From: Verrucomicrobiota bacterium JB023
GTDB lineage: Bacteria; Verrucomicrobiota; Verrucomicrobiia; Verrucomicrobiales; Akkermansiaceae
Length of the DNA: 64,000 nt
NCBI GenBank assembly: GCA_030673895.1
Contig: JAUTCR010000058.1
Coordinates: forward strand, 62,001 to 126,000
Direction: 5' to 3'
This document shows positions 1 through 64,000 of this stretch, piece by piece. The notes beneath the pieces are model-generated. The model saw only the letters and a list, made by a program, of their open reading frames with translations. It was not told the origin of the DNA and did no database searches. The first letter of the stretch is position 1; every line of letters starts with the position of its first letter. Both the position numbers and the translations under genes were made by a program.

Positions 1-859
1 TCAACTTATCCTTCACCGCCATGTAGGCCGCGTGAGGACCTCCTCCGCCCATTGGAACCCCGAAGCGCTGGGTCGACCCCACACAAATGTCTGCGCCCCA
101 AGCCGCAGGCTCCTTGAGCACGGTCAAAGCCAGCGGGTCAGCGGCGGCGACCAGAGTCCCACCCGCATCATGAACTGCCTTGCCAAATTCCTCGTAGCTC
201 TCCACCCGACCCAAGGTGTCGGGATACTGCACCAGGGCGCCGAAAAAGCCTTCGCAAGACGCTGGAACGAAGTCACGCCAATCGGCAATCCGCACCTCGA
301 TATTGAGAGGCTCGGCCCTGGTTTTTAGCACTGCCAGGGTCTGGGGATGGCAAGAGGCATCGGCAAAGAAAACCTTCCCCTTCGGCTTCTCCGTCAGGGC
401 CAGGCTCATGGCCTCGGCAGCTGCGGTGCCCTCATCCAAGAGGCTGGCGTTGGCGACATCCAGACCGGTCAAATCCGTCACCATGGTCTGGAAATTCAGC
501 AGAGCCTCCAGCCGCCCCTGCGCGATCTCGGCCTGATAAGGGGTGTAGGCGGTGTACCAGCCCGGATTCTCCAAGATATTTCGCTGGATGACCGCTGGGG
601 TCTCGGTCCCGTGATAACCTTGACCGATGAAACTCCGGCAAACGCGATTCTGCGAGAAAATCGCCTTCAGCTCGGTCAAGGCCTCCCTCTCGCTAGCAGC
701 GGATGGGAGCTCCAGACCACTTTCCAGCCGAATGGCAGGGGGCACCACCTTCTCGGAGAGTTCCTCCAAGGACGAAACACCAAGCGGAGCGAGCAATTGC
801 TCCACCTCGTCGCCGAAGACCCCGAGGTGCCGGCTGCGAAAGTCAGAATGAATAGGCAT
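1..859 (-). CDS. gcvP: Glycine dehydrogenase (decarboxylating), P protein, N-terminal part
   Basis: P protein of the glycine cleavage system. It decarboxylates glycine with PLP and passes the aminomethyl group to lipoylated GcvH in the cytoplasm. I translated the minus strand from the ATG at 859; the frame stays open to base 1, so about 286 residues are visible and the C-terminal part, including the PLP lysine, lies outside the window. Recognisable family stretches are FIGQGYHGTETP, NPGWYTAYTPYQAEIAQGR and the LLDEGTAAAEA segment near residue 140, then a GSTQRFGVPMGGGGPHAA segment near the break. It lies 29 bp after gcvH in a gcvT-gcvH-gcvP order, consistent with one operon. The family identity is certain; whether the gene is a full-length single-chain P protein or a split one cannot be seen. 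Confidence 0.95.
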   Translation of the reverse strand, partial: MPIHSDFRSRHLGVFGDEVEQLLAPLGVSSLEELSEKVVPPAIRLESGLELPSAASEREALTELKAIFSQNRVCRSFIGQGYHGTETPAVIQRNILENPGWYTAYTPYQAEIAQGRLEALLNFQTMVTDLTGLDVANASLLDEGTAAAEAMSLALTEKPKGKVFFADASCHPQTLAVLKTRAEPLNIEVRIADWRDFVPASCEGFFGALVQYPDTLGRVESYEEFGKAVHDAGGTLVAAADPLALTVLKEPAAWGADICVGSTQRFGVPMGGGGPHAAYMAVKDKL

Positions 860-888
860 GACCGATATTTGCCGGAAACGAAGAAAAA

Positions 889-1266
889 TCAACCAAGATG
901 CTCTTCGTAAGCATCGGCATCGAGCAATCCTTCAACTTGCTCGTTGTCGGCGACCTTCACCTTGAACAACCAGCCGCCCTCGTAGGGCTCTTCGTTGATG
1001 AGAGAAGGCTCCTCTTCCAGGCCGTTGTTCACCTCCGTGATTTCTCCGTTCAGGGGCGCATAGATATCGCTCGCCGCCTTGACAGACTCGACCACGGCGA
1101 TTGCCTCACCTTCCTCGACCTCGCGACCGATTTCAGGCAATTCGACAAACACGACATCGGAAAGTTCCTCCTGTGCGTGGTCAGTGATTCCGACAGTGGC
1201 GATACCATCTGCAACGCGGATCCATTCGTGCTCCTCTGTGTAGCGCAAGTCGCTTGGGATGTTCAT
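889..1266 (-). CDS. gcvH: Glycine cleavage system H protein
   Basis: 125-residue lipoyl carrier protein that shuttles the aminomethyl intermediate between GcvP, GcvT and the lipoamide dehydrogenase. The N-terminal YTEEHEWI motif, [19 protein letters not shown] and the lipoylation site VESVKAAS with Lys63 are all present, and the length is normal for the family. The start ATG at 1266 fits the conserved N terminus ([13 protein letters not shown]). It is 23 bp downstream of gcvT and 29 bp upstream of gcvP on the same strand, so it is most likely cotranscribed with both. Nothing unusual is seen. Confidence 0.97.
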
Positions 1267-1289
1267 GGCTTCGTTCTAAATATCAAAAA

Positions 1290-2366
1290 TCAGCGAACAA
1301 AAGGTTTTTTCACAACTTTTGCGGAAACTTTCCTTCCGCGCACCTCCACCGCAAGGGGGGTGCCTACTTTGGCAAGTTCAACAGGAAGGTAGGCCAGAGC
1401 GATTCCCTGCCCCAAGGAGGGGGAAAGAGCACCACTGGTGAGCGTCCCCACCTGATTGCCTTCCTCATCGACTACCGGATAACCGGGACGGGGAGGTGAG
1501 CCCTTGCCATCATAAAGAATCGCAGCCAATCGCTCGGTCAGACCCTCTTCCTTTTGCTCGGCCAAAACATCACGACCGACGAAGTCGTCCTTCTTCAAAT
1601 CGACAAAGAAGCCCAGACCAGCCTCCAGCGGTGTCCTCTCGGGGCTAAGATCCGAGCCATTGAGCGGGTAACACTTCTCCAAGCGAAGGGTATCACGCGC
1701 GCCCAAGCCGCAAGGGACAGCCCCCGCATCCTGAAACTCGCGCCACCAGCGCTCGGCATCGGCCTGACGACAGAAAAACTCAAAACCATCCTCACCGGTA
1801 TAACCGGTGCGACAGACCAAAATCTCTTGGCCGTCTTCCTTCAGAATATCGACCCCATTGCGAGTCGGAAGAGTCCGTCCACCAAGGACGCGGGAAAAGA
1901 CATCGGCTGACTTCGGCCCTTGCACGGCCATCCCCGCCATCTTCTCGCTCTCATCCCGCAGGGTGAGCTCCTCCGGCAAGTGCTGGCCAAGCCAAGCGAC
2001 ATCCTGCTCCAAACAAGAGGCGTTGACAACGAGGAAGTAAGAGGTGGCCGAGACCCGGTAGATGATGAGATCATCGATGACGCCACCCCGCTCGTTCAGA
2101 AGAAAAGTGTATTGCCCCTCTCCGTCACCCAAGGAGGCCACGTTGTTCGTCAGCATGCGATCGAGCCATTCACCAGCGCCCTCCCCCTCGACAAAAAGCT
2201 GCCCCATGTGGGAGATATCGAAGATACCCACCTCCTCACGGACCGCCTTGTGCTCCTCAAGGATTGACTTGAACATGACCGGCATGGACCAACCGGCAAA
2301 ATCGACCATGCGCCCACCATTCTCCCGATGGAGCTCATCGAGGGGACTTTTTTTGCTCTCGCTCAT
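1290..2366 (-). CDS. gcvT: Glycine cleavage system T protein (aminomethyltransferase)
   Basis: 358-residue tetrahydrofolate-dependent aminomethyltransferase of the glycine cleavage system, releasing ammonia and forming methylene-THF. Family features include HRENGGRMVDFAGWSMPVMF at the N terminus, VGIFDISHMGQ, the folate-region segment CRTGYTGEDGFEFF, and ARDTLRLEKCYPLNGSDLSP. The frame is open upstream to a GTG at 2429, but the ATG at 2366 (MSESKKSPLDEL) matches the usual GcvT N terminus and is preferred. It is the first gene of the gcvTHP group; the 128 bp between it and the divergent rhomboid-like gene should hold the promoter, although no clear -35/-10 pair or glycine riboswitch was recognised there. 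Confidence 0.96.
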   Translation of the reverse strand: MSESKKSPLDELHRENGGRMVDFAGWSMPVMFKSILEEHKAVREEVGIFDISHMGQLFVEGEGAGEWLDRMLTNNVASLGDGEGQYTFLLNERGGVIDDLIIYRVSATSYFLVVNASCLEQDVAWLGQHLPEELTLRDESEKMAGMAVQGPKSADVFSRVLGGRTLPTRNGVDILKEDGQEILVCRTGYTGEDGFEFFCRQADAERWWREFQDAGAVPCGLGARDTLRLEKCYPLNGSDLSPERTPLEAGLGFFVDLKKDDFVGRDVLAEQKEEGLTERLAAILYDGKGSPPRPGYPVVDEEGNQVGTLTSGALSPSLGQGIALAYLPVELAKVGTPLAVEVRGRKVSAKVVKKPFVR

Positions 2367-2494
2367 TCGGCGCGCACCCTGTCCCCTTGCCTGACTGATG
2401 TCAACGTCAGCCCGACTCCCTGATAACACCCCTAAGGGGATTGAAAGGAAAAAGACGTTGTCGGAATCGAACTCGTGGTTTTCAGTGAAACCAC

Positions 2495-3313
2495 ATGGGA
2501 TTCAACTCCTCCCTCGAAAAGCGGTTTCACTGGCTCGGCTTCCCGAACTTGATTCGCGGTCTGACGATTATCCAATTCGTGGTCACCATCGCGCTCATGT
2601 TGCGGCCCGGGATCGCGCAATTCTTGATCTTTGATTGGGATGAGGTCCTCGGCGGTCAAGTCTGGCGACTGGCCTCTCACTTTTTCCTGCTCTTTGCTCC
2701 CGCAGCCGAGGCCGAGCCCCGCTTTGATCCCTTCGGCCTTCTCTTCGCCTTCATCGCCCTGATGATCGGCTTTCTTTTCAATGATGGCCTGGAGAACGCC
2801 TGGGGAGTCTTCCGCACCTCCCTCTTCATCTATGGCTGTGCGCTGGGCCAGACCTTGGCCAATGTCGTTCTCGCCATGGCGGATTTGCCCTACCAAAAGA
2901 TTGGTGGTCCCTACCTCGACATGGCGGTCTTTTTCGCCTTCGCCACCCTTTTCCCCAAGTTCAGCTTCCGCCTCATGTTCCTGCTACCTGTTCCAGCCTG
3001 GTTAATGGCGGCCGTGACCGGGGCCATGCTCGTGGTGCAGTGCTTGTTTGCTCCGTTTTTCGCCCTCTTTGCTATCGCGGCTTTCTTCCCTTATCTCGTT
3101 TGGGGAATTCCTCGCCTTTACCAGTTTAACCAAGAGCGGGCCTCGGTCCAGCGACGCCGCATGGATTTTGCAGCCAAAGCAAAATCGACCCAAGGAGCCA
3201 GCTTTCACAAATGCGAAGTCTGCGGAGCCACTGAAGTGAGCCACCCGGACCGCGACTTCCGAATCACCAGCGACGATAAGGAGATTTGTTCCCACTGCTT
3301 GGACAAGGGCTAG
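2495..3313 (+). CDS. Rhomboid-like integral membrane protein with C-terminal zinc ribbon
   Basis: 272-residue membrane protein. It has an N-terminal hydrophobic helix (around residues 22-42), the segment GGQVWRLASHFFLL that resembles the entry of rhomboid-fold proteins, then about four more hydrophobic helices up to residue 215. The final 45 residues are soluble and carry two cysteine pairs (CEVC and CSHC), looking like a small zinc ribbon. I do not see the catalytic GxSG serine motif or the distal catalytic histidine of rhomboid proteases, so a non-proteolytic rhomboid relative is the best guess. It is transcribed divergently from gcvT. The substrate or partner is unknown. Confidence 0.6.
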   Translation: MGFNSSLEKRFHWLGFPNLIRGLTIIQFVVTIALMLRPGIAQFLIFDWDEVLGGQVWRLASHFFLLFAPAAEAEPRFDPFGLLFAFIALMIGFLFNDGLENAWGVFRTSLFIYGCALGQTLANVVLAMADLPYQKIGGPYLDMAVFFAFATLFPKFSFRLMFLLPVPAWLMAAVTGAMLVVQCLFAPFFALFAIAAFFPYLVWGIPRLYQFNQERASVQRRRMDFAAKAKSTQGASFHKCEVCGATEVSHPDRDFRITSDDKEICSHCLDKG

Positions 3314-3571
3314 ACGCCAGGCACAGCATTCCTTTGCCCATCGACGCTGGAGATCGAAAAACAGCACTGAGGGCGACTTGGTGAATCGAGCCATTGCCGC
3401 TCGGTCGGGTTATCGCGGGGCGATCTCGGGACGCTCAGCTTGCTGATCGACAGCAATAATTGCCCTTCAAAAGTCGCTAGTGAAAAATGTTTTTGAAAAT
3501 CAACAGGAGCGACATGCGTTTATTGGTCCAGTGAGCCGCCCCTTACGGCATCTGAACCAAACGTTATCGTC

Positions 3572-4567
3572 ATGAACTTCCGAAACCGCCTCCTCGTCGC
3601 CCTCTTGCCAAGCGCTCTCTGCCTAACCAGCTTGGCTGAAACTGAAGCCGAAACTGGGGACTACCGAACTGTGCGATTCTCTCATTCCGAACTGACTGGA
3701 ATCGGCTTCGAAGAGGGAGTCATGCGCCGGGATCCGAGCGACGTCATCAAGGTCGGCGACCTCTTCTACGTCTGGTACACGAAGGGTGACATCTCCCCCG
3801 GCTATGATGCCACCATCTATTACGCCACCTCCAAGGATGGGCGGGAATGGAGCGAAAAAGGAGAAGCTCTCGCCAAGGGGGAAGCCGGCAGCTGGGAATC
3901 GGCGAGCGTCTTCACGCCCAATATTCTCGTGGCCGAGGGTCGCTACTGGCTCTTTTACACCGGCACATCGATCCCTTACGACAAGGAGCCATTCAATCCC
4001 GATTCGAAGATCGGCATCGCGGTGGCCGATTCCCCTGATGGTCCCTGGGAGCGGATGCCGAACAATCCCGTTCTCGCGAATAGCGAAGAGAGTGAGGAGT
4101 TCGACAGTCATCTCGTTGATGATGCCTGTGCGATCGTCCGCGAAGGGCGCTATTGGCTCTATTACAAAGGTCGTCAGATGGGCAAGGGCCCCGGGCACAC
4201 TAAGATGGGCCTGGCCATTGCGGAAAAGCCGGAGGGGCCTTACGTCCGCCATGAGAGCAATCCGGTCGTTCACGGCAATCATGAGGTCGTCGTCTGGCCG
4301 CAGGGCTCAGGCGTCGCCGCCTTGATTGGGCGCGTGGCCCCGGCACACATCAAGCAGTCCGTCCTCTATGCGGAGGACGGCGTCACCTTCCGCAAAACCC
4401 ACAACACCGACAAACACCCCTGGGCCGCTGGCTCGTATCGACCAGAAGCCTTCACCGACAGTAACGAAGGGAAGCCCGTCGAATGGGGCGTCGAAATTGG
4501 ACACTCCGGCGTCAGAGGCACCTTGCCCTTCATCCGACGCTTCGATGTGTCGTGGGACGAGGAGTGA
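3572..4567 (+). CDS. Secreted GH43/GH117-like five-bladed beta-propeller glycosidase
   Basis: 331-residue exported protein with a signal peptide (MNFRNRLLVALLPSALCLTSLA, cleavage near residue 23). The body shows the recurring features of the GH43/GH117 beta-propeller clan: RRDPSDVIKVGDLFYVWYTK, the blade motif YYATSKDGREW, TPNILVAEGRYWLFYTG and IGIAVADSPDGPW. RDPS plus W-Y-T in the first blade is closest to what I know of GH117-type enzymes acting on algal oligosaccharides, but the substrate cannot be fixed from sequence. The likely acidic residues are the Asp in RRDPSD and the Asp/Glu in EFDSHLVDD. It probably acts outside the cytoplasm and fits the two sulfatases elsewhere in the window. 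The gene stands alone and is convergent with the aminotransferase, with only 15 bp between them. Confidence 0.65.
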   Translation: MNFRNRLLVALLPSALCLTSLAETEAETGDYRTVRFSHSELTGIGFEEGVMRRDPSDVIKVGDLFYVWYTKGDISPGYDATIYYATSKDGREWSEKGEALAKGEAGSWESASVFTPNILVAEGRYWLFYTGTSIPYDKEPFNPDSKIGIAVADSPDGPWERMPNNPVLANSEESEEFDSHLVDDACAIVREGRYWLYYKGRQMGKGPGHTKMGLAIAEKPEGPYVRHESNPVVHGNHEVVVWPQGSGVAALIGRVAPAHIKQSVLYAEDGVTFRKTHNTDKHPWAAGSYRPEAFTDSNEGKPVEWGVEIGHSGVRGTLPFIRRFDVSWDEE

Positions 4568-4582
4568 GCTTCCTCCACCTCT

Positions 4583-5695
4583 TCAGGAGCGAGCAAGCTC
4601 GCAGAGAATGTTCGCTCCTTCCCTCAGCTTATCGTCCGGAACGGTATAGCAGACGCGGAAGTGGGTGTCTCTCTCACTGAAGACCGCCCCGGGGATCACC
4701 AGCACATTCCTCGCGATCGCCTTCTCAACGAATTCCGTGCCCGTCATGCCTTCTGGAGCCTTGGCCCAAAGATAGAAGGCCCCATCCGGAGGGCCCAGCT
4801 CGAACGATTGCGAGAGGATACCCGCCATCAGGTCCCGCTTGGCGCGGTAATCCGCAATGTAGGGCGACAACTCCACCTGGGGACACGCGAGGGCGGCGAA
4901 TTGCGTAACGGCTGGCGCGCAGACGAAGCTGTATTGCTGCACCTTGGTCATCGCTTGCACCACATCAGCCGGGCCGCAGGCATAGCCCAAGCGCCATCCG
5001 GTCATCCCGAACGCTTTTGAATGCCCGGCCAGAACGAGCGTGTCCTCATAGACTTCCGCCATCGAGACCATCTCGACATAGGCGAAGCGCCGATAGATCT
5101 CATCACTCACCACGAGCAATTGATGTTTCCGGCAAACGGCGGCAATCTTCTCCAGCTCCTCGCGGGAAAAGATCCGGCCGGTGGGATTGCCGGGCGAGTT
5201 CAGAAGCAGCAACTTGGTCTTGGGAGTGATGAGCGAGGCCAGGCGATCGGCATCGATGCCGAAATTCGTGTCATAGGTATCGAGATAGACCGGAGTTCCG
5301 CCGAATAAACTCACCAGGTGCTTGTACATCACAAAGTAGGGATCCGGAATAATCACCTCATCGCCCTCCTCAATCAGCGCCATCAGGGCGAGGAAAAGCC
5401 CGCCGCTCACCCCAGAGGTGATGATAAATTCTTCCTCAGCCCACTCCAAGCCAGTAAATTCCTTCTCCTCGGCAATCAGCTGGGCCCGCAGCTCGGGGAT
5501 TCCCTGGGTCGGGGTATACATGTTTTTTCCCGAGTCAATCGCGGCATGAGCCGCTTGCTTGACCGCATCCGGCACGTCGAAGTCTGGCTGACCGATCGAA
5601 AGATTAATCGGATCCTTCAATTGCTTGGCCAAATCAAAGACCTTGCGAATTCCTGAGGAATCAATGCGAGATGTGCGTGCAGCAAGCCGTGACAT
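4583..5695 (-). CDS. Class I/II (fold type I) aminotransferase
   Basis: 370-residue PLP-dependent aminotransferase of the aspartate aminotransferase superfamily. Visible motifs: LSIGQPDFDVPD near the N terminus, YTPTQGIPELR, the NSPGNPTG substrate/PLP motif, VVSDEIYRRF with the pyridine-binding Asp, and the Schiff-base lysine in GHSKAFGMTGWRLGY; the C-terminal arginine is in HFRVCYT. The frame runs upstream to a GTG at 5863 but would then overlap the cobW-like gene; the ATG at 5695 has a good ribosome binding site (AGAGGG five bases upstream) and gives the usual N terminus, so it was chosen. Substrate specificity (aspartate, alanine or aromatic) is not decided by sequence alone. It lies 73 bp downstream of the CobW-like gene on the same strand. 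Confidence 0.88.
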   Translation of the reverse strand: MSRLAARTSRIDSSGIRKVFDLAKQLKDPINLSIGQPDFDVPDAVKQAAHAAIDSGKNMYTPTQGIPELRAQLIAEEKEFTGLEWAEEEFIITSGVSGGLFLALMALIEEGDEVIIPDPYFVMYKHLVSLFGGTPVYLDTYDTNFGIDADRLASLITPKTKLLLLNSPGNPTGRIFSREELEKIAAVCRKHQLLVVSDEIYRRFAYVEMVSMAEVYEDTLVLAGHSKAFGMTGWRLGYACGPADVVQAMTKVQQYSFVCAPAVTQFAALACPQVELSPYIADYRAKRDLMAGILSQSFELGPPDGAFYLWAKAPEGMTGTEFVEKAIARNVLVIPGAVFSERDTHFRVCYTVPDDKLREGANILCELARS

Positions 5696-5768
5696 GCCGC
5701 CCTCTGATCGGTTTTGGGCTTTTTGGCCAGTCGAATTTGATTCGAATCGGGAGGAAACTTTCACAGAA

Positions 5769-6788
5769 TCACCACTCCGGGTTGGCGCGCTTGACCGCGC
5801 TTTCCCCAAATTCACGGATGACCAATCCTTTGAGAATCTCTCTGTCCAGGCGCGGCCCCACACAAAGAAGCGAGGGTGAGGGGCTTAAGCCCGGGGGGAT
5901 GGGCAACGGTCTTGGCAGATCTTGCCCGCATCTTTCAAATAACCAGTAACGCCCGGGCTCTTCCACGAGGCGGACCAAGGCCTTCGCCCGCAGAACGCCG
6001 GAGGGGAGCTTGGAAATCAGACGCTCAATACTGAGCCTCCGCACCTTGGGCGGAAGAACGATCTGAAATCCGCTCACCATGTGGGAGAGCGCGTGGACCG
6101 CATCATGTCCCACCCGCGGTGACGAGCCTTCAAGCGCTTGGCGAGCATCCAAATCACGCGCAAGGTCGCCGCCTGCCGCCTTCTTTCGCGCAGCCTCCAG
6201 CCTCCCGAGAAGCTCCGAGAGCTGCTCGCGATTCACCGCCATTGATTGAGGGGCCACCTCCTGCAGGCGACCTTCCACCTCAGCGAGCGCAGCAGAATCC
6301 ACCCCCTCGGTGTGCGTAAGCAGCCTGAGACGCGCGCTCTCCGCTTGACGAGTCTCCAAGGGCGTCAACTCCCCCCGTCGACCCCATTGGCGGGCGTCCA
6401 CCACGCAGATTGAAAGCAAGGGAAAGAAGGGCAAACGTTCCTCGAGCAAGGTGAAACTCTCCAGCAAACTCAACGGGTCTGCGGTCCCGTTGAGTTCAAT
6501 CAGCAGGATATCGCTGGCACTCTCCGCAGCCGCCTGGCAGCGGGAAACGAGTTCATCAAGGCTCTCACAACAAGCGCAACTTGCCGCAATCGCGTCGAGT
6601 TGCCGCACGGCATCATTCTGGATCGTCGCGGCATCGAGATCGGCATTCTCGATATCATTGAGAATCACATCCACTGTCTTCCCCCGTTGGCGAAAGTCCT
6701 CAACGAGCCAGCGCAGCAACGTCGTCTTCCCGGCCCCGAGGAATCCCGTCACGAGCACAAGCGGTTTCCGGTCTGTCTTTTCATGCAT
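5769..6788 (-). CDS. CobW/COG0523 family metal-chaperone GTPase
   Basis: 339-residue G3E P-loop GTPase. Walker A is GFLGAGKTT at residues 15-23, and the family's metal-binding CxCC cysteine motif is present as SCACC with Cys71, Cys73 and Cys74. The C-terminal half, beyond about residue 210, has ArgLys- and Leu-rich segments typical of the CobW C-terminal domain but weakly conserved. Known members insert or allocate metals such as zinc or cobalt in the cytoplasm; which metal is served here is not visible. The perfect inverted repeat at 6844-6864, 56 bp upstream of the start, may be its operator, which would fit zinc- or metal-dependent control as known for many COG0523 genes. The aminotransferase follows in the same direction. 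Confidence 0.87.
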   Translation of the reverse strand: MHEKTDRKPLVLVTGFLGAGKTTLLRWLVEDFRQRGKTVDVILNDIENADLDAATIQNDAVRQLDAIAASCACCESLDELVSRCQAAAESASDILLIELNGTADPLSLLESFTLLEERLPFFPLLSICVVDARQWGRRGELTPLETRQAESARLRLLTHTEGVDSAALAEVEGRLQEVAPQSMAVNREQLSELLGRLEAARKKAAGGDLARDLDARQALEGSSPRVGHDAVHALSHMVSGFQIVLPPKVRRLSIERLISKLPSGVLRAKALVRLVEEPGRYWLFERCGQDLPRPLPIPPGLSPSPSLLCVGPRLDREILKGLVIREFGESAVKRANPEW

Positions 6789-6843
6789 CTCAGCGAGCCG
6801 CTTCTTCCTCCGCGGGCCGACGGGCTTAAGCTCATGAAACCCC

Positions 6844-6864
6844 TAACGCAACTTTATTGCGTTA
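6844..6864. promoter_or_regulatory. Perfect inverted repeat, candidate operator
   Basis: Two 8-base arms, TAACGCAA at 6844-6851 and TTGCGTTA at 6857-6864, are exact reverse complements separated by five bases. The element lies between the divergent cobW-like gene (start 6788) and the hypothetical gene starting near 6877. No T-tract follows in either direction, so it looks like a protein-binding operator rather than a terminator. Size and symmetry resemble Fur/Zur-class sites, but this is inference. Confidence 0.55.
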
Positions 6865-6876
6865 AATATTGCAGGA

Positions 6877-7503
6877 ATGCCCAGCGGCCCTAGGATGGCG
6901 GGAATGACTTCTGACCAGCCAAGCATCGCCAGCCACTTCCTGCGCGATCTCGCCGACGGGATACAGCAGCAGATGTATTTCTGGGGTCAGGATGTGATTC
7001 GGCCGGAGGGAAACTTCCTCCTTGAGCAAGGCTTCCAGAAATCGCCATCCACCGGGCTCAAGGGCACCAGTTGCTATCGCCGCGAGTGGAGACAGGGCCA
7101 CGTGGAGCTCTATGGCTCCTGCGCCGGCTGGTATGGCAAGCAGGGAGGATTCACTTTCATTCGCCCTTGGAAGCGCTGCTCGGTTTGGCTCTCGGGGAGC
7201 GAGACCCCGATCCCGGGAGCCTGGCAAAAGCATCTGGTTGACCGGAAGGCCACGCGAGCCGATCTCTATCAGGCCTCCCTGCCCTTTTTGGAGTGGCTTC
7301 TCTCCTACGAATACGCCGTTCTCGCCCGCTTCGGCCGCGCCTACCGCAAGAACACTTACTGGAAATACCGTAAAATCCCGAAAACCAAGGCTTGGCTCGA
7401 TCCTGACCTCGGCCTGCGCTGGTTTCAATGCTACCTGACGAGCCCCAAACAGCTCGTCCGGCCGAAGAATCTCGCCCGGGAATCAGCACCCTCGGCTCTC
7501 TGA
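6877..7503 (+). CDS. Conserved hypothetical protein, unknown function
   Basis: 208-residue soluble protein without a signal peptide or membrane segment. It is rich in Trp and Tyr (for example MYFWGQDVIRPEGN, YGSCAGWYGKQGGF, SYEYAVLARFGRAYR) and has a basic stretch near residues 160-175 (YRKNTYWKYRKIPKTKAW). The start is uncertain: in-frame ATGs occur at 6877, 6895 and 6904, and none has a well spaced ribosome binding site. The amino acid content and the absence of a good overlapping frame make it a real gene. I do not recognise the family. It is divergent from the CobW-like GTPase and shares the palindromic site upstream, so a metal-related role is possible but unsupported. Confidence 0.6.
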   Translation: MPSGPRMAGMTSDQPSIASHFLRDLADGIQQQMYFWGQDVIRPEGNFLLEQGFQKSPSTGLKGTSCYRREWRQGHVELYGSCAGWYGKQGGFTFIRPWKRCSVWLSGSETPIPGAWQKHLVDRKATRADLYQASLPFLEWLLSYEYAVLARFGRAYRKNTYWKYRKIPKTKAWLDPDLGLRWFQCYLTSPKQLVRPKNLARESAPSAL

Positions 7504-7619
7504 GCCTCTCTCCCCCGTCCGCACCCGGGAGAAATTGCGCTTGCGTCCACAATCCTCGAATGGCGCAATCCAGCCACCCGGATCGCACTCCGCTCGATCC
7601 GGGGTCAACACGACAGACG

Positions 7620-7829
7620 ATGATCACCTACGTTTACGAAACCATTCCCAGCAACCCCGGGGAGGAGCCGGAACAATTTGAGTGGCGCCAAAGCATCCAC
7701 GAGCCCACGCTTGAATCCCATCCCGAGACAGGCGTCCCCGTGCGCCGGATCATCTCGGGCGGATTGGGCTTCTCCAGCGGAGGAAAAAGCTCCTCCGGCA
7801 GTTGCTGCCAAGGTTCGTGCGGCTGTTGA
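7620..7829 (+). CDS. FmdB-like small protein with Cys-rich tail
   Basis: 69-residue protein starting at the ATG at 7620 (MITYVYETIP). The N-terminal ITYVYETIP, the central EQFEWRQSIHEP, and HPETGVPVRRIISGG match the layout of the FmdB putative regulatory zinc-ribbon family, in which the last segment is the best conserved part. The canonical N-terminal cysteine pair is absent; instead the tail after a Gly/Ser-rich linker ends in SCCQGSCGC. The open frame extends 192 bases further upstream, but the conserved N terminus fixes the start. Function is unknown for the family as a whole; binding of metal or an iron-sulfur cluster by the tail cysteines is a guess. Confidence 0.65.
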   Translation: MITYVYETIPSNPGEEPEQFEWRQSIHEPTLESHPETGVPVRRIISGGLGFSSGGKSSSGSCCQGSCGC

Positions 7830-7868
7830 GTGCCTCCGCCACGTCCGCCACCCAGCTGGCGTAGGACA

Positions 7869-8372
7869 TCATCCTCTCTCCTCTTTCGGGAGAGCCGGTG
7901 GCCACCAGGTGAGATGCTCGTGCAGCTCACTTTGCCCGCTCTTACGAAAGCCCAGTTTCTCGTAAAACTGGAAAGCGGAATTCCCAAAGGCGACCGAAAG
8001 GCGGATGGGAATCTGGCACCGGGAAGCTTCAGCCTGAAAGGTCTCCATGAAGCGGCGACCAATGCCATGTCCCTGATAAGCTGGAAGAAGGGACAGCTCG
8101 ACCACCCGCATATGGTCGGGCTGATGGTCGAGATAGATTCTCCCAATCCGCTCACCCTCCGCGATGATTAACAGGAAGAAGGCTTGCGGGAAATGTCGTT
8201 GATAATGGGCTAGCTGAAGGCGGCATTGCTCTGCTAGCAGTCGATTCCTCTCGCTGGGAAGGAGATGGCGAAAGCCAGGCTCATCTTCCCTTAGGGCGAT
8301 GACCAGCTCTTCCAAAAAGACCCGGTCATCCTCTTCCTGGGGTCGGAGCGACACTTGGGCCAACGTCAACAT
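7869..8372 (-). CDS. GNAT family N-acetyltransferase
   Basis: 167-residue acetyl-CoA-dependent N-acetyltransferase. The core GNAT signature is ELSLLPAYQGHGIGRRFM, with the acetyl-CoA pyrophosphate loop Q-G-x-G-I-G, preceded by a beta strand (RIGRIYLDHQ) and followed by LSVAFGNSAFQFYEKLGF, the usual motif B with N and Y/F residues. The acceptor substrate cannot be predicted. It is 6 bp downstream of the tail-collar gene on the same strand and could be cotranscribed with it. Confidence 0.85.
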   Translation of the reverse strand: MLTLAQVSLRPQEEDDRVFLEELVIALREDEPGFRHLLPSERNRLLAEQCRLQLAHYQRHFPQAFFLLIIAEGERIGRIYLDHQPDHMRVVELSLLPAYQGHGIGRRFMETFQAEASRCQIPIRLSVAFGNSAFQFYEKLGFRKSGQSELHEHLTWWPPALPKEERG

Positions 8373-8378
8373 GAATGA

Positions 8379-8909
8379 TCAGGAGCGCGATGGGTAGAGT
8401 CCCGTCAAAGCGATGCAATGATTAACCCCGAGATAGGGAGGAAGGTGATTGATACTGGCGCCACCGCCGACTGATTCGGTGGAAGCGGTGTTGTTCACCT
8501 GGTTCGCATCGTCCTGGGGAGCAAAGTTGCTTTCGCCATCGTTGGCTGTCGCCGGAATTGAATCCACGGGGGACGTTTTCGTTCCGATACTGTCCGTTAC
8601 GGAGCTGTTCACTTCGTGGGTGTGCGGGGGCAAGTTTTGCTCTGTCAACGTGTGCTCAACTGAACCAGAGCGTTGCCCAATGGCCACGGAGTCCAAGCCT
8701 GGCCCATTGCCAGGATGCCGAGGGAAGCGACCTCGCAGGTCGGGCAGGGCGAAGCTCGTGCGTCCATCACCCCCATACATAGTTCCTAGGAGCGAGAAGA
8801 GAGCCGAGTACTGCGAAATTGGTAAAATCTGCCCGTCACATAAGGCCCAGCCCCGGGGAGCAAAATTAAAGCCAACGAGTCTGATCTCTCCGAGAAATGG
8901 TTCTGACAT
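8379..8909 (-). CDS. Tail-collar domain protein (microcystin-dependent protein family)
   Basis: 176-residue protein of the phage tail collar / MdpB family. Key stretches are the N-terminal FLGEIRLVGFNFAPRGWALCDGQ, YGGDGRTSFALPDLRGR, and the C-terminal HLPPYLGVNHCIAL that are nearly invariant in this family, with a variable Ser/Thr/Asn-rich loop between. In non-phage bacteria these genes occur as chromosomal stand-alone genes of unknown role, often with small DUF6916-type proteins, as possibly here with the gene at 10760. There are no other phage structural genes around it, so it is not evidence of a prophage. Confidence 0.88.
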   Translation of the reverse strand: MSEPFLGEIRLVGFNFAPRGWALCDGQILPISQYSALFSLLGTMYGGDGRTSFALPDLRGRFPRHPGNGPGLDSVAIGQRSGSVEHTLTEQNLPPHTHEVNSSVTDSIGTKTSPVDSIPATANDGESNFAPQDDANQVNNTASTESVGGGASINHLPPYLGVNHCIALTGLYPSRS

Positions 8910-8981
8910 GGGAAGTTGAGAAAAAGTAGGTGATTAAATTCTTCTGGCTACTGCCAAAACTCCCGATAACCTATTGATGAA

Positions 8982-10745
8982 GTGAACGATAGCGCAAGAC
9001 AATTACTCTACCAATTGAGTCTAACCATCGGATTATGCCTTGTTGCTGATGCCGCGGAATTCTATCAAATCGAAGACATCGAATCGAACACCTCCGCGAC
9101 GGACTTCTATCCGGCCAATCGCTTGATCCAAGGTCCGGGCCAAGGCTTTGACGAGAACGAGCCCCATGATTCGCTCAGCGCCGACGGTCAATTCCTTTGG
9201 GTCACCCAAGCATGCGCTTATCCTTGTGATTACTTCGCCGAAGGCTTGACCGCTCCCTCGTTCCGGCTCGATTTGGGTCAGGATCAGCTTCTGGATGAGA
9301 TCAGCATCTGGAACTTCTACAACGATAATAGCGCCAAACGCTTCCACCTGAGATTTGCGACCGAGGAAGACGGAGGCAATGGCTTCGGAAACACGATTGC
9401 CTACAGCCCAAGCTTCACCGCTGCCAATATTGGTTGGCAGAAGCGGCAAAGCTTCGCATTCGGCCGCGCCATTCGGGCTCGTTATGTTCTGCTCACCATC
9501 TCCGATAACTACTTCCGAGGCGACGGCATCAATGGCGGGGACCGGGTTGGCTTCGGAGAGGTCGCCTTCGAGATCCCCGACCAGGATCGGGATCGACTCG
9601 TCGTGACGGCTCCGGGAGAGCTCTCCGCAGTGACCGGCAACCTGGGCAATGACCAGCTTCACAACCTCCTGACCGGAGAGAATTATTGGAGCGCGGTCCT
9701 CAGCGAGAGCGAGCGTAAAGTCTATTTCTCCGTTCCGACAGACGGTAAAATCTATGCGGTCTCGCTGGATTCCGACCCGCCGGTGGCCAACGTCTTCGTT
9801 GCCTCTGATGAAGCGGTCTTTCATGGGCTAGCAATCAATGAGGCCGAGGGCATCCTGCTGGCGCTTGACTCCGGAGCTGATACGCTGCGCCAGTTTCGAC
9901 TCCAAGACGGAGCTGAACTTAACAAGTTGGCCTCTGGCTTCTTGCGGCCCAATGAAATCCTGCTCGACGAAGGAGCCAATCGCCTCGTCATTAGCGATTC
10001 CGGCCTGGACCAACTCATTGTCCTTGATCTGGAAGGCGAGCAACTCGACGTCCTCGACCACCTGTCCACTGAAGGGGTGTGGGGCCTAGCCGTCGACCCG
10101 GAGACCGGAGAACTTCTCTATTCAAGCCACGACCTGGGTGAAATCTGGCGCTGGCAGCCGGGGGGAACTCCCGTGCGGGAGCATGCAGGGCTCGACGGCC
10201 CCCGTGGGCTCGGATTCGACCGTTGGGGCCGCTTGTATTGCGTGGAGAGCGGGCGCGACCGGGTCGTCACCCCTGCGGAAGAGAACCCGACGAGCTATCA
10301 GTCCGCCCCGGCAGGTCGGGATATCGCGCTGATTGGCGTCTGCGATACCAATGCCAATCTGCTGCCCGATGATTGGGAAAATAAACTGGGTGCGCCGGAC
10401 CTGACTTTCTACGGAGACGCGGATCAGGACGGCATCCTGGACGGCGCGGAAGCGGCAATGGGCGGCAGCGTCACCGGAGGCCCCAACGGCTACTTCGCCC
10501 TCCAGCCCGGCTCCACCGGCGAAATCACTCTCGCCCATTGGGCGCTCGCAAAGAGTGACTTCGAATACCAACTCTTCCTTTCCGAAGACCTGGAAGAATG
10601 GCTGCCAATCGAGGTCTTGCCTTCCGTGCAGACGGTCAACGACTTCTACGAGCTGTGGACCTACACCATCAATCTCGAGGAAGTTAAGCTATCTCCCTCC
10701 GGTCAGGTTTTTGCACAACTCGACATACTTCCCGTAGCCCGGTAA
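8982..10745 (+). CDS. Exported protein: F5/8C-like domain, beta-propeller, C-terminal SxDLxxW module
   Basis: 587-residue exported protein. A signal peptide covers about the first 25 residues (cleavage near ADAAEF). Residues 30-200 resemble an F5/8 type C/discoidin domain (FRLDLGQDQLLDEISIWN and VGFGEVAFEI). Residues 205-450 form a six-bladed propeller of the SMP-30/NHL kind, with repeats such as RPNEILLDEGANRLVISDSG and DGPRGLGFDRWGRLY. The C-terminal 130 residues have a calcium-type repeat (DADQDGILDGAEA) followed by a module with YQLFLSEDLEEW, also found in three other exported proteins of this window. The start codon appears to be GTG. A 98-residue gene follows after 14 bp and is probably cotranscribed. 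Function is unknown; surface ligand binding is plausible. Confidence 0.7.
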   Translation: MNDSARQLLYQLSLTIGLCLVADAAEFYQIEDIESNTSATDFYPANRLIQGPGQGFDENEPHDSLSADGQFLWVTQACAYPCDYFAEGLTAPSFRLDLGQDQLLDEISIWNFYNDNSAKRFHLRFATEEDGGNGFGNTIAYSPSFTAANIGWQKRQSFAFGRAIRARYVLLTISDNYFRGDGINGGDRVGFGEVAFEIPDQDRDRLVVTAPGELSAVTGNLGNDQLHNLLTGENYWSAVLSESERKVYFSVPTDGKIYAVSLDSDPPVANVFVASDEAVFHGLAINEAEGILLALDSGADTLRQFRLQDGAELNKLASGFLRPNEILLDEGANRLVISDSGLDQLIVLDLEGEQLDVLDHLSTEGVWGLAVDPETGELLYSSHDLGEIWRWQPGGTPVREHAGLDGPRGLGFDRWGRLYCVESGRDRVVTPAEENPTSYQSAPAGRDIALIGVCDTNANLLPDDWENKLGAPDLTFYGDADQDGILDGAEAAMGGSVTGGPNGYFALQPGSTGEITLAHWALAKSDFEYQLFLSEDLEEWLPIEVLPSVQTVNDFYELWTYTINLEEVKLSPSGQVFAQLDILPVAR

Positions 10746-10759
10746 AACCAATCCCGACG

Positions 10760-11056
10760 ATGAAGAATCGCCCAACCAAGAGCGACTTTGAGCACCATAT
10801 CGGCCGGACGTTTCTAGTTGAGAGCGGGCAATCTCAAGCAGTCAAATCGGGCGAGTGGAAACTCTTGCGAGTCGAGAGCTTGCCAACATTGAGCATTCCC
10901 GGCACTCAGATCGGAGAATCGCTGACCCTCCTCTATGAGCAGGTGGACGGGGATTGGGCAGGCCAAGGGATGGTTCGTCTAACCCTTGATGGCCAATCCT
11001 GGGAGCTTTTTGCCGTCGCGGGAGCAGGTCGCGAGGTGAATATCACCATCAACTGA
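10760..11056 (+). CDS. Small protein, possible DUF6916 family
   Basis: 98-residue soluble protein with no signal peptide. The arrangement FEHHIGRTFLVESG, a central LLYEQVDGDW, and a C-terminal LDGQSWELFAVAG resembles DUF6916 proteins, which in other bacteria accompany tail-collar (MdpB-like) genes; the tail-collar gene here is 2 kb away on the opposite strand. The assignment is from memory of the family pattern and is tentative. It starts 14 bp after the upstream propeller gene. Its last bases overlap the end of the convergent gene at 11049 by 8 bp. Confidence 0.5.
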   Translation: MKNRPTKSDFEHHIGRTFLVESGQSQAVKSGEWKLLRVESLPTLSIPGTQIGESLTLLYEQVDGDWAGQGMVRLTLDGQSWELFAVAGAGREVNITIN

Positions 11057-11336
11057 GGATCAGCTCGAAGGACACCCCGTCACAATTCCCTCTGAGGCGG
11101 TTCCCCTCGGCATGAAGGGTCTCACAACGGGCAGCCAGTGACTGCAAGGCCTCCGGAAGCTCGGCGGGAGGAATCTCCGCGCGAATCGTGGTCGATCCCA
11201 TTTCTGAAGAAAGGCGACCTCGCACTTGGACGACCCATTGCTGGAGAGGCGAGTCATTGGCGGCTTGGATCATCCGATTGGTCGCCAAAGCGACTGCCGA
11301 AAGCGACGCGAGCCCGATGAAATCCCTTCTCTTCAC
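11049..11336 (-). CDS. Small exported hypothetical protein with Tat-like signal
   Basis: About 95 residues if read from the GTG at 11336, beginning with a twin-arginine-like leader KRRDFIGLASLSAVALA, then a mature region with WVVQVRGRLSSEMGSTT and SLAARCETLHAEGNRLRGNC. The open frame continues upstream to 11444 with extra hydrophobic residues, so the true start is uncertain and an upstream start would hide the leader internally. I do not recognise the family. The two cysteines of the mature part could form a disulfide. It is convergent with the small gene ending at 11056. Confidence 0.45.
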   Translation of the reverse strand: MKRRDFIGLASLSAVALATNRMIQAANDSPLQQWVVQVRGRLSSEMGSTTIRAEIPPAELPEALQSLAARCETLHAEGNRLRGNCDGVSFELILS

Positions 11337-11529
11337 AGACAACACTGCAGCAAAGAGGCCGACAGGGGGCAAGAGAAAGATCTTCACCCACAAGAGTTTA
11401 AACCGCTCGCTCGACAGGAAGAAGACAAAGCCACCGGCCGACATTTAGAGAAAAGCGGCCGAAAAGAGCGGCTGAGCAAAGGGGAGAATGAAAACTCATC
11501 CTATTCCCATAAAACCATCTGCTAAAAGA

Positions 11530-11615
11530 TGGTGCGCACGAAAGGAGTCGAACCTTCACGCCCAAAGGGCACTGCCGCCTGAAGACAGCGCGTCTACCAA
11601 TTCCGCCACGTGCGC
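11530..11615 (-). tRNA. tRNA-Leu (anticodon CAG)
   Basis: Read on the minus strand from 11615, the sequence folds as a class II tRNA of 86 nt: acceptor stem GCGCACG pairing with CGTGCGC, D arm with GGCGGAATTGGTAGACGC, anticodon stem CTGTC/GGCAG around the loop TTCAGGC (anticodon CAG), a long variable arm (TGCCC, TTT, GGGCG) and the T loop TTCGACT. The CCA end is encoded. It decodes CTG leucine codons. Confidence 0.97.
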
Positions 11616-11784
11616 GTCGCGAGGGACGCGCAATTAAGCACCCCGAGCCTGTGATGGCAATACGGAAAATCATCTCTCGTTGCAATCGGCGCGCGGCCCG
11701 CGATATCGATAGCAAATTGCCCGCGCCCCCGTGCAAGTGCCGCTAGACAAACCGGGTTGGCCTCCTAAGGTAAGGCCTACTGAC

Positions 11785-12879
<1,095 letters not shown>

Positions 12880-12981
12880 TGTCCTCAATCGACCAGTCCT
12901 TGCTTCAAGATTGGGGCCCTCGCCGAGTTGGCGAGCCTGACAATTGCTTCTCCCTCCACGTCGTTCCATCCCACTTCGAAC

Positions 12982-13866
12982 ATGCACGACTTCATTGACC
13001 ACAACGTTCTCGCTCGCTTGGCAGCGCTGCCTTTGGAGTCGCGCCAGGCGATGATTGGGAGTGTGGCGGGCAAACACCGTTCGCCCCACCGCGGCTCTTC
13101 AGTCGAGTTCGCGGAATACCGGAAATACGTCCCCGGAGACGACACCCGGCGATTGGACTGGAAGGCCTTTGCTCGCTCGGACCGGTTTTATATCAAGGAA
13201 TTCGAGGCCGATACAAACCTCCGAGCCTACTTCGTGGTCGACTCCTCGGGCTCCATGAATTTTGCCAGCGGCGAGAGCGAAACAAAGATTCAATACGCAC
13301 GGCGCTTGGCAGCTTCATTGGCCTATTTGCTGGTCAAGCAAGGTGATGCCGCAGGCCTCTCGGTCTGCACCGAAAAGCTCCATCTGGAAATCCCGCCCTC
13401 ACGTTCGGCATCCAATCTGCAGAATATCTTCGAGACCCTTGGCAAGCTCGAGCCCAAGGGCGAGACCGGCTTGATCGGCGCGCTACACACCGTGGCCGAG
13501 AAGATTAAGCAACGCGCGCTGGTTGTCATTCTCTCCGACCTCTTCTGCGATCCTGGCGAGCTCGCCGATGCCTTCCAGCACTTGCGGTATCGGAAGCACG
13601 ACATTGCCGTCTTCCACCTCCTTGACCGCCAAGAAATTGATTTCCAGTTTGATCGCCCCCATCGCTTCATCGATATGGAGGACAATTCCTCCTTGGTGGC
13701 CGAACCGAATCTTATCGTCGATGAGTATCATCAGGCCCTCAACGATTACCTTCAAGCCGTGGAATCGGCCGCGCACGATGTCCATGCCGACTATCAACGC
13801 CTCATCACCGATGAGGATTATGAAAAAGTCCTCTCCGACTTCCTCATGAACCGGCTCCGACACTAA
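12982..13866 (+). CDS. DUF58 / von Willebrand A-like protein
   Basis: 294-residue cytoplasmic protein of the DUF58 family that partners with MoxR ATPases. Recognisable are the family motif SVEFAEYRKYVPGDDTRRLDW, FEADTNLRAYFVVDSSGSM with the MIDAS-like DxSxS, and the C-terminal VWA half. The ATG at 12982 (MHDFIDHNVLARLAAL) matches the usual family N terminus; an upstream in-frame start at 12928 would add 18 atypical residues. It lies 102 bp after moxR and 25 bp before the BatA-like gene. The role is probably in assembly or stress-related activation of an envelope complex, as inferred for moxR-bat operons. Confidence 0.9.
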   Translation: MHDFIDHNVLARLAALPLESRQAMIGSVAGKHRSPHRGSSVEFAEYRKYVPGDDTRRLDWKAFARSDRFYIKEFEADTNLRAYFVVDSSGSMNFASGESETKIQYARRLAASLAYLLVKQGDAAGLSVCTEKLHLEIPPSRSASNLQNIFETLGKLEPKGETGLIGALHTVAEKIKQRALVVILSDLFCDPGELADAFQHLRYRKHDIAVFHLLDRQEIDFQFDRPHRFIDMEDNSSLVAEPNLIVDEYHQALNDYLQAVESAAHDVHADYQRLITDEDYEKVLSDFLMNRLRH

Positions 13867-13891
13867 GGGCCGGCATCCGAACAACCTGAAC

Positions 13892-15898
13892 ATGAGCTTT
13901 CTTCAACCTTTCATGCTCTGGGGCCTGCTGGCCTTCAGCATCCCCATCATCATCCACCTCCTCAACCGACGCCGATTCCGCACCGTCAAGTGGGCAGCAA
14001 TGGATTTCCTCCTTAAGGCGACCAGGGAGTCACGGGGGAAGAAGAAACTCAAAAACTTCATCATCCTAACCTGCCGCGCCCTCGCCATCGCGTGCTTAAT
14101 CTTCGCACTCGCCCGCCCGCTGCTGGGAGGATTCATGGGTTTCGGAGCCAGTGTGGATACCGTCCTGCTCATTCTTGATCGCTCCGCCTCAATGGAGCGA
14201 CGGGAAAGCGATGGCCAACCCACCAAGCGGGAACTCATTCTTCGCCAAGTGGCGCAAGCAATGGAGGAGCTTGAAACCGCCAAGCTGGTCATCCTGGATT
14301 CCGCCACCGGAGAGATTGACGACGTCCCCTCGCCGGAGACCTTGCCCGAGCTCTCCACCACCGGCCCGACGGACACGACTACGGACCTCCCCTCTCTCTT
14401 CACCCGGGCCCTGGACTATCTGCGTGAAGCCGAGCCGGGACGAACCGAAATCTGGCTCGCCACCGATCTGCAGCTCGCCGATTGGCGGGTTGAGGATGCC
14501 CGCTGGCTCGGATTTGCCCGCTCACTGGGGGAACTCCCGTCTCCCACCTCCGTCCGCGTCCTCGCCCTTCCGGAAACCCCGCGGGACAACCACAGCATCC
14601 GCCTGCTTTCCACCCGGCGTGAGACCGATGAATTACTCATCGAGCTGGAGATCACCCGGGAAGAAGCCACGACCTCCGAGAGCTTACCCATCACCCTCAA
14701 TCTCAATGGTGCGCCAACGACCCAGTCCGCGCAAATCGACGGTCAATCTCTCCGTACCACTTTGCGCGCGCCACTCCCCGACGAGACCGCCTCGGGGTGG
14801 GGCTATGCCTCGCTCTCTCCGGACCCCAACCTGCGCGATAATTTTGCCTACTTCACCTACGGCGAGCAAAAACCTCTCCAGACTCTGCTTATCCATGATG
14901 GCTCACTCTCCACCGAAGCCAACCGGGCGCTGACCCGGGCCGCAGCCCCTCCGGGCGTGGCCGGCCTCGAATTGACCATCCGCGACCACGGGGAAGACAG
15001 CTTGACCCTCGACCTCAGCGATACCGCACTTCTCATCTGGGTGGCCCCCATGCCCCGAGACTCCGAGGCTGTCCTCATCAGCTCCTATCTGCAGCGCGGA
15101 GGGCAGGTCCTCTTTCTCCCACCGGGGAACCCCGATGAAACCTCCTTTGCCACCTTGGCTTGGGCGAACGCCTTGGAGTCCTCGCCAACCGGACGCTACT
15201 TCATCCCGCAGAACTGGCGACAGGATGAGGGCCCTCTGCGGGACGGACGAGATGGATCAGCCCTTCCCGTGGACCGCTTGCGCGCCATTAAGCGTCTTCC
15301 GCTTTCCACCGCCAGCGACGCTGTTCCTCTCGCCACCTGGGATGACGGCTCTCCTCTCCTCGCTCGCAAAGTCCTCGGCCTCGGCACCGCCCATCTTCTC
15401 ACCACCCTACCGGACTACCAATGGTCGGACCTGGAGCAAACCGCCCTCCACCTCGTGCTTGTGCAACGCCTCTTGGAAGAAGGAGCGAAGCAAGCAGGCA
15501 CCACCCTTGTCGCCGGGTTGAACGAATCAGCCACGCCGGAAACAGCCGAAAGACTTGATAATGCCACCCCGGAGAACAGCTACCCGCTGACCGCCGGCAT
15601 CTATCGACCCGAGGGAGGAAATGGGGACATCCTCGCCCTAAACCTTCCTCCAGCCGAACTCAGCTTGGCTCAGCTGCAACCCAACGAGATCCGGGAAAAC
15701 CTACTACCCGACTTCCCCGTCTCGTTCTTCGAACAAGAGGCCGCTTCCAATCAATCCTTGCTCACCGAAATTTGGCGCCCATTTCTTCTCGGGGTCCTCT
15801 TCTTCCTCTTGGCAGAGGCCATCCTGACCCTGAACCGTCGCAGCTCTTCCTCTTCCAAAAATTCACGGCCTGCCGCTAAGAAAAAAGCGACGGCCTGA
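13892..15898 (+). CDS. BatA-like membrane protein with VWA-type domain
   Basis: 668-residue protein. The N terminus (MSFLQPFMLWGLLAFSIPIIIHLLNRRR) is the BatA N-terminal signature, with a second helix near residues 55-75; a VWA-like domain begins at VDTVLLILDRSASM around residue 88. The central part (about 230-600) is a large periplasmic region with a class I glutamine amidotransferase-like fold often seen in such proteins, and a last transmembrane helix sits near residue 635 (WRPFLLGVLFFLLAEAILTL), followed by a basic tail. It completes the moxR-DUF58-batA operon. The family is linked to envelope stress or aerotolerance, but its exact job in Verrucomicrobiota is not known. Confidence 0.85.
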   Translation: MSFLQPFMLWGLLAFSIPIIIHLLNRRRFRTVKWAAMDFLLKATRESRGKKKLKNFIILTCRALAIACLIFALARPLLGGFMGFGASVDTVLLILDRSASMERRESDGQPTKRELILRQVAQAMEELETAKLVILDSATGEIDDVPSPETLPELSTTGPTDTTTDLPSLFTRALDYLREAEPGRTEIWLATDLQLADWRVEDARWLGFARSLGELPSPTSVRVLALPETPRDNHSIRLLSTRRETDELLIELEITREEATTSESLPITLNLNGAPTTQSAQIDGQSLRTTLRAPLPDETASGWGYASLSPDPNLRDNFAYFTYGEQKPLQTLLIHDGSLSTEANRALTRAAAPPGVAGLELTIRDHGEDSLTLDLSDTALLIWVAPMPRDSEAVLISSYLQRGGQVLFLPPGNPDETSFATLAWANALESSPTGRYFIPQNWRQDEGPLRDGRDGSALPVDRLRAIKRLPLSTASDAVPLATWDDGSPLLARKVLGLGTAHLLTTLPDYQWSDLEQTALHLVLVQRLLEEGAKQAGTTLVAGLNESATPETAERLDNATPENSYPLTAGIYRPEGGNGDILALNLPPAELSLAQLQPNEIRENLLPDFPVSFFEQEAASNQSLLTEIWRPFLLGVLFFLLAEAILTLNRRSSSSSKNSRPAAKKKATA

Positions 15899-16298
15899 GG
15901 CAAGTTCCAGCCCGACCGTCTCCCCAAATTCGCTCTTTGGTGGAGATTTTCCGCGAGAAATCATCCTTGGGATTTCGGATTTTTTACGGATACACAAAGT
16001 CAACACGACGCCTTCTCGGCATTCACTGCCCAAGCGTTCGACCAAAATTTCCGAGTTTGACGAGGCGACGAAAACTAAACTAAGCTCCTGATTGTTAAGC
16101 TAGTTTACAGCGAACATGAGAAAAGTATTTTCGAAATATTCTTCGCCCTTTACACAATATTAACACGGTTGCATTTGCCATTGGCACGAAAGTAGCTCAT
16201 TGTATTTACATAATCGGCATGGTTGAATGCGTTTCGCAGGTTGCGAAAACGACGATTTCACCGTTGACAGCTTCACAAACCACACGTTTACTAAGAAT
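15899..16298. other. Intergenic region with promoter features
   Basis: The 400 bp between the bat operon and the first Verru_Chthon gene is AT-richer than its surroundings, particularly 16060-16220. Apart from the sigma-54-like element at 16182-16197, I see no gene, repeat or clear terminator in it. Confidence 0.6.
16182..16197 (+). promoter_or_regulatory. Candidate sigma-54 (RpoN) promoter
   Basis: TGGCACGAAAGTAGCT matches the -24/-12 consensus TGGCACG-N4-TTGCW with the invariant GG and GC dinucleotides separated by exactly ten bases and a single mismatch (A for the second T of the -12 box). It lies about 100 bp upstream of the ATG at 16299 in an AT-rich region, leaving a leader of roughly 90 nt. 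Confidence 0.5.
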
Positions 16299-19200
16299 AT
16301 GCATGGTATTCACATTAACCTGCGCAAATCTCGACGAGACTCGGGTTTCTCGCTAATTGCCACGGTCACCTTGATGGTCCTTCTGACAATGGTGGCCATC
16401 GGCTTACTCTCTCTCTCCTCGATCACTCTCCGCGCGGCCAATCAAGAAAGCTCTGTGCTGGAAGCTCGCTCCAATGCCCGCCTCGCGCTTCAGCTTGCTT
16501 TGGGAGAACTTCAGAAAACCATGGGTGACGACCGGGCCGTCTCAGCGACAGCCGAGACGGTATCAGCTTCCGCTTCCCAACCTCACGTGCTTGGTGCCTG
16601 GGAAAGCTGGACCTTCGATCCACTACAGACAACTTCCGCGCCCAATTACGAAAGTGAGAAAGCGGACCGCTTTAAGTCCTGGCTCGTCAGTCAGACGAAT
16701 ACAGGTCAGCCAAACCTCTCATTCCCCGAATCAGCCATCTCCGGCAGCTCCCGCGTCCTCGTGGGACCGGGCAGCTACGGCACCAGTGGCAATCAGATTC
16801 CCCTCGAAGCCGAGTTGGTTCCCATTGAGGAAGACAATGGCACGAGCGGAAATCTGGCTTGGGCCGTCATGGCCGAAGACACCAAAGCCCGGATCGATTT
16901 AACCCGTGACCTTGAGCGTCCGGATGACGCGGCGCACCAATTGGCCGGCCTCACCTTCCCTGAACGCTTCGGCAACGAGGCTCTGGACGTCAACCTCTTC
17001 GGCAGCGAATCCGACGAAGGCTGGGGTAAGCTGGTGTCAAACCAGACCTTGGACGCAGTTGGTGGTGCCTCCGGTGGCGATACCATTTCGCAGGAAAACT
17101 TCTTCGACATCACCACTCAATCCATGGGTGTTCTCTCCGACGTCGCATACGGCGGCTTGAAGAAGGACCTCACCACCATCCTGGAAAACCGCCTTTATGA
17201 CGGGCGGCGGGTTTACTCAAATGACACCTCACCCGAAGGGGTGTCCGACCCTCATTGGTCCTATCTTGCTGACTACTATAACGCTTGGAACGATTCCGAC
17301 TTCCAAGGTGGTGCGACGGGGCAGCCCTTTAACGTCGGCCCCGAGAATCTGGCTCCACCCGAGAATCTGAATTCTTCGGACTCCAGCCCCAGCAACCTCA
17401 AGGAGACTCTCCGTCCTGTCGTGGCGAAGATGCAGATCGTGTTCTCAATGGTGACGCACCCTCTGAGCACTCTGGACACGAGCGGAGCATCCTCTGCCTA
17501 CCAGCGTTCCGACGCCCGCTATGCAGGGAGCCACCTTCGCCCTTGGCTGGTCTTCGAGCCAATCATCACCCTGTGGAATCCCTACTCGGTGCCACTCGAA
17601 TTCGAAGGCGCATCCATTGGCTTGGACAAGATTCCCGTCGCCTTCCGCTTTGCCAAGAGCTTCAACGGCACAACTGCCGACCTGCGCGTGCAGGAGAGCC
17701 AGACCGGCAGCCGCCTCAATCGCTCCTACTGGCCCCTCTCCACCTTCGTTTGGAATGGTGGCAAGCAGGATGCGATCACCAACTTCTCCTTCAATCTTCG
17801 TGGCGGCAACATGAGCTCGGGCGCGACCAACGACCCGATCCTTCTTCAGCCGGGAGAGTCCAAAGTGTTCTCCGCAGCCATCAAGGAGGGAGACTCCTGG
17901 GGCTCCGTGATGCGAGATTTCTCCATCCAGGGAGGCGCCCAAGTGGGTGCCGAGAACGGGTCATCCAAAATTAAGGACGTCGACTTTGTTGAAGGCTACA
18001 ACAACATGGGCGGATTCCGCGTCGATCACCTCGCCCGGTGGAAGGAACTGCGTAATCCAGCAAGCCTCTACGACTTTGAAGAATTGGCATTTTCCAATCC
18101 TTCCCGGACCTTGATTAGTCAAAACTGGTTCATGTGGTGCGCTTTGCGTCCCCAAGACTCCATCGTGGTGATGGCGAAACTCTCCAACAACGACGCCAAC
18201 TCGGATGCAGAGGAAAGCCGCCGTCAGGATTTCACGATGCTTCTGGAGATGGATAAGCTCAATGGTATCTCCGACAGTGAGATCCTTGGCAGTTCCTTCC
18301 GTGTCTCCAAGAAAGAGGAACTCTACGAGCCCGGAGCCGAGACCATCATCACCCGCGAATTTCCTGCAGCGACCATTTTGCAGGAGGAGAGCGACACCAC
18401 CCGTGCGGGTAAGACTCCTTTCGCCGTCTTCACCATGACTGCGAAGTCAACCAACGACTTGTTGAGTCCGACCAAGGGCTGGCTCTTCGGCAACCCGGTT
18501 CTTCCAGCTTACGAGCAAAATGAAGATGAGGCGGCTCAAGCTGCGCAAAGTTACGAGTTCAGCTTCCGGGAAATTGTTTCCCCCAACTCCTTTCCGATGA
18601 TCGAGACTGACCCTGATAACAACCGGGGATACTTCGGCCCGGGTCAGGGTGCCCAGTATGGCCTCACCGCCTCGCCCATGTTTGTGATTCCCACGGCCCC
18701 GATGGTTTCTCTGGGTCAGTTCCAGGCAGCCAACATCGCGGCGTCGATTCGCCCTCCATTCTTCAACTATCCGATTGGGAATTCGTTCGCCCACCCGCTT
18801 CTTCCTTACGGCACGGCCGTTGATGGCACCTTTGTGGACCACTCCTACCTCCTCAACCAACGCCTTTGGGATAGCTACTACTTCTCTGGCATCACCCAAG
18901 GCACCGGCGTGAGCAGCGAAGAAAGTCTGCGCCGTTTCTTGGAAGATGAAGCCACGCTGACTCCCCGGCTGGTCCCCTTCAACAACGACGGGGCTTCCAC
19001 GGACGAGATTGTGCAGAATCTCTCCGATAGCGCCGACGTCGCCGCTGAGGAGATCGCCGCCTACCAGATGGTCAAAGGGCCGTTCAATATCCATTCCACC
19101 TCGGTCAAGGCGTGGCACGCCTTCCTGACAAGCACCCTGGGACGTGAGGTCCCCGCTCGCGACGGCGAATTCCACGAAGTCGACGACAATCGCGGAGCCT

Positions 19201-19952
19201 TTTCCCGCTTCCTTCCAAGCTACAGCGAGCAGATGGACGACCTCTCCCTGGCTGCCGGTTCCGGTGACCTTGGCGACGGCAGAGAGCGTGCCGAGCGGTG
19301 GCTTGGTTATCACGAGTTCACCGATGACCAGCTTTACAGCCTTGCTGAGAACATCGTTGAGCAGATCAAGATTCGCTGCCAGGAAGACAAAGGCCCCTTC
19401 CTTTCCTTGGCTGAATTCATCAACCGCCGTCTGGGTTCCACCAGTGACTCTCATGTGCGCCGTGGCGTTCTCCAGACCGCCATCGATGTGACCAATGGGG
19501 AAAATGATGGCGTGCTGGGCGGCACGACGGCAAACAGCGCGGGTAGCCAGATTGGCGACCTTGGAGGCCAGGGTGAGCTCTTTTCACTCGAGGACGGCGT
19601 CCGCATCATCAATCCGGACAGCCGCTTGCCCAACCCCGATGCATTGGAAGGTAATACGGCCGAGGGTTCTCCCGCTTCTCTGCTGCAAGGCGACCTGCTC
19701 CAGCACCTTGGCTCGGTCATCACCGTCCGCTCCGATACCTTCCGTATCCGCGCCTATGGCAATTCTGCCTTGCGCAATGGAAACATCGCGGCTGAAGCTT
19801 GGTGTGAAGCCGTTGTCCAGCGAGTCCCCGAATTCGTCGACAATACCCAGACCCCAGGCACCGATTATGAGGACCTGAACAATGTCAACGAGACCTTCGG
19901 TCGCCGCTTCAAGCTCGTCAGCTTCCGCTGGTTGAGCGAAGACGAAGTCTAA
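16299..19952 (+). CDS. Verru_Chthon cassette protein A (giant prepilin-like exported protein)
   Basis: 1217-residue protein from the ATG at 16299. It starts with a short basic leader and a type IV prepilin-like motif, DSGFSLIATVTLMVLLTMVA, with Gly16-Phe17 at the processing site and a hydrophobic helix to about residue 40. This is followed by the conserved ARSNARLALQLALGELQ segment and a very long Asn/Ser/Asp-rich extracytoplasmic domain. The C terminus has SDTFRIRAYGNS and RRFKLVSFRWLSEDEV, shared with the second copy at 26637-30245. The upstream in-frame start at 16227 would add a non-leader peptide and is rejected. In other genomes this family occurs in four-gene cassettes (A-D); B, C and D are absent here. 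It is likely exported by a type II/IV pilus-like machine; its role is unknown. Confidence 0.85.
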   Translation: MHGIHINLRKSRRDSGFSLIATVTLMVLLTMVAIGLLSLSSITLRAANQESSVLEARSNARLALQLALGELQKTMGDDRAVSATAETVSASASQPHVLGAWESWTFDPLQTTSAPNYESEKADRFKSWLVSQTNTGQPNLSFPESAISGSSRVLVGPGSYGTSGNQIPLEAELVPIEEDNGTSGNLAWAVMAEDTKARIDLTRDLERPDDAAHQLAGLTFPERFGNEALDVNLFGSESDEGWGKLVSNQTLDAVGGASGGDTISQENFFDITTQSMGVLSDVAYGGLKKDLTTILENRLYDGRRVYSNDTSPEGVSDPHWSYLADYYNAWNDSDFQGGATGQPFNVGPENLAPPENLNSSDSSPSNLKETLRPVVAKMQIVFSMVTHPLSTLDTSGASSAYQRSDARYAGSHLRPWLVFEPIITLWNPYSVPLEFEGASIGLDKIPVAFRFAKSFNGTTADLRVQESQTGSRLNRSYWPLSTFVWNGGKQDAITNFSFNLRGGNMSSGATNDPILLQPGESKVFSAAIKEGDSWGSVMRDFSIQGGAQVGAENGSSKIKDVDFVEGYNNMGGFRVDHLARWKELRNPASLYDFEELAFSNPSRTLISQNWFMWCALRPQDSIVVMAKLSNNDANSDAEESRRQDFTMLLEMDKLNGISDSEILGSSFRVSKKEELYEPGAETIITREFPAATILQEESDTTRAGKTPFAVFTMTAKSTNDLLSPTKGWLFGNPVLPAYEQNEDEAAQAAQSYEFSFREIVSPNSFPMIETDPDNNRGYFGPGQGAQYGLTASPMFVIPTAPMVSLGQFQAANIAASIRPPFFNYPIGNSFAHPLLPYGTAVDGTFVDHSYLLNQRLWDSYYFSGITQGTGVSSEESLRRFLEDEATLTPRLVPFNNDGASTDEIVQNLSDSADVAAEEIAAYQMVKGPFNIHSTSVKAWHAFLTSTLGREVPARDGEFHEVDDNRGAFSRFLPSYSEQMDDLSLAAGSGDLGDGRERAERWLGYHEFTDDQLYSLAENIVEQIKIRCQEDKGPFLSLAEFINRRLGSTSDSHVRRGVLQTAIDVTNGENDGVLGGTTANSAGSQIGDLGGQGELFSLEDGVRIINPDSRLPNPDALEGNTAEGSPASLLQGDLLQHLGSVITVRSDTFRIRAYGNSALRNGNIAAEAWCEAVVQRVPEFVDNTQTPGTDYEDLNNVNETFGRRFKLVSFRWLSEDEV

Positions 19953-19969
19953 GCAATTCCTTTCTTACC

Positions 19970-20014
19970 AGCCGCGGCGCCTCACAAACCCGAGGTGTCG
20001 CGGCTTCTTCATTT
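19970..20014 (+). terminator. Rho-independent terminator after Verru_Chthon A
   Basis: A 14-base-pair stem (19970-19983 with 19992-20005, two G-U pairs) with an eight-base loop, followed by TCTTCATTT. It lies 17 bp after the stop codon. Confidence 0.8.
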
Positions 20015-20050
20015 GACCCCTTCCGCAAAATCAGACAACCTGACCTCATC

Positions 20051-20746
20051 ATGAAAATTCTGCTTCTCGCTCTTTTGGGCATGACCTCTTTCCTCGCCGG
20101 ACAAGGCAAAACCATCCAAGTGCGCACCTTCTGCTTCGAGTTCGCTCCCGGGGCGAGGAACGTCACCGTCGCCGGCGACCTTGAGCTGATGTCATCCTAC
20201 GATGTCCCGCTCAAGAAAACGCTCCCCCTGGAGCAGCAAGCCCTCACGCTGGCGAGCAACAAGATCCTCATCGGAGCGAAGGATGGGGCCACCCTCAATG
20301 TTTGGGCTGACCCGACAATTCCAGCCAACACCAATGAGGTGATGATCGTCCTTTTTCCTTCGAAGAATAAGGAGAAGCCTTACCACGCGGCTCTCTTCGA
20401 CGATTCCCTTCGCTCCCATCCGCTCGGCACCTTCCGCATCGCCAACTACGCTCCGAATTCGGTCCGTCTCGTGATCGGCGGCTCACCGGTGGAAATTCCT
20501 TCGGGCAAGAACACCCTCGTCGAGGAATTCCCGGAGAAAAAGGCGAATGGACAGGTCGCTTACTTTGCTTACTTCAAGGCTGGCAACGAATGGAAAAGGG
20601 TCAGCACCGGCTTCTGGGATGTCATTGAGAAGAAGCGCACACTGCAGATCGCCTATCAAAACCCCTTCAACAATCGCCTCGAAATTCGTGGCTTCGAGGA
20701 TTCCCTTCCCATTATGAAGGCACTTCGTGCGAAACAGCAGGGCTAA
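20051..20746 (+). CDS. Secreted hypothetical protein, family shared with the gene at 35997
   Basis: 231-residue protein with a clear signal peptide (MKILLLALLGMTSFLAGQG). The mature part is beta-rich with FCFEFAPGARNVTVAGDLELMSS, a central ANYAPNSVRLVIGGSPVEIPSGKN, and FWDVIEKKRTLQIAYQNP near the end. The layout (a residue run of the type FRIxN, then a small-residue turn, then a G-K/G-E loop and a late basic beta hairpin) resembles the 240-residue secreted protein at 35997-36716, suggesting paralogs. The family is unrecognised. It lies 36 bp after a terminator and 5 bp before the IF-1-like gene, with which it is probably cotranscribed. Proximity to the Verru_Chthon gene suggests a surface role, which is inference. 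Confidence 0.65.
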   Translation: MKILLLALLGMTSFLAGQGKTIQVRTFCFEFAPGARNVTVAGDLELMSSYDVPLKKTLPLEQQALTLASNKILIGAKDGATLNVWADPTIPANTNEVMIVLFPSKNKEKPYHAALFDDSLRSHPLGTFRIANYAPNSVRLVIGGSPVEIPSGKNTLVEEFPEKKANGQVAYFAYFKAGNEWKRVSTGFWDVIEKKRTLQIAYQNPFNNRLEIRGFEDSLPIMKALRAKQQG

Positions 20747-20751
20747 ACCCG

Positions 20752-20967
20752 ATGCCTGTCGAACCTATCGTCGCTCAAGCCACTGTCACCGAGGAGCGGG
20801 ATCACCGGACAGTCATGCTCGAGCTTCCCAATGGGAAGCCGACCTTGGGACATTTGTCCCGGAATCATCTTCATCTCCGGCCTAGCCTCACCCCCGGAGC
20901 CCGGGTCACGGTGGAGATGACCCCATTCGATTTCGAAAAAGCCCGAATCATGAAAGTCGCCGAATAA
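20752..20967 (+). CDS. Translation initiation factor IF-1-like protein
   Basis: 71-residue S1/OB-fold protein with the IF-1 core LELPNGKPTLGHLSRNHLHLRP and RVTVEMTPFDFEKARIMKV, corresponding to the IF-1 segments LxNGxxxLGHISGK and VTVELTPYDLxxGRIxxR. It lacks the usual N-terminal MAKED.IE sequence and carries PVEPIVAQATVTEERDHRT instead, so it may be a divergent paralog rather than the main infA. It follows the secreted protein by 5 bp. Its stop codon sits in the loop of the terminator hairpin at 20958-20982. Confidence 0.8.
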   Translation: MPVEPIVAQATVTEERDHRTVMLELPNGKPTLGHLSRNHLHLRPSLTPGARVTVEMTPFDFEKARIMKVAE

Positions 20968-20982
20968 CGGCGGCTTTTTTTT
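20958..20982 (+). terminator. Rho-independent terminator overlapping the IF-1-like stop codon
   Basis: Stem CGCCG (20958-20962) with CGGCG (20968-20972), loop AATAA containing the TAA stop at 20965-20967, then a GC and eight T residues (20975-20982). Confidence 0.85.
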
Positions 20983-21093
20983 GCCCTTCCGCCTGACCAC
21001 AAGCGGCATCCGATTTCCTTCGTGACGAAAAGTTTGGCTTTTGTTCCTTGCTAAAAATGTTGTGGTTTTCCCATTCCCCCCAGTCCCTCCTCA

Positions 21094-23013
21094 ATGAATT
21101 TCATCCTCGGAACAGCCGGCCATATTGACCATGGCAAATCGTCACTTGTTCAGGCCCTGACGGGCACCAATCCGGACCGCTTACCCGAGGAGAAAAAGCG
21201 CGGAGTCACCATCGAGCTGGGATTTGCCCATCTTTCCTTACCTCATCCGACACAGGCGGGCCACTTGGAGATTGGGCTCATCGATGTCCCCGGACACGCC
21301 GATTTCGTCAATAACATGGTCGCCGGAGTGGGAGCATTGGACCTAGCCCTTCTCATTGTCGCCGCCGACGACGGCTGGATGCCGCAGACCGAGGAGCACG
21401 TGCAGATTCTCTCCTATCTCGGAATCACCAACGTCATCGTGGCCCTTACCAAGATCGACTTGGCCGAGGATCCCGACTTCTCGGTTGAATTCGTCCGCGA
21501 CTCCTTGGAAAGCAGTGCTTACGCCGAGGCTCCAATATTGCCTGTATCCAGCAAAACCGGTTCCGGCCTGAGCAAACTGAAGGAGGCCATTGCCAATGCC
21601 CTCGCCGAGGCGACGCCCCCGGAGGATCTCGGTATCCCCTTCCTCCCTGTCGACCGTGCCTTTTCTGTCAAAGGGATGGGAACCATCGTGACCGGCACGC
21701 TCTCCCGCGGAGAGCTTGCTGCTGGCGACGAGGTCATCCTCCAACCCGATGGCCTCACCGCGCACGTGCGCTCCATCCAAAACCACAATCGAGCCCTGGA
21801 AGTCGCCCAGCCGGGTATGCGGACAGCCGTCAATATCCCCGATCAACCTCTCGACTCGCGCAAGCAGGCCGGAGTCAAGCGTGGCCTCATTCTCACCCGG
21901 CCGGAAGCCGGCACACCCCACGACACTCTCGATGTCTATCTGACGCGCGAGGCCCGGCCCATCCCCGGTCAACCATCCTCCAAGCGCCCCATCCGCAATA
22001 ACCAGAACGTGCGTGTCCACTTCGGTTCCGGCCGCGTCAATGCTCGCATCCGCCTCCCCGCCGGCGAACTGAAACCCGGAGAATCGACCACCGCCCAACT
22101 GAGGCTGGATACCCCTCTTCTTGCCCTCACCCACGACCGCCTGGTCCTGCGCGATTGGTCTGGCGATGCCACCATTGCCGGCGCCCTCATCCTTGATCCC
22201 CTGGCCAGCCGACGCCTCATTGCCAAGGATCAACATCAGGCCCGCTTGGACGAACTCGCCCGGGATCGCTCTGCCAAACGGTTGCTCCAGCATCTCCTGG
22301 AGAAAGCGCTCCATTTGCCCGGACGGCCCTCCCCCCAAGTATTCCCCTTCTCCAATCGCGCCTTCAAGGACGCGACCAAAGAGCTCCTCTCCAGCGGGAA
22401 GGCGACCAAAACTGCGAAAGGTCTTGTCGAAAGCCACTGGTGGACCGAGCTACTAGAGATCTCGAAGCAAGAAGTTCTCGCCTATCACAAAGAGAATCCC
22501 GATCTACCCGGCCTCCCCCTTCAAGCCTTGCGCAGTACCCTCCTCCGCCATCTCCGCGGCGTGGATCTCTTCGATGCCGTTATCGACTCTCTCCACGATC
22601 ACGATATCCGACAGAAGGGTGAAAACCTTCTCTCTCTTCACCATTCTACTGATATCCCGGATGAGCTCAAAGCAGAGGCTGAAGATATCATTGCGGAATT
22701 GAAAAAGGATCTCCTTAATCCGCCAAACCGCAAAGACCTATCTCCTAACAGCAAGGCCCAGCGGGCGCTCGCTTTCCTCATCCGCACTCAGGTTGTCGTC
22801 TCTCTGGACGAGAAAACCGTCATTCACAAGGACGCGCTCGACCTCTCAAAAGAACTGGTTACGAATCACTTAAACAACAACGGACAAGCCACCGCATCCG
22901 ACCTGAGACAGCAGCTCAATACCTCCCGGCGGGTGGCGATGCCTCTTCTTGAGCATCTGGACGCCAACGGTCTCACCGTGCGTGAAGGTGACTACCGGCG
23001 GCTGAAAAGTTGA
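21094..23013 (+). CDS. selB: Selenocysteine-specific elongation factor SelB
   Basis: 639-residue translation GTPase that delivers Sec-tRNA to UGA codons marked by a SECIS element. The G domain is complete: GHIDHGKSS at residues 9-17, RGVTIELGFA in switch I, DVPGHADFV (G3) and TKID (G4), followed by EF-Tu-like domains with VDRAFSVKGMGTIVTGTL. The C-terminal third (about residues 370-639) has repeated winged-helix features ending in LEHLDANGLTVREGDYRRL, typical of SelB and absent from EF-Tu. The length is normal. No selA, selD or selC is in the window, so the rest of the machinery must be elsewhere if it works. It begins 111 bp after the upstream terminator and is followed by an Nramp-related transporter. 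Confidence 0.93.
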   Translation: MNFILGTAGHIDHGKSSLVQALTGTNPDRLPEEKKRGVTIELGFAHLSLPHPTQAGHLEIGLIDVPGHADFVNNMVAGVGALDLALLIVAADDGWMPQTEEHVQILSYLGITNVIVALTKIDLAEDPDFSVEFVRDSLESSAYAEAPILPVSSKTGSGLSKLKEAIANALAEATPPEDLGIPFLPVDRAFSVKGMGTIVTGTLSRGELAAGDEVILQPDGLTAHVRSIQNHNRALEVAQPGMRTAVNIPDQPLDSRKQAGVKRGLILTRPEAGTPHDTLDVYLTREARPIPGQPSSKRPIRNNQNVRVHFGSGRVNARIRLPAGELKPGESTTAQLRLDTPLLALTHDRLVLRDWSGDATIAGALILDPLASRRLIAKDQHQARLDELARDRSAKRLLQHLLEKALHLPGRPSPQVFPFSNRAFKDATKELLSSGKATKTAKGLVESHWWTELLEISKQEVLAYHKENPDLPGLPLQALRSTLLRHLRGVDLFDAVIDSLHDHDIRQKGENLLSLHHSTDIPDELKAEAEDIIAELKKDLLNPPNRKDLSPNSKAQRALAFLIRTQVVVSLDEKTVIHKDALDLSKELVTNHLNNNGQATASDLRQQLNTSRRVAMPLLEHLDANGLTVREGDYRRLKS

Positions 23014-23126
23014 GTGAACACAAGATTGCGAGACATAAGTCGCAAGAAGTGAGCGGCAATGGCGTTTTGCAACTTAAGAATCTCCTTTCGCGCTCAGCGG
23101 AGGCTGATAAAAAGATCCAAGAACCC

Positions 23127-24929
23127 ATGCCCAATCAGTACGAACGCGAACTTCAGGTCATCGACTCGGTGGCGGATGCCCCGCCCCTACAAAAATTCAT
23201 CGCCTACGCGAAAATCTCCGGTCCCGGGTGGCTCCAAGGAGCCATCACCCTGGGAGGCGGCTCCTTGGCGGGAGCGCTCTTCCTCGGCGTCATTTCCGGG
23301 TACAACCTGTTATGGGTTCAGCCTCTCGCCATGATTTGCGGGATCATCATGCTCTCGGCCATTTCCTTCGTCACCCTTTCCACTGAGGCCAGGCCGTTTC
23401 ACGCGATCAATAGCCACATCAATCCTCTTCTCGGCTGGTCCTGGCTCATCGCCACCATCATGGCCAATATTGTGTGGACCATGCCACAGTTCGCCCTCGC
23501 TACAGCGGCTGTGCAACAGAACCTGCTGGGTGGCGCCGAGTTTCATCCCGTCTTCATGACCATTCCCCTCCTCATCACCGGGCTATTCGTGAACTACCTT
23601 TATGAAGCTGGCGGCAAGGGAGCCAAGATCTTCGATATCATCATCAAGACAATGGTCGCGATCATCGTGCTCTCGTTCTTCGCTGTCGTGGGAGCCCTTC
23701 TCTTCTCTGGCAAACTCCCGATTGGCGAAGTCCTTAAGGGTTACCTCCCCAACTTCTCCCTCCTCAGCAAGCCCGCTCCCGCCTACGAGGCCCTCATTGC
23801 CCAATCCAATCTCGCGGACTTCTGGCGGAGTAAAATCGCCGCTGATCAGCGGGACGTTATCATTGCCGCCTTTGGCACCGCAGTGGGAATCAATATGACC
23901 TTTCTCCTTCCCTACTCTCTGCTCAAGAAGCGTTGGGGAAAGAAGCACCGTGGCCTCTCCATCACTGACCTTTCCATCGGCCTCTTCATCCCCTTCTTTC
24001 TCGCGACCTCTTGTGTGGTCATCGCCTCTGCCAACAGCTTCCACGCCAAGCAGCAGGAGCAATTCACCTATTCTTGGATGGAGCGCACGCCCCCTCCGGC
24101 CGCCTCCGGGGCAAGCCTCTCCAGCGTGGTTGACGTCCCCCGCACCTCCACTGCGGAGGAGCTGGCTCTCACCGCAAATGCCCTCGCAAGTGGCACTCGG
24201 GAGCCTCGCTCAGAGATGACCTTTGACGGCCTAAAGGAATCCCTTGGCGGCAATTTTTCCTTCCTCGAGCAAGAGGCAGAATTCACGGCGGCTGATTTCC
24301 AGCTCGCACAAATGTTGGTGAAACGCGACGCCGATTCCTTGGCCGAGACTCTCGAGCCCTTTGCGGGGGAATTCGTCTCACAGAAAATCTTTGGCATCGG
24401 CGTCCTCGGAATGGCGATTTCCACCATCATCATCCTCATGCTGATGAACGGCCTAGCCTTCCAGGAAGCCTTCAGCCGTAGCGGAAGGGAGAACGGCAAC
24501 CTTCCCCGGACCACGCAAGCCAACATCAATGACAACAAGAGCCTTTTCTTTCTCGGTTGCCTCATCTCCGGACTTGCCGGTTGCTGCTATCCTTTCCTCT
24601 GGACCGGGGATTCCAAAGCAGCTCTAGCCGTCCCCACTTCCGTGATTGGAGGAAGCCTCATTCCCATCGCCTACTTCACCTTCCTGCTAATGATGAACTC
24701 GAAGAAGATCCTCGGTGATGCCCGCCCGGAGGGTAAAGCTCGCATCATCTGGAACACGCTCATGATCTTCGCCACCACCGTTGCCACCATTGGTTCGGTC
24801 TGGGTCCTTCTCGGCAAGTCGGAAGCTCCCGGCGTCCTCGGCTTTATCGCCAAGGGTGGCTTGGTCTTCCTCGTCGTTCTCTTCATCGTCGGCTCACTCT
24901 CGTTCGCCAAACACGAAAAATCGCACTAA
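23127..24929 (+). CDS. Nramp-related divalent-metal-transporter-like membrane protein
   Basis: 600-residue inner membrane protein from the ATG at 23127. About eleven hydrophobic helices are visible; AKISGPGWLQGAITLGGG begins the first. It is related to NRAMP, but the first helix has GAITLGGGS where canonical transporters have the metal-binding DPGN, and the sixth helix has GTAVGINMTF where they have MPHN. A hydrophilic insert of about 100 residues lies around residues 345-450, rich in Glu and Ala, before the helix FGIGVLGMAISTIIILMLMNG. The open frame runs up to a TTG at 23010 that overlaps the selB stop; the ATG at 23127 (MPNQYEREL) is chosen as better. The substrate is uncertain. Confidence 0.65.
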   Translation: MPNQYERELQVIDSVADAPPLQKFIAYAKISGPGWLQGAITLGGGSLAGALFLGVISGYNLLWVQPLAMICGIIMLSAISFVTLSTEARPFHAINSHINPLLGWSWLIATIMANIVWTMPQFALATAAVQQNLLGGAEFHPVFMTIPLLITGLFVNYLYEAGGKGAKIFDIIIKTMVAIIVLSFFAVVGALLFSGKLPIGEVLKGYLPNFSLLSKPAPAYEALIAQSNLADFWRSKIAADQRDVIIAAFGTAVGINMTFLLPYSLLKKRWGKKHRGLSITDLSIGLFIPFFLATSCVVIASANSFHAKQQEQFTYSWMERTPPPAASGASLSSVVDVPRTSTAEELALTANALASGTREPRSEMTFDGLKESLGGNFSFLEQEAEFTAADFQLAQMLVKRDADSLAETLEPFAGEFVSQKIFGIGVLGMAISTIIILMLMNGLAFQEAFSRSGRENGNLPRTTQANINDNKSLFFLGCLISGLAGCCYPFLWTGDSKAALAVPTSVIGGSLIPIAYFTFLLMMNSKKILGDARPEGKARIIWNTLMIFATTVATIGSVWVLLGKSEAPGVLGFIAKGGLVFLVVLFIVGSLSFAKHEKSH

Positions 24930-24962
24930 CAACCCACTGCAGTAACTAACCACACCTCGCAC

Positions 24963-26006
24963 ATGAACTTTGGAATCATCGGAGCCGGCATGATCGGCAA
25001 CTTCCACGCCAAGGCCATCACCGCCATGGAGGGCGGCACCCTCCACTCTGTCTTCGATCTCAACCAAGAGCGGGCAGATAAGCTCGCCAGCGAATTCGGA
25101 GCGAAGGGCTACTCCGACATGGATGCCTTTCTTGGTGATAGCGGACTCGACGTCGTCACCGTAGGCACGCCGTCGGGTGCCCACCTCGACCCCACCCTCG
25201 CCGCCCTCAATGCGGGCAAGCACGCCATCGTGGAGAAGCCCCTGGAAATCACGACCGAACGCATCGACCAGCTGACCGACGCGGCGACTAAGAATGGGAA
25301 AACTCTCGCCGCCGTCCTCAACCGCCGCTTCCACCCCGGGATGGACGCCTTCAAGAAGGCGGCCGATGAGGGCCGTTTTGGCGTCCTCGCCTCCGCTTCC
25401 GCTTACATCAAGTGGTTCCGCGATCAGGCTTACTACGATTCCGCCGGTTGGCGTGGCACCTGGGCGCTGGATGGTGGCGGAGCGCTGATGAACCAGTCGA
25501 TCCACACCGTGGACGCGCTTCTCTACCTGGCTGGGCCAGTGAAAACCGTGCAGGCGAATACCGCCCTCCTCGCCCACGAACGCATCGAGGTGGAAGATCA
25601 TTGCGTCGCCCTGCTGGAGTTCGAGAGTGGTGCCCGTGGCATCATCGAAGCCTCCACCTGCTGCTGGTCCAGTGACGGTCATCCGGCCCGGGTCCAGCTT
25701 TCCGGCACCGAGGGCTCCGTCTTCCTTGCCGATGAAGCGTTCGAGATCTGGGACTTCAAGAATGAGAAACCCGAAGACGCGGAGATTCGATCCTCTCTCA
25801 TGAAGGGACAGGAAGCGGGCTTGGGCGCGAACGATCCGACCGCGATCAATTTCTATCAGCACCAGCGCAACTTCGAAGAAGTAGTGACCGCGATCAAGGA
25901 AGGTCGTGAGCCCTCAACCTCGGCGGCGGAAGCCCGCAAGTCGGTCGAGCTCATCCAGGCGATCTACGAAAGCGCTCGTAACAAGGGCTCTCTCATCAGC
26001 CTCTAA
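24963..26006 (+). CDS. Gfo/Idh/MocA family oxidoreductase
   Basis: 347-residue NAD(P)-dependent oxidoreductase. The Rossmann motif GAGMIGNFHAKAI is at residues 6-18, followed by VTVGTPSGAHLDPTLAAL and the conserved EKPLEI motif with its catalytic-site lysine. The C-terminal GFO/IDH domain contains AVLNRRFHPGMDAFKKA and the GGGALMNQSIHTVDALLYL motif. Members act on sugars or sugar derivatives such as inositol or hexosamines; the substrate here is unknown. It follows the transporter by 33 bp in the same direction and precedes a terminator at 26021. Confidence 0.9.
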   Translation: MNFGIIGAGMIGNFHAKAITAMEGGTLHSVFDLNQERADKLASEFGAKGYSDMDAFLGDSGLDVVTVGTPSGAHLDPTLAALNAGKHAIVEKPLEITTERIDQLTDAATKNGKTLAAVLNRRFHPGMDAFKKAADEGRFGVLASASAYIKWFRDQAYYDSAGWRGTWALDGGGALMNQSIHTVDALLYLAGPVKTVQANTALLAHERIEVEDHCVALLEFESGARGIIEASTCCWSSDGHPARVQLSGTEGSVFLADEAFEIWDFKNEKPEDAEIRSSLMKGQEAGLGANDPTAINFYQHQRNFEEVVTAIKEGREPSTSAAEARKSVELIQAIYESARNKGSLISL

Positions 26007-26020
26007 CAAAGCGAATTTTT

Positions 26021-26055
26021 CGGGACATCCCAGCCGGGGTGTCCCGATTTGTTTT
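26021..26055 (+). terminator. Rho-independent terminator after the oxidoreductase
   Basis: Arms at 26021-26031 and 26037-26046 (cgggaca...ccc with gggtgtcccg, one bulged base), followed by ATTTGTTTT. It separates the + strand gene from the convergent PhnZ-like gene. Confidence 0.75.
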
Positions 26056-26060
26056 CCTGC

Positions 26061-26630
26061 TCAAGCCAGGACCCGTTCCAGATAAGGCCGAAACTGGTCG
26101 ATATCCTCCAGATCCGCCTCCTCATCCTTTCCTAGCTCGTCCCAGCGTCGCATTTTGATGTGGAGTTCGAAGTGCGGGTCTTTTTCGAAGGCATCAGCTT
26201 CCTCTTCCGTCATTGGGCCACCCTGTTGCTTCAACGTCATCTTGCTCGCGAGAGAGAGCTTGTCGTAATAGCCTTCTTCCCGCGCGGTCAGGTACCGCTT
26301 GGCCGTCACATGATTCTCAATGACCCGGGCGGTCACCTCGGGAAATCCCCGGTCACGCGCCCAGATGCCGCCCAGGGTATCGTGCCGCGGCGTGCCATAG
26401 CCGTCTTCTCCACTACCCGGCTCATCTAACAGATGAGCAATATCATGGAGGAATCCCGCCACCACGACTTCGTCCGGTTGCCCGTCTTTCATTGCCAAAA
26501 GCCCCACTTGAACGGCATGCTGGGTTTGACTCACATCTTCCCCATAGCCTTCTTGTCCCCGCCGCCGAAACAGCCCGACGATCTCCTCGATGACCAATTT
26601 CGCATGGTCACTTTTTAGTCTCATTTCCAT
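26061..26630 (-). CDS. PhnZ-like HD-domain phosphonate oxygenase
   Basis: 189-residue HD-fold protein of the mixed-valent di-iron oxygenase type. It matches PhnZ along most of its length: QTQHAVQ with His38, GFLHDIAHL with His62-Asp63, a central ENHVTAKRYL, and KLSLASKMTLKQQGGPMTEEEADAFE, which closely resembles the PhnZ stretch ending in the GGPM motif. Tyr29/Glu31 are in the region of the substrate-binding Tyr and Glu of PhnZ. PhnZ cleaves the C-P bond of 1-hydroxy-2-aminoethylphosphonate, giving glycine and phosphate; its usual partner PhnY is not in the window. The start lies only 6 bp after the stop of the upstream Verru_Chthon gene, so both may share a transcript. A general HD hydrolase is the main alternative. 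Confidence 0.75.
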   Translation of the reverse strand: MEMRLKSDHAKLVIEEIVGLFRRRGQEGYGEDVSQTQHAVQVGLLAMKDGQPDEVVVAGFLHDIAHLLDEPGSGEDGYGTPRHDTLGGIWARDRGFPEVTARVIENHVTAKRYLTAREEGYYDKLSLASKMTLKQQGGPMTEEEADAFEKDPHFELHIKMRRWDELGKDEEADLEDIDQFRPYLERVLA

Positions 26631-26636
26631 TGTTTG

Positions 26637-29600
26637 TTAGATTTCTTCAGGCTTCATCCAGCGAAAAGAGATGAGCCGGAAGCGACGTCCCCAGTCTTTG
26701 CCTCCCTCATCGTCCTCCTTGGGATTGAGGCCATAGGCATCACCCTGCATGGGCTCAGGCCATCGCTGAACGGTGGCCTCACACCAAGCCTGTGCGAGGA
26801 CTTTGCCCGAACGACTCTTCGCATCGCCGTACGCCCGTATCACGAAGGTATCCGAGCGAGCGGAGAGCCCCGGGGCAAGCACCTGGAGCAAGTCCGCCTG
26901 GGTGAGATACCCTGGCAGCCCCCAGGCGACGGTCGCGGGCTTGAGCTCCTGCTCCAGGCGTGTCGCATCACGGATATTGTCAGGATGCCAAAAGTCGGGT
27001 AACTCCGTTTGGTTATCCAGCGGATAGGCCGTCTCGAATGAACGGTTCAGACCCGACCGATCAATCGCCGCCTGGAGAGCACCCTTCTTGCCAAATTCAT
27101 CATTGGATAGACGACGGTTGACGAAATCACTGAGAGAGAGAAAGGGCCCCCGAGCCTTCACTTCGGTCACAATTGCTTCGGCCAAGTGAGTGATCTCTGC
27201 CTCATCCAGCGCCCTCGCCCCGGCGAACGAGTCGTTGGACCCGGCATTGTCGGCGGCCGAATAGCCCTCCGGGGCTTCAATCAAACGGCCAAAAGGCACC
27301 TCCCCGCTGACCTGAGGCTCAGTTCCTCTCCCCGAAGAAATCACAGCCTTCCAAGCCTCGACCGAAGTCGAGTTCACATTGAACATGCCATCCATCATCA
27401 GCACACTGGCGGCTAGGTGAAAATCCCTCACCCGGTCCTCCGCTTCCTGATGATGGAGCAGTCGCATTCTGCCATTAGGCAGAGGATTGGCTGACGGATC
27501 GCGAGCGAAGCGGCGCTTGTCTGCATCGTCCCCTGTCGAGAGGAAGAAGCGATCGAACAAGGTCTGGTTAAGCTCGTAACTCAGGTCGTAGAGGACATTG
27601 GTGTTCTCTCCCCTCGCCGAGGGAATGTTTTGTAGAAGGTATTTCGCATAGTTCGCCCAAGAGGTTTGGCTATCAGAGCGTCCCTTGCCGCTATCATCCC
27701 ATCCAATGGTGTAGCGGTTCCAGCCATTGTCCTCCCGGTTGGAAACGGTCTTGCTCTCCAGCTCCGTTCCCCGGGTGTCATTGATTCGAGGATCAGCCAA
27801 CGAGTTGCCGATCGCGTAGCTCGGGGCCCACATGAATTCCGACATATTGGCGTGCTGAAAGGCGGCGAGAGACAGGATGCCTGTCTCCTCGTCGGGCAGC
27901 TCGAAGAGCACCATCTTGGTGGGTCCCTCGGAGGGAGTGCCGAAGGGGAACGTATTGTGTCCGAACGGCTGCAAGGTCAGCCAAGAGACCGCATCGTCGA
28001 AAAGGTCCCTCGTGTAGTTCCCGAAAAAGGCCGGCGTCGTGTCCGTGACATTTTCCCAAGGTGTCCGCAGGGAATAGGAGCCCCGGACATTCCAGTTTGC
28101 CATCTGCGCATCTTCGAAGTGCGGCGTCCCGGACAAGACTCCGGAACCAATCTGATTGCTCTGGGTTTCCCGGAACCAGCGCATGCGGAAGCCATCTCTC
28201 GTTCTCCGATCCGGAGGCAGGGTCGCGACCGGCGCGACGGCATCAAGCCCTTCTACGGGAACGGGGAAATTCTCCGCCCAGACAACGGGCAGCTCGCGGT
28301 TATCCCCATATTGCAGGGCACAGGAGACGAACTGGGCCATTGGGAAAGAATCAAAGTCCTCGGGCGTCCAGCTCCGGGAAGGTAGGTCGTGCTTCCACAT
28401 CATGCGGTAGTCGTGCGCTTGATTTACCCCGAAAATTTCCCGAAAACTGATAACGGGCAGAAGTAAGGATCCATTTTCTTCGGCAATGGACTCGTCCGCT
28501 CCTGGAACGGGTCGGGTGCGATTGAAGACTTGGGTATCCTTACCCGCGTCAGGTCTCAACGAGAGAAAATACCCCTTATCCGTAGCCGGGCTACCCGGGA
28601 CCAATCGATTATTACTTATCGATCTCTCATCATACGGTTGCGCGGCTGGCGGAGAGAAAACAAAGGACTCTCCCGCCGGGATGGTTGCTTCACTCATATG
28701 AAAGTAGAGGGTCCCCATTTGGGCCGATTCTTTTCCCCCCCCGGTGCGCTCATCCTTATTGGTTCGGCCTAGATACATTTTGAAATCTTCGCTCGAACCA
28801 TCCTGATAGGTCACCTCAATCTCTTTTGCTCCATTGATGAATAAACCAAGCGCTGTGGACGGCACCTTGAGAGCCACATTGTAAGGATTCCACAGGACCA
28901 CCCGGGGATAGATGTGGATCCGTAAGCGGTAGCGCCTTTCCATCCCCTGAGCATTAGGGTCGAGGTAATAACTAATCCCATAGTAGATAGAGCCCTCGAC
29001 CAAAACCGGCCGCACACTGTGATGAGCCAATTCCTTGATCGCGACTGGGCTTGGATTCGAGCTATCGTAGGCGTCAGCCATCTCGCCGGGATGGGGCTCC
29101 CGGGCTGAGAAAATCACCTCGCGCGCTGGTGCCTCGCCCTGCGATTGCTGAACCCATTGCCGCAGGACGTCGAATTGTGGAGCGACAAGATGAGGCTTGA
29201 TCGTTGCCAATCGCTGCCCGGTCCGTATCGCTTCCGCGTTATTAGCCGGCCCCAGCATTCGATCCCCAGCAGCAAGACCGGCGGAGATCACCGTGGTCCC
29301 GTCCTTGAGATCCTCCACATCACTCTGGTTATTGAGAAACCAGGTCAGGTCCCGTTGCAGCCCGCCCTCTCTGGTGTTGCACAAGACACCAAGAGAGCGG
29401 GTGGTGTAATCGTGGAAATGCTCCCGGATAGCCAGACCCTGCAAGTCCAGAGTTCCATCATCCACTAGCTTGAGGCGTTCCTCAGGCTCAATCGTCTCCT
29501 CCCATAACTCGGCATCCTGCGCCACGAGCCTTTGATATTTCTTCCCTTCATCCCCCCTCCCAGCCAGCTCCTGCCGATCGGGCGTTCCCACATTCGCGCG

Positions 29601-30245
29601 GCATCCCAAATCACCCACCCACCAGGCATAGCCTCCATCCTCATAGGGCTCAGTCGATCCGCTGCCTCGGTAGAGAGCCACCCGAGGCACCCGCACCCCG
29701 TCCGCATCAAGGTCAACGACACTCCCCCCGCCCACCAAGGTCACGCCAACTGGGCCGGCGCCCTCTCCGGGCTCAAATCGCAGTCCCCGCTTTTCATTGC
29801 CGGAAACCAACCACTCCGTGACTTCATCTTCAGGCTGCCAATTGCTTCCATCGAAAAAGCGGGTATCGGTCAGTCCACCATCCCGACTCGTGCGTTGCCA
29901 AAATGAGGCGCCTTCCTCTTCATCATCAGTCGTCTTCCAGACTCCCACCCAGTGGTTCTCTTTGATGGAGCGTCGGTCAGCCAGTAAGTTGGCCGTTGCA
30001 CTCACCCGTTGATCGGGCCCGAGGTTTTCCTGCAGGCGGCTGATGGCCAACTGCATGGCCAGGCGGGCATTGGCTCGAGCCTCCTGCAGCGGCAGCTCCC
30101 GGGAGGAAGTCCGAATTACAGTCGCACTGATTCCAAGGATACCGAGCGAGACCATGGCCAGGAGAACCATCATCGAAATCACCACAACGAGGCTAAATCC
30201 GCGCCGACCTCCAGTGTATCGATTACAAGAAACTCTATTTTTCAT
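26637..30245 (-). CDS. Verru_Chthon cassette protein A, second copy
   Basis: 1202-residue paralog of the protein at 16299. From the ATG at 30245 the leader is MKNRVSCNRYTGGRR followed by GFSLVVVISMMVLLAMVSLG, with Gly16-Phe17 at exactly the same place as in the first copy; then ARANARLAMQLAISRLQ. The C-terminal SDTFVIRAYGDA and RRFRLISFRWMKPEEI align with the other copy. The upstream in-frame start at 30308 would move the leader inside and is rejected. No Verru_Chthon B, C or D gene adjoins. It is divergent from the Ig-domain protein at 30463 and 6 bp upstream of the PhnZ-like gene. Exported, function unknown. Confidence 0.83.
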   Translation of the reverse strand: MKNRVSCNRYTGGRRGFSLVVVISMMVLLAMVSLGILGISATVIRTSSRELPLQEARANARLAMQLAISRLQENLGPDQRVSATANLLADRRSIKENHWVGVWKTTDDEEEGASFWQRTSRDGGLTDTRFFDGSNWQPEDEVTEWLVSGNEKRGLRFEPGEGAGPVGVTLVGGGSVVDLDADGVRVPRVALYRGSGSTEPYEDGGYAWWVGDLGCRANVGTPDRQELAGRGDEGKKYQRLVAQDAELWEETIEPEERLKLVDDGTLDLQGLAIREHFHDYTTRSLGVLCNTREGGLQRDLTWFLNNQSDVEDLKDGTTVISAGLAAGDRMLGPANNAEAIRTGQRLATIKPHLVAPQFDVLRQWVQQSQGEAPAREVIFSAREPHPGEMADAYDSSNPSPVAIKELAHHSVRPVLVEGSIYYGISYYLDPNAQGMERRYRLRIHIYPRVVLWNPYNVALKVPSTALGLFINGAKEIEVTYQDGSSEDFKMYLGRTNKDERTGGGKESAQMGTLYFHMSEATIPAGESFVFSPPAAQPYDERSISNNRLVPGSPATDKGYFLSLRPDAGKDTQVFNRTRPVPGADESIAEENGSLLLPVISFREIFGVNQAHDYRMMWKHDLPSRSWTPEDFDSFPMAQFVSCALQYGDNRELPVVWAENFPVPVEGLDAVAPVATLPPDRRTRDGFRMRWFRETQSNQIGSGVLSGTPHFEDAQMANWNVRGSYSLRTPWENVTDTTPAFFGNYTRDLFDDAVSWLTLQPFGHNTFPFGTPSEGPTKMVLFELPDEETGILSLAAFQHANMSEFMWAPSYAIGNSLADPRINDTRGTELESKTVSNREDNGWNRYTIGWDDSGKGRSDSQTSWANYAKYLLQNIPSARGENTNVLYDLSYELNQTLFDRFFLSTGDDADKRRFARDPSANPLPNGRMRLLHHQEAEDRVRDFHLAASVLMMDGMFNVNSTSVEAWKAVISSGRGTEPQVSGEVPFGRLIEAPEGYSAADNAGSNDSFAGARALDEAEITHLAEAIVTEVKARGPFLSLSDFVNRRLSNDEFGKKGALQAAIDRSGLNRSFETAYPLDNQTELPDFWHPDNIRDATRLEQELKPATVAWGLPGYLTQADLLQVLAPGLSARSDTFVIRAYGDAKSRSGKVLAQAWCEATVQRWPEPMQGDAYGLNPKEDDEGGKDWGRRFRLISFRWMKPEEI

Positions 30246-30462
30246 CGGATCTATCGAGGGGATGCATGAACTATCGCGACAGGTGAAATCTACCTCCTCT
30301 CCTTGCAAATTTCATTGGTGAAACTGCAAGATATGTTGACGCTTTCGCAAGCATCGCCCGTCAATTCCGACACTGATTTTTTTGTCACGATTGCGTTCTT
30401 TGCGGACCCTCTGCCAAGGGTCAAAGGACTGGCGCTGCTTCCATCAGTTAACCATCAGCGTC

Positions 30463-33400
30463 ATGAAGAACACCTCTCTCCTCGGCCTCCTCACCAGCGT
30501 GGCCATCTCACCTACAGCCTTCGCTGCGACCTTGCTCAGCGAGGACTTCGACAGCCTGGCTCCCAGCCTGGAACCCTTTGTTTCACCAACGGAAACTAAT
30601 GGCGACGGCACCGACTGGACCAGTCAGCTCCCCGCCGACTGGACCCATTCCTACGGACCGAGCCATCAACTTGGCGGTCCAACTGAATTCGATGGATGGC
30701 GGGGCCTTGACCCCGTTTCGTGGAATGCCACTGCCGAACAAGGACGGGACAACTTCACCCTCGGAAGCGGCGTTATCATGGTCGCCGATACCGATGAATA
30801 TGATGACATCAATGGTTCTGCCTTCGAGGGCACCTTGACCAGCCCGGCCATCGACCTCAGCACGGTGGACTTGGCGGGAACCCTTTTCCTCCAATTCGAT
30901 TCCAGCTGGAATGCCGAGCCTCAGGTCGGCAAGGTCTTGGTCACCTATCAAGGCGATGGTGCCAACTTCCCTGTCGAATATACCGTCATTGATTGGGATG
31001 GAGATACCAAGGCAACCGCGCTCAATGAGACCGTCTTTGTCGCATTGAACAATCCAGAGGGAGCCACCTCGGCCCAACTTTCATTCTATCATCAGGGTGA
31101 CAACAATTGGTGGTGGGCAATCGATAACATCGAAGTCTTCAACTCGGATGTCGTCATCACGGCACAACCCAAGGGACAGACCGTCTATGAAGGCTCCGAT
31201 GTCACGTTCAGTGGACTCGCCACCGACGGGCTATCTCCCAGCTATCAATGGTATCGCGGCGAGGGCAGCAGCAAGACCATCATCACGGGAGCCAACGAGC
31301 CTGAACTACAGCTCGACAATGTTTCCGCAGCCGATGCTGGCTACTACAGCGTGGAAGTTTCGGCAGGCTCCACAACCGTCTCAAGCGAAGAAATCGAACT
31401 CGTCGTCCTGCCCGTCGAGCCGGCCACAATTTACTTTAATGAGAACTTTGACTCCATCGAGTTGGGCTATCCGGTCCAGGAAGGAGCGGTCACGGGAGCC
31501 GGACCCTTCGTCGACCAAGTTTGGTCGTCCAGCCCGCCCGCAGGCTGGGTTGTTGACCGTAGCGGCGTCAACGGCATCGGAGACTCCGAGGTCGGCGTGG
31601 AAGAATGGGAGGGTTGGAACTTTGCCGATCCCGACTGGTGGTCGAGCACCGCAGGGAATCAAAGCCGGTCCGACTTCACCCGCTCCTCCTGCGCTCTCGC
31701 CGTTGTGGACCCTGACGAGTGGGATGATTTGGGCTCAGCCTCCCAGAGTGAGGCCTCCAAAGCCTCTCTTCCCGAGGAGCCACCGCTATTGGCTTCAGTC
31801 GTCAACTACGACACGACACTCACCAGCCCGGCGATCGACATCTCCTCCGCTTCACCGGATAGCTTGAAACTCCGCTTCTCTAGTAGTTGGCGCCCCGAAG
31901 ACTCCCAGATGGTGATCCTTTGGGTCTCCTTCGATGGAGGAGAAAAGCAGAAGCTTCTCCATTGGAACTCCTACGAGGGTGATGTCCTCGATGGGGGCGA
32001 TGGCATCTACAAGGATGATGCCACCAACGAGAGCGTCCTCATTGACATCCCCAATCCCAGCGGAGCCTCGAGCATGGAGCTCATTTGGGAGATGCCTCAG
32101 GCCGACAACGATTGGTGGTGGGCGATCGATAACATCCTGGTCTTCACTGGCAGCGAGCCCGCCGACGTTCTCATCGCACCAAATAGCCAGACCGTGCTTG
32201 CCGGTGGCGGCGACGTCACCTTCACCACCCAGGCCGATGGCATCGGCTCTTTCACCTACCTGTGGACTGGTCCCGGCGGAGCACCCGTGGGGTCCGACAA
32301 CCTTGATGACCCGACTAACACCATCACCATCTACGATCCCGGCCTCGACGACGTCGGCAACTATGCGGTGACCATCTCCAACTCGGCCGGCAGCATCGAG
32401 CTGTGCTCAAGGCTCTCTATCCTCCCAGCCATCTTCACCCGTCAGCCCGAAGATAAGACTGGAGAAGACGCCATCGTGGAAGGCCTCGACGCCTTCATCG
32501 ACGTTACGGTGGAAAGCTACGATCCCGAGATGAGCTACCAGTGGTATTCGGTAGACGAAAACGAAACGAAGACTCCGATCAGCGGAGCCAGCAGCGAGGA
32601 TGAAGAAATCTCATTCTCCACCCCCGCCCAGCAGAACCCTGAAACCGGGGTCTATGAGACCATGATCACCCTCTCCTACATCGAGGCTGACTTGACGACT
32701 GTGCCTGGCAGATATTGCCTGGAAGTCACCAACCAATACGGCACCGTCACGAGCCGCACTGCTGAACTTGTCGTTGTCCCAATCAACTTCACAACCCAGC
32801 CCAATCCGGCCATCGCCTACGAGGGTGATTCGGTGCAACTCGCCTCACAAGCCGACGCAGCCTACCCCATCACCTACCAGTGGTATAAGGGACTCGATGA
32901 CGACAAGGTTGCTATCGATGGTGCCACAAGCGCAAACCTTACCCTGAACCCAGTCGCGGGAACGGACAACGGCTACTACAGCGTGGAAGCCCGCTCCGAC
33001 GATGGAGAGGGCGGAATTGGCATCCTCTTCAGCAACACGGTCCGTCTGACCGTTTATGTGGATCCGGCACCATTCGAGCTCTTCTCCGAGGACTTTAATT
33101 CGCTTCCTCTCGGCAGCTCGATTGATGAGGAAAATGCGGCCGACGCCGTGTGGACCCAGACCCCTCCGGCGGGCTGGACAGCCGACAATACCGGCGTTCC
33201 CGGCTTCGGCGAAGACATCGACGGAGTCACCGAGTGGGCAGGCTGGGCCTTTACCGATTCCCTCTGGTGGTCCACCCAGGTGGATACTCAGGGCCGCGAA
33301 GAGTTCTCCAAGGGGACAGGCACGGTCATGGTCGCCGACCCCGACGAGTGGGATGACAATGAGCGACCATCTGGCACCTACAACACCTTCATCACAACGC

Positions 33401-33954
33401 CGTCCATTCCTCTCCAGGGAGCGGAAGAGAACAGCGTCGTTCTCTCCTTCGACTCCTCATGGCGATACGAGGGAGCACAAAAAGCGCAGACCGAGATCTC
33501 CTTCGATGGCGGTGAAAGCTGGGAACCACTCCTCATCTTTAGCTCGGCCACCAATAGCGCCGACTTCAAGGACCACGCCACCAATGACACCATCAGCCTC
33601 CCGGTCTTCAATCCTAGCGAAGCATCCTCGATGATGGTGCGCTTCTCTCTTGTGGATGCGGGTAACAACTGGTGGTGGGCGGTCGATAACCTCTCGGTGA
33701 CCGGCGACGTCGCGGGCGGTCTCTTGACGGTGACCGATACCGTCTTCACCCCGGGCGGAATCACCCTCACCTGGACCTCCGATTCCTCGGTCTCTTATCA
33801 AATCACTTGGTCTGACGACCTGCTTGAGTGGAATGCGGTCACCGGTCTCGAAAGCATCAGCGGCGAGAACGGCACCACCACCCGCAACGTCGACCTCAGC
33901 ACCCTCCCGGGTGGCATCCCAAGCAAAGTCTATCTCCGCGTGGAGAGACTGTAA
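30463..33954 (+). CDS. Large exported protein with three jelly-roll-like modules and four Ig-like domains
   Basis: 1163-residue protein from ATG 30463 with signal peptide MKNTSLLGLLTSVAISPTAFA. Three long homologous modules of about 200 residues (DNA about 30520-31146, 31418-32150 and 33061-33700) each contain an EDF(D/N)S-L start, a W-G-W segment, DEWDD-type sequences and end in WWWA(I/V)DN. Between them are four Ig-like domains with paired YQWY or YxW and GYYSVE or YAVT motifs. The last 70 residues hold the YQITWSDDLLEW module shared with other exported proteins of the window. Likely a surface adhesin or substrate-binding protein. It is divergent from the second Verru_Chthon gene (217 bp between) and is followed by a strong terminator. 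Confidence 0.75.
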   Translation: MKNTSLLGLLTSVAISPTAFAATLLSEDFDSLAPSLEPFVSPTETNGDGTDWTSQLPADWTHSYGPSHQLGGPTEFDGWRGLDPVSWNATAEQGRDNFTLGSGVIMVADTDEYDDINGSAFEGTLTSPAIDLSTVDLAGTLFLQFDSSWNAEPQVGKVLVTYQGDGANFPVEYTVIDWDGDTKATALNETVFVALNNPEGATSAQLSFYHQGDNNWWWAIDNIEVFNSDVVITAQPKGQTVYEGSDVTFSGLATDGLSPSYQWYRGEGSSKTIITGANEPELQLDNVSAADAGYYSVEVSAGSTTVSSEEIELVVLPVEPATIYFNENFDSIELGYPVQEGAVTGAGPFVDQVWSSSPPAGWVVDRSGVNGIGDSEVGVEEWEGWNFADPDWWSSTAGNQSRSDFTRSSCALAVVDPDEWDDLGSASQSEASKASLPEEPPLLASVVNYDTTLTSPAIDISSASPDSLKLRFSSSWRPEDSQMVILWVSFDGGEKQKLLHWNSYEGDVLDGGDGIYKDDATNESVLIDIPNPSGASSMELIWEMPQADNDWWWAIDNILVFTGSEPADVLIAPNSQTVLAGGGDVTFTTQADGIGSFTYLWTGPGGAPVGSDNLDDPTNTITIYDPGLDDVGNYAVTISNSAGSIELCSRLSILPAIFTRQPEDKTGEDAIVEGLDAFIDVTVESYDPEMSYQWYSVDENETKTPISGASSEDEEISFSTPAQQNPETGVYETMITLSYIEADLTTVPGRYCLEVTNQYGTVTSRTAELVVVPINFTTQPNPAIAYEGDSVQLASQADAAYPITYQWYKGLDDDKVAIDGATSANLTLNPVAGTDNGYYSVEARSDDGEGGIGILFSNTVRLTVYVDPAPFELFSEDFNSLPLGSSIDEENAADAVWTQTPPAGWTADNTGVPGFGEDIDGVTEWAGWAFTDSLWWSTQVDTQGREEFSKGTGTVMVADPDEWDDNERPSGTYNTFITTPSIPLQGAEENSVVLSFDSSWRYEGAQKAQTEISFDGGESWEPLLIFSSATNSADFKDHATNDTISLPVFNPSEASSMMVRFSLVDAGNNWWWAVDNLSVTGDVAGGLLTVTDTVFTPGGITLTWTSDSSVSYQITWSDDLLEWNAVTGLESISGENGTTTRNVDLSTLPGGIPSKVYLRVERL

Positions 33955-33978
33955 AAACGAGCTCCCCAGCCAATCCAT

Positions 33979-34028
33979 GGTCGCCGTGCCTGCGACTTCC
34001 CACACCCGGGCACGGCGACCTCATTTTT
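33979..34028 (+). terminator. Strong rho-independent terminator after the Ig-domain protein
   Basis: A perfect 12-base-pair stem: GGTCGCCGTGCC at 33979-33990 with GGCACGGCGACC at 34009-34020, an 18-base loop and TCATTTTTT after it. Confidence 0.9.
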
Positions 34029-34059
34029 TCCTTCTACGATAATCCTAGTGACACACCAC

Positions 34060-35934
34060 ATGAAAACGATTCTTCTGACCCTCTCTCTCCTCAGTCCTGC
34101 CATGGCGCACGACGCCACGCCCGATCCCCTCCTCTTCTACAAGTTCACTCCCCGCCTGCTGGAGCAGGACGACGCAGGCTCCAAGCCCCGCCTCAAGCCC
34201 CAATTCGGCCCCCCTCTTCAACTTTCCACCCCGCCCTTGGTCAATCAGTCCAACCAGGTCGGGCTCCGCTTCACCCGTATTCGTGAAGCCCACCGCATTG
34301 AAGCACCGGCACAGAAAGTTGCCAGCTATCTCCCCGAGACTGAGTTCACACTCTCCGCCTGGGTCACGATTGACACCCCCCAGCAATGGGGCGGCATCTT
34401 CTCCGCCGTCGAGGACAATGGAGAGAAAGAGGCCGGCTTGGTCCTCGGCTACGACGAGAAACGCCCCTTCGTCGGTCTGTCCACCAAGGGCGCGGATGAT
34501 GGCGATGGCAAGATGACCTATCTTAAGGGCGAAAGCTCCTACACGGTGGGCAAGTGGCATCACCTCGTGGCCACCTATGATGGCAGCGAACTCACCCTTT
34601 ACTTCGATGGCAAGCCCGCCGCCTCCACCACCGAGCAATCCGGCTCAATCCATTGGCCTGACGATCTTCAATCGATCTGGTTGGGCGGCTACCGTGACTC
34701 GAACGAGAACTTTCCGCACGAGGGGCGTCTCGGCCTCTTCAAGCTCTTCGACCATTGCGCGACCGCCTCTTGGGTCGCCAAGCAATATGCGGCTGGAGAG
34801 GAACTCGCTCAGTCCGAAATTGAAGGACCGGTGCCCACCCCACCGGGCATGATCGTGAAACCCTACCTGCAATGGGTTCGCCAGAATGAAGCAACCATCA
34901 TGTGGGAGACAGCCCATCCTTGCAAAGGTATCCTGCACTGGGGCTACGGCTCCGATTGCGACCAACGCATCGTCGAGGAGGAAGCTCGCACAATCCACGA
35001 GATCACGCTCACAGGTCTCGAGCCCGAGATGCTCTATTACTACTACACCGAGACACCGACCGAATCCTCACCCATCCTGACCGACGTCTCGACCTTCCAG
35101 ACCGCGACCAAGCCAGGCTCTCCCATCGCCTTCACCGTCTTCTGTGACACCCAGTCGAATCCTCATATCGTCAATCAACTCGCCGAGGCGGCATGGGAAT
35201 ATCGGCCCAACTTCCTCATCATCGGGGGCGACCTCGTCACGACTGGGAAGAACAAGTCCCATTGGACCGAACATTTCTTCCCCAATATGGATCCCATCAT
35301 CTCGCGGGTCCCCTTCTATCCCGTGCTGGGCAATCATGAGCAGAACGCCGAATACTACTATGATTACATGCACCTCCCGGAGCCGGAATACTTCTACACC
35401 TTCGTGCAAGGAGACATCCAGTTCTTCATGATTGATAGCAACAAGTCCCTCGCTCCCGACAGCGAACAATACCAATGGCTCGACGAACAACTCGCCGCAT
35501 CCGACTCAACTTGGAAGATTGCCGTTCACCATCATCCGCCCCATTCCTCGGACGACGATTATGGCAATGACTGGAAGCGTCCTATCAAGGAAGCAACCAA
35601 TGGCGACCGGAATGCCCGACAATTGACCACGCTCTACGACAAGCACGGCGTCGATATCGTCTGGACCGGGCACATCCACTCCTACGAGCGCACCTGGCTC
35701 TTACGCGAGGGACAACCTGTGGAAAAAGACGGCACCCTCTACCTCATCACCGGGGGAGCCGGCGGAGGTCTGGAGCGCTTCGGCCCCTACCGGCCAATCT
35801 TCCAACGGCAGATCCGGACCGGGCACCATTTCAGCTATGTGACCTGCTTCGGCGGCGAGCTCGATGTGAAGGCCTACGATCTGGAAGGGAAGCTTTTCGA
35901 CCACTTCACACTGCGCAAAGAGGGAGAAAAGTGA
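34060..35934 (+). CDS. Exported LamG domain / purple acid phosphatase-like metallophosphoesterase
   Basis: 624-residue exported phosphoesterase from ATG 34060 (signal peptide MKTILLTLSLLSPAMA). Residues about 50-215 form a LamG/concanavalin-like domain (EFTLSAWVTI, GKWHHLVATYDGSELTLYFDGK); 235-325 a fibronectin-like N-terminal domain of purple acid phosphatases; 335-600 the calcineurin-type catalytic domain. All metal motifs are visible: VFCDTQ, GGDLV, GNHE, HHHPPHS and GHIHSYERT. It probably releases phosphate or cleaves phosphodiesters in the periplasm or at the surface. The next gene, a secreted beta-rich protein, follows after 62 bp. An in-frame GTG at 34048 is the alternative start. Confidence 0.85.
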   Translation: MKTILLTLSLLSPAMAHDATPDPLLFYKFTPRLLEQDDAGSKPRLKPQFGPPLQLSTPPLVNQSNQVGLRFTRIREAHRIEAPAQKVASYLPETEFTLSAWVTIDTPQQWGGIFSAVEDNGEKEAGLVLGYDEKRPFVGLSTKGADDGDGKMTYLKGESSYTVGKWHHLVATYDGSELTLYFDGKPAASTTEQSGSIHWPDDLQSIWLGGYRDSNENFPHEGRLGLFKLFDHCATASWVAKQYAAGEELAQSEIEGPVPTPPGMIVKPYLQWVRQNEATIMWETAHPCKGILHWGYGSDCDQRIVEEEARTIHEITLTGLEPEMLYYYYTETPTESSPILTDVSTFQTATKPGSPIAFTVFCDTQSNPHIVNQLAEAAWEYRPNFLIIGGDLVTTGKNKSHWTEHFFPNMDPIISRVPFYPVLGNHEQNAEYYYDYMHLPEPEYFYTFVQGDIQFFMIDSNKSLAPDSEQYQWLDEQLAASDSTWKIAVHHHPPHSSDDDYGNDWKRPIKEATNGDRNARQLTTLYDKHGVDIVWTGHIHSYERTWLLREGQPVEKDGTLYLITGGAGGGLERFGPYRPIFQRQIRTGHHFSYVTCFGGELDVKAYDLEGKLFDHFTLRKEGEK

Positions 35935-35996
35935 GGATTTTGTGACCTTCCTTTTCTTTTCCTTGGAATCCCGACCCGTCATTGAGGCCGCTTCTG

Positions 35997-36716
35997 ATGA
36001 AAACACTGATCACCTTCCTGTTCGCTACCTCCCTCATATTCAATCTGCAAGCTCAGGAGGAGAAGCCTCGTGAGATGCGGATCCTCCCCCTGGGGGATAA
36101 TCCGCCTTTCCGGCAAGAGGTGCGAGACGGTGCCCGGTATGAGCTGGCTCCCGAGCCAGGCACGGTCCCTCCGCCCACCCTCCTCGTCCCAGCCGTGGGC
36201 GAGGGTGCCACGGGGAAAATCCGCCTGCGCCTCAATACGCCTAGCCAGACCATCAAGCTCCCTTCCGGCGATGAGCCGGGCAAGCTTCCCCTCAAACACG
36301 AGGACGGCAAGCCCTGGGTCGAGGTCCCCTTCACCGGTCAGTCGAAGACCCTGACACTCATCTGGCGGGGAGGAAGATTATGGAATGAAGTTCGCTCGCT
36401 CACGCTGCCCGATGGAGACCAAGCCGTGCCAGCCAATGCCTGCCGCTTCGTCAATACCACCAGCGCCCCCATCGGACTGGTCTGGGGCTCCGACAAGAAG
36501 CGACTGAAGCCCGGTGAGGTTGTTGTTCTGGAATTCCCGTCCAAGGAAACGCCCTTGGAAGTGCTTTACCCGACGCGGGGAGGCGACCTCCGGCCTTGCC
36601 TGAAGACGATCGTCGAGCAGAACGACCTCATCATGCAGCAGTTTCTCATCTATCGAGCCGATGGCGAGGATGTCCGCATGCCGGTCAAGGTTTACCCCTT
36701 CCGGGAAAATCGTTGA
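35997..36716 (+). CDS. Secreted hypothetical protein, possible paralog of the gene at 20051
   Basis: 239-residue protein from the ATG at 35997, with signal peptide MKTLITFLFATSLIFNLQA. The mature part is beta-rich; CRFVNTTSAPIGLVWGSDKK and KPGEVVVLEFPSKETPLEV are the best landmarks and the C terminus is MPVKVYPFRENR. The order of strands resembles the secreted protein at 20051-20746, although identity is low and the relation is an inference. An earlier TTG start at 35982 is possible. It follows the phosphatase by 62 bp, so they may be cotranscribed, and ends 8 bp before the convergent regulator gene. The family is not recognised. Confidence 0.6.
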   Translation: MKTLITFLFATSLIFNLQAQEEKPREMRILPLGDNPPFRQEVRDGARYELAPEPGTVPPPTLLVPAVGEGATGKIRLRLNTPSQTIKLPSGDEPGKLPLKHEDGKPWVEVPFTGQSKTLTLIWRGGRLWNEVRSLTLPDGDQAVPANACRFVNTTSAPIGLVWGSDKKRLKPGEVVVLEFPSKETPLEVLYPTRGGDLRPCLKTIVEQNDLIMQQFLIYRADGEDVRMPVKVYPFRENR

Positions 36717-36724
36717 ACGCGATC

Positions 36725-37912
36725 CTATCGCCTCCTCCGATGGACACTGGGTTGCTCGCCGGTTACTCGCTTGAAGAACCGGCACAAATCGTCTTGCCCG
36801 CCAAAGCCGGTGCGCTCGGCGATCTTCTCCAGCGTCAGCGTCGTCCCCATCAGAAGATCCCGCACCTTGGCAGCCCTAATCAAGTCCATCTCTTGCTTGG
36901 GACCATGCCCGAAGACCGCGTGAAAGCGCTGCCGCAAGGTCTCCCGCGAGACCCCCAATCGGTCGGCGAGGTCTCCAGCCGTCAAGGCGCCGGTGACCAC
37001 CTCCCGGCGAACAATCCCGAGGGCCTGACTCACCACCTCATCGGGCAGGGAGATCATCCCCGTGCTCTCCCTCTCCACCACCCCCGGGGATGGCACCATG
37101 ACCCGCGCACGCGCCTCGATCTGTTCTCCAGACATCATGCGGTGCAACAGGCTGGCGGCCTCGTAGCCAATCGCCCGACCAGGGAAGCGCAGGCTGCTCA
37201 AAGGGGGATTGGTGGTGTGGCAATAGACAATGTCGTCCGCTACTCCCAGCACCACCGCCTCGCCAGGCACCTTGACCCCGATCTGCGCCAAGGCATTGAC
37301 CGCGCACACTGCCGCGATGTCGTCCTTCGCAAAGACCCCGAAGGGCGGCTCGATGCGGGCGAACTGCTTCCACCCAGTCATCGCAATCTGCTTCGCCCGC
37401 GTCTTCGCGGGATAAGCGGAAGCCGGGACCTCCACCACTGTGCAGTCGAAACCATTCTCAGCCAACGCGCCCCGAAAGCCCTCGTATCTCTCAAGCGAGT
37501 AGGCCCGGTGAGGATCCGTCCAATAGACAAACTGCCTCAGCCCCAATCTCATCAAGCGGTCCGCCGCCTGGCGTCCGCAAAAGTGATTATCCAAGGTCAC
37601 TCGCGGGAAAAATGGCCCCTTCGCCGGCTGCTCGACACTCAAGTTGACCACCTTCACCCCCCTCTCCTCCCAGGCCTTGGCCTCCGCCGCCGTGTAGCGG
37701 AAGACCAGCAGACCATCGCCGTCCCAATTCTTATCAATCGCCGTCCGCGGAAGATCGCCTCCGCTCGGCTGCTCGAACTCCAGCTCGAACTCATGCCCTT
37801 CCCGCAGAAAATCAAGAATCCCGCTGAAAATCCGGTTCCCGAAACCTTGGGCCCAATCAACCAGCCTCACTCCTACCCGGTATCGTTTCTCAAAGTTCAC
37901 GTGCGCGGGCAT
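36725..37912 (-). CDS. XylR-type transcriptional regulator (LacI-like sensor, AraC-type HTH)
   Basis: 395-residue regulator. Residues about 1-280 form a periplasmic-binding-protein-like sensor domain (VTLDNHFCGRQAADRLM, FAKDDIAAVCAVNALAQIG, VLGVADDIVYCHTTNPPLSSLRFP), and residues 295-390 carry two AraC-type helix-turn-helix motifs (LADRLGVSRETLRQRFHAVFG and LEKIAERTGFGGQDDLCRFFKR). XylR-type activators of this layout usually sense sugars. Here the gene is divergent from the permease-FAD oxidase-PhnA genes with only 42 bp between starts, so it probably controls them in response to a phosphonate or its transport. No palindrome was recognised in the short intergenic region. Confidence 0.85.
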   Translation of the reverse strand: MPAHVNFEKRYRVGVRLVDWAQGFGNRIFSGILDFLREGHEFELEFEQPSGGDLPRTAIDKNWDGDGLLVFRYTAAEAKAWEERGVKVVNLSVEQPAKGPFFPRVTLDNHFCGRQAADRLMRLGLRQFVYWTDPHRAYSLERYEGFRGALAENGFDCTVVEVPASAYPAKTRAKQIAMTGWKQFARIEPPFGVFAKDDIAAVCAVNALAQIGVKVPGEAVVLGVADDIVYCHTTNPPLSSLRFPGRAIGYEAASLLHRMMSGEQIEARARVMVPSPGVVERESTGMISLPDEVVSQALGIVRREVVTGALTAGDLADRLGVSRETLRQRFHAVFGHGPKQEMDLIRAAKVRDLLMGTTLTLEKIAERTGFGGQDDLCRFFKRVTGEQPSVHRRRR

Positions 37913-37954
37913 TTTCGTAACAGAGACTAACCACTTTCCAAGAAGTCCTTTTCC

Positions 37955-39229
37955 ATGTTTCGTCCCTTGAAACTCAGCGGTACGCCTCTCGTAGTATTTG
38001 CCGCACTCGCCTCTTTCACGACCTACTTCTGCATGTATGCCTTCCGCAAGCCCTTTGCGGCGGGCCTTTACGAGGGAGACTTTTTCTTCGGCCTCGAGCT
38101 AAAAACAGCTTTTGTCATCTTCCAAATCTTCGGCTACACCTTGTCCAAATACCTTGGGGTGAAGGTTTGCTCGGAAGCGACCGGTCTCCGCCGCTCCCTG
38201 CTCATTGTCAGCTTCATCCTCATTGCCGAGTTCGCTCTCATTCTCTTCGGCCTCGTGCCGGGGCATTGGAAGGTCCTCGCCCTCTTCCTCAATGGCCTGC
38301 CTCTCGGCATGGTCTGGGGACTCGTGGTCAAGTATCTGGAGGGGCGCAAGGCCTCCGACTTCCTCCTCGCCTTTCTCTGCTGCTCCTTTGTCCTCGCCTC
38401 CGGCATCGTCAAGGATATCGGGCGCTGGCTGATGTCCAGCCAAGGCGTTCCCGAGACCTGGATGCCCGCGCTAACAGGCGCTATCTTCCTACCTCTCCTT
38501 TTGGTTGCCGTCTATGCTCTCTCGCGCATCCCTCCACCGACGGAGGAGGACATTGCCTCCCGGACCCAACGCCCTGCCATGAACCGCAAAGAGCGCGGGG
38601 CCTTCTTCCGCAAGTTCTTGCCCGGCCTGGTCGCCGTCCTTCTTTTCTTTTTCCTGATCACCGCTTTCCGTGATTTTCGAGACAATTTTGAGGTAAATAT
38701 CTTCGCCGATTTAGGCTTCGGGGAGGAAGAGGAGGGCTTGCTCTCCAAGGTCGCTATCTGGGCGGCCTTCGGCTCGCTCGCCGGTCTCGCCTGCATCAAT
38801 TTCATCAAGGACCACCGCCGGGCCTTCCTCGCTACCTGCCTGCTGATGGTGCTGGGGATGGTTGTGCTAGGCGGCTCGACGCTCCTCTACAAAGCAGAAA
38901 AGATTGAGCCCTTCACCTGGATGGTCCTCACCGCCGTCGGCGCTTATGTCGCCTATGTCCCGCTCAACGCGATCTTCTTCGAGCGCCTGATGGCGGCAAC
39001 GCAATCCATCGGCACCTCGGTCTTCATGATCCAGCTCTCGGACGCGATTGGTTATAGCGGCTCTGTCGTGCTCCAGCTTTATAAGGATATCGGGCAAGGC
39101 TCGCTATCCTACCTGAGCTTCTATCAAGGCTTCTCCTACCTGATGGCGGTTCTCGGCATCCTCCTTGTTCTTTTCTTTCTCATCTACTTCCTGGGCCAGA
39201 CCCGGTCCACGCAACCCTCATCACAATGA
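37955..39229 (+). CDS. MFS-type permease, DUF5690-like
   Basis: 424-residue membrane protein with about 11-12 hydrophobic helices. It resembles the phosphate-ester permease type of MFS (TTYFCMYAFRKPFAAG in the first helix, VKVCSEATGLRRSLL after the second and GLPLGMVWGLVVKYLEGRKASDF in the fourth), as in the DUF5690 family. Its last 4 bases overlap the start of the FAD oxidoreductase gene (ATGA), so they are translationally coupled. The context points to import of a phosphonate or organophosphate instead of the usual PhnCDE ABC transporter; this is inference. The DUF assignment is from memory and is moderate. Confidence 0.75.
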   Translation: MFRPLKLSGTPLVVFAALASFTTYFCMYAFRKPFAAGLYEGDFFFGLELKTAFVIFQIFGYTLSKYLGVKVCSEATGLRRSLLIVSFILIAEFALILFGLVPGHWKVLALFLNGLPLGMVWGLVVKYLEGRKASDFLLAFLCCSFVLASGIVKDIGRWLMSSQGVPETWMPALTGAIFLPLLLVAVYALSRIPPPTEEDIASRTQRPAMNRKERGAFFRKFLPGLVAVLLFFFLITAFRDFRDNFEVNIFADLGFGEEEEGLLSKVAIWAAFGSLAGLACINFIKDHRRAFLATCLLMVLGMVVLGGSTLLYKAEKIEPFTWMVLTAVGAYVAYVPLNAIFFERLMAATQSIGTSVFMIQLSDAIGYSGSVVLQLYKDIGQGSLSYLSFYQGFSYLMAVLGILLVLFFLIYFLGQTRSTQPSSQ

Positions 39230-40347
39230 CTATCGCCATCATTGGAGCTGGCATCGCCGGCCTGTCGCATGCTTATCTCGCCGCCCGCCGGGGCCATTCC
39301 GTCACCGTCTTCGAGCGCAGCTCGGCTCCCCAAGGCGCGAGCGTGCGCAACTTCGGCATGCTCTGGTCGATCGGCCAGACACCGGAGAACTACCAGCTCG
39401 CCCTCCGCTCCCGCGCGCTTTGGCTTGAGATCCTGGCCGAGATCGGGGCCTATCACCGCTTGTGCGGCTCTCTCCACATCGCTAGCCGTGACGACGAAGC
39501 GGAGATCCTACAGGAGTTCGCCGACCTCGCTCCAGACACCGGCTACAAGGTGGACTTCCTCCAAGCATCTGAAGCCTTGGAGAGCTGCCCGTTCCTCAAG
39601 CCGGAGGCCGTCCGGGCAGGTCTCTATTCCCCTACCGAAGTCAATATCGACCCCCGCGAGGTGGCTCAACTTCTGCCCAGGTATTTGTGCGAACAACACC
39701 AAGTCACCTTCCACTGGAATACGCAAGTCACCGGCGTCGAAACCGGATCCCTCGAGACTGCGGACCGGCGGCACCATCCTTTCGATCAAATTCTCATTTG
39801 CTCGGGTGCGGAGATGGGCGCTCTCTTTCCAGAGCAATTGCGAGACTCTCCCATTCGCCTCACCAAGTTGCAAATGATGCGCTCGGCTCCGCAAGCGGCC
39901 GGCTTCGACCTCGGCCCCATGCTCGCCACCGGCCTCACCCTCCGCCACTACGACAACTTCAGTATTTGCAAAAGCCAAGCGGCGCTGAAAAAACGAATCG
40001 CGGAAGAACGTCCCGAGCTCGACCAATATGGGATCCACGTCATGGTCTCCCAGGACGCTCGCGGCGGCCTCGTGTTCGGCGATTCACATGAGTATGGCGC
40101 GGCGATCTCCCCCTTTGACAAAGAGGTCATCGACAAGCTCATTCTCAAGGAACTTCAAGACCACTTCTCATTCCCCTGCTGGGAGATCGCGGAGCGATGG
40201 CATGGCGTTTACGGGAAAATCCAAGGCGAGCCCATTCTCAGCACGACCGAGCCCATGCCTCGGGTCCACCTCCGCACAGGACTCGGCGGGACCGGAATGA
40301 CGCTCTCCTTCGGTCTGGCCGAGCGGTTCTTTGCCAAAGCATTCTAA
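39226..40347 (+). CDS. FAD-dependent oxidoreductase, phosphonate-associated (TIGR03364-like)
   Basis: 373-residue flavoprotein of the DadA/glycine oxidase superfamily. The dinucleotide motif GAGIAG is at residues 7-12 and is followed by VFERSSAPQGASVRNFGM, characteristic of the TIGR03364 group often found in phosphonate operons; the C-terminal RTGLGGTGMTLSFGLAERF binds the flavin. Related enzymes oxidise aminophosphonates such as (N-methylated) 2-aminoethylphosphonate to phosphonoacetaldehyde. The gene overlaps the permease stop by 4 bp and is followed, 46 bp later, by PhnA. The exact substrate is not known. Confidence 0.8.
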   Translation: MTIAIIGAGIAGLSHAYLAARRGHSVTVFERSSAPQGASVRNFGMLWSIGQTPENYQLALRSRALWLEILAEIGAYHRLCGSLHIASRDDEAEILQEFADLAPDTGYKVDFLQASEALESCPFLKPEAVRAGLYSPTEVNIDPREVAQLLPRYLCEQHQVTFHWNTQVTGVETGSLETADRRHHPFDQILICSGAEMGALFPEQLRDSPIRLTKLQMMRSAPQAAGFDLGPMLATGLTLRHYDNFSICKSQAALKKRIAEERPELDQYGIHVMVSQDARGGLVFGDSHEYGAAISPFDKEVIDKLILKELQDHFSFPCWEIAERWHGVYGKIQGEPILSTTEPMPRVHLRTGLGGTGMTLSFGLAERFFAKAF

Positions 40348-40393
40348 GACGTCGTCTCTCTTTACCCGAACAAACCAATTTCTCTTTTTCTCA

Positions 40394-41626
40394 ATGAACG
40401 TTAACCACCGTCAATACAACCTCCCTAATCATCCTGTCGTCGTCATCTGCATCGACGGCTGCGCCGACGAATACCTCGACTGCGCCCTCTCCCTCGATAA
40501 GACCCCACACCTCGCCCGCATGATCCGGGATGGCTGGAGAGGCAAGGCCCGCGGCGCGCTCCCCTCCTTCACCAACGTCAATAACACCTCTATCGTCACC
40601 GGCGTCGCTCCCTCCGTCCATGGCATCCCGGGGAACTTCTTCATTAACCCGGAGAATGGCGAAGAAGTGATGATGAATTCCCACGAATTCATCCGCTGTC
40701 CCGACCTCCTCACCGCCGCTCAGCGCGAGGGCCGCAAGGTGGCCTTTGTCACCGCCAAGAACAAATTGCGCACCCTACTCGGCCACCACCTGGTGGAGGC
40801 CGGAGGCATTGCCTTCTCCGCCGAGAAGGCAGGCGACGCCACGCTTGCAAACGACAATATTGAGAAGGTCGAGGAGCTCGTCGGCTACCCGACCCCTCCC
40901 ATCTATTCCGCTGACGCGTCTCTCTTCGTCTTCCGCGCTGGTGCAGCTCTGTTAGAGAAGGGACTGGCGGACTTCCTCTACCTCTCGACGACCGACTACC
41001 TGCAGCACAAGTTCGCTCCCGATGCGCCGGAGATGCTCGCCTTTCATGAGGCCTTCGATCAGGCCCTCGGTCGAATCCTGGCCTGCGGGGCCTCCGTCGT
41101 CATCACCGCCGACCACGGGATGAACGCGAAGAACAATGCGGATGGCACTCCCAAGGTCCTTTATCTCGAGACCTTGCTCAACGAGCGCTTTGGCGAGGGA
41201 ACAACCCGCGTCATCTGCCCCATCACGGATCCCTATGTCGTCCACCACGGCGCGCTGGGTTCTTACGTGCAGGTCCATCTCGGAGAAGCCTCTCCTCCTG
41301 GGGAAAGAGTCCGCGAGGTCGCCGACTACCTCATCCGTTTGGAGGGCGTCACGGAGGTCCTTCCCCGTGACCTCGCAGCCCTCAAGCTTGAATTGCCTCT
41401 CGACCGGCTGGGTGATCTCACCGTCCTGTCCGCTCGCGACGTGGCTCTCGGGAAGACCCCTGCGGACCATGACCTCAGTCAACTCCAGGGAGGTCTGCGC
41501 TCCCACGGTGGGCGCTATGAAGAGATGGTCCCGCTCATCAGCTCTCAGCCTCTCACAGGCGAGCTTGAGACCCTGGCGTCGGCCGACCCGAGGAACTTCG
41601 ATGCCTTCAAGTTTGCTTGCCCTTGA
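40394..41626 (+). CDS. phnA: Phosphonoacetate hydrolase (PhnA-like)
   Basis: 410-residue metal-dependent hydrolase of the alkaline phosphatase superfamily, cleaving the C-P bond of phosphonoacetate to acetate and phosphate. Starting from ATG 40394, the N-terminal VVVICIDGCADEYLD, the nucleophile region PSFTNVNNTSIVTG with the Thr, STTDYLQHKF, TADHGMNAKN and the downstream His (RSHGGRYEEMV) give the metal ligands expected for PhnA (Asp, Thr, Asp/His, Asp/His, His). An in-frame TTG at 40331 would overlap the FAD gene and is less likely. It ends the permease-FAD-PhnA operon; the phosphonoacetaldehyde dehydrogenase PhnY that normally makes its substrate is not in the window. The stop codon lies in a small hairpin. 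Confidence 0.88.
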   Translation: MNVNHRQYNLPNHPVVVICIDGCADEYLDCALSLDKTPHLARMIRDGWRGKARGALPSFTNVNNTSIVTGVAPSVHGIPGNFFINPENGEEVMMNSHEFIRCPDLLTAAQREGRKVAFVTAKNKLRTLLGHHLVEAGGIAFSAEKAGDATLANDNIEKVEELVGYPTPPIYSADASLFVFRAGAALLEKGLADFLYLSTTDYLQHKFAPDAPEMLAFHEAFDQALGRILACGASVVITADHGMNAKNNADGTPKVLYLETLLNERFGEGTTRVICPITDPYVVHHGALGSYVQVHLGEASPPGERVREVADYLIRLEGVTEVLPRDLAALKLELPLDRLGDLTVLSARDVALGKTPADHDLSQLQGGLRSHGGRYEEMVPLISSQPLTGELETLASADPRNFDAFKFACP

Positions 41627-41632
41627 GGCAAG
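41616..41632 (+). terminator. Small hairpin overlapping the phnA stop codon
   Basis: CTTGCC (41616-41621) pairs with GGCAAG (41627-41632) around a CTTGA loop that holds the TGA stop. No T-run follows, so terminator function is only a possibility. Confidence 0.35.
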
Positions 41633-41792
41633 TAACGGGATTCATTCTATTCTCATGCAGTGATTCCTCGTCGCCCTCGCTTCAACTTGCGGTGTCTTGT
41701 TCCTCATTGGACTGGTGACGGGGACAATCTGTCTTCCGGGATTCTGGAAGGTTGCTTGCCAACGGGTCTCAAGAAATTGCGCGAAAGCCTTC

Positions 41793-41823
41793 AACAAGAA
41801 AGGAGCCCCGTCCGGGACTCCTT
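41793..41823 (-). terminator. Rho-independent terminator of the PDZ/SHD1 gene
   Basis: On the minus strand, AAGGAGTCCC and GGGGCTCCTT (41814-41823 and 41800-41809 in window coordinates) form a 10-base-pair stem with a GGAC loop, followed by TCTTGTT. It lies about 50 bp after the stop of the gene at 41874. Confidence 0.8.
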
Positions 41824-41873
41824 AACTCATTCAAACTCGCTCGTTCAATCTGGCCTCATCAGGCTCAGGCTAG

Positions 41874-43673
41874 TTATTCCTCGTTGGCGAGTTCTCGCAA
41901 ATACTCTTGGTCCGCTGCACTGAGAACATTGAAGTCGAGGTCCACGGTGCGCCCGTTGCGCTGTCGGATTCGGACAATTCCCAAGCGGTGGTCGAAGGCG
42001 ACCAGGCTGCCCTCAAAAGATCGCGTTCCGTCGGCATTAGTGAACTGGCGGAAGCTCCGGGTGTTGGATTCCATGAAGTCATTCTTGGTCGCTACTGTTG
42101 CCACCTCGCCCTTGTTCGCTCCGTGAACCTGAAGCTTCGGGCTGGAGTAGCTGTAGATGAAGGCGACTGCTGCCGTGGTGTGGTTACGGATATTACGTCG
42201 GTAGTAGGAGCCATCAGCGTAATCGCGATTGGGCAGGACGACGTAAGAATCGCTGCCATGGCATCGGGCGAGATTCAGATAGGCCTTATAGTAATCAGTG
42301 ACCTTCTTCTGAAGCTTCTCATCATCAGAGGCATAGACCCCGGCCAAGCCCCATGTGAAGCCCATCAGCCCGCAGGCGTGACCGTTGGCCATGTCCCTGT
42401 AGGCCGCGTCGATATTGGTCAGGTGAAGATTCATCAATTCGTCGGAATCCTCACGGTCTGTCGAGAGCATGTGCACAATATAGGCGAGCCCTGATTTATG
42501 AGAGAAACCATGACCCCCGCGAGCCTTCCAAGCTGCTGGGTCCACCGGTCCGTTATTGAGGGTGAATTCACCTCCGTAGGCGACCTTGCCCTTCGCGTTC
42601 GTTCCATACTCGAGGAACTGATAGCTCCGCTCGGGAGCGTAGGGGTCGAACTCCACACCACAGCGCCCTGCCAGCTGCCAAGTCATGAGTGCCAAGCAGG
42701 TCGGCCATTGCATGGGCCCATAGCCGCCACCTCCGCGCTTCACGATGAAGGAGTAGGGTGCGTGCCCGAAGCCTCCCTCATAGAGATTCTGGTGCTTGTC
42801 CAAGGTCGCTTGATCGACATCAGCCTTCACCTTCTCGGCCTTGTAATGATTGATGGGGGTCTTCCACTGGGCCCCCTCGAGGAGCTCCATTGTATCCTCC
42901 AGTGTGCTGAGAACCTTGCGATCGCCGGTCTGCAAGTAGTATTCCGCGAGCGCGATCCCTTGGAAGCCCAAGTGCCAGGACCAAGTGTCCTTGCCATAAG
43001 GCTTATTCCAATCGAGAGCCAACTTCTCGCCTTCACGCACGACCTTGGGGTCATCGGCGCCCAACATGGAAAGAATTGCCACACAACGTCCTTGGGAATC
43101 GAGGCCGCCGGGATGATCAATCAAATAGTCGTAAGCCCGCTTCTTCAGGAGCTCGGTCTTGGGGCAATTACGGGGAAAGGTTTCGGCGAAACGACCCAGC
43201 GCTTCCAGCTGCACCTTGACCTCCATTTTCTTCCCGCCACGATTCACCATGAGCTCGAGGACGCCGTCCTCCCCCTCGCTATCCTCGATAGCCAGTCCCA
43301 AGTCCATCATCGGTCCCTCGAGGCCATTTCTGATATTGGTCCCTCCGAAGGTGTGCTCGGAGAATCGCTTCCCATTGGCTCCGTAGACTTCGTCTTCCAG
43401 TTCCAGCACGCCGTCAGCGGGCGACTTCGAGAAGATATGCTTCACCACATAGGAGCGGGACTTGAGAATTCCCCGGGCACCCGTAGGGCCCATGTTCACC
43501 AGAAATCCCGGCACCTCCGCGTCCGGTCCGGTCGTGCACGGCTTCTCATAGCGGCCCTGGTTGTCCTCATCCTTCACCGCGAGCGCCGCTCCCGTGCCAC
43601 ACAAGAAGACCGCCGCCAAAGTGAAGACACATTGCCTGGCCCGATTGATCGAATTCCGCTGAGAAAGGTTCAT
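41874..43673 (-). CDS. Exported DUF6288-like protein with PDZ-like and SHD1 domains
   Basis: 599-residue exported protein from ATG 43673 (signal peptide to about residue 35, LCGTGAALA). Residues about 45-110 look like a PDZ domain (GPTGARGIL, IFSKSPADGVLELEDEV); 130-520 is an alpha/alpha-toroid-like region with repeated WSWHLGFQGIALAEYYLQTG, GHGFSHKSGLAYIVHML, and HACGLMGFTWGLAG; the last 60 residues form an SHD1 (SLA1-homology) domain (RSFEGSLVAFDHRLGIVRIRQ). This domain order is that of DUF6288 proteins in Planctomycetes and Verrucomicrobiota. Its biochemical role is unknown. It has its own terminator and no close same-strand neighbour. Confidence 0.75.
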   Translation of the reverse strand: MNLSQRNSINRARQCVFTLAAVFLCGTGAALAVKDEDNQGRYEKPCTTGPDAEVPGFLVNMGPTGARGILKSRSYVVKHIFSKSPADGVLELEDEVYGANGKRFSEHTFGGTNIRNGLEGPMMDLGLAIEDSEGEDGVLELMVNRGGKKMEVKVQLEALGRFAETFPRNCPKTELLKKRAYDYLIDHPGGLDSQGRCVAILSMLGADDPKVVREGEKLALDWNKPYGKDTWSWHLGFQGIALAEYYLQTGDRKVLSTLEDTMELLEGAQWKTPINHYKAEKVKADVDQATLDKHQNLYEGGFGHAPYSFIVKRGGGGYGPMQWPTCLALMTWQLAGRCGVEFDPYAPERSYQFLEYGTNAKGKVAYGGEFTLNNGPVDPAAWKARGGHGFSHKSGLAYIVHMLSTDREDSDELMNLHLTNIDAAYRDMANGHACGLMGFTWGLAGVYASDDEKLQKKVTDYYKAYLNLARCHGSDSYVVLPNRDYADGSYYRRNIRNHTTAAVAFIYSYSSPKLQVHGANKGEVATVATKNDFMESNTRSFRQFTNADGTRSFEGSLVAFDHRLGIVRIRQRNGRTVDLDFNVLSAADQEYLRELANEE

Positions 43674-43910
43674 CTCGTCTCTAAAACGCACAATCACTAG
43701 CCAATTTAGGCCAAATCGACGAGATCAATGTGATTTCCGCGATCGGTTCCCGATTCATCGAGAACCGATTCGGGCTCGCAGGCGAAGAAAGCCGTGGAGC
43801 CCATCGCCTCCTCACCCCGTTCGACCGTTTCTCACACCCCCATGCCAGGGTAGTCGGGATTTCGTTCTTCCTTGACCGTTCCTCAAGAGATGGGGGATGG
43901 ATCGGCCACC

Positions 43911-44399
43911 ATGCGCGCTTTCTATCTCACGCTCTGCTGCTTGTTCCTCGGCTTCGGCCCCACCTTGATCGCCGAAGAAACCCGCATAGCGGAGCTGGAC
44001 CAATTCTGGGCTAAGGTCTCCAAGGCGGTCAACGAGGGGGACTTCGAGAGCTATCGGGAGACCTGCCACGAGGAGGCCGTTCTCGTGACGGGGGTGAAAA
44101 AGACGAGCTACCCCTTGGCGCAAGCGCTGAGCCGCTGGAAGACGGAATTCGACGACACCAAGGCTGGCAAAATGGACGCGAGCGTGACGTTCCGCTTCAG
44201 CCACCGCTACGGGGATGAGACCACCGCCCATGAGGCGGGCATGTTCCTCTACTCATCACAGATGGAGGGCGGAGAGAAGAGTGAGGAATACATTCACTTC
44301 GAGGGCCTCTTGGTGAAAAAAGACGGTCGGTGGCTGATGTTGATGGAGTATCAAAAATCGGTCGGCACCAAAGCCGAGTGGGACGCGCTCAAGCCATAA
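43911..44399 (+). CDS. Secreted SnoaL-like/DUF4440-type protein
   Basis: 162-residue protein from ATG 43911, with signal peptide MRAFYLTLCCLFLGFGPTLIA. The mature part has the cone-shaped SnoaL-like layout: helix LDQFWAKVSKAVNEGDFESY, HEEAVLV, then beta strands (SVTFRFSHRY, AGMFLYSS, YIHFEGLLVKKDGRWLMLMEYQKS). Such proteins bind small molecules or have minor catalytic roles; nothing here fixes which. It lies 24 bp ahead of the aminopeptidase gene and may be cotranscribed. Confidence 0.7.
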   Translation: MRAFYLTLCCLFLGFGPTLIAEETRIAELDQFWAKVSKAVNEGDFESYRETCHEEAVLVTGVKKTSYPLAQALSRWKTEFDDTKAGKMDASVTFRFSHRYGDETTAHEAGMFLYSSQMEGGEKSEEYIHFEGLLVKKDGRWLMLMEYQKSVGTKAEWDALKP

Positions 44400-44423
44400 T
44401 TCGCTCTCAATCAAGCTGCCATC

Positions 44424-45539
44424 ATGTCCCAGCCTTCTCCCTTCGGCCGCGATGAAATGCGTCTCCGCCTCCAACGGATCCGCAGAGAGATGAGTCGCCG
44501 CGGTCTCGACGCCGTCCTCACCACCAATCAGCCCAACATCCGCTACGCGACCGGCTTCCGGGGCGAGCCCCACACCCTGCTCCTCACCCTGAGCCAGGCC
44601 GTACTCTACACGTCCTACCGGACGCTGCCTTGGGCGGAAGAACAAACCCGGGCTCTCCAAACCGACTTGGAGCTAAGCACCTCCGCCCCGGCACTGGATG
44701 ACATCGCGACCCGCCTGGCGGGTGAGCCCCGGACCATCGGCGTCGATACCCAACTCAGCCATTCAGCCTTCCTCGATCTAGGCAAGAAGCTCTCCTCCCA
44801 CCAGCTCGTCCCCGCCGCACCGATTGAGACCACCCGCCGCTGCAAATCAGCCACCGAGGTGGCTCTGCTCGAGCAGTCACAACGAATCAACGAAAGCATC
44901 TACGACGCAGTGGTGAGCCAGATCCGCCCCGGTATGAGCGAGCGCGCGGTGCAGGGGCTGATGCTGGCCGAGATGGCCTCCCGCGAGGAAGTGGACGGAT
45001 ATGCCTTCAACCCCATCGTTGCCGTCGATGGCAATGCTTGGGAGATTCACCACCTCCCCGATCACACGGTCGTCGGGAAGGACTCGATGGTCTTGCTCGA
45101 CCTCGGCATCATTCATCGAGGCTATGCCTCCGACATGACGCGCACCCTCTGTATGGGTCGTGCCACCTCCCGGATGCGGGAGGTCTATCAGACCGTGAGG
45201 GAAGCGCAGGAGGCCGCAATCGCTCACATGCAACAAGGAGTGACCACCCGGGAGGTTGATCACGTCGCGCGGGAGATCATCTCCCGCGCTGGCCACGCGC
45301 GGAGCTTCACCCATGGCCTCGGCCACAGCATCGGCTTGGAAACCCATGATCCCGGCTTGAACTTGTCCCCCTCCACCTCCGAGGAGACCTTGGCCGCAGG
45401 AATGGCCTTCACCGTCGAGCCCGGCATCTATCTGGAGAACGGCTTCGGCGTTCGCACCGAAGATGTCATCATCATCACGGAGCAGGGACGACACAACATC
45501 ACAAAACAATCCAAGGACCTGACTGAACTGAATTACTAG
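44424..45539 (+). CDS. M24 family Xaa-Pro aminopeptidase-like peptidase
   Basis: 371-residue pita-bread metallopeptidase. The dinuclear metal ligands are all present: Asp226 (LLDLGI), Asp237 (GYASDMTRT), His301 (THGLGHSIGLETHD), Glu332 (FTVEPGIY) and Glu346 (GVRTEDVIII). The N-terminal domain has RRGLDAVLTTNQPNIRYATGF, the creatinase/prolidase N domain. It cleaves N-terminal residues before proline, probably in the cytoplasm (no signal peptide). It is 24 bp after the SnoaL-like gene and 8 bp before the class IV aminotransferase-like gene, so the three form a likely operon. Confidence 0.92.
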   Translation: MSQPSPFGRDEMRLRLQRIRREMSRRGLDAVLTTNQPNIRYATGFRGEPHTLLLTLSQAVLYTSYRTLPWAEEQTRALQTDLELSTSAPALDDIATRLAGEPRTIGVDTQLSHSAFLDLGKKLSSHQLVPAAPIETTRRCKSATEVALLEQSQRINESIYDAVVSQIRPGMSERAVQGLMLAEMASREEVDGYAFNPIVAVDGNAWEIHHLPDHTVVGKDSMVLLDLGIIHRGYASDMTRTLCMGRATSRMREVYQTVREAQEAAIAHMQQGVTTREVDHVAREIISRAGHARSFTHGLGHSIGLETHDPGLNLSPSTSEETLAAGMAFTVEPGIYLENGFGVRTEDVIIITEQGRHNITKQSKDLTELNY

Positions 45540-45547
45540 AAAACACC

Positions 45548-46447
45548 ATGCTTCAACAATTCAATCCCAAGAACAAAGACCTCATCGTCTACATCAATGG
45601 CAAGTTGGTCCACCGCGACGAAGCTGGCGTGAGTCCATTCGATTCCTCGGTGCAAAACGGGGACGCCTGCTGGGAAGGCTTGCGTGTCTATAAGGGCAAG
45701 ATCTTCAAACTGGAGGAGCATCTCGACCGGCTGGAGAAGAGCATGACGATGCTGCGCTACGAGGGCATGCCTACCCGCGAGGAAATCAAAGATGCCCTCC
45801 GCCAGACCCTCGCTGCCAATGGGATGACCGACTCGGTACACGTCCGCCTGACTGTCTCCCGGGGACTAAAATACACCTCGGGCCTCGATCCCCGCATCAA
45901 TACCAAGGGATGCTCCCTCTTCATCCTCGCGGAGCATAAAGCCCCCGTCTACGACACGTCCGGCCTCCACCTCATCACTGCCAAGCAGCGCCGCCCCTTC
46001 GCCGACGTTCTCGATCAACGCATCCACTCCAGCAATCAGCTCACCTCCATCTTGGCGAAACTGGAAGCCAACGACGCGGGAGCCGACGACGCCCTGATGC
46101 TGGACACAGCTGGCAACCTCGCCGAAACCAATGCCACCCACATCTTCCTCGTGAAGAACGGCACCGTCCTCACCTCCACCACCAAAGCCTGCCCTACAGG
46201 CATCACCCGTGCCACCGTGCTCAGCCTCTGCGAGCAGGAAGGCATCCCCTGCGAAGTGCGCGACATCACCGAATCCGAGATCCATGAGGCCGATGAAGTC
46301 TTTTGCACCGGCACCATGGGCGAAATTGTCTGCGTCAATCAGATTGACGAGACCATCTATCACGAGCGGCAGCCCGGCCCCGTCACGCAAAAGCTTTCCG
46401 CTCTCTATCAGACCCTAACAGAAACCGAAGGCTTCCCCATCCTCTGA
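45548..46447 (+). CDS. Class IV aminotransferase-fold protein lacking the PLP lysine
   Basis: 299-residue protein of fold type IV, similar to branched-chain and D-amino acid aminotransferases: NGKLVHRDEAGVSPFDSSVQ, GDACWEGLRVYKGKIFKLEEHLDRL, AETNATHIFLVKNG, CPTGITRATVLSLC and FCTGTMGEIVCV are all in the right order. At the position of the Schiff-base lysine (IKSLN in D-amino acid transaminase) it has RIHSSNQL, with His160 in place of lysine, while the neighbouring AKLEA segment is intact. It is thus not a normal aminotransferase by sequence; it could use another residue, bind PLP non-covalently or have a different reaction. It follows the peptidase by 8 bp. Relatives with this His variant exist to my memory, but function is unclear. 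Confidence 0.75.
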   Translation: MLQQFNPKNKDLIVYINGKLVHRDEAGVSPFDSSVQNGDACWEGLRVYKGKIFKLEEHLDRLEKSMTMLRYEGMPTREEIKDALRQTLAANGMTDSVHVRLTVSRGLKYTSGLDPRINTKGCSLFILAEHKAPVYDTSGLHLITAKQRRPFADVLDQRIHSSNQLTSILAKLEANDAGADDALMLDTAGNLAETNATHIFLVKNGTVLTSTTKACPTGITRATVLSLCEQEGIPCEVRDITESEIHEADEVFCTGTMGEIVCVNQIDETIYHERQPGPVTQKLSALYQTLTETEGFPIL

Positions 46448-46469
46448 CGAGAACAAAGCCTCCGCTCTC

Positions 46470-46514
46470 GCGTGAAGCGGCAACAGATTGCCAACTTGTT
46501 GCCGCGGTTCACGC
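46470..46514. terminator. Long imperfect hairpin between convergent genes
   Basis: Left arm 46470-46485 (GCGTGAAGCGGCAACA) pairs with 46497-46505 and 46508-46514, with two bulged G residues. Without a T-tract, it could be a bidirectional terminator or RNA-stabilising structure between the aminotransferase-like gene and the sulfatase. Confidence 0.55.
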
Positions 46515-46542
46515 AAAGGCCTTGTCCTGCGTTTGACTGGAA

Positions 46543-48165
46543 TCAGTCGCCAGCTTTCTGCAATCGCTCGACTCCCTCCCCGCGCACCTTCTGTTGCCAT
46601 TCCTCGGACTTGGCCGTCACCTTACTATCGTCTTCGTAGTACTCACGCAGCTTCTCAAGACGGGAGCGCACTTTCCCGATTGCCTCTTGGGCTGAGGGCT
46701 CTCGATAAAGATTCCGAAGCTCATCTGGATCCTCTTGCAGGTCGTAGAATTCCCATTCATCGCCGAACTGGTAGAAGTGCGTGAGCTTGTAGCGCTCCGT
46801 CCGGATTCCGTAGTGACGAGGCACCATATGGACCGAAGGATACTCATAGTAGTGATAGTAGAGTTCCTCCCGCCAGTCAGCAGGCTTCTCTCCTTGACTC
46901 TCAAAAAGAGGCAAAAGACTCCGGCCCTGCATTTCATCGGGGACCTCCACGCCCGCAGCGGACAAGAAAGTTGGCGCGTAATCCAGGTTTTGAATGAGAG
47001 CACTTGAGCGGCTACCGGCCTCAATCTTCCCGGGCCAGGCAGCGATGAAGGGCATCATCATTGACTCCTCATACATCCACCGCTTGTCGAACCAGCCATG
47101 CTCACCCACGAAGAAGCCTTGGTCAGACGAATAGATGACCAGAGTGTTCTCATCCAGCCCGAGCTCCGCGAGCTTCCCACGTAGTCGCCCGACACTCTCG
47201 TCCACGCCCTTGATGCATCGCAGGTAGTTCTTTGCGTATTGCTGGAACTTCCAGCGGACCAGCTCCTTACCCTCAAGATTGGACTCATGAAAGGCCTTGT
47301 CGCGGGGGCCATAGAAGTCCCGCCAGGCTTTGAGCTGCTCGGGCGTCATCCTTTTCATGTTTTCCCAGCCCGAGCGATCCACGCTGCGAGACGGATCGGG
47401 GTCTTCGAAGTCGGGGGTGAGATCGACGAACAGGTCGAAATGAAGCCCCATGTGGCGGTCAATTTCCGTCTCTTGATGGCGGGCCGGTGGCGCATTATCC
47501 TCGTAATCATCGAAGAGAGTCGGCGGCTCCGGGATCTCGACATCTTCGTAAAGCGAGAGATGGCGGAGCGCGGGCATCCAGTTGCGGTGGGGCGCCTTGT
47601 GCTGAACCATGAGGAGGAAAGGCTTCTCTGGATCGCGCTCCTTCTCCAGGAACTCGATCGCCCGCTCTGTCACCACATCCGTGCAATACCCAGGCACCAT
47701 CTTGCGGCCTACCGGGGTGATCAGGTCCGGATTGTAATACAGTCCCTGCCCTGGAAGCACGGCCCAATGGTCGAAGCCCTGCGGCGTCCCCTTGAGGTGG
47801 GATTTGCCAAAGAGCGCTGTCTCATAGCCAGCCTCGCGCAGGAACTTGGGAAAGATGGGCTGATTCCAATCGAATGAGTTCCCATTGTTCATGAACCCGT
47901 TCTTGTGGCTGTGCTTGCCGCTTAGGATGACCGCCCGACTTGGACCGCATATCGAGTTCGTGCAGAAACTTTTTTCAAAGACCATTCCTTCCGCCGCCAA
48001 GCGGTCAATCTCGGGAGTTGGATTCAGCGATTTGAGCCAACCTTCATAAGCACCAATTGCTTGAGGGGAATGGTCATCGCTAAAGATGAAGAGAATGTTG
48101 GGTCGCTCTCCTGCCAAGAGCTGGCCAACCAACAGCAGTGATAGAAAAATGGGTTTTTTCATCAT
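46543..48165 (-). CDS. Exported arylsulfatase-type sulfatase
   Basis: 540-residue sulfatase from ATG 48165, with signal peptide MMKKPIFLSLLLVGQLLAGE. The N-terminal metal site PNILFIFSDDHS, the formylglycine site C73-G-P-S-R followed by GKHSHKNG, and HKAPHRNW and SSDQGFFVGEHGWFDKRWMYEESM complete the catalytic set. The cysteine is converted to formylglycine by an FGE/AslB-type enzyme not in the window. The W-Y and YYHYYEYPSVHMVPRHYGIRTERYKL region near residue 440-490 resembles planctomycetal/verrucomicrobial sulfatases acting on mucin- or glycosaminoglycan-like sulfates, but the substrate is unknown. It is divergent from the large beta-strand repeat protein. Confidence 0.9.
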   Translation of the reverse strand: MMKKPIFLSLLLVGQLLAGERPNILFIFSDDHSPQAIGAYEGWLKSLNPTPEIDRLAAEGMVFEKSFCTNSICGPSRAVILSGKHSHKNGFMNNGNSFDWNQPIFPKFLREAGYETALFGKSHLKGTPQGFDHWAVLPGQGLYYNPDLITPVGRKMVPGYCTDVVTERAIEFLEKERDPEKPFLLMVQHKAPHRNWMPALRHLSLYEDVEIPEPPTLFDDYEDNAPPARHQETEIDRHMGLHFDLFVDLTPDFEDPDPSRSVDRSGWENMKRMTPEQLKAWRDFYGPRDKAFHESNLEGKELVRWKFQQYAKNYLRCIKGVDESVGRLRGKLAELGLDENTLVIYSSDQGFFVGEHGWFDKRWMYEESMMMPFIAAWPGKIEAGSRSSALIQNLDYAPTFLSAAGVEVPDEMQGRSLLPLFESQGEKPADWREELYYHYYEYPSVHMVPRHYGIRTERYKLTHFYQFGDEWEFYDLQEDPDELRNLYREPSAQEAIGKVRSRLEKLREYYEDDSKVTAKSEEWQQKVRGEGVERLQKAGD

Positions 48166-48519
48166 GAAAAGACTTCGTGGGAGACCGTTCGTTGGCAAGC
48201 CCATTTCACCAGAGCTTGCCCCATCTATCCAAGAGGGCGCCGCACACATCCTCCCGCCCTCCCGTCGTCAATCGAGGCACGAAGCTGGCCCATCGCCCAT
48301 TCTATGCGGGAGAAGCAGCGCAATGAGCCAAAGCGAACGTTTAGAAGACAGGGAGTTAGACCAACTTTTCGACAGGAGATGCATGGCATCCTTACTGCTC
48401 CCCATCGGATTGCTTCGTCTTTTGATAAAGTGCGCTTCGCAAAGAGAGTTAAGGGAAAGTGAGTCGCGTACAAAGGTCCCGAGACGAATGCTTGGAAGTC
48501 TATCCAATCCATAGCGCCC
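48166..48519. other. Divergent intergenic region
   Basis: 354 bp between the divergent sulfatase and beta-strand repeat genes. It should hold both promoters. I see no convincing operator, RNA gene or small ORF in it. Confidence 0.5.
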
Positions 48520-51384
48520 ATGAAAGCGACCATCACCTGCACACCTTGCGGCAGAGCCCTTGCTCTGACTCCGCTCTTCGCCGTCTGCTTGAGCCTACCC
48601 GGGGCCGCCGACGACATCGTAAAAGCCAGTAGCTCGACCGCCATGAACCAGACCGGAGCCTGGGTCGGCGGCATCCTCCCCAGCCCGGCTGACATCGCCG
48701 TCTTTGATGACACCTGGCTACTGGACTCCCCGCTAACAACCGGAGGCATCCGAACTTGGCAAGGCCTGCGCCTGGAGGGGACGGAGATGACCACCAGGGT
48801 CTTCATCGCCAATACCAACCCGGCCGCTCCCGTCCAGCTGGGCTCCGGCGGGATTGATATGTCCGCATCACCTCGCGACTTGGAGATCCGCAATTTTGAA
48901 GCCCTTGAGGACCAGACTTGGACCATCGCCGAGGGGCGCACCTTCACGCTCGGCCACACCCGCTTCGAGAGTGCCTCCACGATCACCGTCGAAGGCGGAG
49001 GCTCCCTACTGCTCAATGCCTTGGCCGGCTCCTTCACCGGTCAGCTCAATATCGACGACGCCACCCTCATCCTCGATAGCCTGACCGGCGGAAGCATTTC
49101 GGTCGGAGATGACTCCACGCTGGATAGTGAAATCACCTTCCCTACCGGAAGCAGCTTAACCCTCGGTCAGACGACCGGAGCCAAGCTCCTCGTCGATCCC
49201 TCGACAGAAGAGATTCTCACGGTGGACGACCTCACGCTCAATGGGATCAACGTCGTCTCCTTCACCAATGCGCCAGTCACCGGGCCAAATCCGATTCTCT
49301 CTTACAGCACCTTCAGTGGCGACCTCTCCAATCTGGCTCTGGAAGGTGCCGACACTTACCGGACAGCTCCAGTCTTCACGGATGACGGTTCCACCATTTC
49401 GGTGGAGATTCCCTCCGAGGCCAATCTTGTCTGGACTGGTCAATCCAATATCTGGGACGTTGCCACGACCGAGAACTGGACCCTTGATGGAGTGTCCACC
49501 AGCTTTCTCATTGGTGATTCCGTCACCTTCGACGATACCGCTGCCAGCGGGAGCGTCAGTCTGGACACGGAAGTCACTCCGGACTCGATCACCATCGATA
49601 ATGACACCCTTGACTACGACCTTACCGGCACCGGCTCCATTGGCGGCAATGCCCTGTCAAAATCCGGCAGCGCGAGTCTGACCCTGGGCACCTCTAACAC
49701 CTACAGCGGCGGCACCCTGATCGATGGCGGACAAGTCATCGTATCCGCGATGGATGCTCTTGGTACGGGAGACGTCGTCATCTCGGAGGGAACCCTAACA
49801 GTCGCACCCGGATTACTCTTCCCCGTCTCTAACAATCTGACCTTGGGCGATGCCGATACCGGCACAAGCGAGACCATCCTCGAATTCTCTCTCGGCAATA
49901 ACAACATCCTCGACATGCCCACGGTCGTGAGCTCGGATGCCCCTGAGAGCAAGGCCATCATCCGTGCAGTCGGGCTGAAGGCGGAGAGTTCGGCAGCGAC
50001 CTATTTCATGGGCGACATCACCTTGGAGAATCGCGACCTCTACTTCCAAAACCATGCCGAACGCTTCGCCGGACTCTCCGGACAGATTACCGGGACCGGC
50101 GACCTCCACCTATCATACAACTCGGAAGCCCCTTTGCCCCAACAGGCCTCCACCCTCCGCATCACCAATAATTTCAATGACTTCGATGGCGACGTCTACG
50201 TGCATGAGGGAACGCTGCAAATCGGCATCGGTAATGCAAACTTCATCGTCACTTCTATTCCCGAAGGGTCGGACATCATCGTCTCCGAAGGAGCTGTCGT
50301 TCGTTCGACAGGCCTGACCTGTCGCATCGGAGCATTACGGGGCGAGGGCGATGTCGGCCTTTCGGTAGGAGGCTCGGGGACCGTGCCCCGCACTCTCATT
50401 ATCGGCTCTGGAGATAAGAGCGGCATCTTCGAGGGCGACTTCAGCGACGGCAACTACCCTCTTGCCCTAACAAAGATTGGCACGGGAACGCAGGTCATCA
50501 ATGGACGCTGCAATAACCTTGGCGGCATCACCGTCAGCGGGGGAGTCCTGGAATTCAATGGAGATGTCTGCGACTCCAGCATCATCGTGCAAGCGGGGGG
50601 AACGCTGCGTGGGGTGGGCTTCATTGGCTTCTCGAATCCAGCCACCCTCTCTGCCAATGAGGCGGGGGCGATTGTGGATCCCGGTCAAGAGGGAGTCATT
50701 GGCGAGCTGCTTGTGGGCTCCGACGTGGACCTGAGCGGAGGCGGAGAGCTCGTGATCGACATCGACGAATCCGCCCCCGATCCCTTCACTCTTTCAGCGA
50801 GTGACAACTTGTTCGTGCAAGGGGAGCTCGATCTCACCGGAGCGAGCCTGACCGTCAATGTCGTTGGCGAGTTGACAGAGGAGTCCTACCCCATCGCCAG
50901 CTACACGACCCTCACCGGTGCCTTTGCCGAGGTCAACCTGCCTGCGGGTTATGGGCTGAGCTATAGCCATGAGGGGAATTCGGTCATCGCTCTCGTCAAG
51001 CCATCGGGCGACTACGAGGAATGGATCTTCGCCCAAGGCGTGGGCGACGCCACACCGACCGGAGACCCGGATGGAGACGGACTAACTAATGAGGCGGAAT
51101 ACGCCTTCGGGCTGGATCCAGGCTCCGCCCTCTCCCGGAGCGCCTTTTCCTCCCCCATCGATCCCACCTCGGGCAGCGTGAGCTACACCCGGCGCGATCC
51201 ATCGCTCACCGGCTTGAGCTACCTCGTGCAGACGTCACCCGACCTCCTCACATGGACAACCGATAGCGGAGCCATCCAAGCGGTCACCTCCACCGAGGGA
51301 GACAATCAGACCGTCACCATCACCCTCAGCAGCGAGGTCACCGGCGGCAGTGACCCCTTGTTTATTCAACTCCTTGCCCAGTAG
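48520..51384 (+). CDS. Exported autotransporter-type beta-strand repeat protein
   Basis: 954-residue exported protein with a signal peptide (cleavage about residue 30, LPGAADD). Most of it is Gly/Ser/Thr-rich beta-helix sequence with autotransporter-associated beta-strand repeats, for example KSGSASLTLGTSNTYSGGTL and the following IDGGQVIVSAMDALGTGDVV. The end has a calcium-type segment (DPDGDGLTNEAEYAFGLDP) and the YLVQTSPDLLTW module, as in other exported proteins of the window, in the place where outer-membrane beta-barrels or PEP-CTERM tags occur elsewhere. I see no C-terminal barrel or PEP-CTERM. Likely a large surface passenger protein. A terminator follows at 51419. Confidence 0.8.
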   Translation: MKATITCTPCGRALALTPLFAVCLSLPGAADDIVKASSSTAMNQTGAWVGGILPSPADIAVFDDTWLLDSPLTTGGIRTWQGLRLEGTEMTTRVFIANTNPAAPVQLGSGGIDMSASPRDLEIRNFEALEDQTWTIAEGRTFTLGHTRFESASTITVEGGGSLLLNALAGSFTGQLNIDDATLILDSLTGGSISVGDDSTLDSEITFPTGSSLTLGQTTGAKLLVDPSTEEILTVDDLTLNGINVVSFTNAPVTGPNPILSYSTFSGDLSNLALEGADTYRTAPVFTDDGSTISVEIPSEANLVWTGQSNIWDVATTENWTLDGVSTSFLIGDSVTFDDTAASGSVSLDTEVTPDSITIDNDTLDYDLTGTGSIGGNALSKSGSASLTLGTSNTYSGGTLIDGGQVIVSAMDALGTGDVVISEGTLTVAPGLLFPVSNNLTLGDADTGTSETILEFSLGNNNILDMPTVVSSDAPESKAIIRAVGLKAESSAATYFMGDITLENRDLYFQNHAERFAGLSGQITGTGDLHLSYNSEAPLPQQASTLRITNNFNDFDGDVYVHEGTLQIGIGNANFIVTSIPEGSDIIVSEGAVVRSTGLTCRIGALRGEGDVGLSVGGSGTVPRTLIIGSGDKSGIFEGDFSDGNYPLALTKIGTGTQVINGRCNNLGGITVSGGVLEFNGDVCDSSIIVQAGGTLRGVGFIGFSNPATLSANEAGAIVDPGQEGVIGELLVGSDVDLSGGGELVIDIDESAPDPFTLSASDNLFVQGELDLTGASLTVNVVGELTEESYPIASYTTLTGAFAEVNLPAGYGLSYSHEGNSVIALVKPSGDYEEWIFAQGVGDATPTGDPDGDGLTNEAEYAFGLDPGSALSRSAFSSPIDPTSGSVSYTRRDPSLTGLSYLVQTSPDLLTWTTDSGAIQAVTSTEGDNQTVTITLSSEVTGGSDPLFIQLLAQ

Positions 51385-51418
51385 ATTGGGCTATTCTCTG
51401 CAGGATATTTCGTGACTC

Positions 51419-51447
51419 AGGCCGGTGGGGACACCGGCCTTTTTCTT
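51419..51447 (+). terminator. Rho-independent terminator after the beta-strand repeat protein
   Basis: Perfect 9-base-pair stem AGGCCGGTG (51419-51427)/CACCGGCCT (51432-51440) with a four-base loop, then TTTTCTT. Confidence 0.9.
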
Positions 51448-51500
51448 GCTCGCGCTCCTGAGTCATTGCCAGCCCGCTCCCAGCTGTCATAAGATCGGCC

Positions 51501-51992
51501 ATGCCGATTCGACCCTGGTACTGGCCGGAGAGAGGACAACCAGAGCGCACCGAACCATTCACTTGGATCATCAAAGACGTGCTCGCCGCCTCTTGGTGGC
51601 CGGATCCTTATGTCTTCGATATCTTCGCAGAGAACGGCGTGAAGGCCGTGGTGAATGTTTGTGAGTTTGACAACCGCGCCGACGTTCCCAAGCACTACGA
51701 CTACCACTTCATCCATGTGCCTGACTACGGAGTGCCCACGGACGCTCAGATCGAACGCTTCATTAATCTCATGGATCAGCACCATGCCGCCAAGGAGCCC
51801 GTCGTGGTTCACTGCGTCGCCGGCTGCGGACGAACCGGACAATTCATCATCGCCTGGTGTGCCAAGGCCGGCTTCATCCCGAAGGGAACAGACCCCGTCA
51901 CTTGGATCCGCGCGCGGCGTAAGTGCTGTCTGGAAACAGGTGCACAAATCGATTGTGCCAAAAGAATGATGAAGAAGTTTCGCAAGCCCTAG
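51501..51992 (+). CDS. Dual-specificity/tyrosine protein phosphatase
   Basis: 163-residue Cys-based phosphatase. The P-loop HCVAGCGRTG gives the catalytic Cys105 and Arg111, and Asp75 in HVPDYGVPT is the likely general acid, about 30 residues ahead as usual for dual-specificity phosphatases. No signal peptide, so it acts in the cytoplasm on phosphoproteins or other phosphates. It ends tail to tail with the Ser/Thr kinase gene, their stop codons sharing the four bases at 51989-51992, which suggests but does not prove that they act on the same substrates. Confidence 0.85.
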   Translation: MPIRPWYWPERGQPERTEPFTWIIKDVLAASWWPDPYVFDIFAENGVKAVVNVCEFDNRADVPKHYDYHFIHVPDYGVPTDAQIERFINLMDQHHAAKEPVVVHCVAGCGRTGQFIIAWCAKAGFIPKGTDPVTWIRARRKCCLETGAQIDCAKRMMKKFRKP

Positions 51993-54040
51993 CGATTCCC
52001 TACGAGAATCTCCTCACCAATGATCTCGAATTCGGCATTGCTTTCGATCCATCGACGCAGCTCCTTGGCTGAGTGCTTCGAGCGGTCAATCCGTATCTGG
52101 GAAAGCGAGGGCAGCTTGATTGGAGTGTCTAGCTGAACCGCGCCACACCGGGTGAGATCCAGTTCCTTGATGGCTAGTCCATTCAAGCCGACAAGATCCT
52201 GAGGCTTGGCAACCTCCAAAACCAAGGTCCGGGGCGAGAGAAAACGCAACACGCATTGCTTGGATCCTTCCTCGTTAGCCAATAGAGTCATCTCCTCCTC
52301 GGAGCGAAGATGAAGCCGGGCTTGTCTCACTTGATAGTCCAACTCGAACTCGGGGTTACCCGGGTTCAGGTAGCGCAGGAACTCCAAGATAGCCCGGTCG
52401 TAATTCCTCAGTGAGAAGCGCAGGGCACTGTCATAGGAAAGGATGCGCTCCAGGATATGGCTCTGGTTTGGCTCGATCTCCGCTGCCTCGCGGAGGAACT
52501 TCCGTAAGATGGGTAGGGAAGGCCTCCGCTGCCGACTATACTCGAACTTAGGATAAGCCCGAGCGAAGGACATGTAGGCATAGCGGCGATTACCTTTGTC
52601 CAACGGATAGCGCAAAGCCTCTTTGAAGTTGAGCTGGATCAGATTCAGGGTGAAGAGGTGATACTTCGCTGGCTCGGATTCAGGATGCAGCTCCAGGGCA
52701 TGATAGGAAAGGGCGAGCGCTTCACGCACACTCTTCATCGGGGTGTCGAAGATTCCCGTATTCTTCAATCGCCTCGCATAGCTGATGAGCGAGGCAGACA
52801 AAGCCAGCTGCTGCTGCTTCGATTCTGAGATCGTTTCACTATAAAGGTCGTTGGCTAGCTCGACCTCATTCGCATAGCGTTCGGCCAACTTCGCCTCTGC
52901 TTGGACGGATTCGTGCAGCCGGTCCACCCGTTGCACAAAGAGAGTGGTCAGCACTGTGAGAGCAATCAGAGCGAGACAAGAGATGAGCACCGGCGTGCGA
53001 TTCCGCGCGGCAAAGAGGTGAGCCTCGCGGAGAAAGTTAGGCGACTCGGCTTGCGTGGAAAATCCGTCCAAGAAGCGCTGCACCTCATCTCTCAACTCGA
53101 GAACAGATTGGTAGCGTCCATCGGGTTGTTTGGCTAATGCCTTCACACAAACCGCCCCCAGACTAACAGGGATGCGATGCTCCGGGTATTCCTCGGCCGG
53201 TTGAGCGATCTCCGCCCTCTTCGTCGCATCGAGCACCTCATCGACAGTTCCTGTGAAGGGTGCTTCGCCAGTGAGTATCGCATACAGAATGCAGCCGAGA
53301 GAGAAGACATCCGTCTGCTCGGTCTTGCGCCCTCCTTCCTCGACTTGCTCGGGAGCCATGAAGCCGGGAGAGCCCTTGATCTCGCCCAAGAGAGTCACGT
53401 TGGCTGCGGCTTCGCCATCGAGGCTCATGCCATCTTTCTCCTCGGCTAGGCGTCTCCCCAGGCCCCAGTCGCACAGCAGGACTTCGCCGTATTTGTCAGC
53501 CTGGATATTCTCAGGCTTCAGGTCGAGATGGAGAATTCCCCGGGAATGCGCGTAAGATACCGCATCACAGACCTTGAGGAAAATCTTGAGCAGCTCTCGC
53601 AGACTACGCTCCGGCGCGGCGATGAGGTCTGCCAGCGTGGTATTGCCCTTGAGATCCATGGTGAAGAAGGGGCGTCCGCGCGAATCCACCCCCACATCAT
53701 GAACATTGATAATGTTGGGATGATTCAAGGATGAGGTGAGCCAAGCTTCGTTCACCAGTAGATCGTAGAAATCCTGATCCCGATCAGCCCGCAGTCGAGC
53801 CATGGCCACCCAGCGCCGCGCGCGGTTGTCGTAGGCCCGATAGACCTCCTTCAGCCCCCCCTTACCCAGAAGGTGGAAGTCCTGATACCGGGCCTCGATA
53901 TCCCGTAATCCGGCATAGGAAGGGCACAACACCTCGATCCCGTCTTGGTCGAGATTCATCGCCTCGTGGTAGGCTGCGATGAGACGATGGTCGCTCGGAC
54001 TTCGCTCTTGACCCTTGCTCTGATCCAGCGGCCGCCTCAT
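51989..54040 (-). CDS. Membrane Ser/Thr protein kinase with WNK-like lysine position
   Basis: 683-residue kinase. The kinase domain is at about residues 52-320: glycine loop GKGGLKEVY (59-67), Glu98 in helix C (VNEAW), catalytic loop HLDLKPEN (171-178), metal-binding DWG (191-193) and APE (230-232). The beta-3 VAxK motif is VAMA (residues 78-81), so the usual lysine is absent, but Lys64 in the glycine loop sits where WNK kinases have their catalytic lysine. One transmembrane helix follows near 353-372, then a long C-terminal region with helical repeats and leucine-rich-like strands (residues 380-683). The gene overlaps the ECF sigma factor gene by 4 bp (ATGA), so they are coupled. Confidence 0.88.
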   Translation of the reverse strand: MRRPLDQSKGQERSPSDHRLIAAYHEAMNLDQDGIEVLCPSYAGLRDIEARYQDFHLLGKGGLKEVYRAYDNRARRWVAMARLRADRDQDFYDLLVNEAWLTSSLNHPNIINVHDVGVDSRGRPFFTMDLKGNTTLADLIAAPERSLRELLKIFLKVCDAVSYAHSRGILHLDLKPENIQADKYGEVLLCDWGLGRRLAEEKDGMSLDGEAAANVTLLGEIKGSPGFMAPEQVEEGGRKTEQTDVFSLGCILYAILTGEAPFTGTVDEVLDATKRAEIAQPAEEYPEHRIPVSLGAVCVKALAKQPDGRYQSVLELRDEVQRFLDGFSTQAESPNFLREAHLFAARNRTPVLISCLALIALTVLTTLFVQRVDRLHESVQAEAKLAERYANEVELANDLYSETISESKQQQLALSASLISYARRLKNTGIFDTPMKSVREALALSYHALELHPESEPAKYHLFTLNLIQLNFKEALRYPLDKGNRRYAYMSFARAYPKFEYSRQRRPSLPILRKFLREAAEIEPNQSHILERILSYDSALRFSLRNYDRAILEFLRYLNPGNPEFELDYQVRQARLHLRSEEEMTLLANEEGSKQCVLRFLSPRTLVLEVAKPQDLVGLNGLAIKELDLTRCGAVQLDTPIKLPSLSQIRIDRSKHSAKELRRWIESNAEFEIIGEEILVGNR

Positions 54041-54630
54041 CTCTCCAACTCGGCGGACAGTTGCCGGATCTCCTGATAGAGCCTCCGCTTCACCCGCTTC
54101 TTCAGGGTATAGACGGTGGCAATTGAGAGACCGGTACGCTCGGCAATGGCTGCGGCCGGAAGGCCGTCCAAACCAAGCTCGAAGACTTCAACCGCTTGCC
54201 CTTGAAACGCTTCGCGGACCCTTTCCATCGCGAGCCCCGCGACATAGGCCGCCCACTCTCTTTCGATGATTTGCTCGATTTCCGGGACTTCGATCAGGCC
54301 CCTGCGATTGCTTTCATCGACCATGCGATCGAGACAGCGATTCGCGGCGTATTTCTTCCTGAGGTAAGTGTTGGCCTTGTTCCGGATCATCTTACTTAGC
54401 CACGTCCGGAAGCCGGCCCGCTCGCGATCGTAGCGGGGCAGATACCGGGCGAGCGTGATGAGGATCTGCTGAGTCAGGTCGTCGACATCCCTCTCCGGGA
54501 TACCGACTTGGTTCAGAACACAGTAGATGAAGCGCCGATATTGACAGACCAGCTCTTCCCAAGCGGCATTGTCCGCTGGGTCAGTGGCTCTTTGGAGGAG
54601 GGAATAACGGGTTTCATAGGTCGTGATCAT
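54037..54630 (-). CDS. ECF-family RNA polymerase sigma factor
   Basis: 197-residue ECF sigma factor. Region 2 includes WEELVCQYRRFIYCVLNQVG and the DVDDLTQQILITL segment typical of sigma 2; region 4 at the C terminus has LGLDGLPAAAIAERTGLSIATVYTLKKRVKRRL, a clear helix-turn-helix. No anti-sigma domain is attached. It is coupled by 4-bp overlap to the Ser/Thr kinase, an arrangement known for kinase-linked ECF groups in this phylum and in Planctomycetes. Repeats of TTGGGGA lie just upstream, at 54636-54688. Confidence 0.9.
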   Translation of the reverse strand: MITTYETRYSLLQRATDPADNAAWEELVCQYRRFIYCVLNQVGIPERDVDDLTQQILITLARYLPRYDRERAGFRTWLSKMIRNKANTYLRKKYAANRCLDRMVDESNRRGLIEVPEIEQIIEREWAAYVAGLAMERVREAFQGQAVEVFELGLDGLPAAAIAERTGLSIATVYTLKKRVKRRLYQEIRQLSAELER

Positions 54631-54635
54631 GCCAT

Positions 54636-54688
54636 TTGGGGAATTGAGCCTTCCCCAAGCATGACGATACCAGCCGCGAAATTGGGGA
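54636..54688. promoter_or_regulatory. Triplicate TTGGGGA boxes upstream of the sigma factor gene
   Basis: TTGGGGA occurs at 54636-54642, its exact inverse TCCCCAA at 54652-54658 (nine-base spacer), and again in direct orientation at 54682-54688. The inverted pair begins 5 bp from the ATG of the sigma gene and would form a 7-base-pair hairpin in its leader. Could be an operator or a translational control structure. Confidence 0.45.
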
Positions 54689-54773
54689 AGAGTGCCCTAC
54701 AAGCTATCCAAAAAATGAACCATGGGAAGAAAATCTTTCCCCTCGCCCCCGAGCGCTGCGGACGGTCTCCGCC

Positions 54774-57700
54774 TCAATAGTCCACAGCCTCGATCCACTC
54801 GAGATCATCCCACCATCCGGTATCATTGCCCACGGCTTCCCCGGGCGTGGTGCGGCCACTGGTCACAATCTCGGTGATTTTATCTTCCAGCAGAGCAGCA
54901 AGCCGCGCGTTGGCACCGTAAACATTCTGACTCTCCGTGGGGTCACTGGCGAGGTGATAGAGCTCATAGCCGCTCCCTTCATGTGGCATGATGAGCTTCC
55001 ATTCGCCGTCACGGATCGCGAAGCGGCCGCTGAAGGAGTGATGTATCAGGGGCAAGCGCTCAGGCGCCGCGCTCTCATCACGGAGAACCTCATAGAAGCT
55101 CACACTGTCTTCGCCGCTCTGCTCATCGAGGTCCACCCCCAACATCTCCGCACAGGTCGCCAGCAGATCCGTCTGACAGATTGGTTGATCCCAAGATCGT
55201 CCGGGGCGATCGATCCCCGCTGGCCAGCGCACAACGAAGGGAACCCGATGCCCTCCCTCGTAGATATCCCTCTTCCCTCCCCGGTAAATGCCCGCGCTAT
55301 CATGCTCGTAGGTTGTCACCCTCGCCTTGTAAGTGGTCTCCGGTCCATTATCACTACTGACAATCACCATCGTATTGTTCGCCAGGCCGTTCTCATCGAG
55401 GTAGTCGAGCACGCGCCCCATATGATAATCCGTCTCCATCATGAAGTCCCCGTAAGCACCAGCCTCACTAAGCCCCAGAAAATCCTCGCGCGGAATCACT
55501 GGCTTGTGGGGTGAGGTGTATGGGATGTAGATGAAGAAAGGGCGCCCTGCCTGCGCATCATCGACTCGTCCCTCCATCCACTCGAGGGCCTCATCAGTGA
55601 AGCGCGTGAGGCAAAGCACATCATCGAAGTCAGGCGCTGCTTCCAAACCACTCGACTGGTTGTAGGGAGGGGTGATCCGGTAATCACTGAAGACGCCGGG
55701 GAGACCATTCGGCTTCTTGGAAGTGAACTGGGTCGGATTGACTGGAGTGAAGCGCCCTTCGATCCAAGCCAAATAGCCAAAGTTCATCGACGCGGGTATT
55801 CCGTAAAAGTGGTCGAATCCCACGTCCAAGGGCATGTCGTCGATCGGCTGGGAGAAGTCCCGGTTCCCATTCGTCCCCGGGATATCCATGCCCAGATGCC
55901 ACTTGCCAACCATGGCCGTGGCGTATCCCTGACTCTTTAGCAAGGAAGCCAAAGTCATTCGCTCATCCGGGATGAGAGCCGGATCGTCAGAGCCCAGCAC
56001 ATTGGTCTTTAGTGAAGTGCGCCAGCAATAGCGGCCCGTCAGCAAGCCATAGCGAGAGGGCGTGCAGACCGTATCGGAGGAATGAGCGTCCGTGAAGTTG
56101 ATACCTTGGGCAGCCAGGCGATCATGGTGCGGGGTGGGAAACTTCGTCTCGGGATTATTGGCCCCCATATCACCGTAGCCTTGGTCGTCGGTGTAAAAGA
56201 GGACGATATTGGGACGCCCTCGAATCTCGGTCCGTGAGTTGACTTTCACAAACATCGAGGAATCGTCGCTGGCGACCTGATAGCGAGCCTTCTCGTAGTC
56301 TCCATCTACTGGACTTGCCGTATTTTCGGTCAAGAAACCTAGGAAAGGTTGCCAGCTCTCCAAGTCCGCGGACACGAGCAGCTCATACCCGACCCCTGCC
56401 TTACGCTGGCGGCGAAAGGAAAGCTCCAATGAGGAATCGATCTCAATTTGCGGAATCGAGCCTTGTTCATTCATCAGGCTCCCGAAGGCTTGCTCAACGA
56501 TATTAGGGAACTGATCGCCATCGCTATCATCGAGGCCCCCTTCGCCCAAATGACCGAAAGCAGTCATCTCCAGCGCATCCAGCAGGCCGTCCTCGTCACC
56601 ATCCTGTCCGCTGGGCGTGATTTCTCCGTCAAGAGGGTTCGACAAGGCGGCTAGCTCCGCTCCATCCGGGAAGCCATCCTCATCACTATCCGGCAATAAT
56701 GGATCGGTCCTGAAGGTGACTAATTCGTCGAGGTCATTGAGAAAATCATCATCGCTATCCGCATCTCTGGGGTCCGTCCGATAGTGACGAACTTCGGCGA
56801 AGTCATCCAAGCCATCCCGGTCCGAATCCCTTTCCCCCGCGAGAGTATTCAGATTGAACTCCTCGAAATTGCTTAATCCATCTCCGTCCAAATCAGCATC
56901 ACGATCCGTCGCGTCCGCAGGGTCGAGACCATTGGCCAGCTCCCACTCGTCCAGCATCCCGTCATGATCTCCATCAACGATCACCGGCTCAATCGGGTAG
57001 TAGCCAGCCACTTGGAAGGCGTCCATTGTCACTGCCGTCCCTGCCTCTGCTTCTTGCTCGTAAGTCATGGCTGCGAAGATGTTATTGTCTCCCGAAATCA
57101 CCGAAAAATCGAAGACCTCCACCCATCCTCCATTCGCGGCAAGACCATTGCCCACGCCGTCCAGCCGGGCGCTCCAGCCTCCCTCGTCAAGCTCAAGCGT
57201 AGCGGAGTAATCATCTTGAAAACTAGACAGGCCGTAGCTCCCCAAGGAGCCCAAAACCTGCTCATCCCCACTAGAATTATGGTAGACCAAGTCAACCTCA
57301 CCCTCGAGAAAGCGCAGCCCCAGAGACCAACCATTGAAAGGACCATCCCGATCCGCCTGATACCAAAACTCAGTTCGCCCCCCTTGGATACCTAGCCAAT
57401 GCCCCCGCCCGCTTGGTCCCCCGTCCTCGTCCACGATGGTTTCCATGGAGGCCGTGACCTCAAATCTCTGAAAACTCGACCCATCAAAGCTTCCCTGACT
57501 CACCGCTCCCACCACTCCAGAGGCGTCCGGCTCATCCGAGGTCATCGTCGCTCTCCCCAGCGCATTGTCCCACGCCGGCGCACCTATCCCGTTGGAGAGA
57601 AGAGTGAATTCCTCCTGGAGGCCGTCATCCACTTGATTGAATGAGGCAGCGATCAGCAGCTCGGGCGCGACAGGATCCCCAGCGACCACAATCGACCCCA

Positions 57701-58442
57701 TATCCAGTATGGTGCCCGCCTCATTGGCTTGCTGATAGGTCGCCGCCGCATGGATGGTGCTATCCGCAGCCAACGTCGCGTAGTCGAAGGCCGCCGGCCA
57801 TGCACCTTGCGCGTCGACCGCTCCATCAATACCGGTCAGACAGACCTGCCACCCATCGGAGGCGAAGCGGAAAGCAACGGTGTAGCCATTCTGCAGACTC
57901 GTGAGCGTGTAAGTCCCCAGCGACGCAATCGTGATCTCATTCCCACTAGTGTTGTCGTAGACCAAATTCAGCGACCCGGCGAGATAGCGGATCCCCACCG
58001 CCCAGCCATCGACTGCGCCCTGCCGTTGCGCGTTGTTCCAAAGCTCCAGATCCGTCCCTTGCAGGCCGGCCCAATGCCCGTTGTTGGTCGGTTGCCCATC
58101 GGGATCAGCGATGCGGTCGATCGTGAAAGTTGCCGTAATGGCGGTGAAGGAGGACCCATCAAAGGTGGCTTCGCTCACACATCCCACCGTTCCACTGGAT
58201 GACTCGTTGGCCGACATGGTGGCCTCCCCTGTTTCGTTATCCCAAGCGGGCGACCCGGCTCCGTTGGTCAAGAGCGTGAAAGTCTCTGCCAGTCCATCGT
58301 CTGTGCCGTTGAAGGTGGCCGTGATGAGAGGCACTTCCGCCGGAGGAAGAGGTGTCGCTTCGACGGCTTGCGGCATCGCCGCGAAGGCCAGGCAAAACAG
58401 CCAGCTCAGACCCGGCTTTCGAATGGTAGTGATGAGGCTCAT
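54774..58442 (-). CDS. Exported sulfatase fused to tandem lectin-like and calcium-repeat domains
   Basis: 1222-residue exported protein from ATG 58442 (signal peptide to about residue 28). Residues 38-260 and 262-482 are a tandem repeat of a ~223-residue lectin-like domain (both start with FN...DDGL.E.FTLL.NG..APAWDN-type sequence). Residues 488-655 hold thrombospondin type 3-like calcium repeats (DGDGLSNFEEF, DSDRDGLDDFAEV). Residues about 660-738 are the YELLVSADLESW module, which elsewhere in the window is C-terminal. The sulfatase follows: PNIVLFYTDDQGYGDMG, formylglycine site C793-T-P-S-R with GLLTGRYCWR, and VGKWHLGM. An upstream in-frame start at 58583 is rejected because it precedes the signal peptide. 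Acts on a sulfated polysaccharide; substrate unknown. Confidence 0.88.
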   Translation of the reverse strand: MSLITTIRKPGLSWLFCLAFAAMPQAVEATPLPPAEVPLITATFNGTDDGLAETFTLLTNGAGSPAWDNETGEATMSANESSSGTVGCVSEATFDGSSFTAITATFTIDRIADPDGQPTNNGHWAGLQGTDLELWNNAQRQGAVDGWAVGIRYLAGSLNLVYDNTSGNEITIASLGTYTLTSLQNGYTVAFRFASDGWQVCLTGIDGAVDAQGAWPAAFDYATLAADSTIHAAATYQQANEAGTILDMGSIVVAGDPVAPELLIAASFNQVDDGLQEEFTLLSNGIGAPAWDNALGRATMTSDEPDASGVVGAVSQGSFDGSSFQRFEVTASMETIVDEDGGPSGRGHWLGIQGGRTEFWYQADRDGPFNGWSLGLRFLEGEVDLVYHNSSGDEQVLGSLGSYGLSSFQDDYSATLELDEGGWSARLDGVGNGLAANGGWVEVFDFSVISGDNNIFAAMTYEQEAEAGTAVTMDAFQVAGYYPIEPVIVDGDHDGMLDEWELANGLDPADATDRDADLDGDGLSNFEEFNLNTLAGERDSDRDGLDDFAEVRHYRTDPRDADSDDDFLNDLDELVTFRTDPLLPDSDEDGFPDGAELAALSNPLDGEITPSGQDGDEDGLLDALEMTAFGHLGEGGLDDSDGDQFPNIVEQAFGSLMNEQGSIPQIEIDSSLELSFRRQRKAGVGYELLVSADLESWQPFLGFLTENTASPVDGDYEKARYQVASDDSSMFVKVNSRTEIRGRPNIVLFYTDDQGYGDMGANNPETKFPTPHHDRLAAQGINFTDAHSSDTVCTPSRYGLLTGRYCWRTSLKTNVLGSDDPALIPDERMTLASLLKSQGYATAMVGKWHLGMDIPGTNGNRDFSQPIDDMPLDVGFDHFYGIPASMNFGYLAWIEGRFTPVNPTQFTSKKPNGLPGVFSDYRITPPYNQSSGLEAAPDFDDVLCLTRFTDEALEWMEGRVDDAQAGRPFFIYIPYTSPHKPVIPREDFLGLSEAGAYGDFMMETDYHMGRVLDYLDENGLANNTMVIVSSDNGPETTYKARVTTYEHDSAGIYRGGKRDIYEGGHRVPFVVRWPAGIDRPGRSWDQPICQTDLLATCAEMLGVDLDEQSGEDSVSFYEVLRDESAAPERLPLIHHSFSGRFAIRDGEWKLIMPHEGSGYELYHLASDPTESQNVYGANARLAALLEDKITEIVTSGRTTPGEAVGNDTGWWDDLEWIEAVDY

Positions 58443-58708
58443 GGGGTGAAGCGAAGAGGCATCGGGATGGAAGGAGCAGCGAGCGAACCGCAGGTTCTTT
58501 GCCCGCGGCAAGGGCGAAGGACGCCCTCGAAAAAGCGGCGGGAAAAGGCGGATGGAAGCTTGGCAAAGAGAGCGAAGGAGCACGGCGATAGTGAGGATTT
58601 TCAGCCGGGCGATAGTTGCCGACCTTATCCTATATACGCGCCTGGATCGAATCTTGGGACAGCCCGGAGAGATTCCGGGCTTCCCTTCCCTGGCCCCTTA
58701 GCCTGAGG

Positions 58709-58727
58709 AAAAAGGCCCGAGAGGGCC
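58709..58727 (-). terminator. Rho-independent terminator downstream of the gene at 58742
   Basis: On the minus strand GGCCC-TCTC-GGGCC is followed by five T residues (58709-58713 in window coordinates). It lies 15 bp after the stop codon. Confidence 0.75.
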
Positions 58728-58741
58728 GCAGATTGCGGCAA

Positions 58742-59368
58742 TTAATCGCCGAAGTAGAAAATCTCCAGGAAGCGGGAGACCTCGCGACTCGTTTCCGCAA
58801 GAAACAAGCCCTTGCCCTTTTGGAGGGCACGCTTGAAGTGAGGGCCCGGCTCAATGTTCTCGTTAGGCTGGTGCTCGATCAGTTCGTCAAGACGGACTTG
58901 CTTGATCGATTCAACCTGTTTGCGAAGGGCCTGCACGCATTCGCCCTTCCCATTCACATAATAGCGAAACTCCGTGAGTGTGCCTTTGGTCTCGGGCAAG
59001 CCGTCGCTGCCTTGCTCGCCGGTGAAGACCCAGTGGCTCTCCTTCACCAGGATGAAGAAAATCCGGCCATCTTGATAGTAGAAGTGCTCCTCCGCCGCCC
59101 CATGCTCGCCGCCGGCATGGGTAATGGCCACTGCCAAGAGCCCGTCCTCATAATCATACCGGATGGCCTGACCTTCCATCGGGCCTTTTGCCACATGAAA
59201 AGGGAGCTTGCTGACCGACAGAGGCTCCTGAGCCCGAATCTTTCCGTAGAGCTGGCGCACCTGCCGCACGGTCCCGGTTGCCGACTTTTCCTCCGCGCCA
59301 GTCTGCGTCAGACCCAAGCCCAACGTGAACGCCAGAGAGACCGCCAAATTCCGTATTCTTCTCATCAT
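58742..59368 (-). CDS. Secreted hypothetical protein
   Basis: 208-residue protein from ATG 59368 (MMRRIRNLAVSLAFTLGLGLTQTGA signal peptide). The mature region has RYDYEDGLLAVAITHAGGEHG, HFYYQDGRIFFILVKESHWVF and a C-terminal helical segment (RKQVESIKQVRLDELI). The alternation of beta strands with acidic turns (a substrate-like YYQDGRIFFI pattern) resembles periplasmic proteins of unknown role in this phylum. The family is not recognised. It has its own terminator, is preceded by 225 bp of intergenic DNA and does not form an operon with the neighbouring sulfatase gene. Confidence 0.6.
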   Translation of the reverse strand: MMRRIRNLAVSLAFTLGLGLTQTGAEEKSATGTVRQVRQLYGKIRAQEPLSVSKLPFHVAKGPMEGQAIRYDYEDGLLAVAITHAGGEHGAAEEHFYYQDGRIFFILVKESHWVFTGEQGSDGLPETKGTLTEFRYYVNGKGECVQALRKQVESIKQVRLDELIEHQPNENIEPGPHFKRALQKGKGLFLAETSREVSRFLEIFYFGD

Positions 59369-59594
59369 CTCGCTCGGGGCCGGGTCCATGGGCAATGCTT
59401 CGGCCCAAACGGTGCCAACCGCTCATCACGAAATGCACGCGGAATCCCGGTCCGGCAAGTGATACTTTCCCGACCTTGCCTCCCTTTCTCACAATTGCGA
59501 GCCGCCCTCTCCCGTCACCGAAGCCTTCCCGCGGCTTCTGCCACCCGCAGTCTGCAGAAGGCGCGTCCTTTAAATCAGTTGTGCGACAGGCGAG

Positions 59595-60575
59595 ATGAAG
59601 CCAACTTGCCGCATGCTGAAGTGGGCTCGACTACTCCTTCTTGTCATCCTGGCCAATCGAGCGACGGCACAGGAGGAGATGCCCGCCGCTTGGCCGCGTC
59701 AGTTTCACTCACCTGCTCCGGCAGTGAAAGCGATTCCCGGAAATGATGCGCTCTGGAGGTGGCAGGTGGAAAGTCTCCGCATCCACTCCACCCAGAGCAT
59801 CCCGCCTCGAGAACTTCAGGATCTCGCCCGGACCTGCCATAGCCTGATGGCATTGCTCAAGCACCTCCCCCTCTCCTTGTATCACCCTCCGGTAGAGCCC
59901 CTGATCATCATCACCCCCAATCAAGAGGCTCACGTCCGGCTCGGTGCCCCCGAGCTATCGGCCGGCTACTATGACGGACGGAATAGCCGCCTCCTCATCC
60001 GGGGCGACCAACTCCTCACCCCAGCCAACGGAACCTCCCGGCTCTCCCCCCTCGTGCTGGATAATCCGCTGCTGATCCACGAGATGACTCACCTGGCCAT
60101 GCACCGCAGCCTCCGGGGCCTTGAGCCGTGGCTGAGTGAAGGATTGGCCGAATACTTCGCCACCAGCTACGCAGGCGAGGGACGCTTCCGCTTCGATCAA
60201 CTCACCCACCGCATTCCGCAGCGTATCCTCCGCTTCTACCCGCAAGAAACCCGCCCCACCTTGCGGTTGCCATCCCTAGCCACCTTCATCGCCTTCGATT
60301 CAAAGGGCTGGACCGCCCACTTGAAGTCCCTCCAGCCCGAGGAACGCTATCAGCCCTACGCCGCCGCGCTACTCCTCACCCACTATGTTCTGGAAGGAGC
60401 CGAGCGTCGCACCGCGTTGGATTCCCATCTACGCCAGCTGCAAGCCCCTTCCTCCAGGCGCCAACGCCGGACCGCCCGCCTCTCACTCGAGCCAAGCGAA
60501 GTGATTGAGCGGAAGCTCATCAACTACTGGCAAAGCCGGGGTCTGACGCTTCACTTCGACGAATCAAAAGATTGA
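59595..60575 (+). CDS. Secreted gluzincin peptidase-like protein (HExxH)
   Basis: 326-residue exported protein (signal peptide MKPTCRMLKWARLLLLVILANRATA). The zinc motif is His162-Glu163-x-x-His166 (HEMTH), followed by Glu182 in WLSEGLAEYF, the third ligand expected for gluzincin metallopeptidases of the DUF1570/peptidase MA type. The preceding PLIIITPNQEAH and following PYAAALLLTHYVLE fit the same fold. Its peptidase activity and substrate are unverified. Its end overlaps the convergent VTT gene by 12 bp. Confidence 0.75.
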   Translation: MKPTCRMLKWARLLLLVILANRATAQEEMPAAWPRQFHSPAPAVKAIPGNDALWRWQVESLRIHSTQSIPPRELQDLARTCHSLMALLKHLPLSLYHPPVEPLIIITPNQEAHVRLGAPELSAGYYDGRNSRLLIRGDQLLTPANGTSRLSPLVLDNPLLIHEMTHLAMHRSLRGLEPWLSEGLAEYFATSYAGEGRFRFDQLTHRIPQRILRFYPQETRPTLRLPSLATFIAFDSKGWTAHLKSLQPEERYQPYAAALLLTHYVLEGAERRTALDSHLRQLQAPSSRRQRRTARLSLEPSEVIERKLINYWQSRGLTLHFDESKD

Positions 60576-61169
60576 AAAGGAGCTAATCACGTAGGTCAGC
60601 ACCACCACAATCACCGTCCCTGCGGTGATCCAGAAAGTGTGCTTCTGCCAAACCTCCTCCGCCTTTTCCCCCATCAAGGCCACAATCGCGGCAAGACCAT
60701 AATAGCGGATCCCCCGCCCGATGAGAGTCGCCAGCAAAAACATCGGCAACGAGTAGGAGGCCGCCCCCGCCGCCAGCATCGCGGCCTGAAACGGAATCGG
60801 GGTGATACACACCAAGATCAATGCGCCAAAGCCATAATCATCAAAGAGATTACGAAACTTCTCCATCCCTCCCGAGAGACCGAAAGTGTCGATTAGCCAC
60901 TGGCCCGCCGATTCGAAGAAGAAACGCCCGATGCCGTAGCCGACCAGAGCGCCCAAGACACAGCCAACGAGGACGATCGTGCTGATGAGCCAGATCTGCT
61001 TCCTCCGGGCAAGGAGGAAAGGCACCATCACAAATTCAATCATGATGGGCAGAACGGTTGATTCGAGAAACGATAACACGCCGATGGCTGCCAAGCTATG
61101 GCGCGAATCACGCACCCATCTCGACCATTTCTCACTGCGGCTTTCATTGGTATTCTGAGTGTTAGGCAT
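60564..61169 (-). CDS. VTT/DedA-like membrane protein
   Basis: 201-residue integral membrane protein of the VTT (DedA/YqaA-like) family. From the ATG at 61169, an N-terminal soluble stretch is followed by FLESTVLPIMIEFVMVPFLLA, with the family's E-x-x-x-P-I, GALVGYGIGRFFFE, then CITPIPFQAAMLAAGAASYSL and IGRGIRYYGL. Members are putative scramblases or transporters, and DedA proteins are linked to membrane potential and lipid recycling. The role here is not further specified. It is convergent with and overlaps the peptidase-like gene by 12 bp. Confidence 0.85.
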   Translation of the reverse strand: MPNTQNTNESRSEKWSRWVRDSRHSLAAIGVLSFLESTVLPIMIEFVMVPFLLARRKQIWLISTIVLVGCVLGALVGYGIGRFFFESAGQWLIDTFGLSGGMEKFRNLFDDYGFGALILVCITPIPFQAAMLAAGAASYSLPMFLLATLIGRGIRYYGLAAIVALMGEKAEEVWQKHTFWITAGTVIVVVLTYVISSFSIF

Positions 61170-61638
61170 AATCAACAATCCTCCCGCTGCCGGGAACCGT
61201 CATGTTCGCGCAGATTTGGATCCTCGCCACTCAAAGTTAGAACCCCGCCCCCATTTTGCTAACAAAGACACCAAAAAGAAAGCTAGCCTTCCTTTCGGTG
61301 GAACCCGCTCAGCGAGAATCGTTCCTCGAATTAGGGCAAATCCCCCCCTCAAACTGAGTCCGCTTCATTTCATCAAAATGGGTGACAACAACGAAAACAG
61401 CGACATTTTCCCCCAGCAAATTAATCTATCTATAGTAACTATAATCGAATTAGGAAAATGACGAAATTAACCGCATTTTTGATGGAGAAAACCACCTTAT
61501 CGCTCTAGTAGAAGCACGCATCAATTGGCTCATCTCTCGGGTCCCACGACTTGTAGCGAGAGCGTGGCTCAATCCACAGACAGGGATATCTGTCTGCAAA
61601 TAAAGAGCTAACCCTTTGGCCCTTAGATTCATCAGTTC
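61170..61638. other. Divergent intergenic region with possible leader structures
   Basis: 469 bp between the VTT gene and the sorbosone-dehydrogenase-like gene. It is AT-rich near 61370-61490. At 61534-61539/61557-61562 (CTCTCG/CGAGAG) and 61577-61583/61590-61596 (CAGACAG/CTGTCTG) are short inverted repeats that might fold in the leader of the gene at 61639. No known riboswitch was recognised. Confidence 0.4.
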
Positions 61639-64000
61639 ATGAAGACTCATATTTTCTTGCTCGTCTCGCTCACCATGCTCACCGGCATGATTAGAGCCGA
61701 GACAACACCTGTTGGTCCGTTTTTTAACGGAGTCTTCCCCTCCGTCACTCCCGGCACGGGCTCCGGCTATACGACGGAAAACGCTTTTCCCAATCTGCGT
61801 TTTATCGGCCCTATCTGGGTGACTCCATATCCGGGCCGCAACGAGTTGGTCGTCGTCGGCAAAGCGGGGCATGTCTGGCGATTCGAGAACGATCCCGCCG
61901 TGACCTCAGACGAAGTTACGGTCATGCTCAATCTATCCAAGTATGGTGACGGAGTGGCTTCTCCCGAGGAGGTGCTCCCAGACGGGGAACATGAGCCTTC
62001 CGTCGTGCGGACTGGAACGGTCGTAAGCGCTCCGGACATGGCCTTCTACCAAATTATCTTTCATCCTAATTTCGGGATCGAGGGCGAAACTGGAGAGAAC
62101 CATATTTACGCGACCTATTCCTATATCCCCGACTTGCCGGGACGGAGCGGAGACACCTACACCTACTGTCGCTTGTCGAGATTCACCATCATCGACGACG
62201 AAAGCGACGGCCCCATTATCGACCCGGATTCGGAGCTAGTCCTCATTAACCAGTTCGATGCTGATAGGAACCACCAGGGTGGAGCCATGTTTTTCGGCGA
62301 GGACGGATTCCTCTATATTTCGACTGGCGATGGAGGTTATGCCTATTCGAACAATCGACTCTCCCAGAGACTGGATAGAGCTCTTGCGGGCGGCATTCTC
62401 AGGATCGATGTCGACAAGCGCGGTGGCGAGATCAGTCATCCAATAAGGCGCCATCCCACTGATTCCGGCCTCGCTCATACCGGTGACATCCCTTCGGGCT
62501 GGCCTGCTAGCTCGTCCGCAAATTACTACATTCCTAGTGACAACCCTTGGGTAGATGACGATCCGGAGAGCACGATTTTGGAAGAATTTTGGGCAATTGG
62601 ACTACGCAGTCCGCATGCGATGCACCGCGACGAACAGAGTGGGGAAATCTGGATAGGCGACGTCGGCGGCAGTCAGGAAGAGATCCACAAGGGAGAACAG
62701 GGAGCGAACTTTGGCTGGGACTTCACCAACGGCGGTGGAAAATCCAGGCCGGATCCATTGATTGGTTTTGAATCACCAGCGGTCGTCACAATTCCTGCAA
62801 ACGAAGGCAATTGCATCATCGGAGGCTTCATCTACCGAGGCAGTGAGTTCCCCGAATTATCGGGCAAATACCTTTATGGAGACCACCTCAAGGGAACCAT
62901 ATCGACCATGACCTACTCGGCGGATACAGGTGAGGCAGAGACCGCTTACCTTTGTGACTTCTCAAGCATTGGCTTTAAAGTCGGCTTGGCCAATTTTTGC
63001 CAAGGACCAAACGGAGAGGTTTTCATGCCTGAGCTGGGTGGTTTTGACGATGATACGGACATCGAGGACAATGACGGGACCATCCAGCGGCTGGCTCCCA
63101 CCTCGGTCTCAAGTGACGCTCCGGCTCTTTTATCACAAACGGGAGCCTTTCTGGATCTCGACAAGCTGACTCCCCATCCGTCATTTCTCCCCTATGGAGT
63201 CTTGTCGCCGCTCTGGTCAGATGGTGCCGACAAGTGGCGCTGGATCGCTGTGCCAAACAACGGCGTTCATGATACCGAGAGTGAGAAAATCGTTTTCGAT
63301 GAGAGCGGCAACTGGGTCTTTCCGGAAGGCACCGTTCTCATGAAGCACTTCGAACTAGCCACTGACTCCACCCAGCCGGAAGAGCGAGTGCGCTTGGAAA
63401 CGCGATTCCTTGTCTGTACCGCCGATGGCGGCAAATATGGCATCACCTACCGATGGCTTCCCGACCAAACCGATGCCGTCCTTCTCACCAGTGGTGAGAC
63501 CGAAGATTTCACCGTGCGGGGCGACTCCGGCCAATCTCAGACACTCACGTGGACCTACCCCAGCCGGGGCGATTGTCTGCAGTGCCATAATTCAGCCTCA
63601 GGTCAGGCATTGGGAGTTCGCACCCATCAGCTCAATGGCTACTTCAATTACGGAGATGGACCGGTCCACCAACTCGTCCATTGGAGCCATCTCGGCCTTA
63701 TTGATGCCAGCATCGGAATGGAAGAAGCAGCCCTTCTCCCACAAGCTGCTCCCTTGGATGATGAAACGGTTCCCCTGCAATATCGGATTAGAAGCTACCT
63801 CGATACGAATTGCTCAATCTGTCACCAACCCGGCGGACCTGGCGGAAATTTCGATTCACGCCTGTCCACCCCTCTGCTTGCCCAAGGTCTTCTCAACGTC
63901 GAACCCGAACGCTTCCAGGATTTGGGGCCCGACGCGACTTACCTCAAGCCCGGCGACGCGGCCCGCTCTATCATCCACTACCGCATGGACCACGCCTTGC
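61639..64000 (+). CDS. Exported glucose/sorbosone dehydrogenase-like protein with CxxCH motifs (truncated)
   Basis: From the ATG at 61639 the frame is open to the end of the window (787 complete codons), so the C terminus is missing. After a signal peptide (MKTHIFLLVSLTMLTGMIRA), residues 45-470 look like a soluble PQQ-type sugar dehydrogenase propeller: VVVGKAGHVWRFEND, a central FNQ-type NHQGGAMFFGEDGFLYISTGDGG, and ANFGWDFTNGG with RSPHAMHRDE. C-terminal of this are two haem c-type motifs, CLQCH at residues 646-650 and CSICH at 725-729, separated by a region with ALGVRTHQLN. Such fusions of sugar dehydrogenase with cytochrome-like domains occur in Planctomycetes/Verrucomicrobiota. The donor substrate and electron acceptor are unknown. 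Confidence 0.8.
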   Translation, partial: MKTHIFLLVSLTMLTGMIRAETTPVGPFFNGVFPSVTPGTGSGYTTENAFPNLRFIGPIWVTPYPGRNELVVVGKAGHVWRFENDPAVTSDEVTVMLNLSKYGDGVASPEEVLPDGEHEPSVVRTGTVVSAPDMAFYQIIFHPNFGIEGETGENHIYATYSYIPDLPGRSGDTYTYCRLSRFTIIDDESDGPIIDPDSELVLINQFDADRNHQGGAMFFGEDGFLYISTGDGGYAYSNNRLSQRLDRALAGGILRIDVDKRGGEISHPIRRHPTDSGLAHTGDIPSGWPASSSANYYIPSDNPWVDDDPESTILEEFWAIGLRSPHAMHRDEQSGEIWIGDVGGSQEEIHKGEQGANFGWDFTNGGGKSRPDPLIGFESPAVVTIPANEGNCIIGGFIYRGSEFPELSGKYLYGDHLKGTISTMTYSADTGEAETAYLCDFSSIGFKVGLANFCQGPNGEVFMPELGGFDDDTDIEDNDGTIQRLAPTSVSSDAPALLSQTGAFLDLDKLTPHPSFLPYGVLSPLWSDGADKWRWIAVPNNGVHDTESEKIVFDESGNWVFPEGTVLMKHFELATDSTQPEERVRLETRFLVCTADGGKYGITYRWLPDQTDAVLLTSGETEDFTVRGDSGQSQTLTWTYPSRGDCLQCHNSASGQALGVRTHQLNGYFNYGDGPVHQLVHWSHLGLIDASIGMEEAALLPQAAPLDDETVPLQYRIRSYLDTNCSICHQPGGPGGNFDSRLSTPLLAQGLLNVEPERFQDLGPDATYLKPGDAARSIIHYRMDHAL

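Follow-up and report, generated by a model that had tools for sequence, protein, structure and literature searches.

A WNK-like lysine relocation in a family of Hanks-type kinases from Verrucomicrobiota and neighbouring PVC bacteria, with a member encoded beside an ECF σ factor

The WNK kinases have been called the only functional ePK family that lacks K72 (PMC1821047), and WNK1 needs Lys233 for catalysis (PMC1821047; PMC4718504). The described bacterial systems closest to the one considered here include the EcfP/PknT and EcfK/PknS pairs, in which kinase-dependent activation of the adjoining ECF σ factor is known (PMC8999054; PMC13147305). The gene pair analyzed here lies in a 64,000-nucleotide stretch of the genome of Verrucomicrobiota bacterium JB023 (hereafter the window) and comprises a kinase whose β-3 strand lacks the canonical lysine while its ATP loop has gained one, and an ECF σ factor gene immediately upstream (Table 1).

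The window kinase belongs with the Hanks-type (PknB-like) enzymes by its kinase fold and by its match to the Pkinase model over residues 52-304 (131.8 bits against a cut-off of 31.7), and it departs from them at the VAIK lysine, where it carries Ala81. The sequence-only reading had described a VAMA β-3 strand without this lysine, a lysine within the loop GKGGLKEVY, and intact Glu98, HLDLKPEN, DWG and APE elements; a residue check of the translation agrees on each (Val78-Ala79-Met80-Ala81 in β-3; CDWG at 190-193). It also reveals that the HRD arginine is lost (HLD), which had gone unmentioned. The likeness to WNK kinases that the same reading had seen at both the loop and β-3 is borne out by an hhalign comparison of a 14-member family profile with WNK1, in which LGKGGLKEVY lies over IGRGSFKTVY and VAMARL over VAWCEL with no gaps, so that Lys64 is paired with WNK1 Lys233 and Ala81 with WNK1 Cys250. 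Lys64 thus occupies the third-glycine position of the ATP loop, and the kinase has the combination that marks the WNK family, a lysine at that glycine and none in β-3. Two paralogues in the same genome (47% and 31% identical) show the same swap, and the remaining well-matching kinases of this genome retain the canonical lysine.

Table 1. Positions in the window of the kinase, its sequence elements and the partner σ factor gene
Feature	Position	Strand	Basis
ECF σ factor, 197 aa, upstream partner	54037-54630	-	TIGR02937 E 3e-19; Sigma70_r2, r4_2
Transmembrane Ser/Thr kinase, relocated lysine, 683 aa	51989..54040	-	ORF; PF00069 E 3.9e-38
Kinase domain, residues 45-345	53006..53908	-	AlphaFold2 pLDDT 91.1, pTM 0.89; PDB match PknB
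Glycine loop GKGGLKEVY, residues 59-67	53840..53866	-	Translation; gapless alignment to WNK1 GRGSFKTVY
Lys64, proposed relocated catalytic lysine (WNK1 Lys233 / PKA Gly55 column)	53849..53851	-	180/180; Lys in 0/60 canonical
β-3 VAMA, residues 78-81, Ala81 at VAIK lysine position	53798..53809	-	Ala 178, Gly 1, Val 1 of 180
Glu98, helix C glutamate, predicted Lys64 partner	53747..53749	-	Invariant 180/180
Catalytic loop HLDLKPEN, residues 171-178, non-RD	53507..53530	-	Asp173 and Asn178 invariant 180/180; Leu172 118/124
Gln180, PKA Leu173 position beneath adenine	53501..53503	-	Polar in relocated-lysine family
CDWG, residues 190-193, Mg-binding, DFG equivalent	53462..53473	-	Asp191 invariant 180/180
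Predicted single transmembrane helix, residues 350-370	52931..52993	-	Hydrophobic by inspection; first long helix of C-terminal model
Predicted extracytoplasmic sensor region at the C terminus (coiled stalk, then TPR-like helices, then LRR-like end)	51992..52930	-	AlphaFold2 pLDDT 94.0

The distribution of this trait was followed by profile searches of 388 Verrucomicrobiota genomes, plus a motif scan of a genome collection, and removal of duplicates left 240 distinct kinase domains. By loop and β-3 residue, 178 of these are Lys/Ala, one is Lys/Gly, one is Lys/Val, and the other 60 are canonical relatives that have the β-3 lysine with Gly, Ala or Ser in the loop; the two lysines were found together in none of the 240. 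The survey for a loop lysine without a β-3 lysine that the sequence-only reading had called for is therefore strongly positive (180 of 240 domains). Throughout the 180 swapped domains the αC glutamate (Glu98), the HxD aspartate (Asp173), the asparagine (Asn178) and the DxG aspartate (Asp191) are kept, and Lys64 is the sole conserved lysine of the N-lobe. Its fixation in all 180 swapped domains, set against its absence from the 60 related kinases, puts the pattern far beyond chance; the accompanying Fisher p of 4e-58 ignores shared descent and is not to be read as a significance level. Because the collection scan, which gave 80 named loci, was seeded on the HLDLKP and CDW motifs, those two are over-represented by design; the loop and β-3 were not used as patterns, so the swap itself was not selected for by them.

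Matches at E<=1e-60 were present in 155 of the 388 genomes, which overstates the spread if anything, since canonical kinases are found among the weaker matches; the figure is thus an upper bound. The swap was found across Verrucomicrobiae, Kiritimatiellia and Lentisphaeria, and in what was found the family seems confined to Verrucomicrobiota and neighbouring PVC bacteria. A whole-genome profile search of Lentisphaera marina (G486) returned 59 matches, 52 of them swapped (51 Lys/Ala and one Lys/Val). The latter (L261, G486:C2:607551-608623), which is the only Lys/Val member of the family, keeps the loop lysine in front of a degenerate β-3 strand, ELIMVKPK, with Val at the lysine position. In Pontiella sulfatireligans (G487) there were 24 profile matches, at least one of them canonical, and both genomes thus show large expansions. 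Searches of the accessible literature, which did not extend to the 2025 atlas of bSTKs that PMC12599244 cites, found no bacterial WNK-type family; as far as that literature shows, this large relocated-lysine family is previously unreported.

An AlphaFold2 model of the kinase domain, built from a 75-sequence alignment, places Lys64 first in β-2, Ala81 in β-3 and Glu98 in helix C. Among the matches listed, the closest solved structures are those of Mycobacterium tuberculosis PknB, an active kinase (34% identity, Z 32.1, and an rmsd of 1.8 across 256 residues); WNK entries were absent among the 50 PDB entries listed by VIA-align, which has no bearing either way. Val66, two residues after Lys64, corresponds to PKA Val57, which we take from established kinase structure to be the adenine-capping Val/Ile, and, since Lys64 lies two residues before it on a β strand, its own side chain would be expected to point towards the nucleotide as well. 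We consider it highly probable that the window kinase is an active, membrane-anchored Hanks-type enzyme that uses Lys64 as its catalytic lysine, that has reached the WNK solution independently, and that couples C-terminal sensing to gating of the ECF σ factor. In such an enzyme the β-3 lysine would have given way to alanine, and Lys64, at the start of β-2, would contact the α and β phosphates of ATP and pair with Glu98.

It could instead be argued that loss of the β-3 lysine ended catalysis and that the domain is now a pseudokinase that only scaffolds the σ factor or acts as its allosteric partner. That loss is indeed among the usual criteria for a bacterial pseudokinase (PMC12599244), and the change from HRD to HLD points the same way, but the metal-binding and phosphotransfer residues are invariant in 180 domains whose identity with the window kinase domain falls to about 34%, the decay of aspartates that typifies pseudokinases is seen in none of them, and the lysine is fixed at the sole alternative position known to rescue catalysis. 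An invariant relocated lysine together with an otherwise intact catalytic site is strong evidence of purifying selection, as expected of an active enzyme but not of a pseudokinase; we regard catalytic death as improbable. A different enzyme could also be imagined in which the basic neighbour in β-3 (Arg82 in the window kinase, Lys in some paralogues) substitutes for the missing lysine because the strand has slipped by one residue. Of 124 family members, 55 do have a basic residue at position 82 (39 Arg, 16 Lys), yet elsewhere in the family Ile, Val, Glu, Thr, Leu, Met and others occur there, the alignment of the strand is gapless, and on a regular strand the side chain would point away from the nucleotide. 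Its variability across the 124 members effectively rules out residue 82 as the replacement, and the slip has very little chance of being right. The proposal of the sequence-only reading that this is a relocation rather than pseudokinase decay is supported by the survey: none of the 180 domains departs from Lys64 or from the residues for metal binding and catalysis, while residue 82 varies freely.

Since the same two positions are changed in WNK kinases, it is also necessary to consider whether the family descends by horizontal transfer from a eukaryotic WNK kinase. Phylogenetic analysis was performed on a 40-row alignment in which the loop and β-3 columns were masked and PDB-verified PKA, PAK1, CDK2 and WNK1 were included. 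In this tree the relocated-lysine family forms one clade (89/90), and its sister canonical kinases (L175, L176 and L179) have GGMG and VAMK and already carry HLD. The nesting of the family beside canonical GGMG/VAMK/HLD kinases shows the direction of change, and, with WNK1 placed apart, it indicates that the swap from G55/K72 to K55/A72 (PKA numbering) took place inside bacteria, independently of WNK. With WNK1 as the lone eukaryotic row its placement was unresolved and a clade of the family with WNK1 was not rejected (p-AU 0.85), but once PKA, PAK1 and CDK2 were added WNK1 joined the eukaryotic kinases (100/98) and the family+WNK1 clade was rejected (p-AU 0.02), in a tree with long branches and only four eukaryotic rows. 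The best solved relatives among the matches listed are bacterial PknB structures, and the DLG leucine, the HRD and the β-3 cysteine of WNK are all absent from the family. With common descent rejected by this tree, transfer from a eukaryote is hardly credible, the relocation is apparently convergent, and the resemblance to WNK would be one of chemistry rather than descent.

The number of times that the swap arose within bacteria is less sharply defined. The family is also one clade in a 95-row tree (with row L091 reclassified), and in a 76-row tree a canonical trio falls between two swapped kinases (L173 and L174) and the remaining family, where a single clade is not rejected (p-AU 0.49). These two Lys/Ala kinases have HRD rather than HLD and the loop QPLGAGGEKE, and they might represent a second origin. 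A single origin of the swap is likely, as judged from these trees, but not proven.

The window ECF gene overlaps the start of the kinase gene by 4 bp, which agrees with the earlier suggestion that the kinase is coupled to an ECF σ factor; the two genes adjoin within one operon, as in STK-linked ECF systems generally. Across the family, an ECF gene lies on the same strand within 400 bp upstream at 60 of 124 loci, or 60 of 111 when 13 others that are too short are set aside, so that an adjacent ECF gene is absent at about half of the assessable loci. The ECF43 group is recognized by a region 2.2 that lacks DxxD and carries a conserved Thr, and the window σ factor lies outside it: the acidic DVDD of region 2.2 is retained, the conserved phospho-Thr is absent, and Thr53, near this region, is Ala, Val, Ser, Thr or Arg in homologues. 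With DVDD kept and the phospho-Thr absent, the mechanism by which EcfP is activated cannot be carried over to this pair, leaving EcfP-type σ activation unsupported, and any phosphosite must differ from that of the known ECF pairs. The best conserved candidate sites in the partner ECF proteins are Thr7 (60 of 60) and Ser/Thr10 (59 of 60). The ECF protein is the obvious client of the window kinase, and we infer that it is the substrate; in about half of the family, the kinase most likely acts on an ECF protein encoded directly upstream in this way.

The predicted arrangement of the protein, a kinase domain followed by a single membrane helix and a C-terminal region, would place the latter outside the cytoplasm. 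Pfam searches of 37 homologues found LRR_4 in nine and TPR families in several, and the TPR matches of the C-terminal region in PDB were weak, none at E<=0.001. The natural reading of this model would be an outside sensor that drives an inside kinase. In the proposed mechanism, the stalk, TPR and LRR elements would probably sense something beyond the membrane, the kinase would probably phosphorylate or otherwise gate the ECF σ factor encoded upstream in the same operon, and the σ factor would then switch on a local regulon.

The genes around the pair offer one suggestion for that output. The ECF-kinase pair is flanked by sulfatase genes (46543-48249 and 54774-58583), and a proximity test in L. 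marina, which has 59 strong sulfatase genes, found 17 of the 52 family kinases no more than 8 kb from one of them. Circular shifts predict 7.6, and 0 of 2000 shifts gave a count as high as 17, in a test that tried four distances in one genome. A simple count of sulfatase density around family loci gave no excess over a rough background. On the strength of the L. marina proximity and the flanking sulfatases of the window, control of sulfated-polysaccharide use is a plausible output, and only a lead. The larger flanking gene (54774-58583, minus strand) encodes 1269 aa with a long N-terminal non-sulfatase region and a C-terminal sulfatase domain (PF00884, residues 791-1150). At the other end, a tyrosine/dual-specificity-like phosphatase gene (51501-51992, plus strand) meets the kinase gene tail-to-tail, with a 4-bp overlap at the kinase end. 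This phosphatase was considered as a conserved partner and set aside, as no homologue lies beside any other fetched family kinase.

The nucleotide site differs from that of the canonical relatives at more than the two lysine positions. Positions 64, 81 and 180 best separate the family from its relatives. At residue 180, 161 of the 180 family domains have Gln, Arg, His or Asn, whereas every one of the 60 canonical domains has Met or Leu; the polar adenine floor is a further new feature of the family. Position 190, directly before DWG, is often Cys, and the changes at 180 and 190 suggest that the nucleotide site has been reworked more widely. With a polar position 180 and without the HRD arginine, the pocket has changed beyond the lysine, and binding of a ligand other than ATP is conceivable in principle. 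It is possible, though doubtful, that the move of the lysine is one part of a remodelled pocket (Lys64, Ala81, polar 180, often Cys190) that has gained some novel property, for instance a changed preference among nucleotides or the sensing of an ion or metabolite, and that each genome would have put to use in dozens of kinase switches working in parallel; an ion or metabolite may then be sensed directly in the space vacated by the β-3 lysine, in a manner that parallels the chloride sensing of WNK but is chemically unlike it. In WNK1, the L369F mutant of the DLG motif is chloride-insensitive (PMC13397483), and this chloride-site leucine is replaced by Trp192 in 123 of 124 family members, so that WNK-style chloride sensing is not expected.

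If Lys64 acts as proposed, these bacteria would supply a second, independent case (about 180 sequences) of functional-type kinases without a β-3 lysine. Because close canonical relatives preserve the ancestral state, how a catalytic lysine moves can be tested by sequence comparison and mutagenesis. A survey of PVC bacteria called functional kinases by a K-D-D residue filter (PMC11032199); such filters would wrongly discard relocated-lysine kinases, which number 52 in one Lentisphaera genome, and enzymes that standard annotation would call dead are probably active.

Comparison with described kinases places these traits in context. The family shares with WNK kinases (WNK1 Lys233; eukaryotes) the move of the β-3 lysine to the third loop glycine and the retention of the αC Glu, HxD Asp, Asn and DxG Asp (PMC4718504). 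It differs in its independent origin, in having Ala in place of Cys at β-3, in carrying DWG and HLD where WNK has DLG and HRD, and in a polar adenine floor, a transmembrane architecture with a sensor region, and an ECF operon. With PknB-type bacterial Hanks kinases it has in common the fold, the overall motifs and the order of kinase domain then transmembrane helix, but it has lost the β-3 lysine, gained the loop lysine and acquired a polar residue 180. As in the ECF43-STPK pairs (EcfP/PknT and EcfK/PknS), a transmembrane kinase gene adjoins a dedicated ECF gene, whereas the window pair keeps an acidic region 2.2, has no conserved phospho-Thr and relies on a different kinase chemistry.

Other kinase-like proteins have undergone partly similar changes. 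In CAK-chloro (Arg55/Met72) the positive charge has likewise shifted from position 72 to 55 (PMC1821047), but the residue is Arg rather than Lys, the αC Glu is lost, and the protein belongs to another branch of the kinase-like superfamily. The DLHK, DYD and ActPs2 pseudokinase families have also lost the β-3 lysine, with compensating basic residues proposed, that of DLHK on β-2 (PMC12599244); these families differ in their use of Arg and in a degraded DFG or HRD or an absent αC Glu. A clean replacement by a loop lysine with the other motifs intact, as in the relocated-lysine family, has been described for none of the three.
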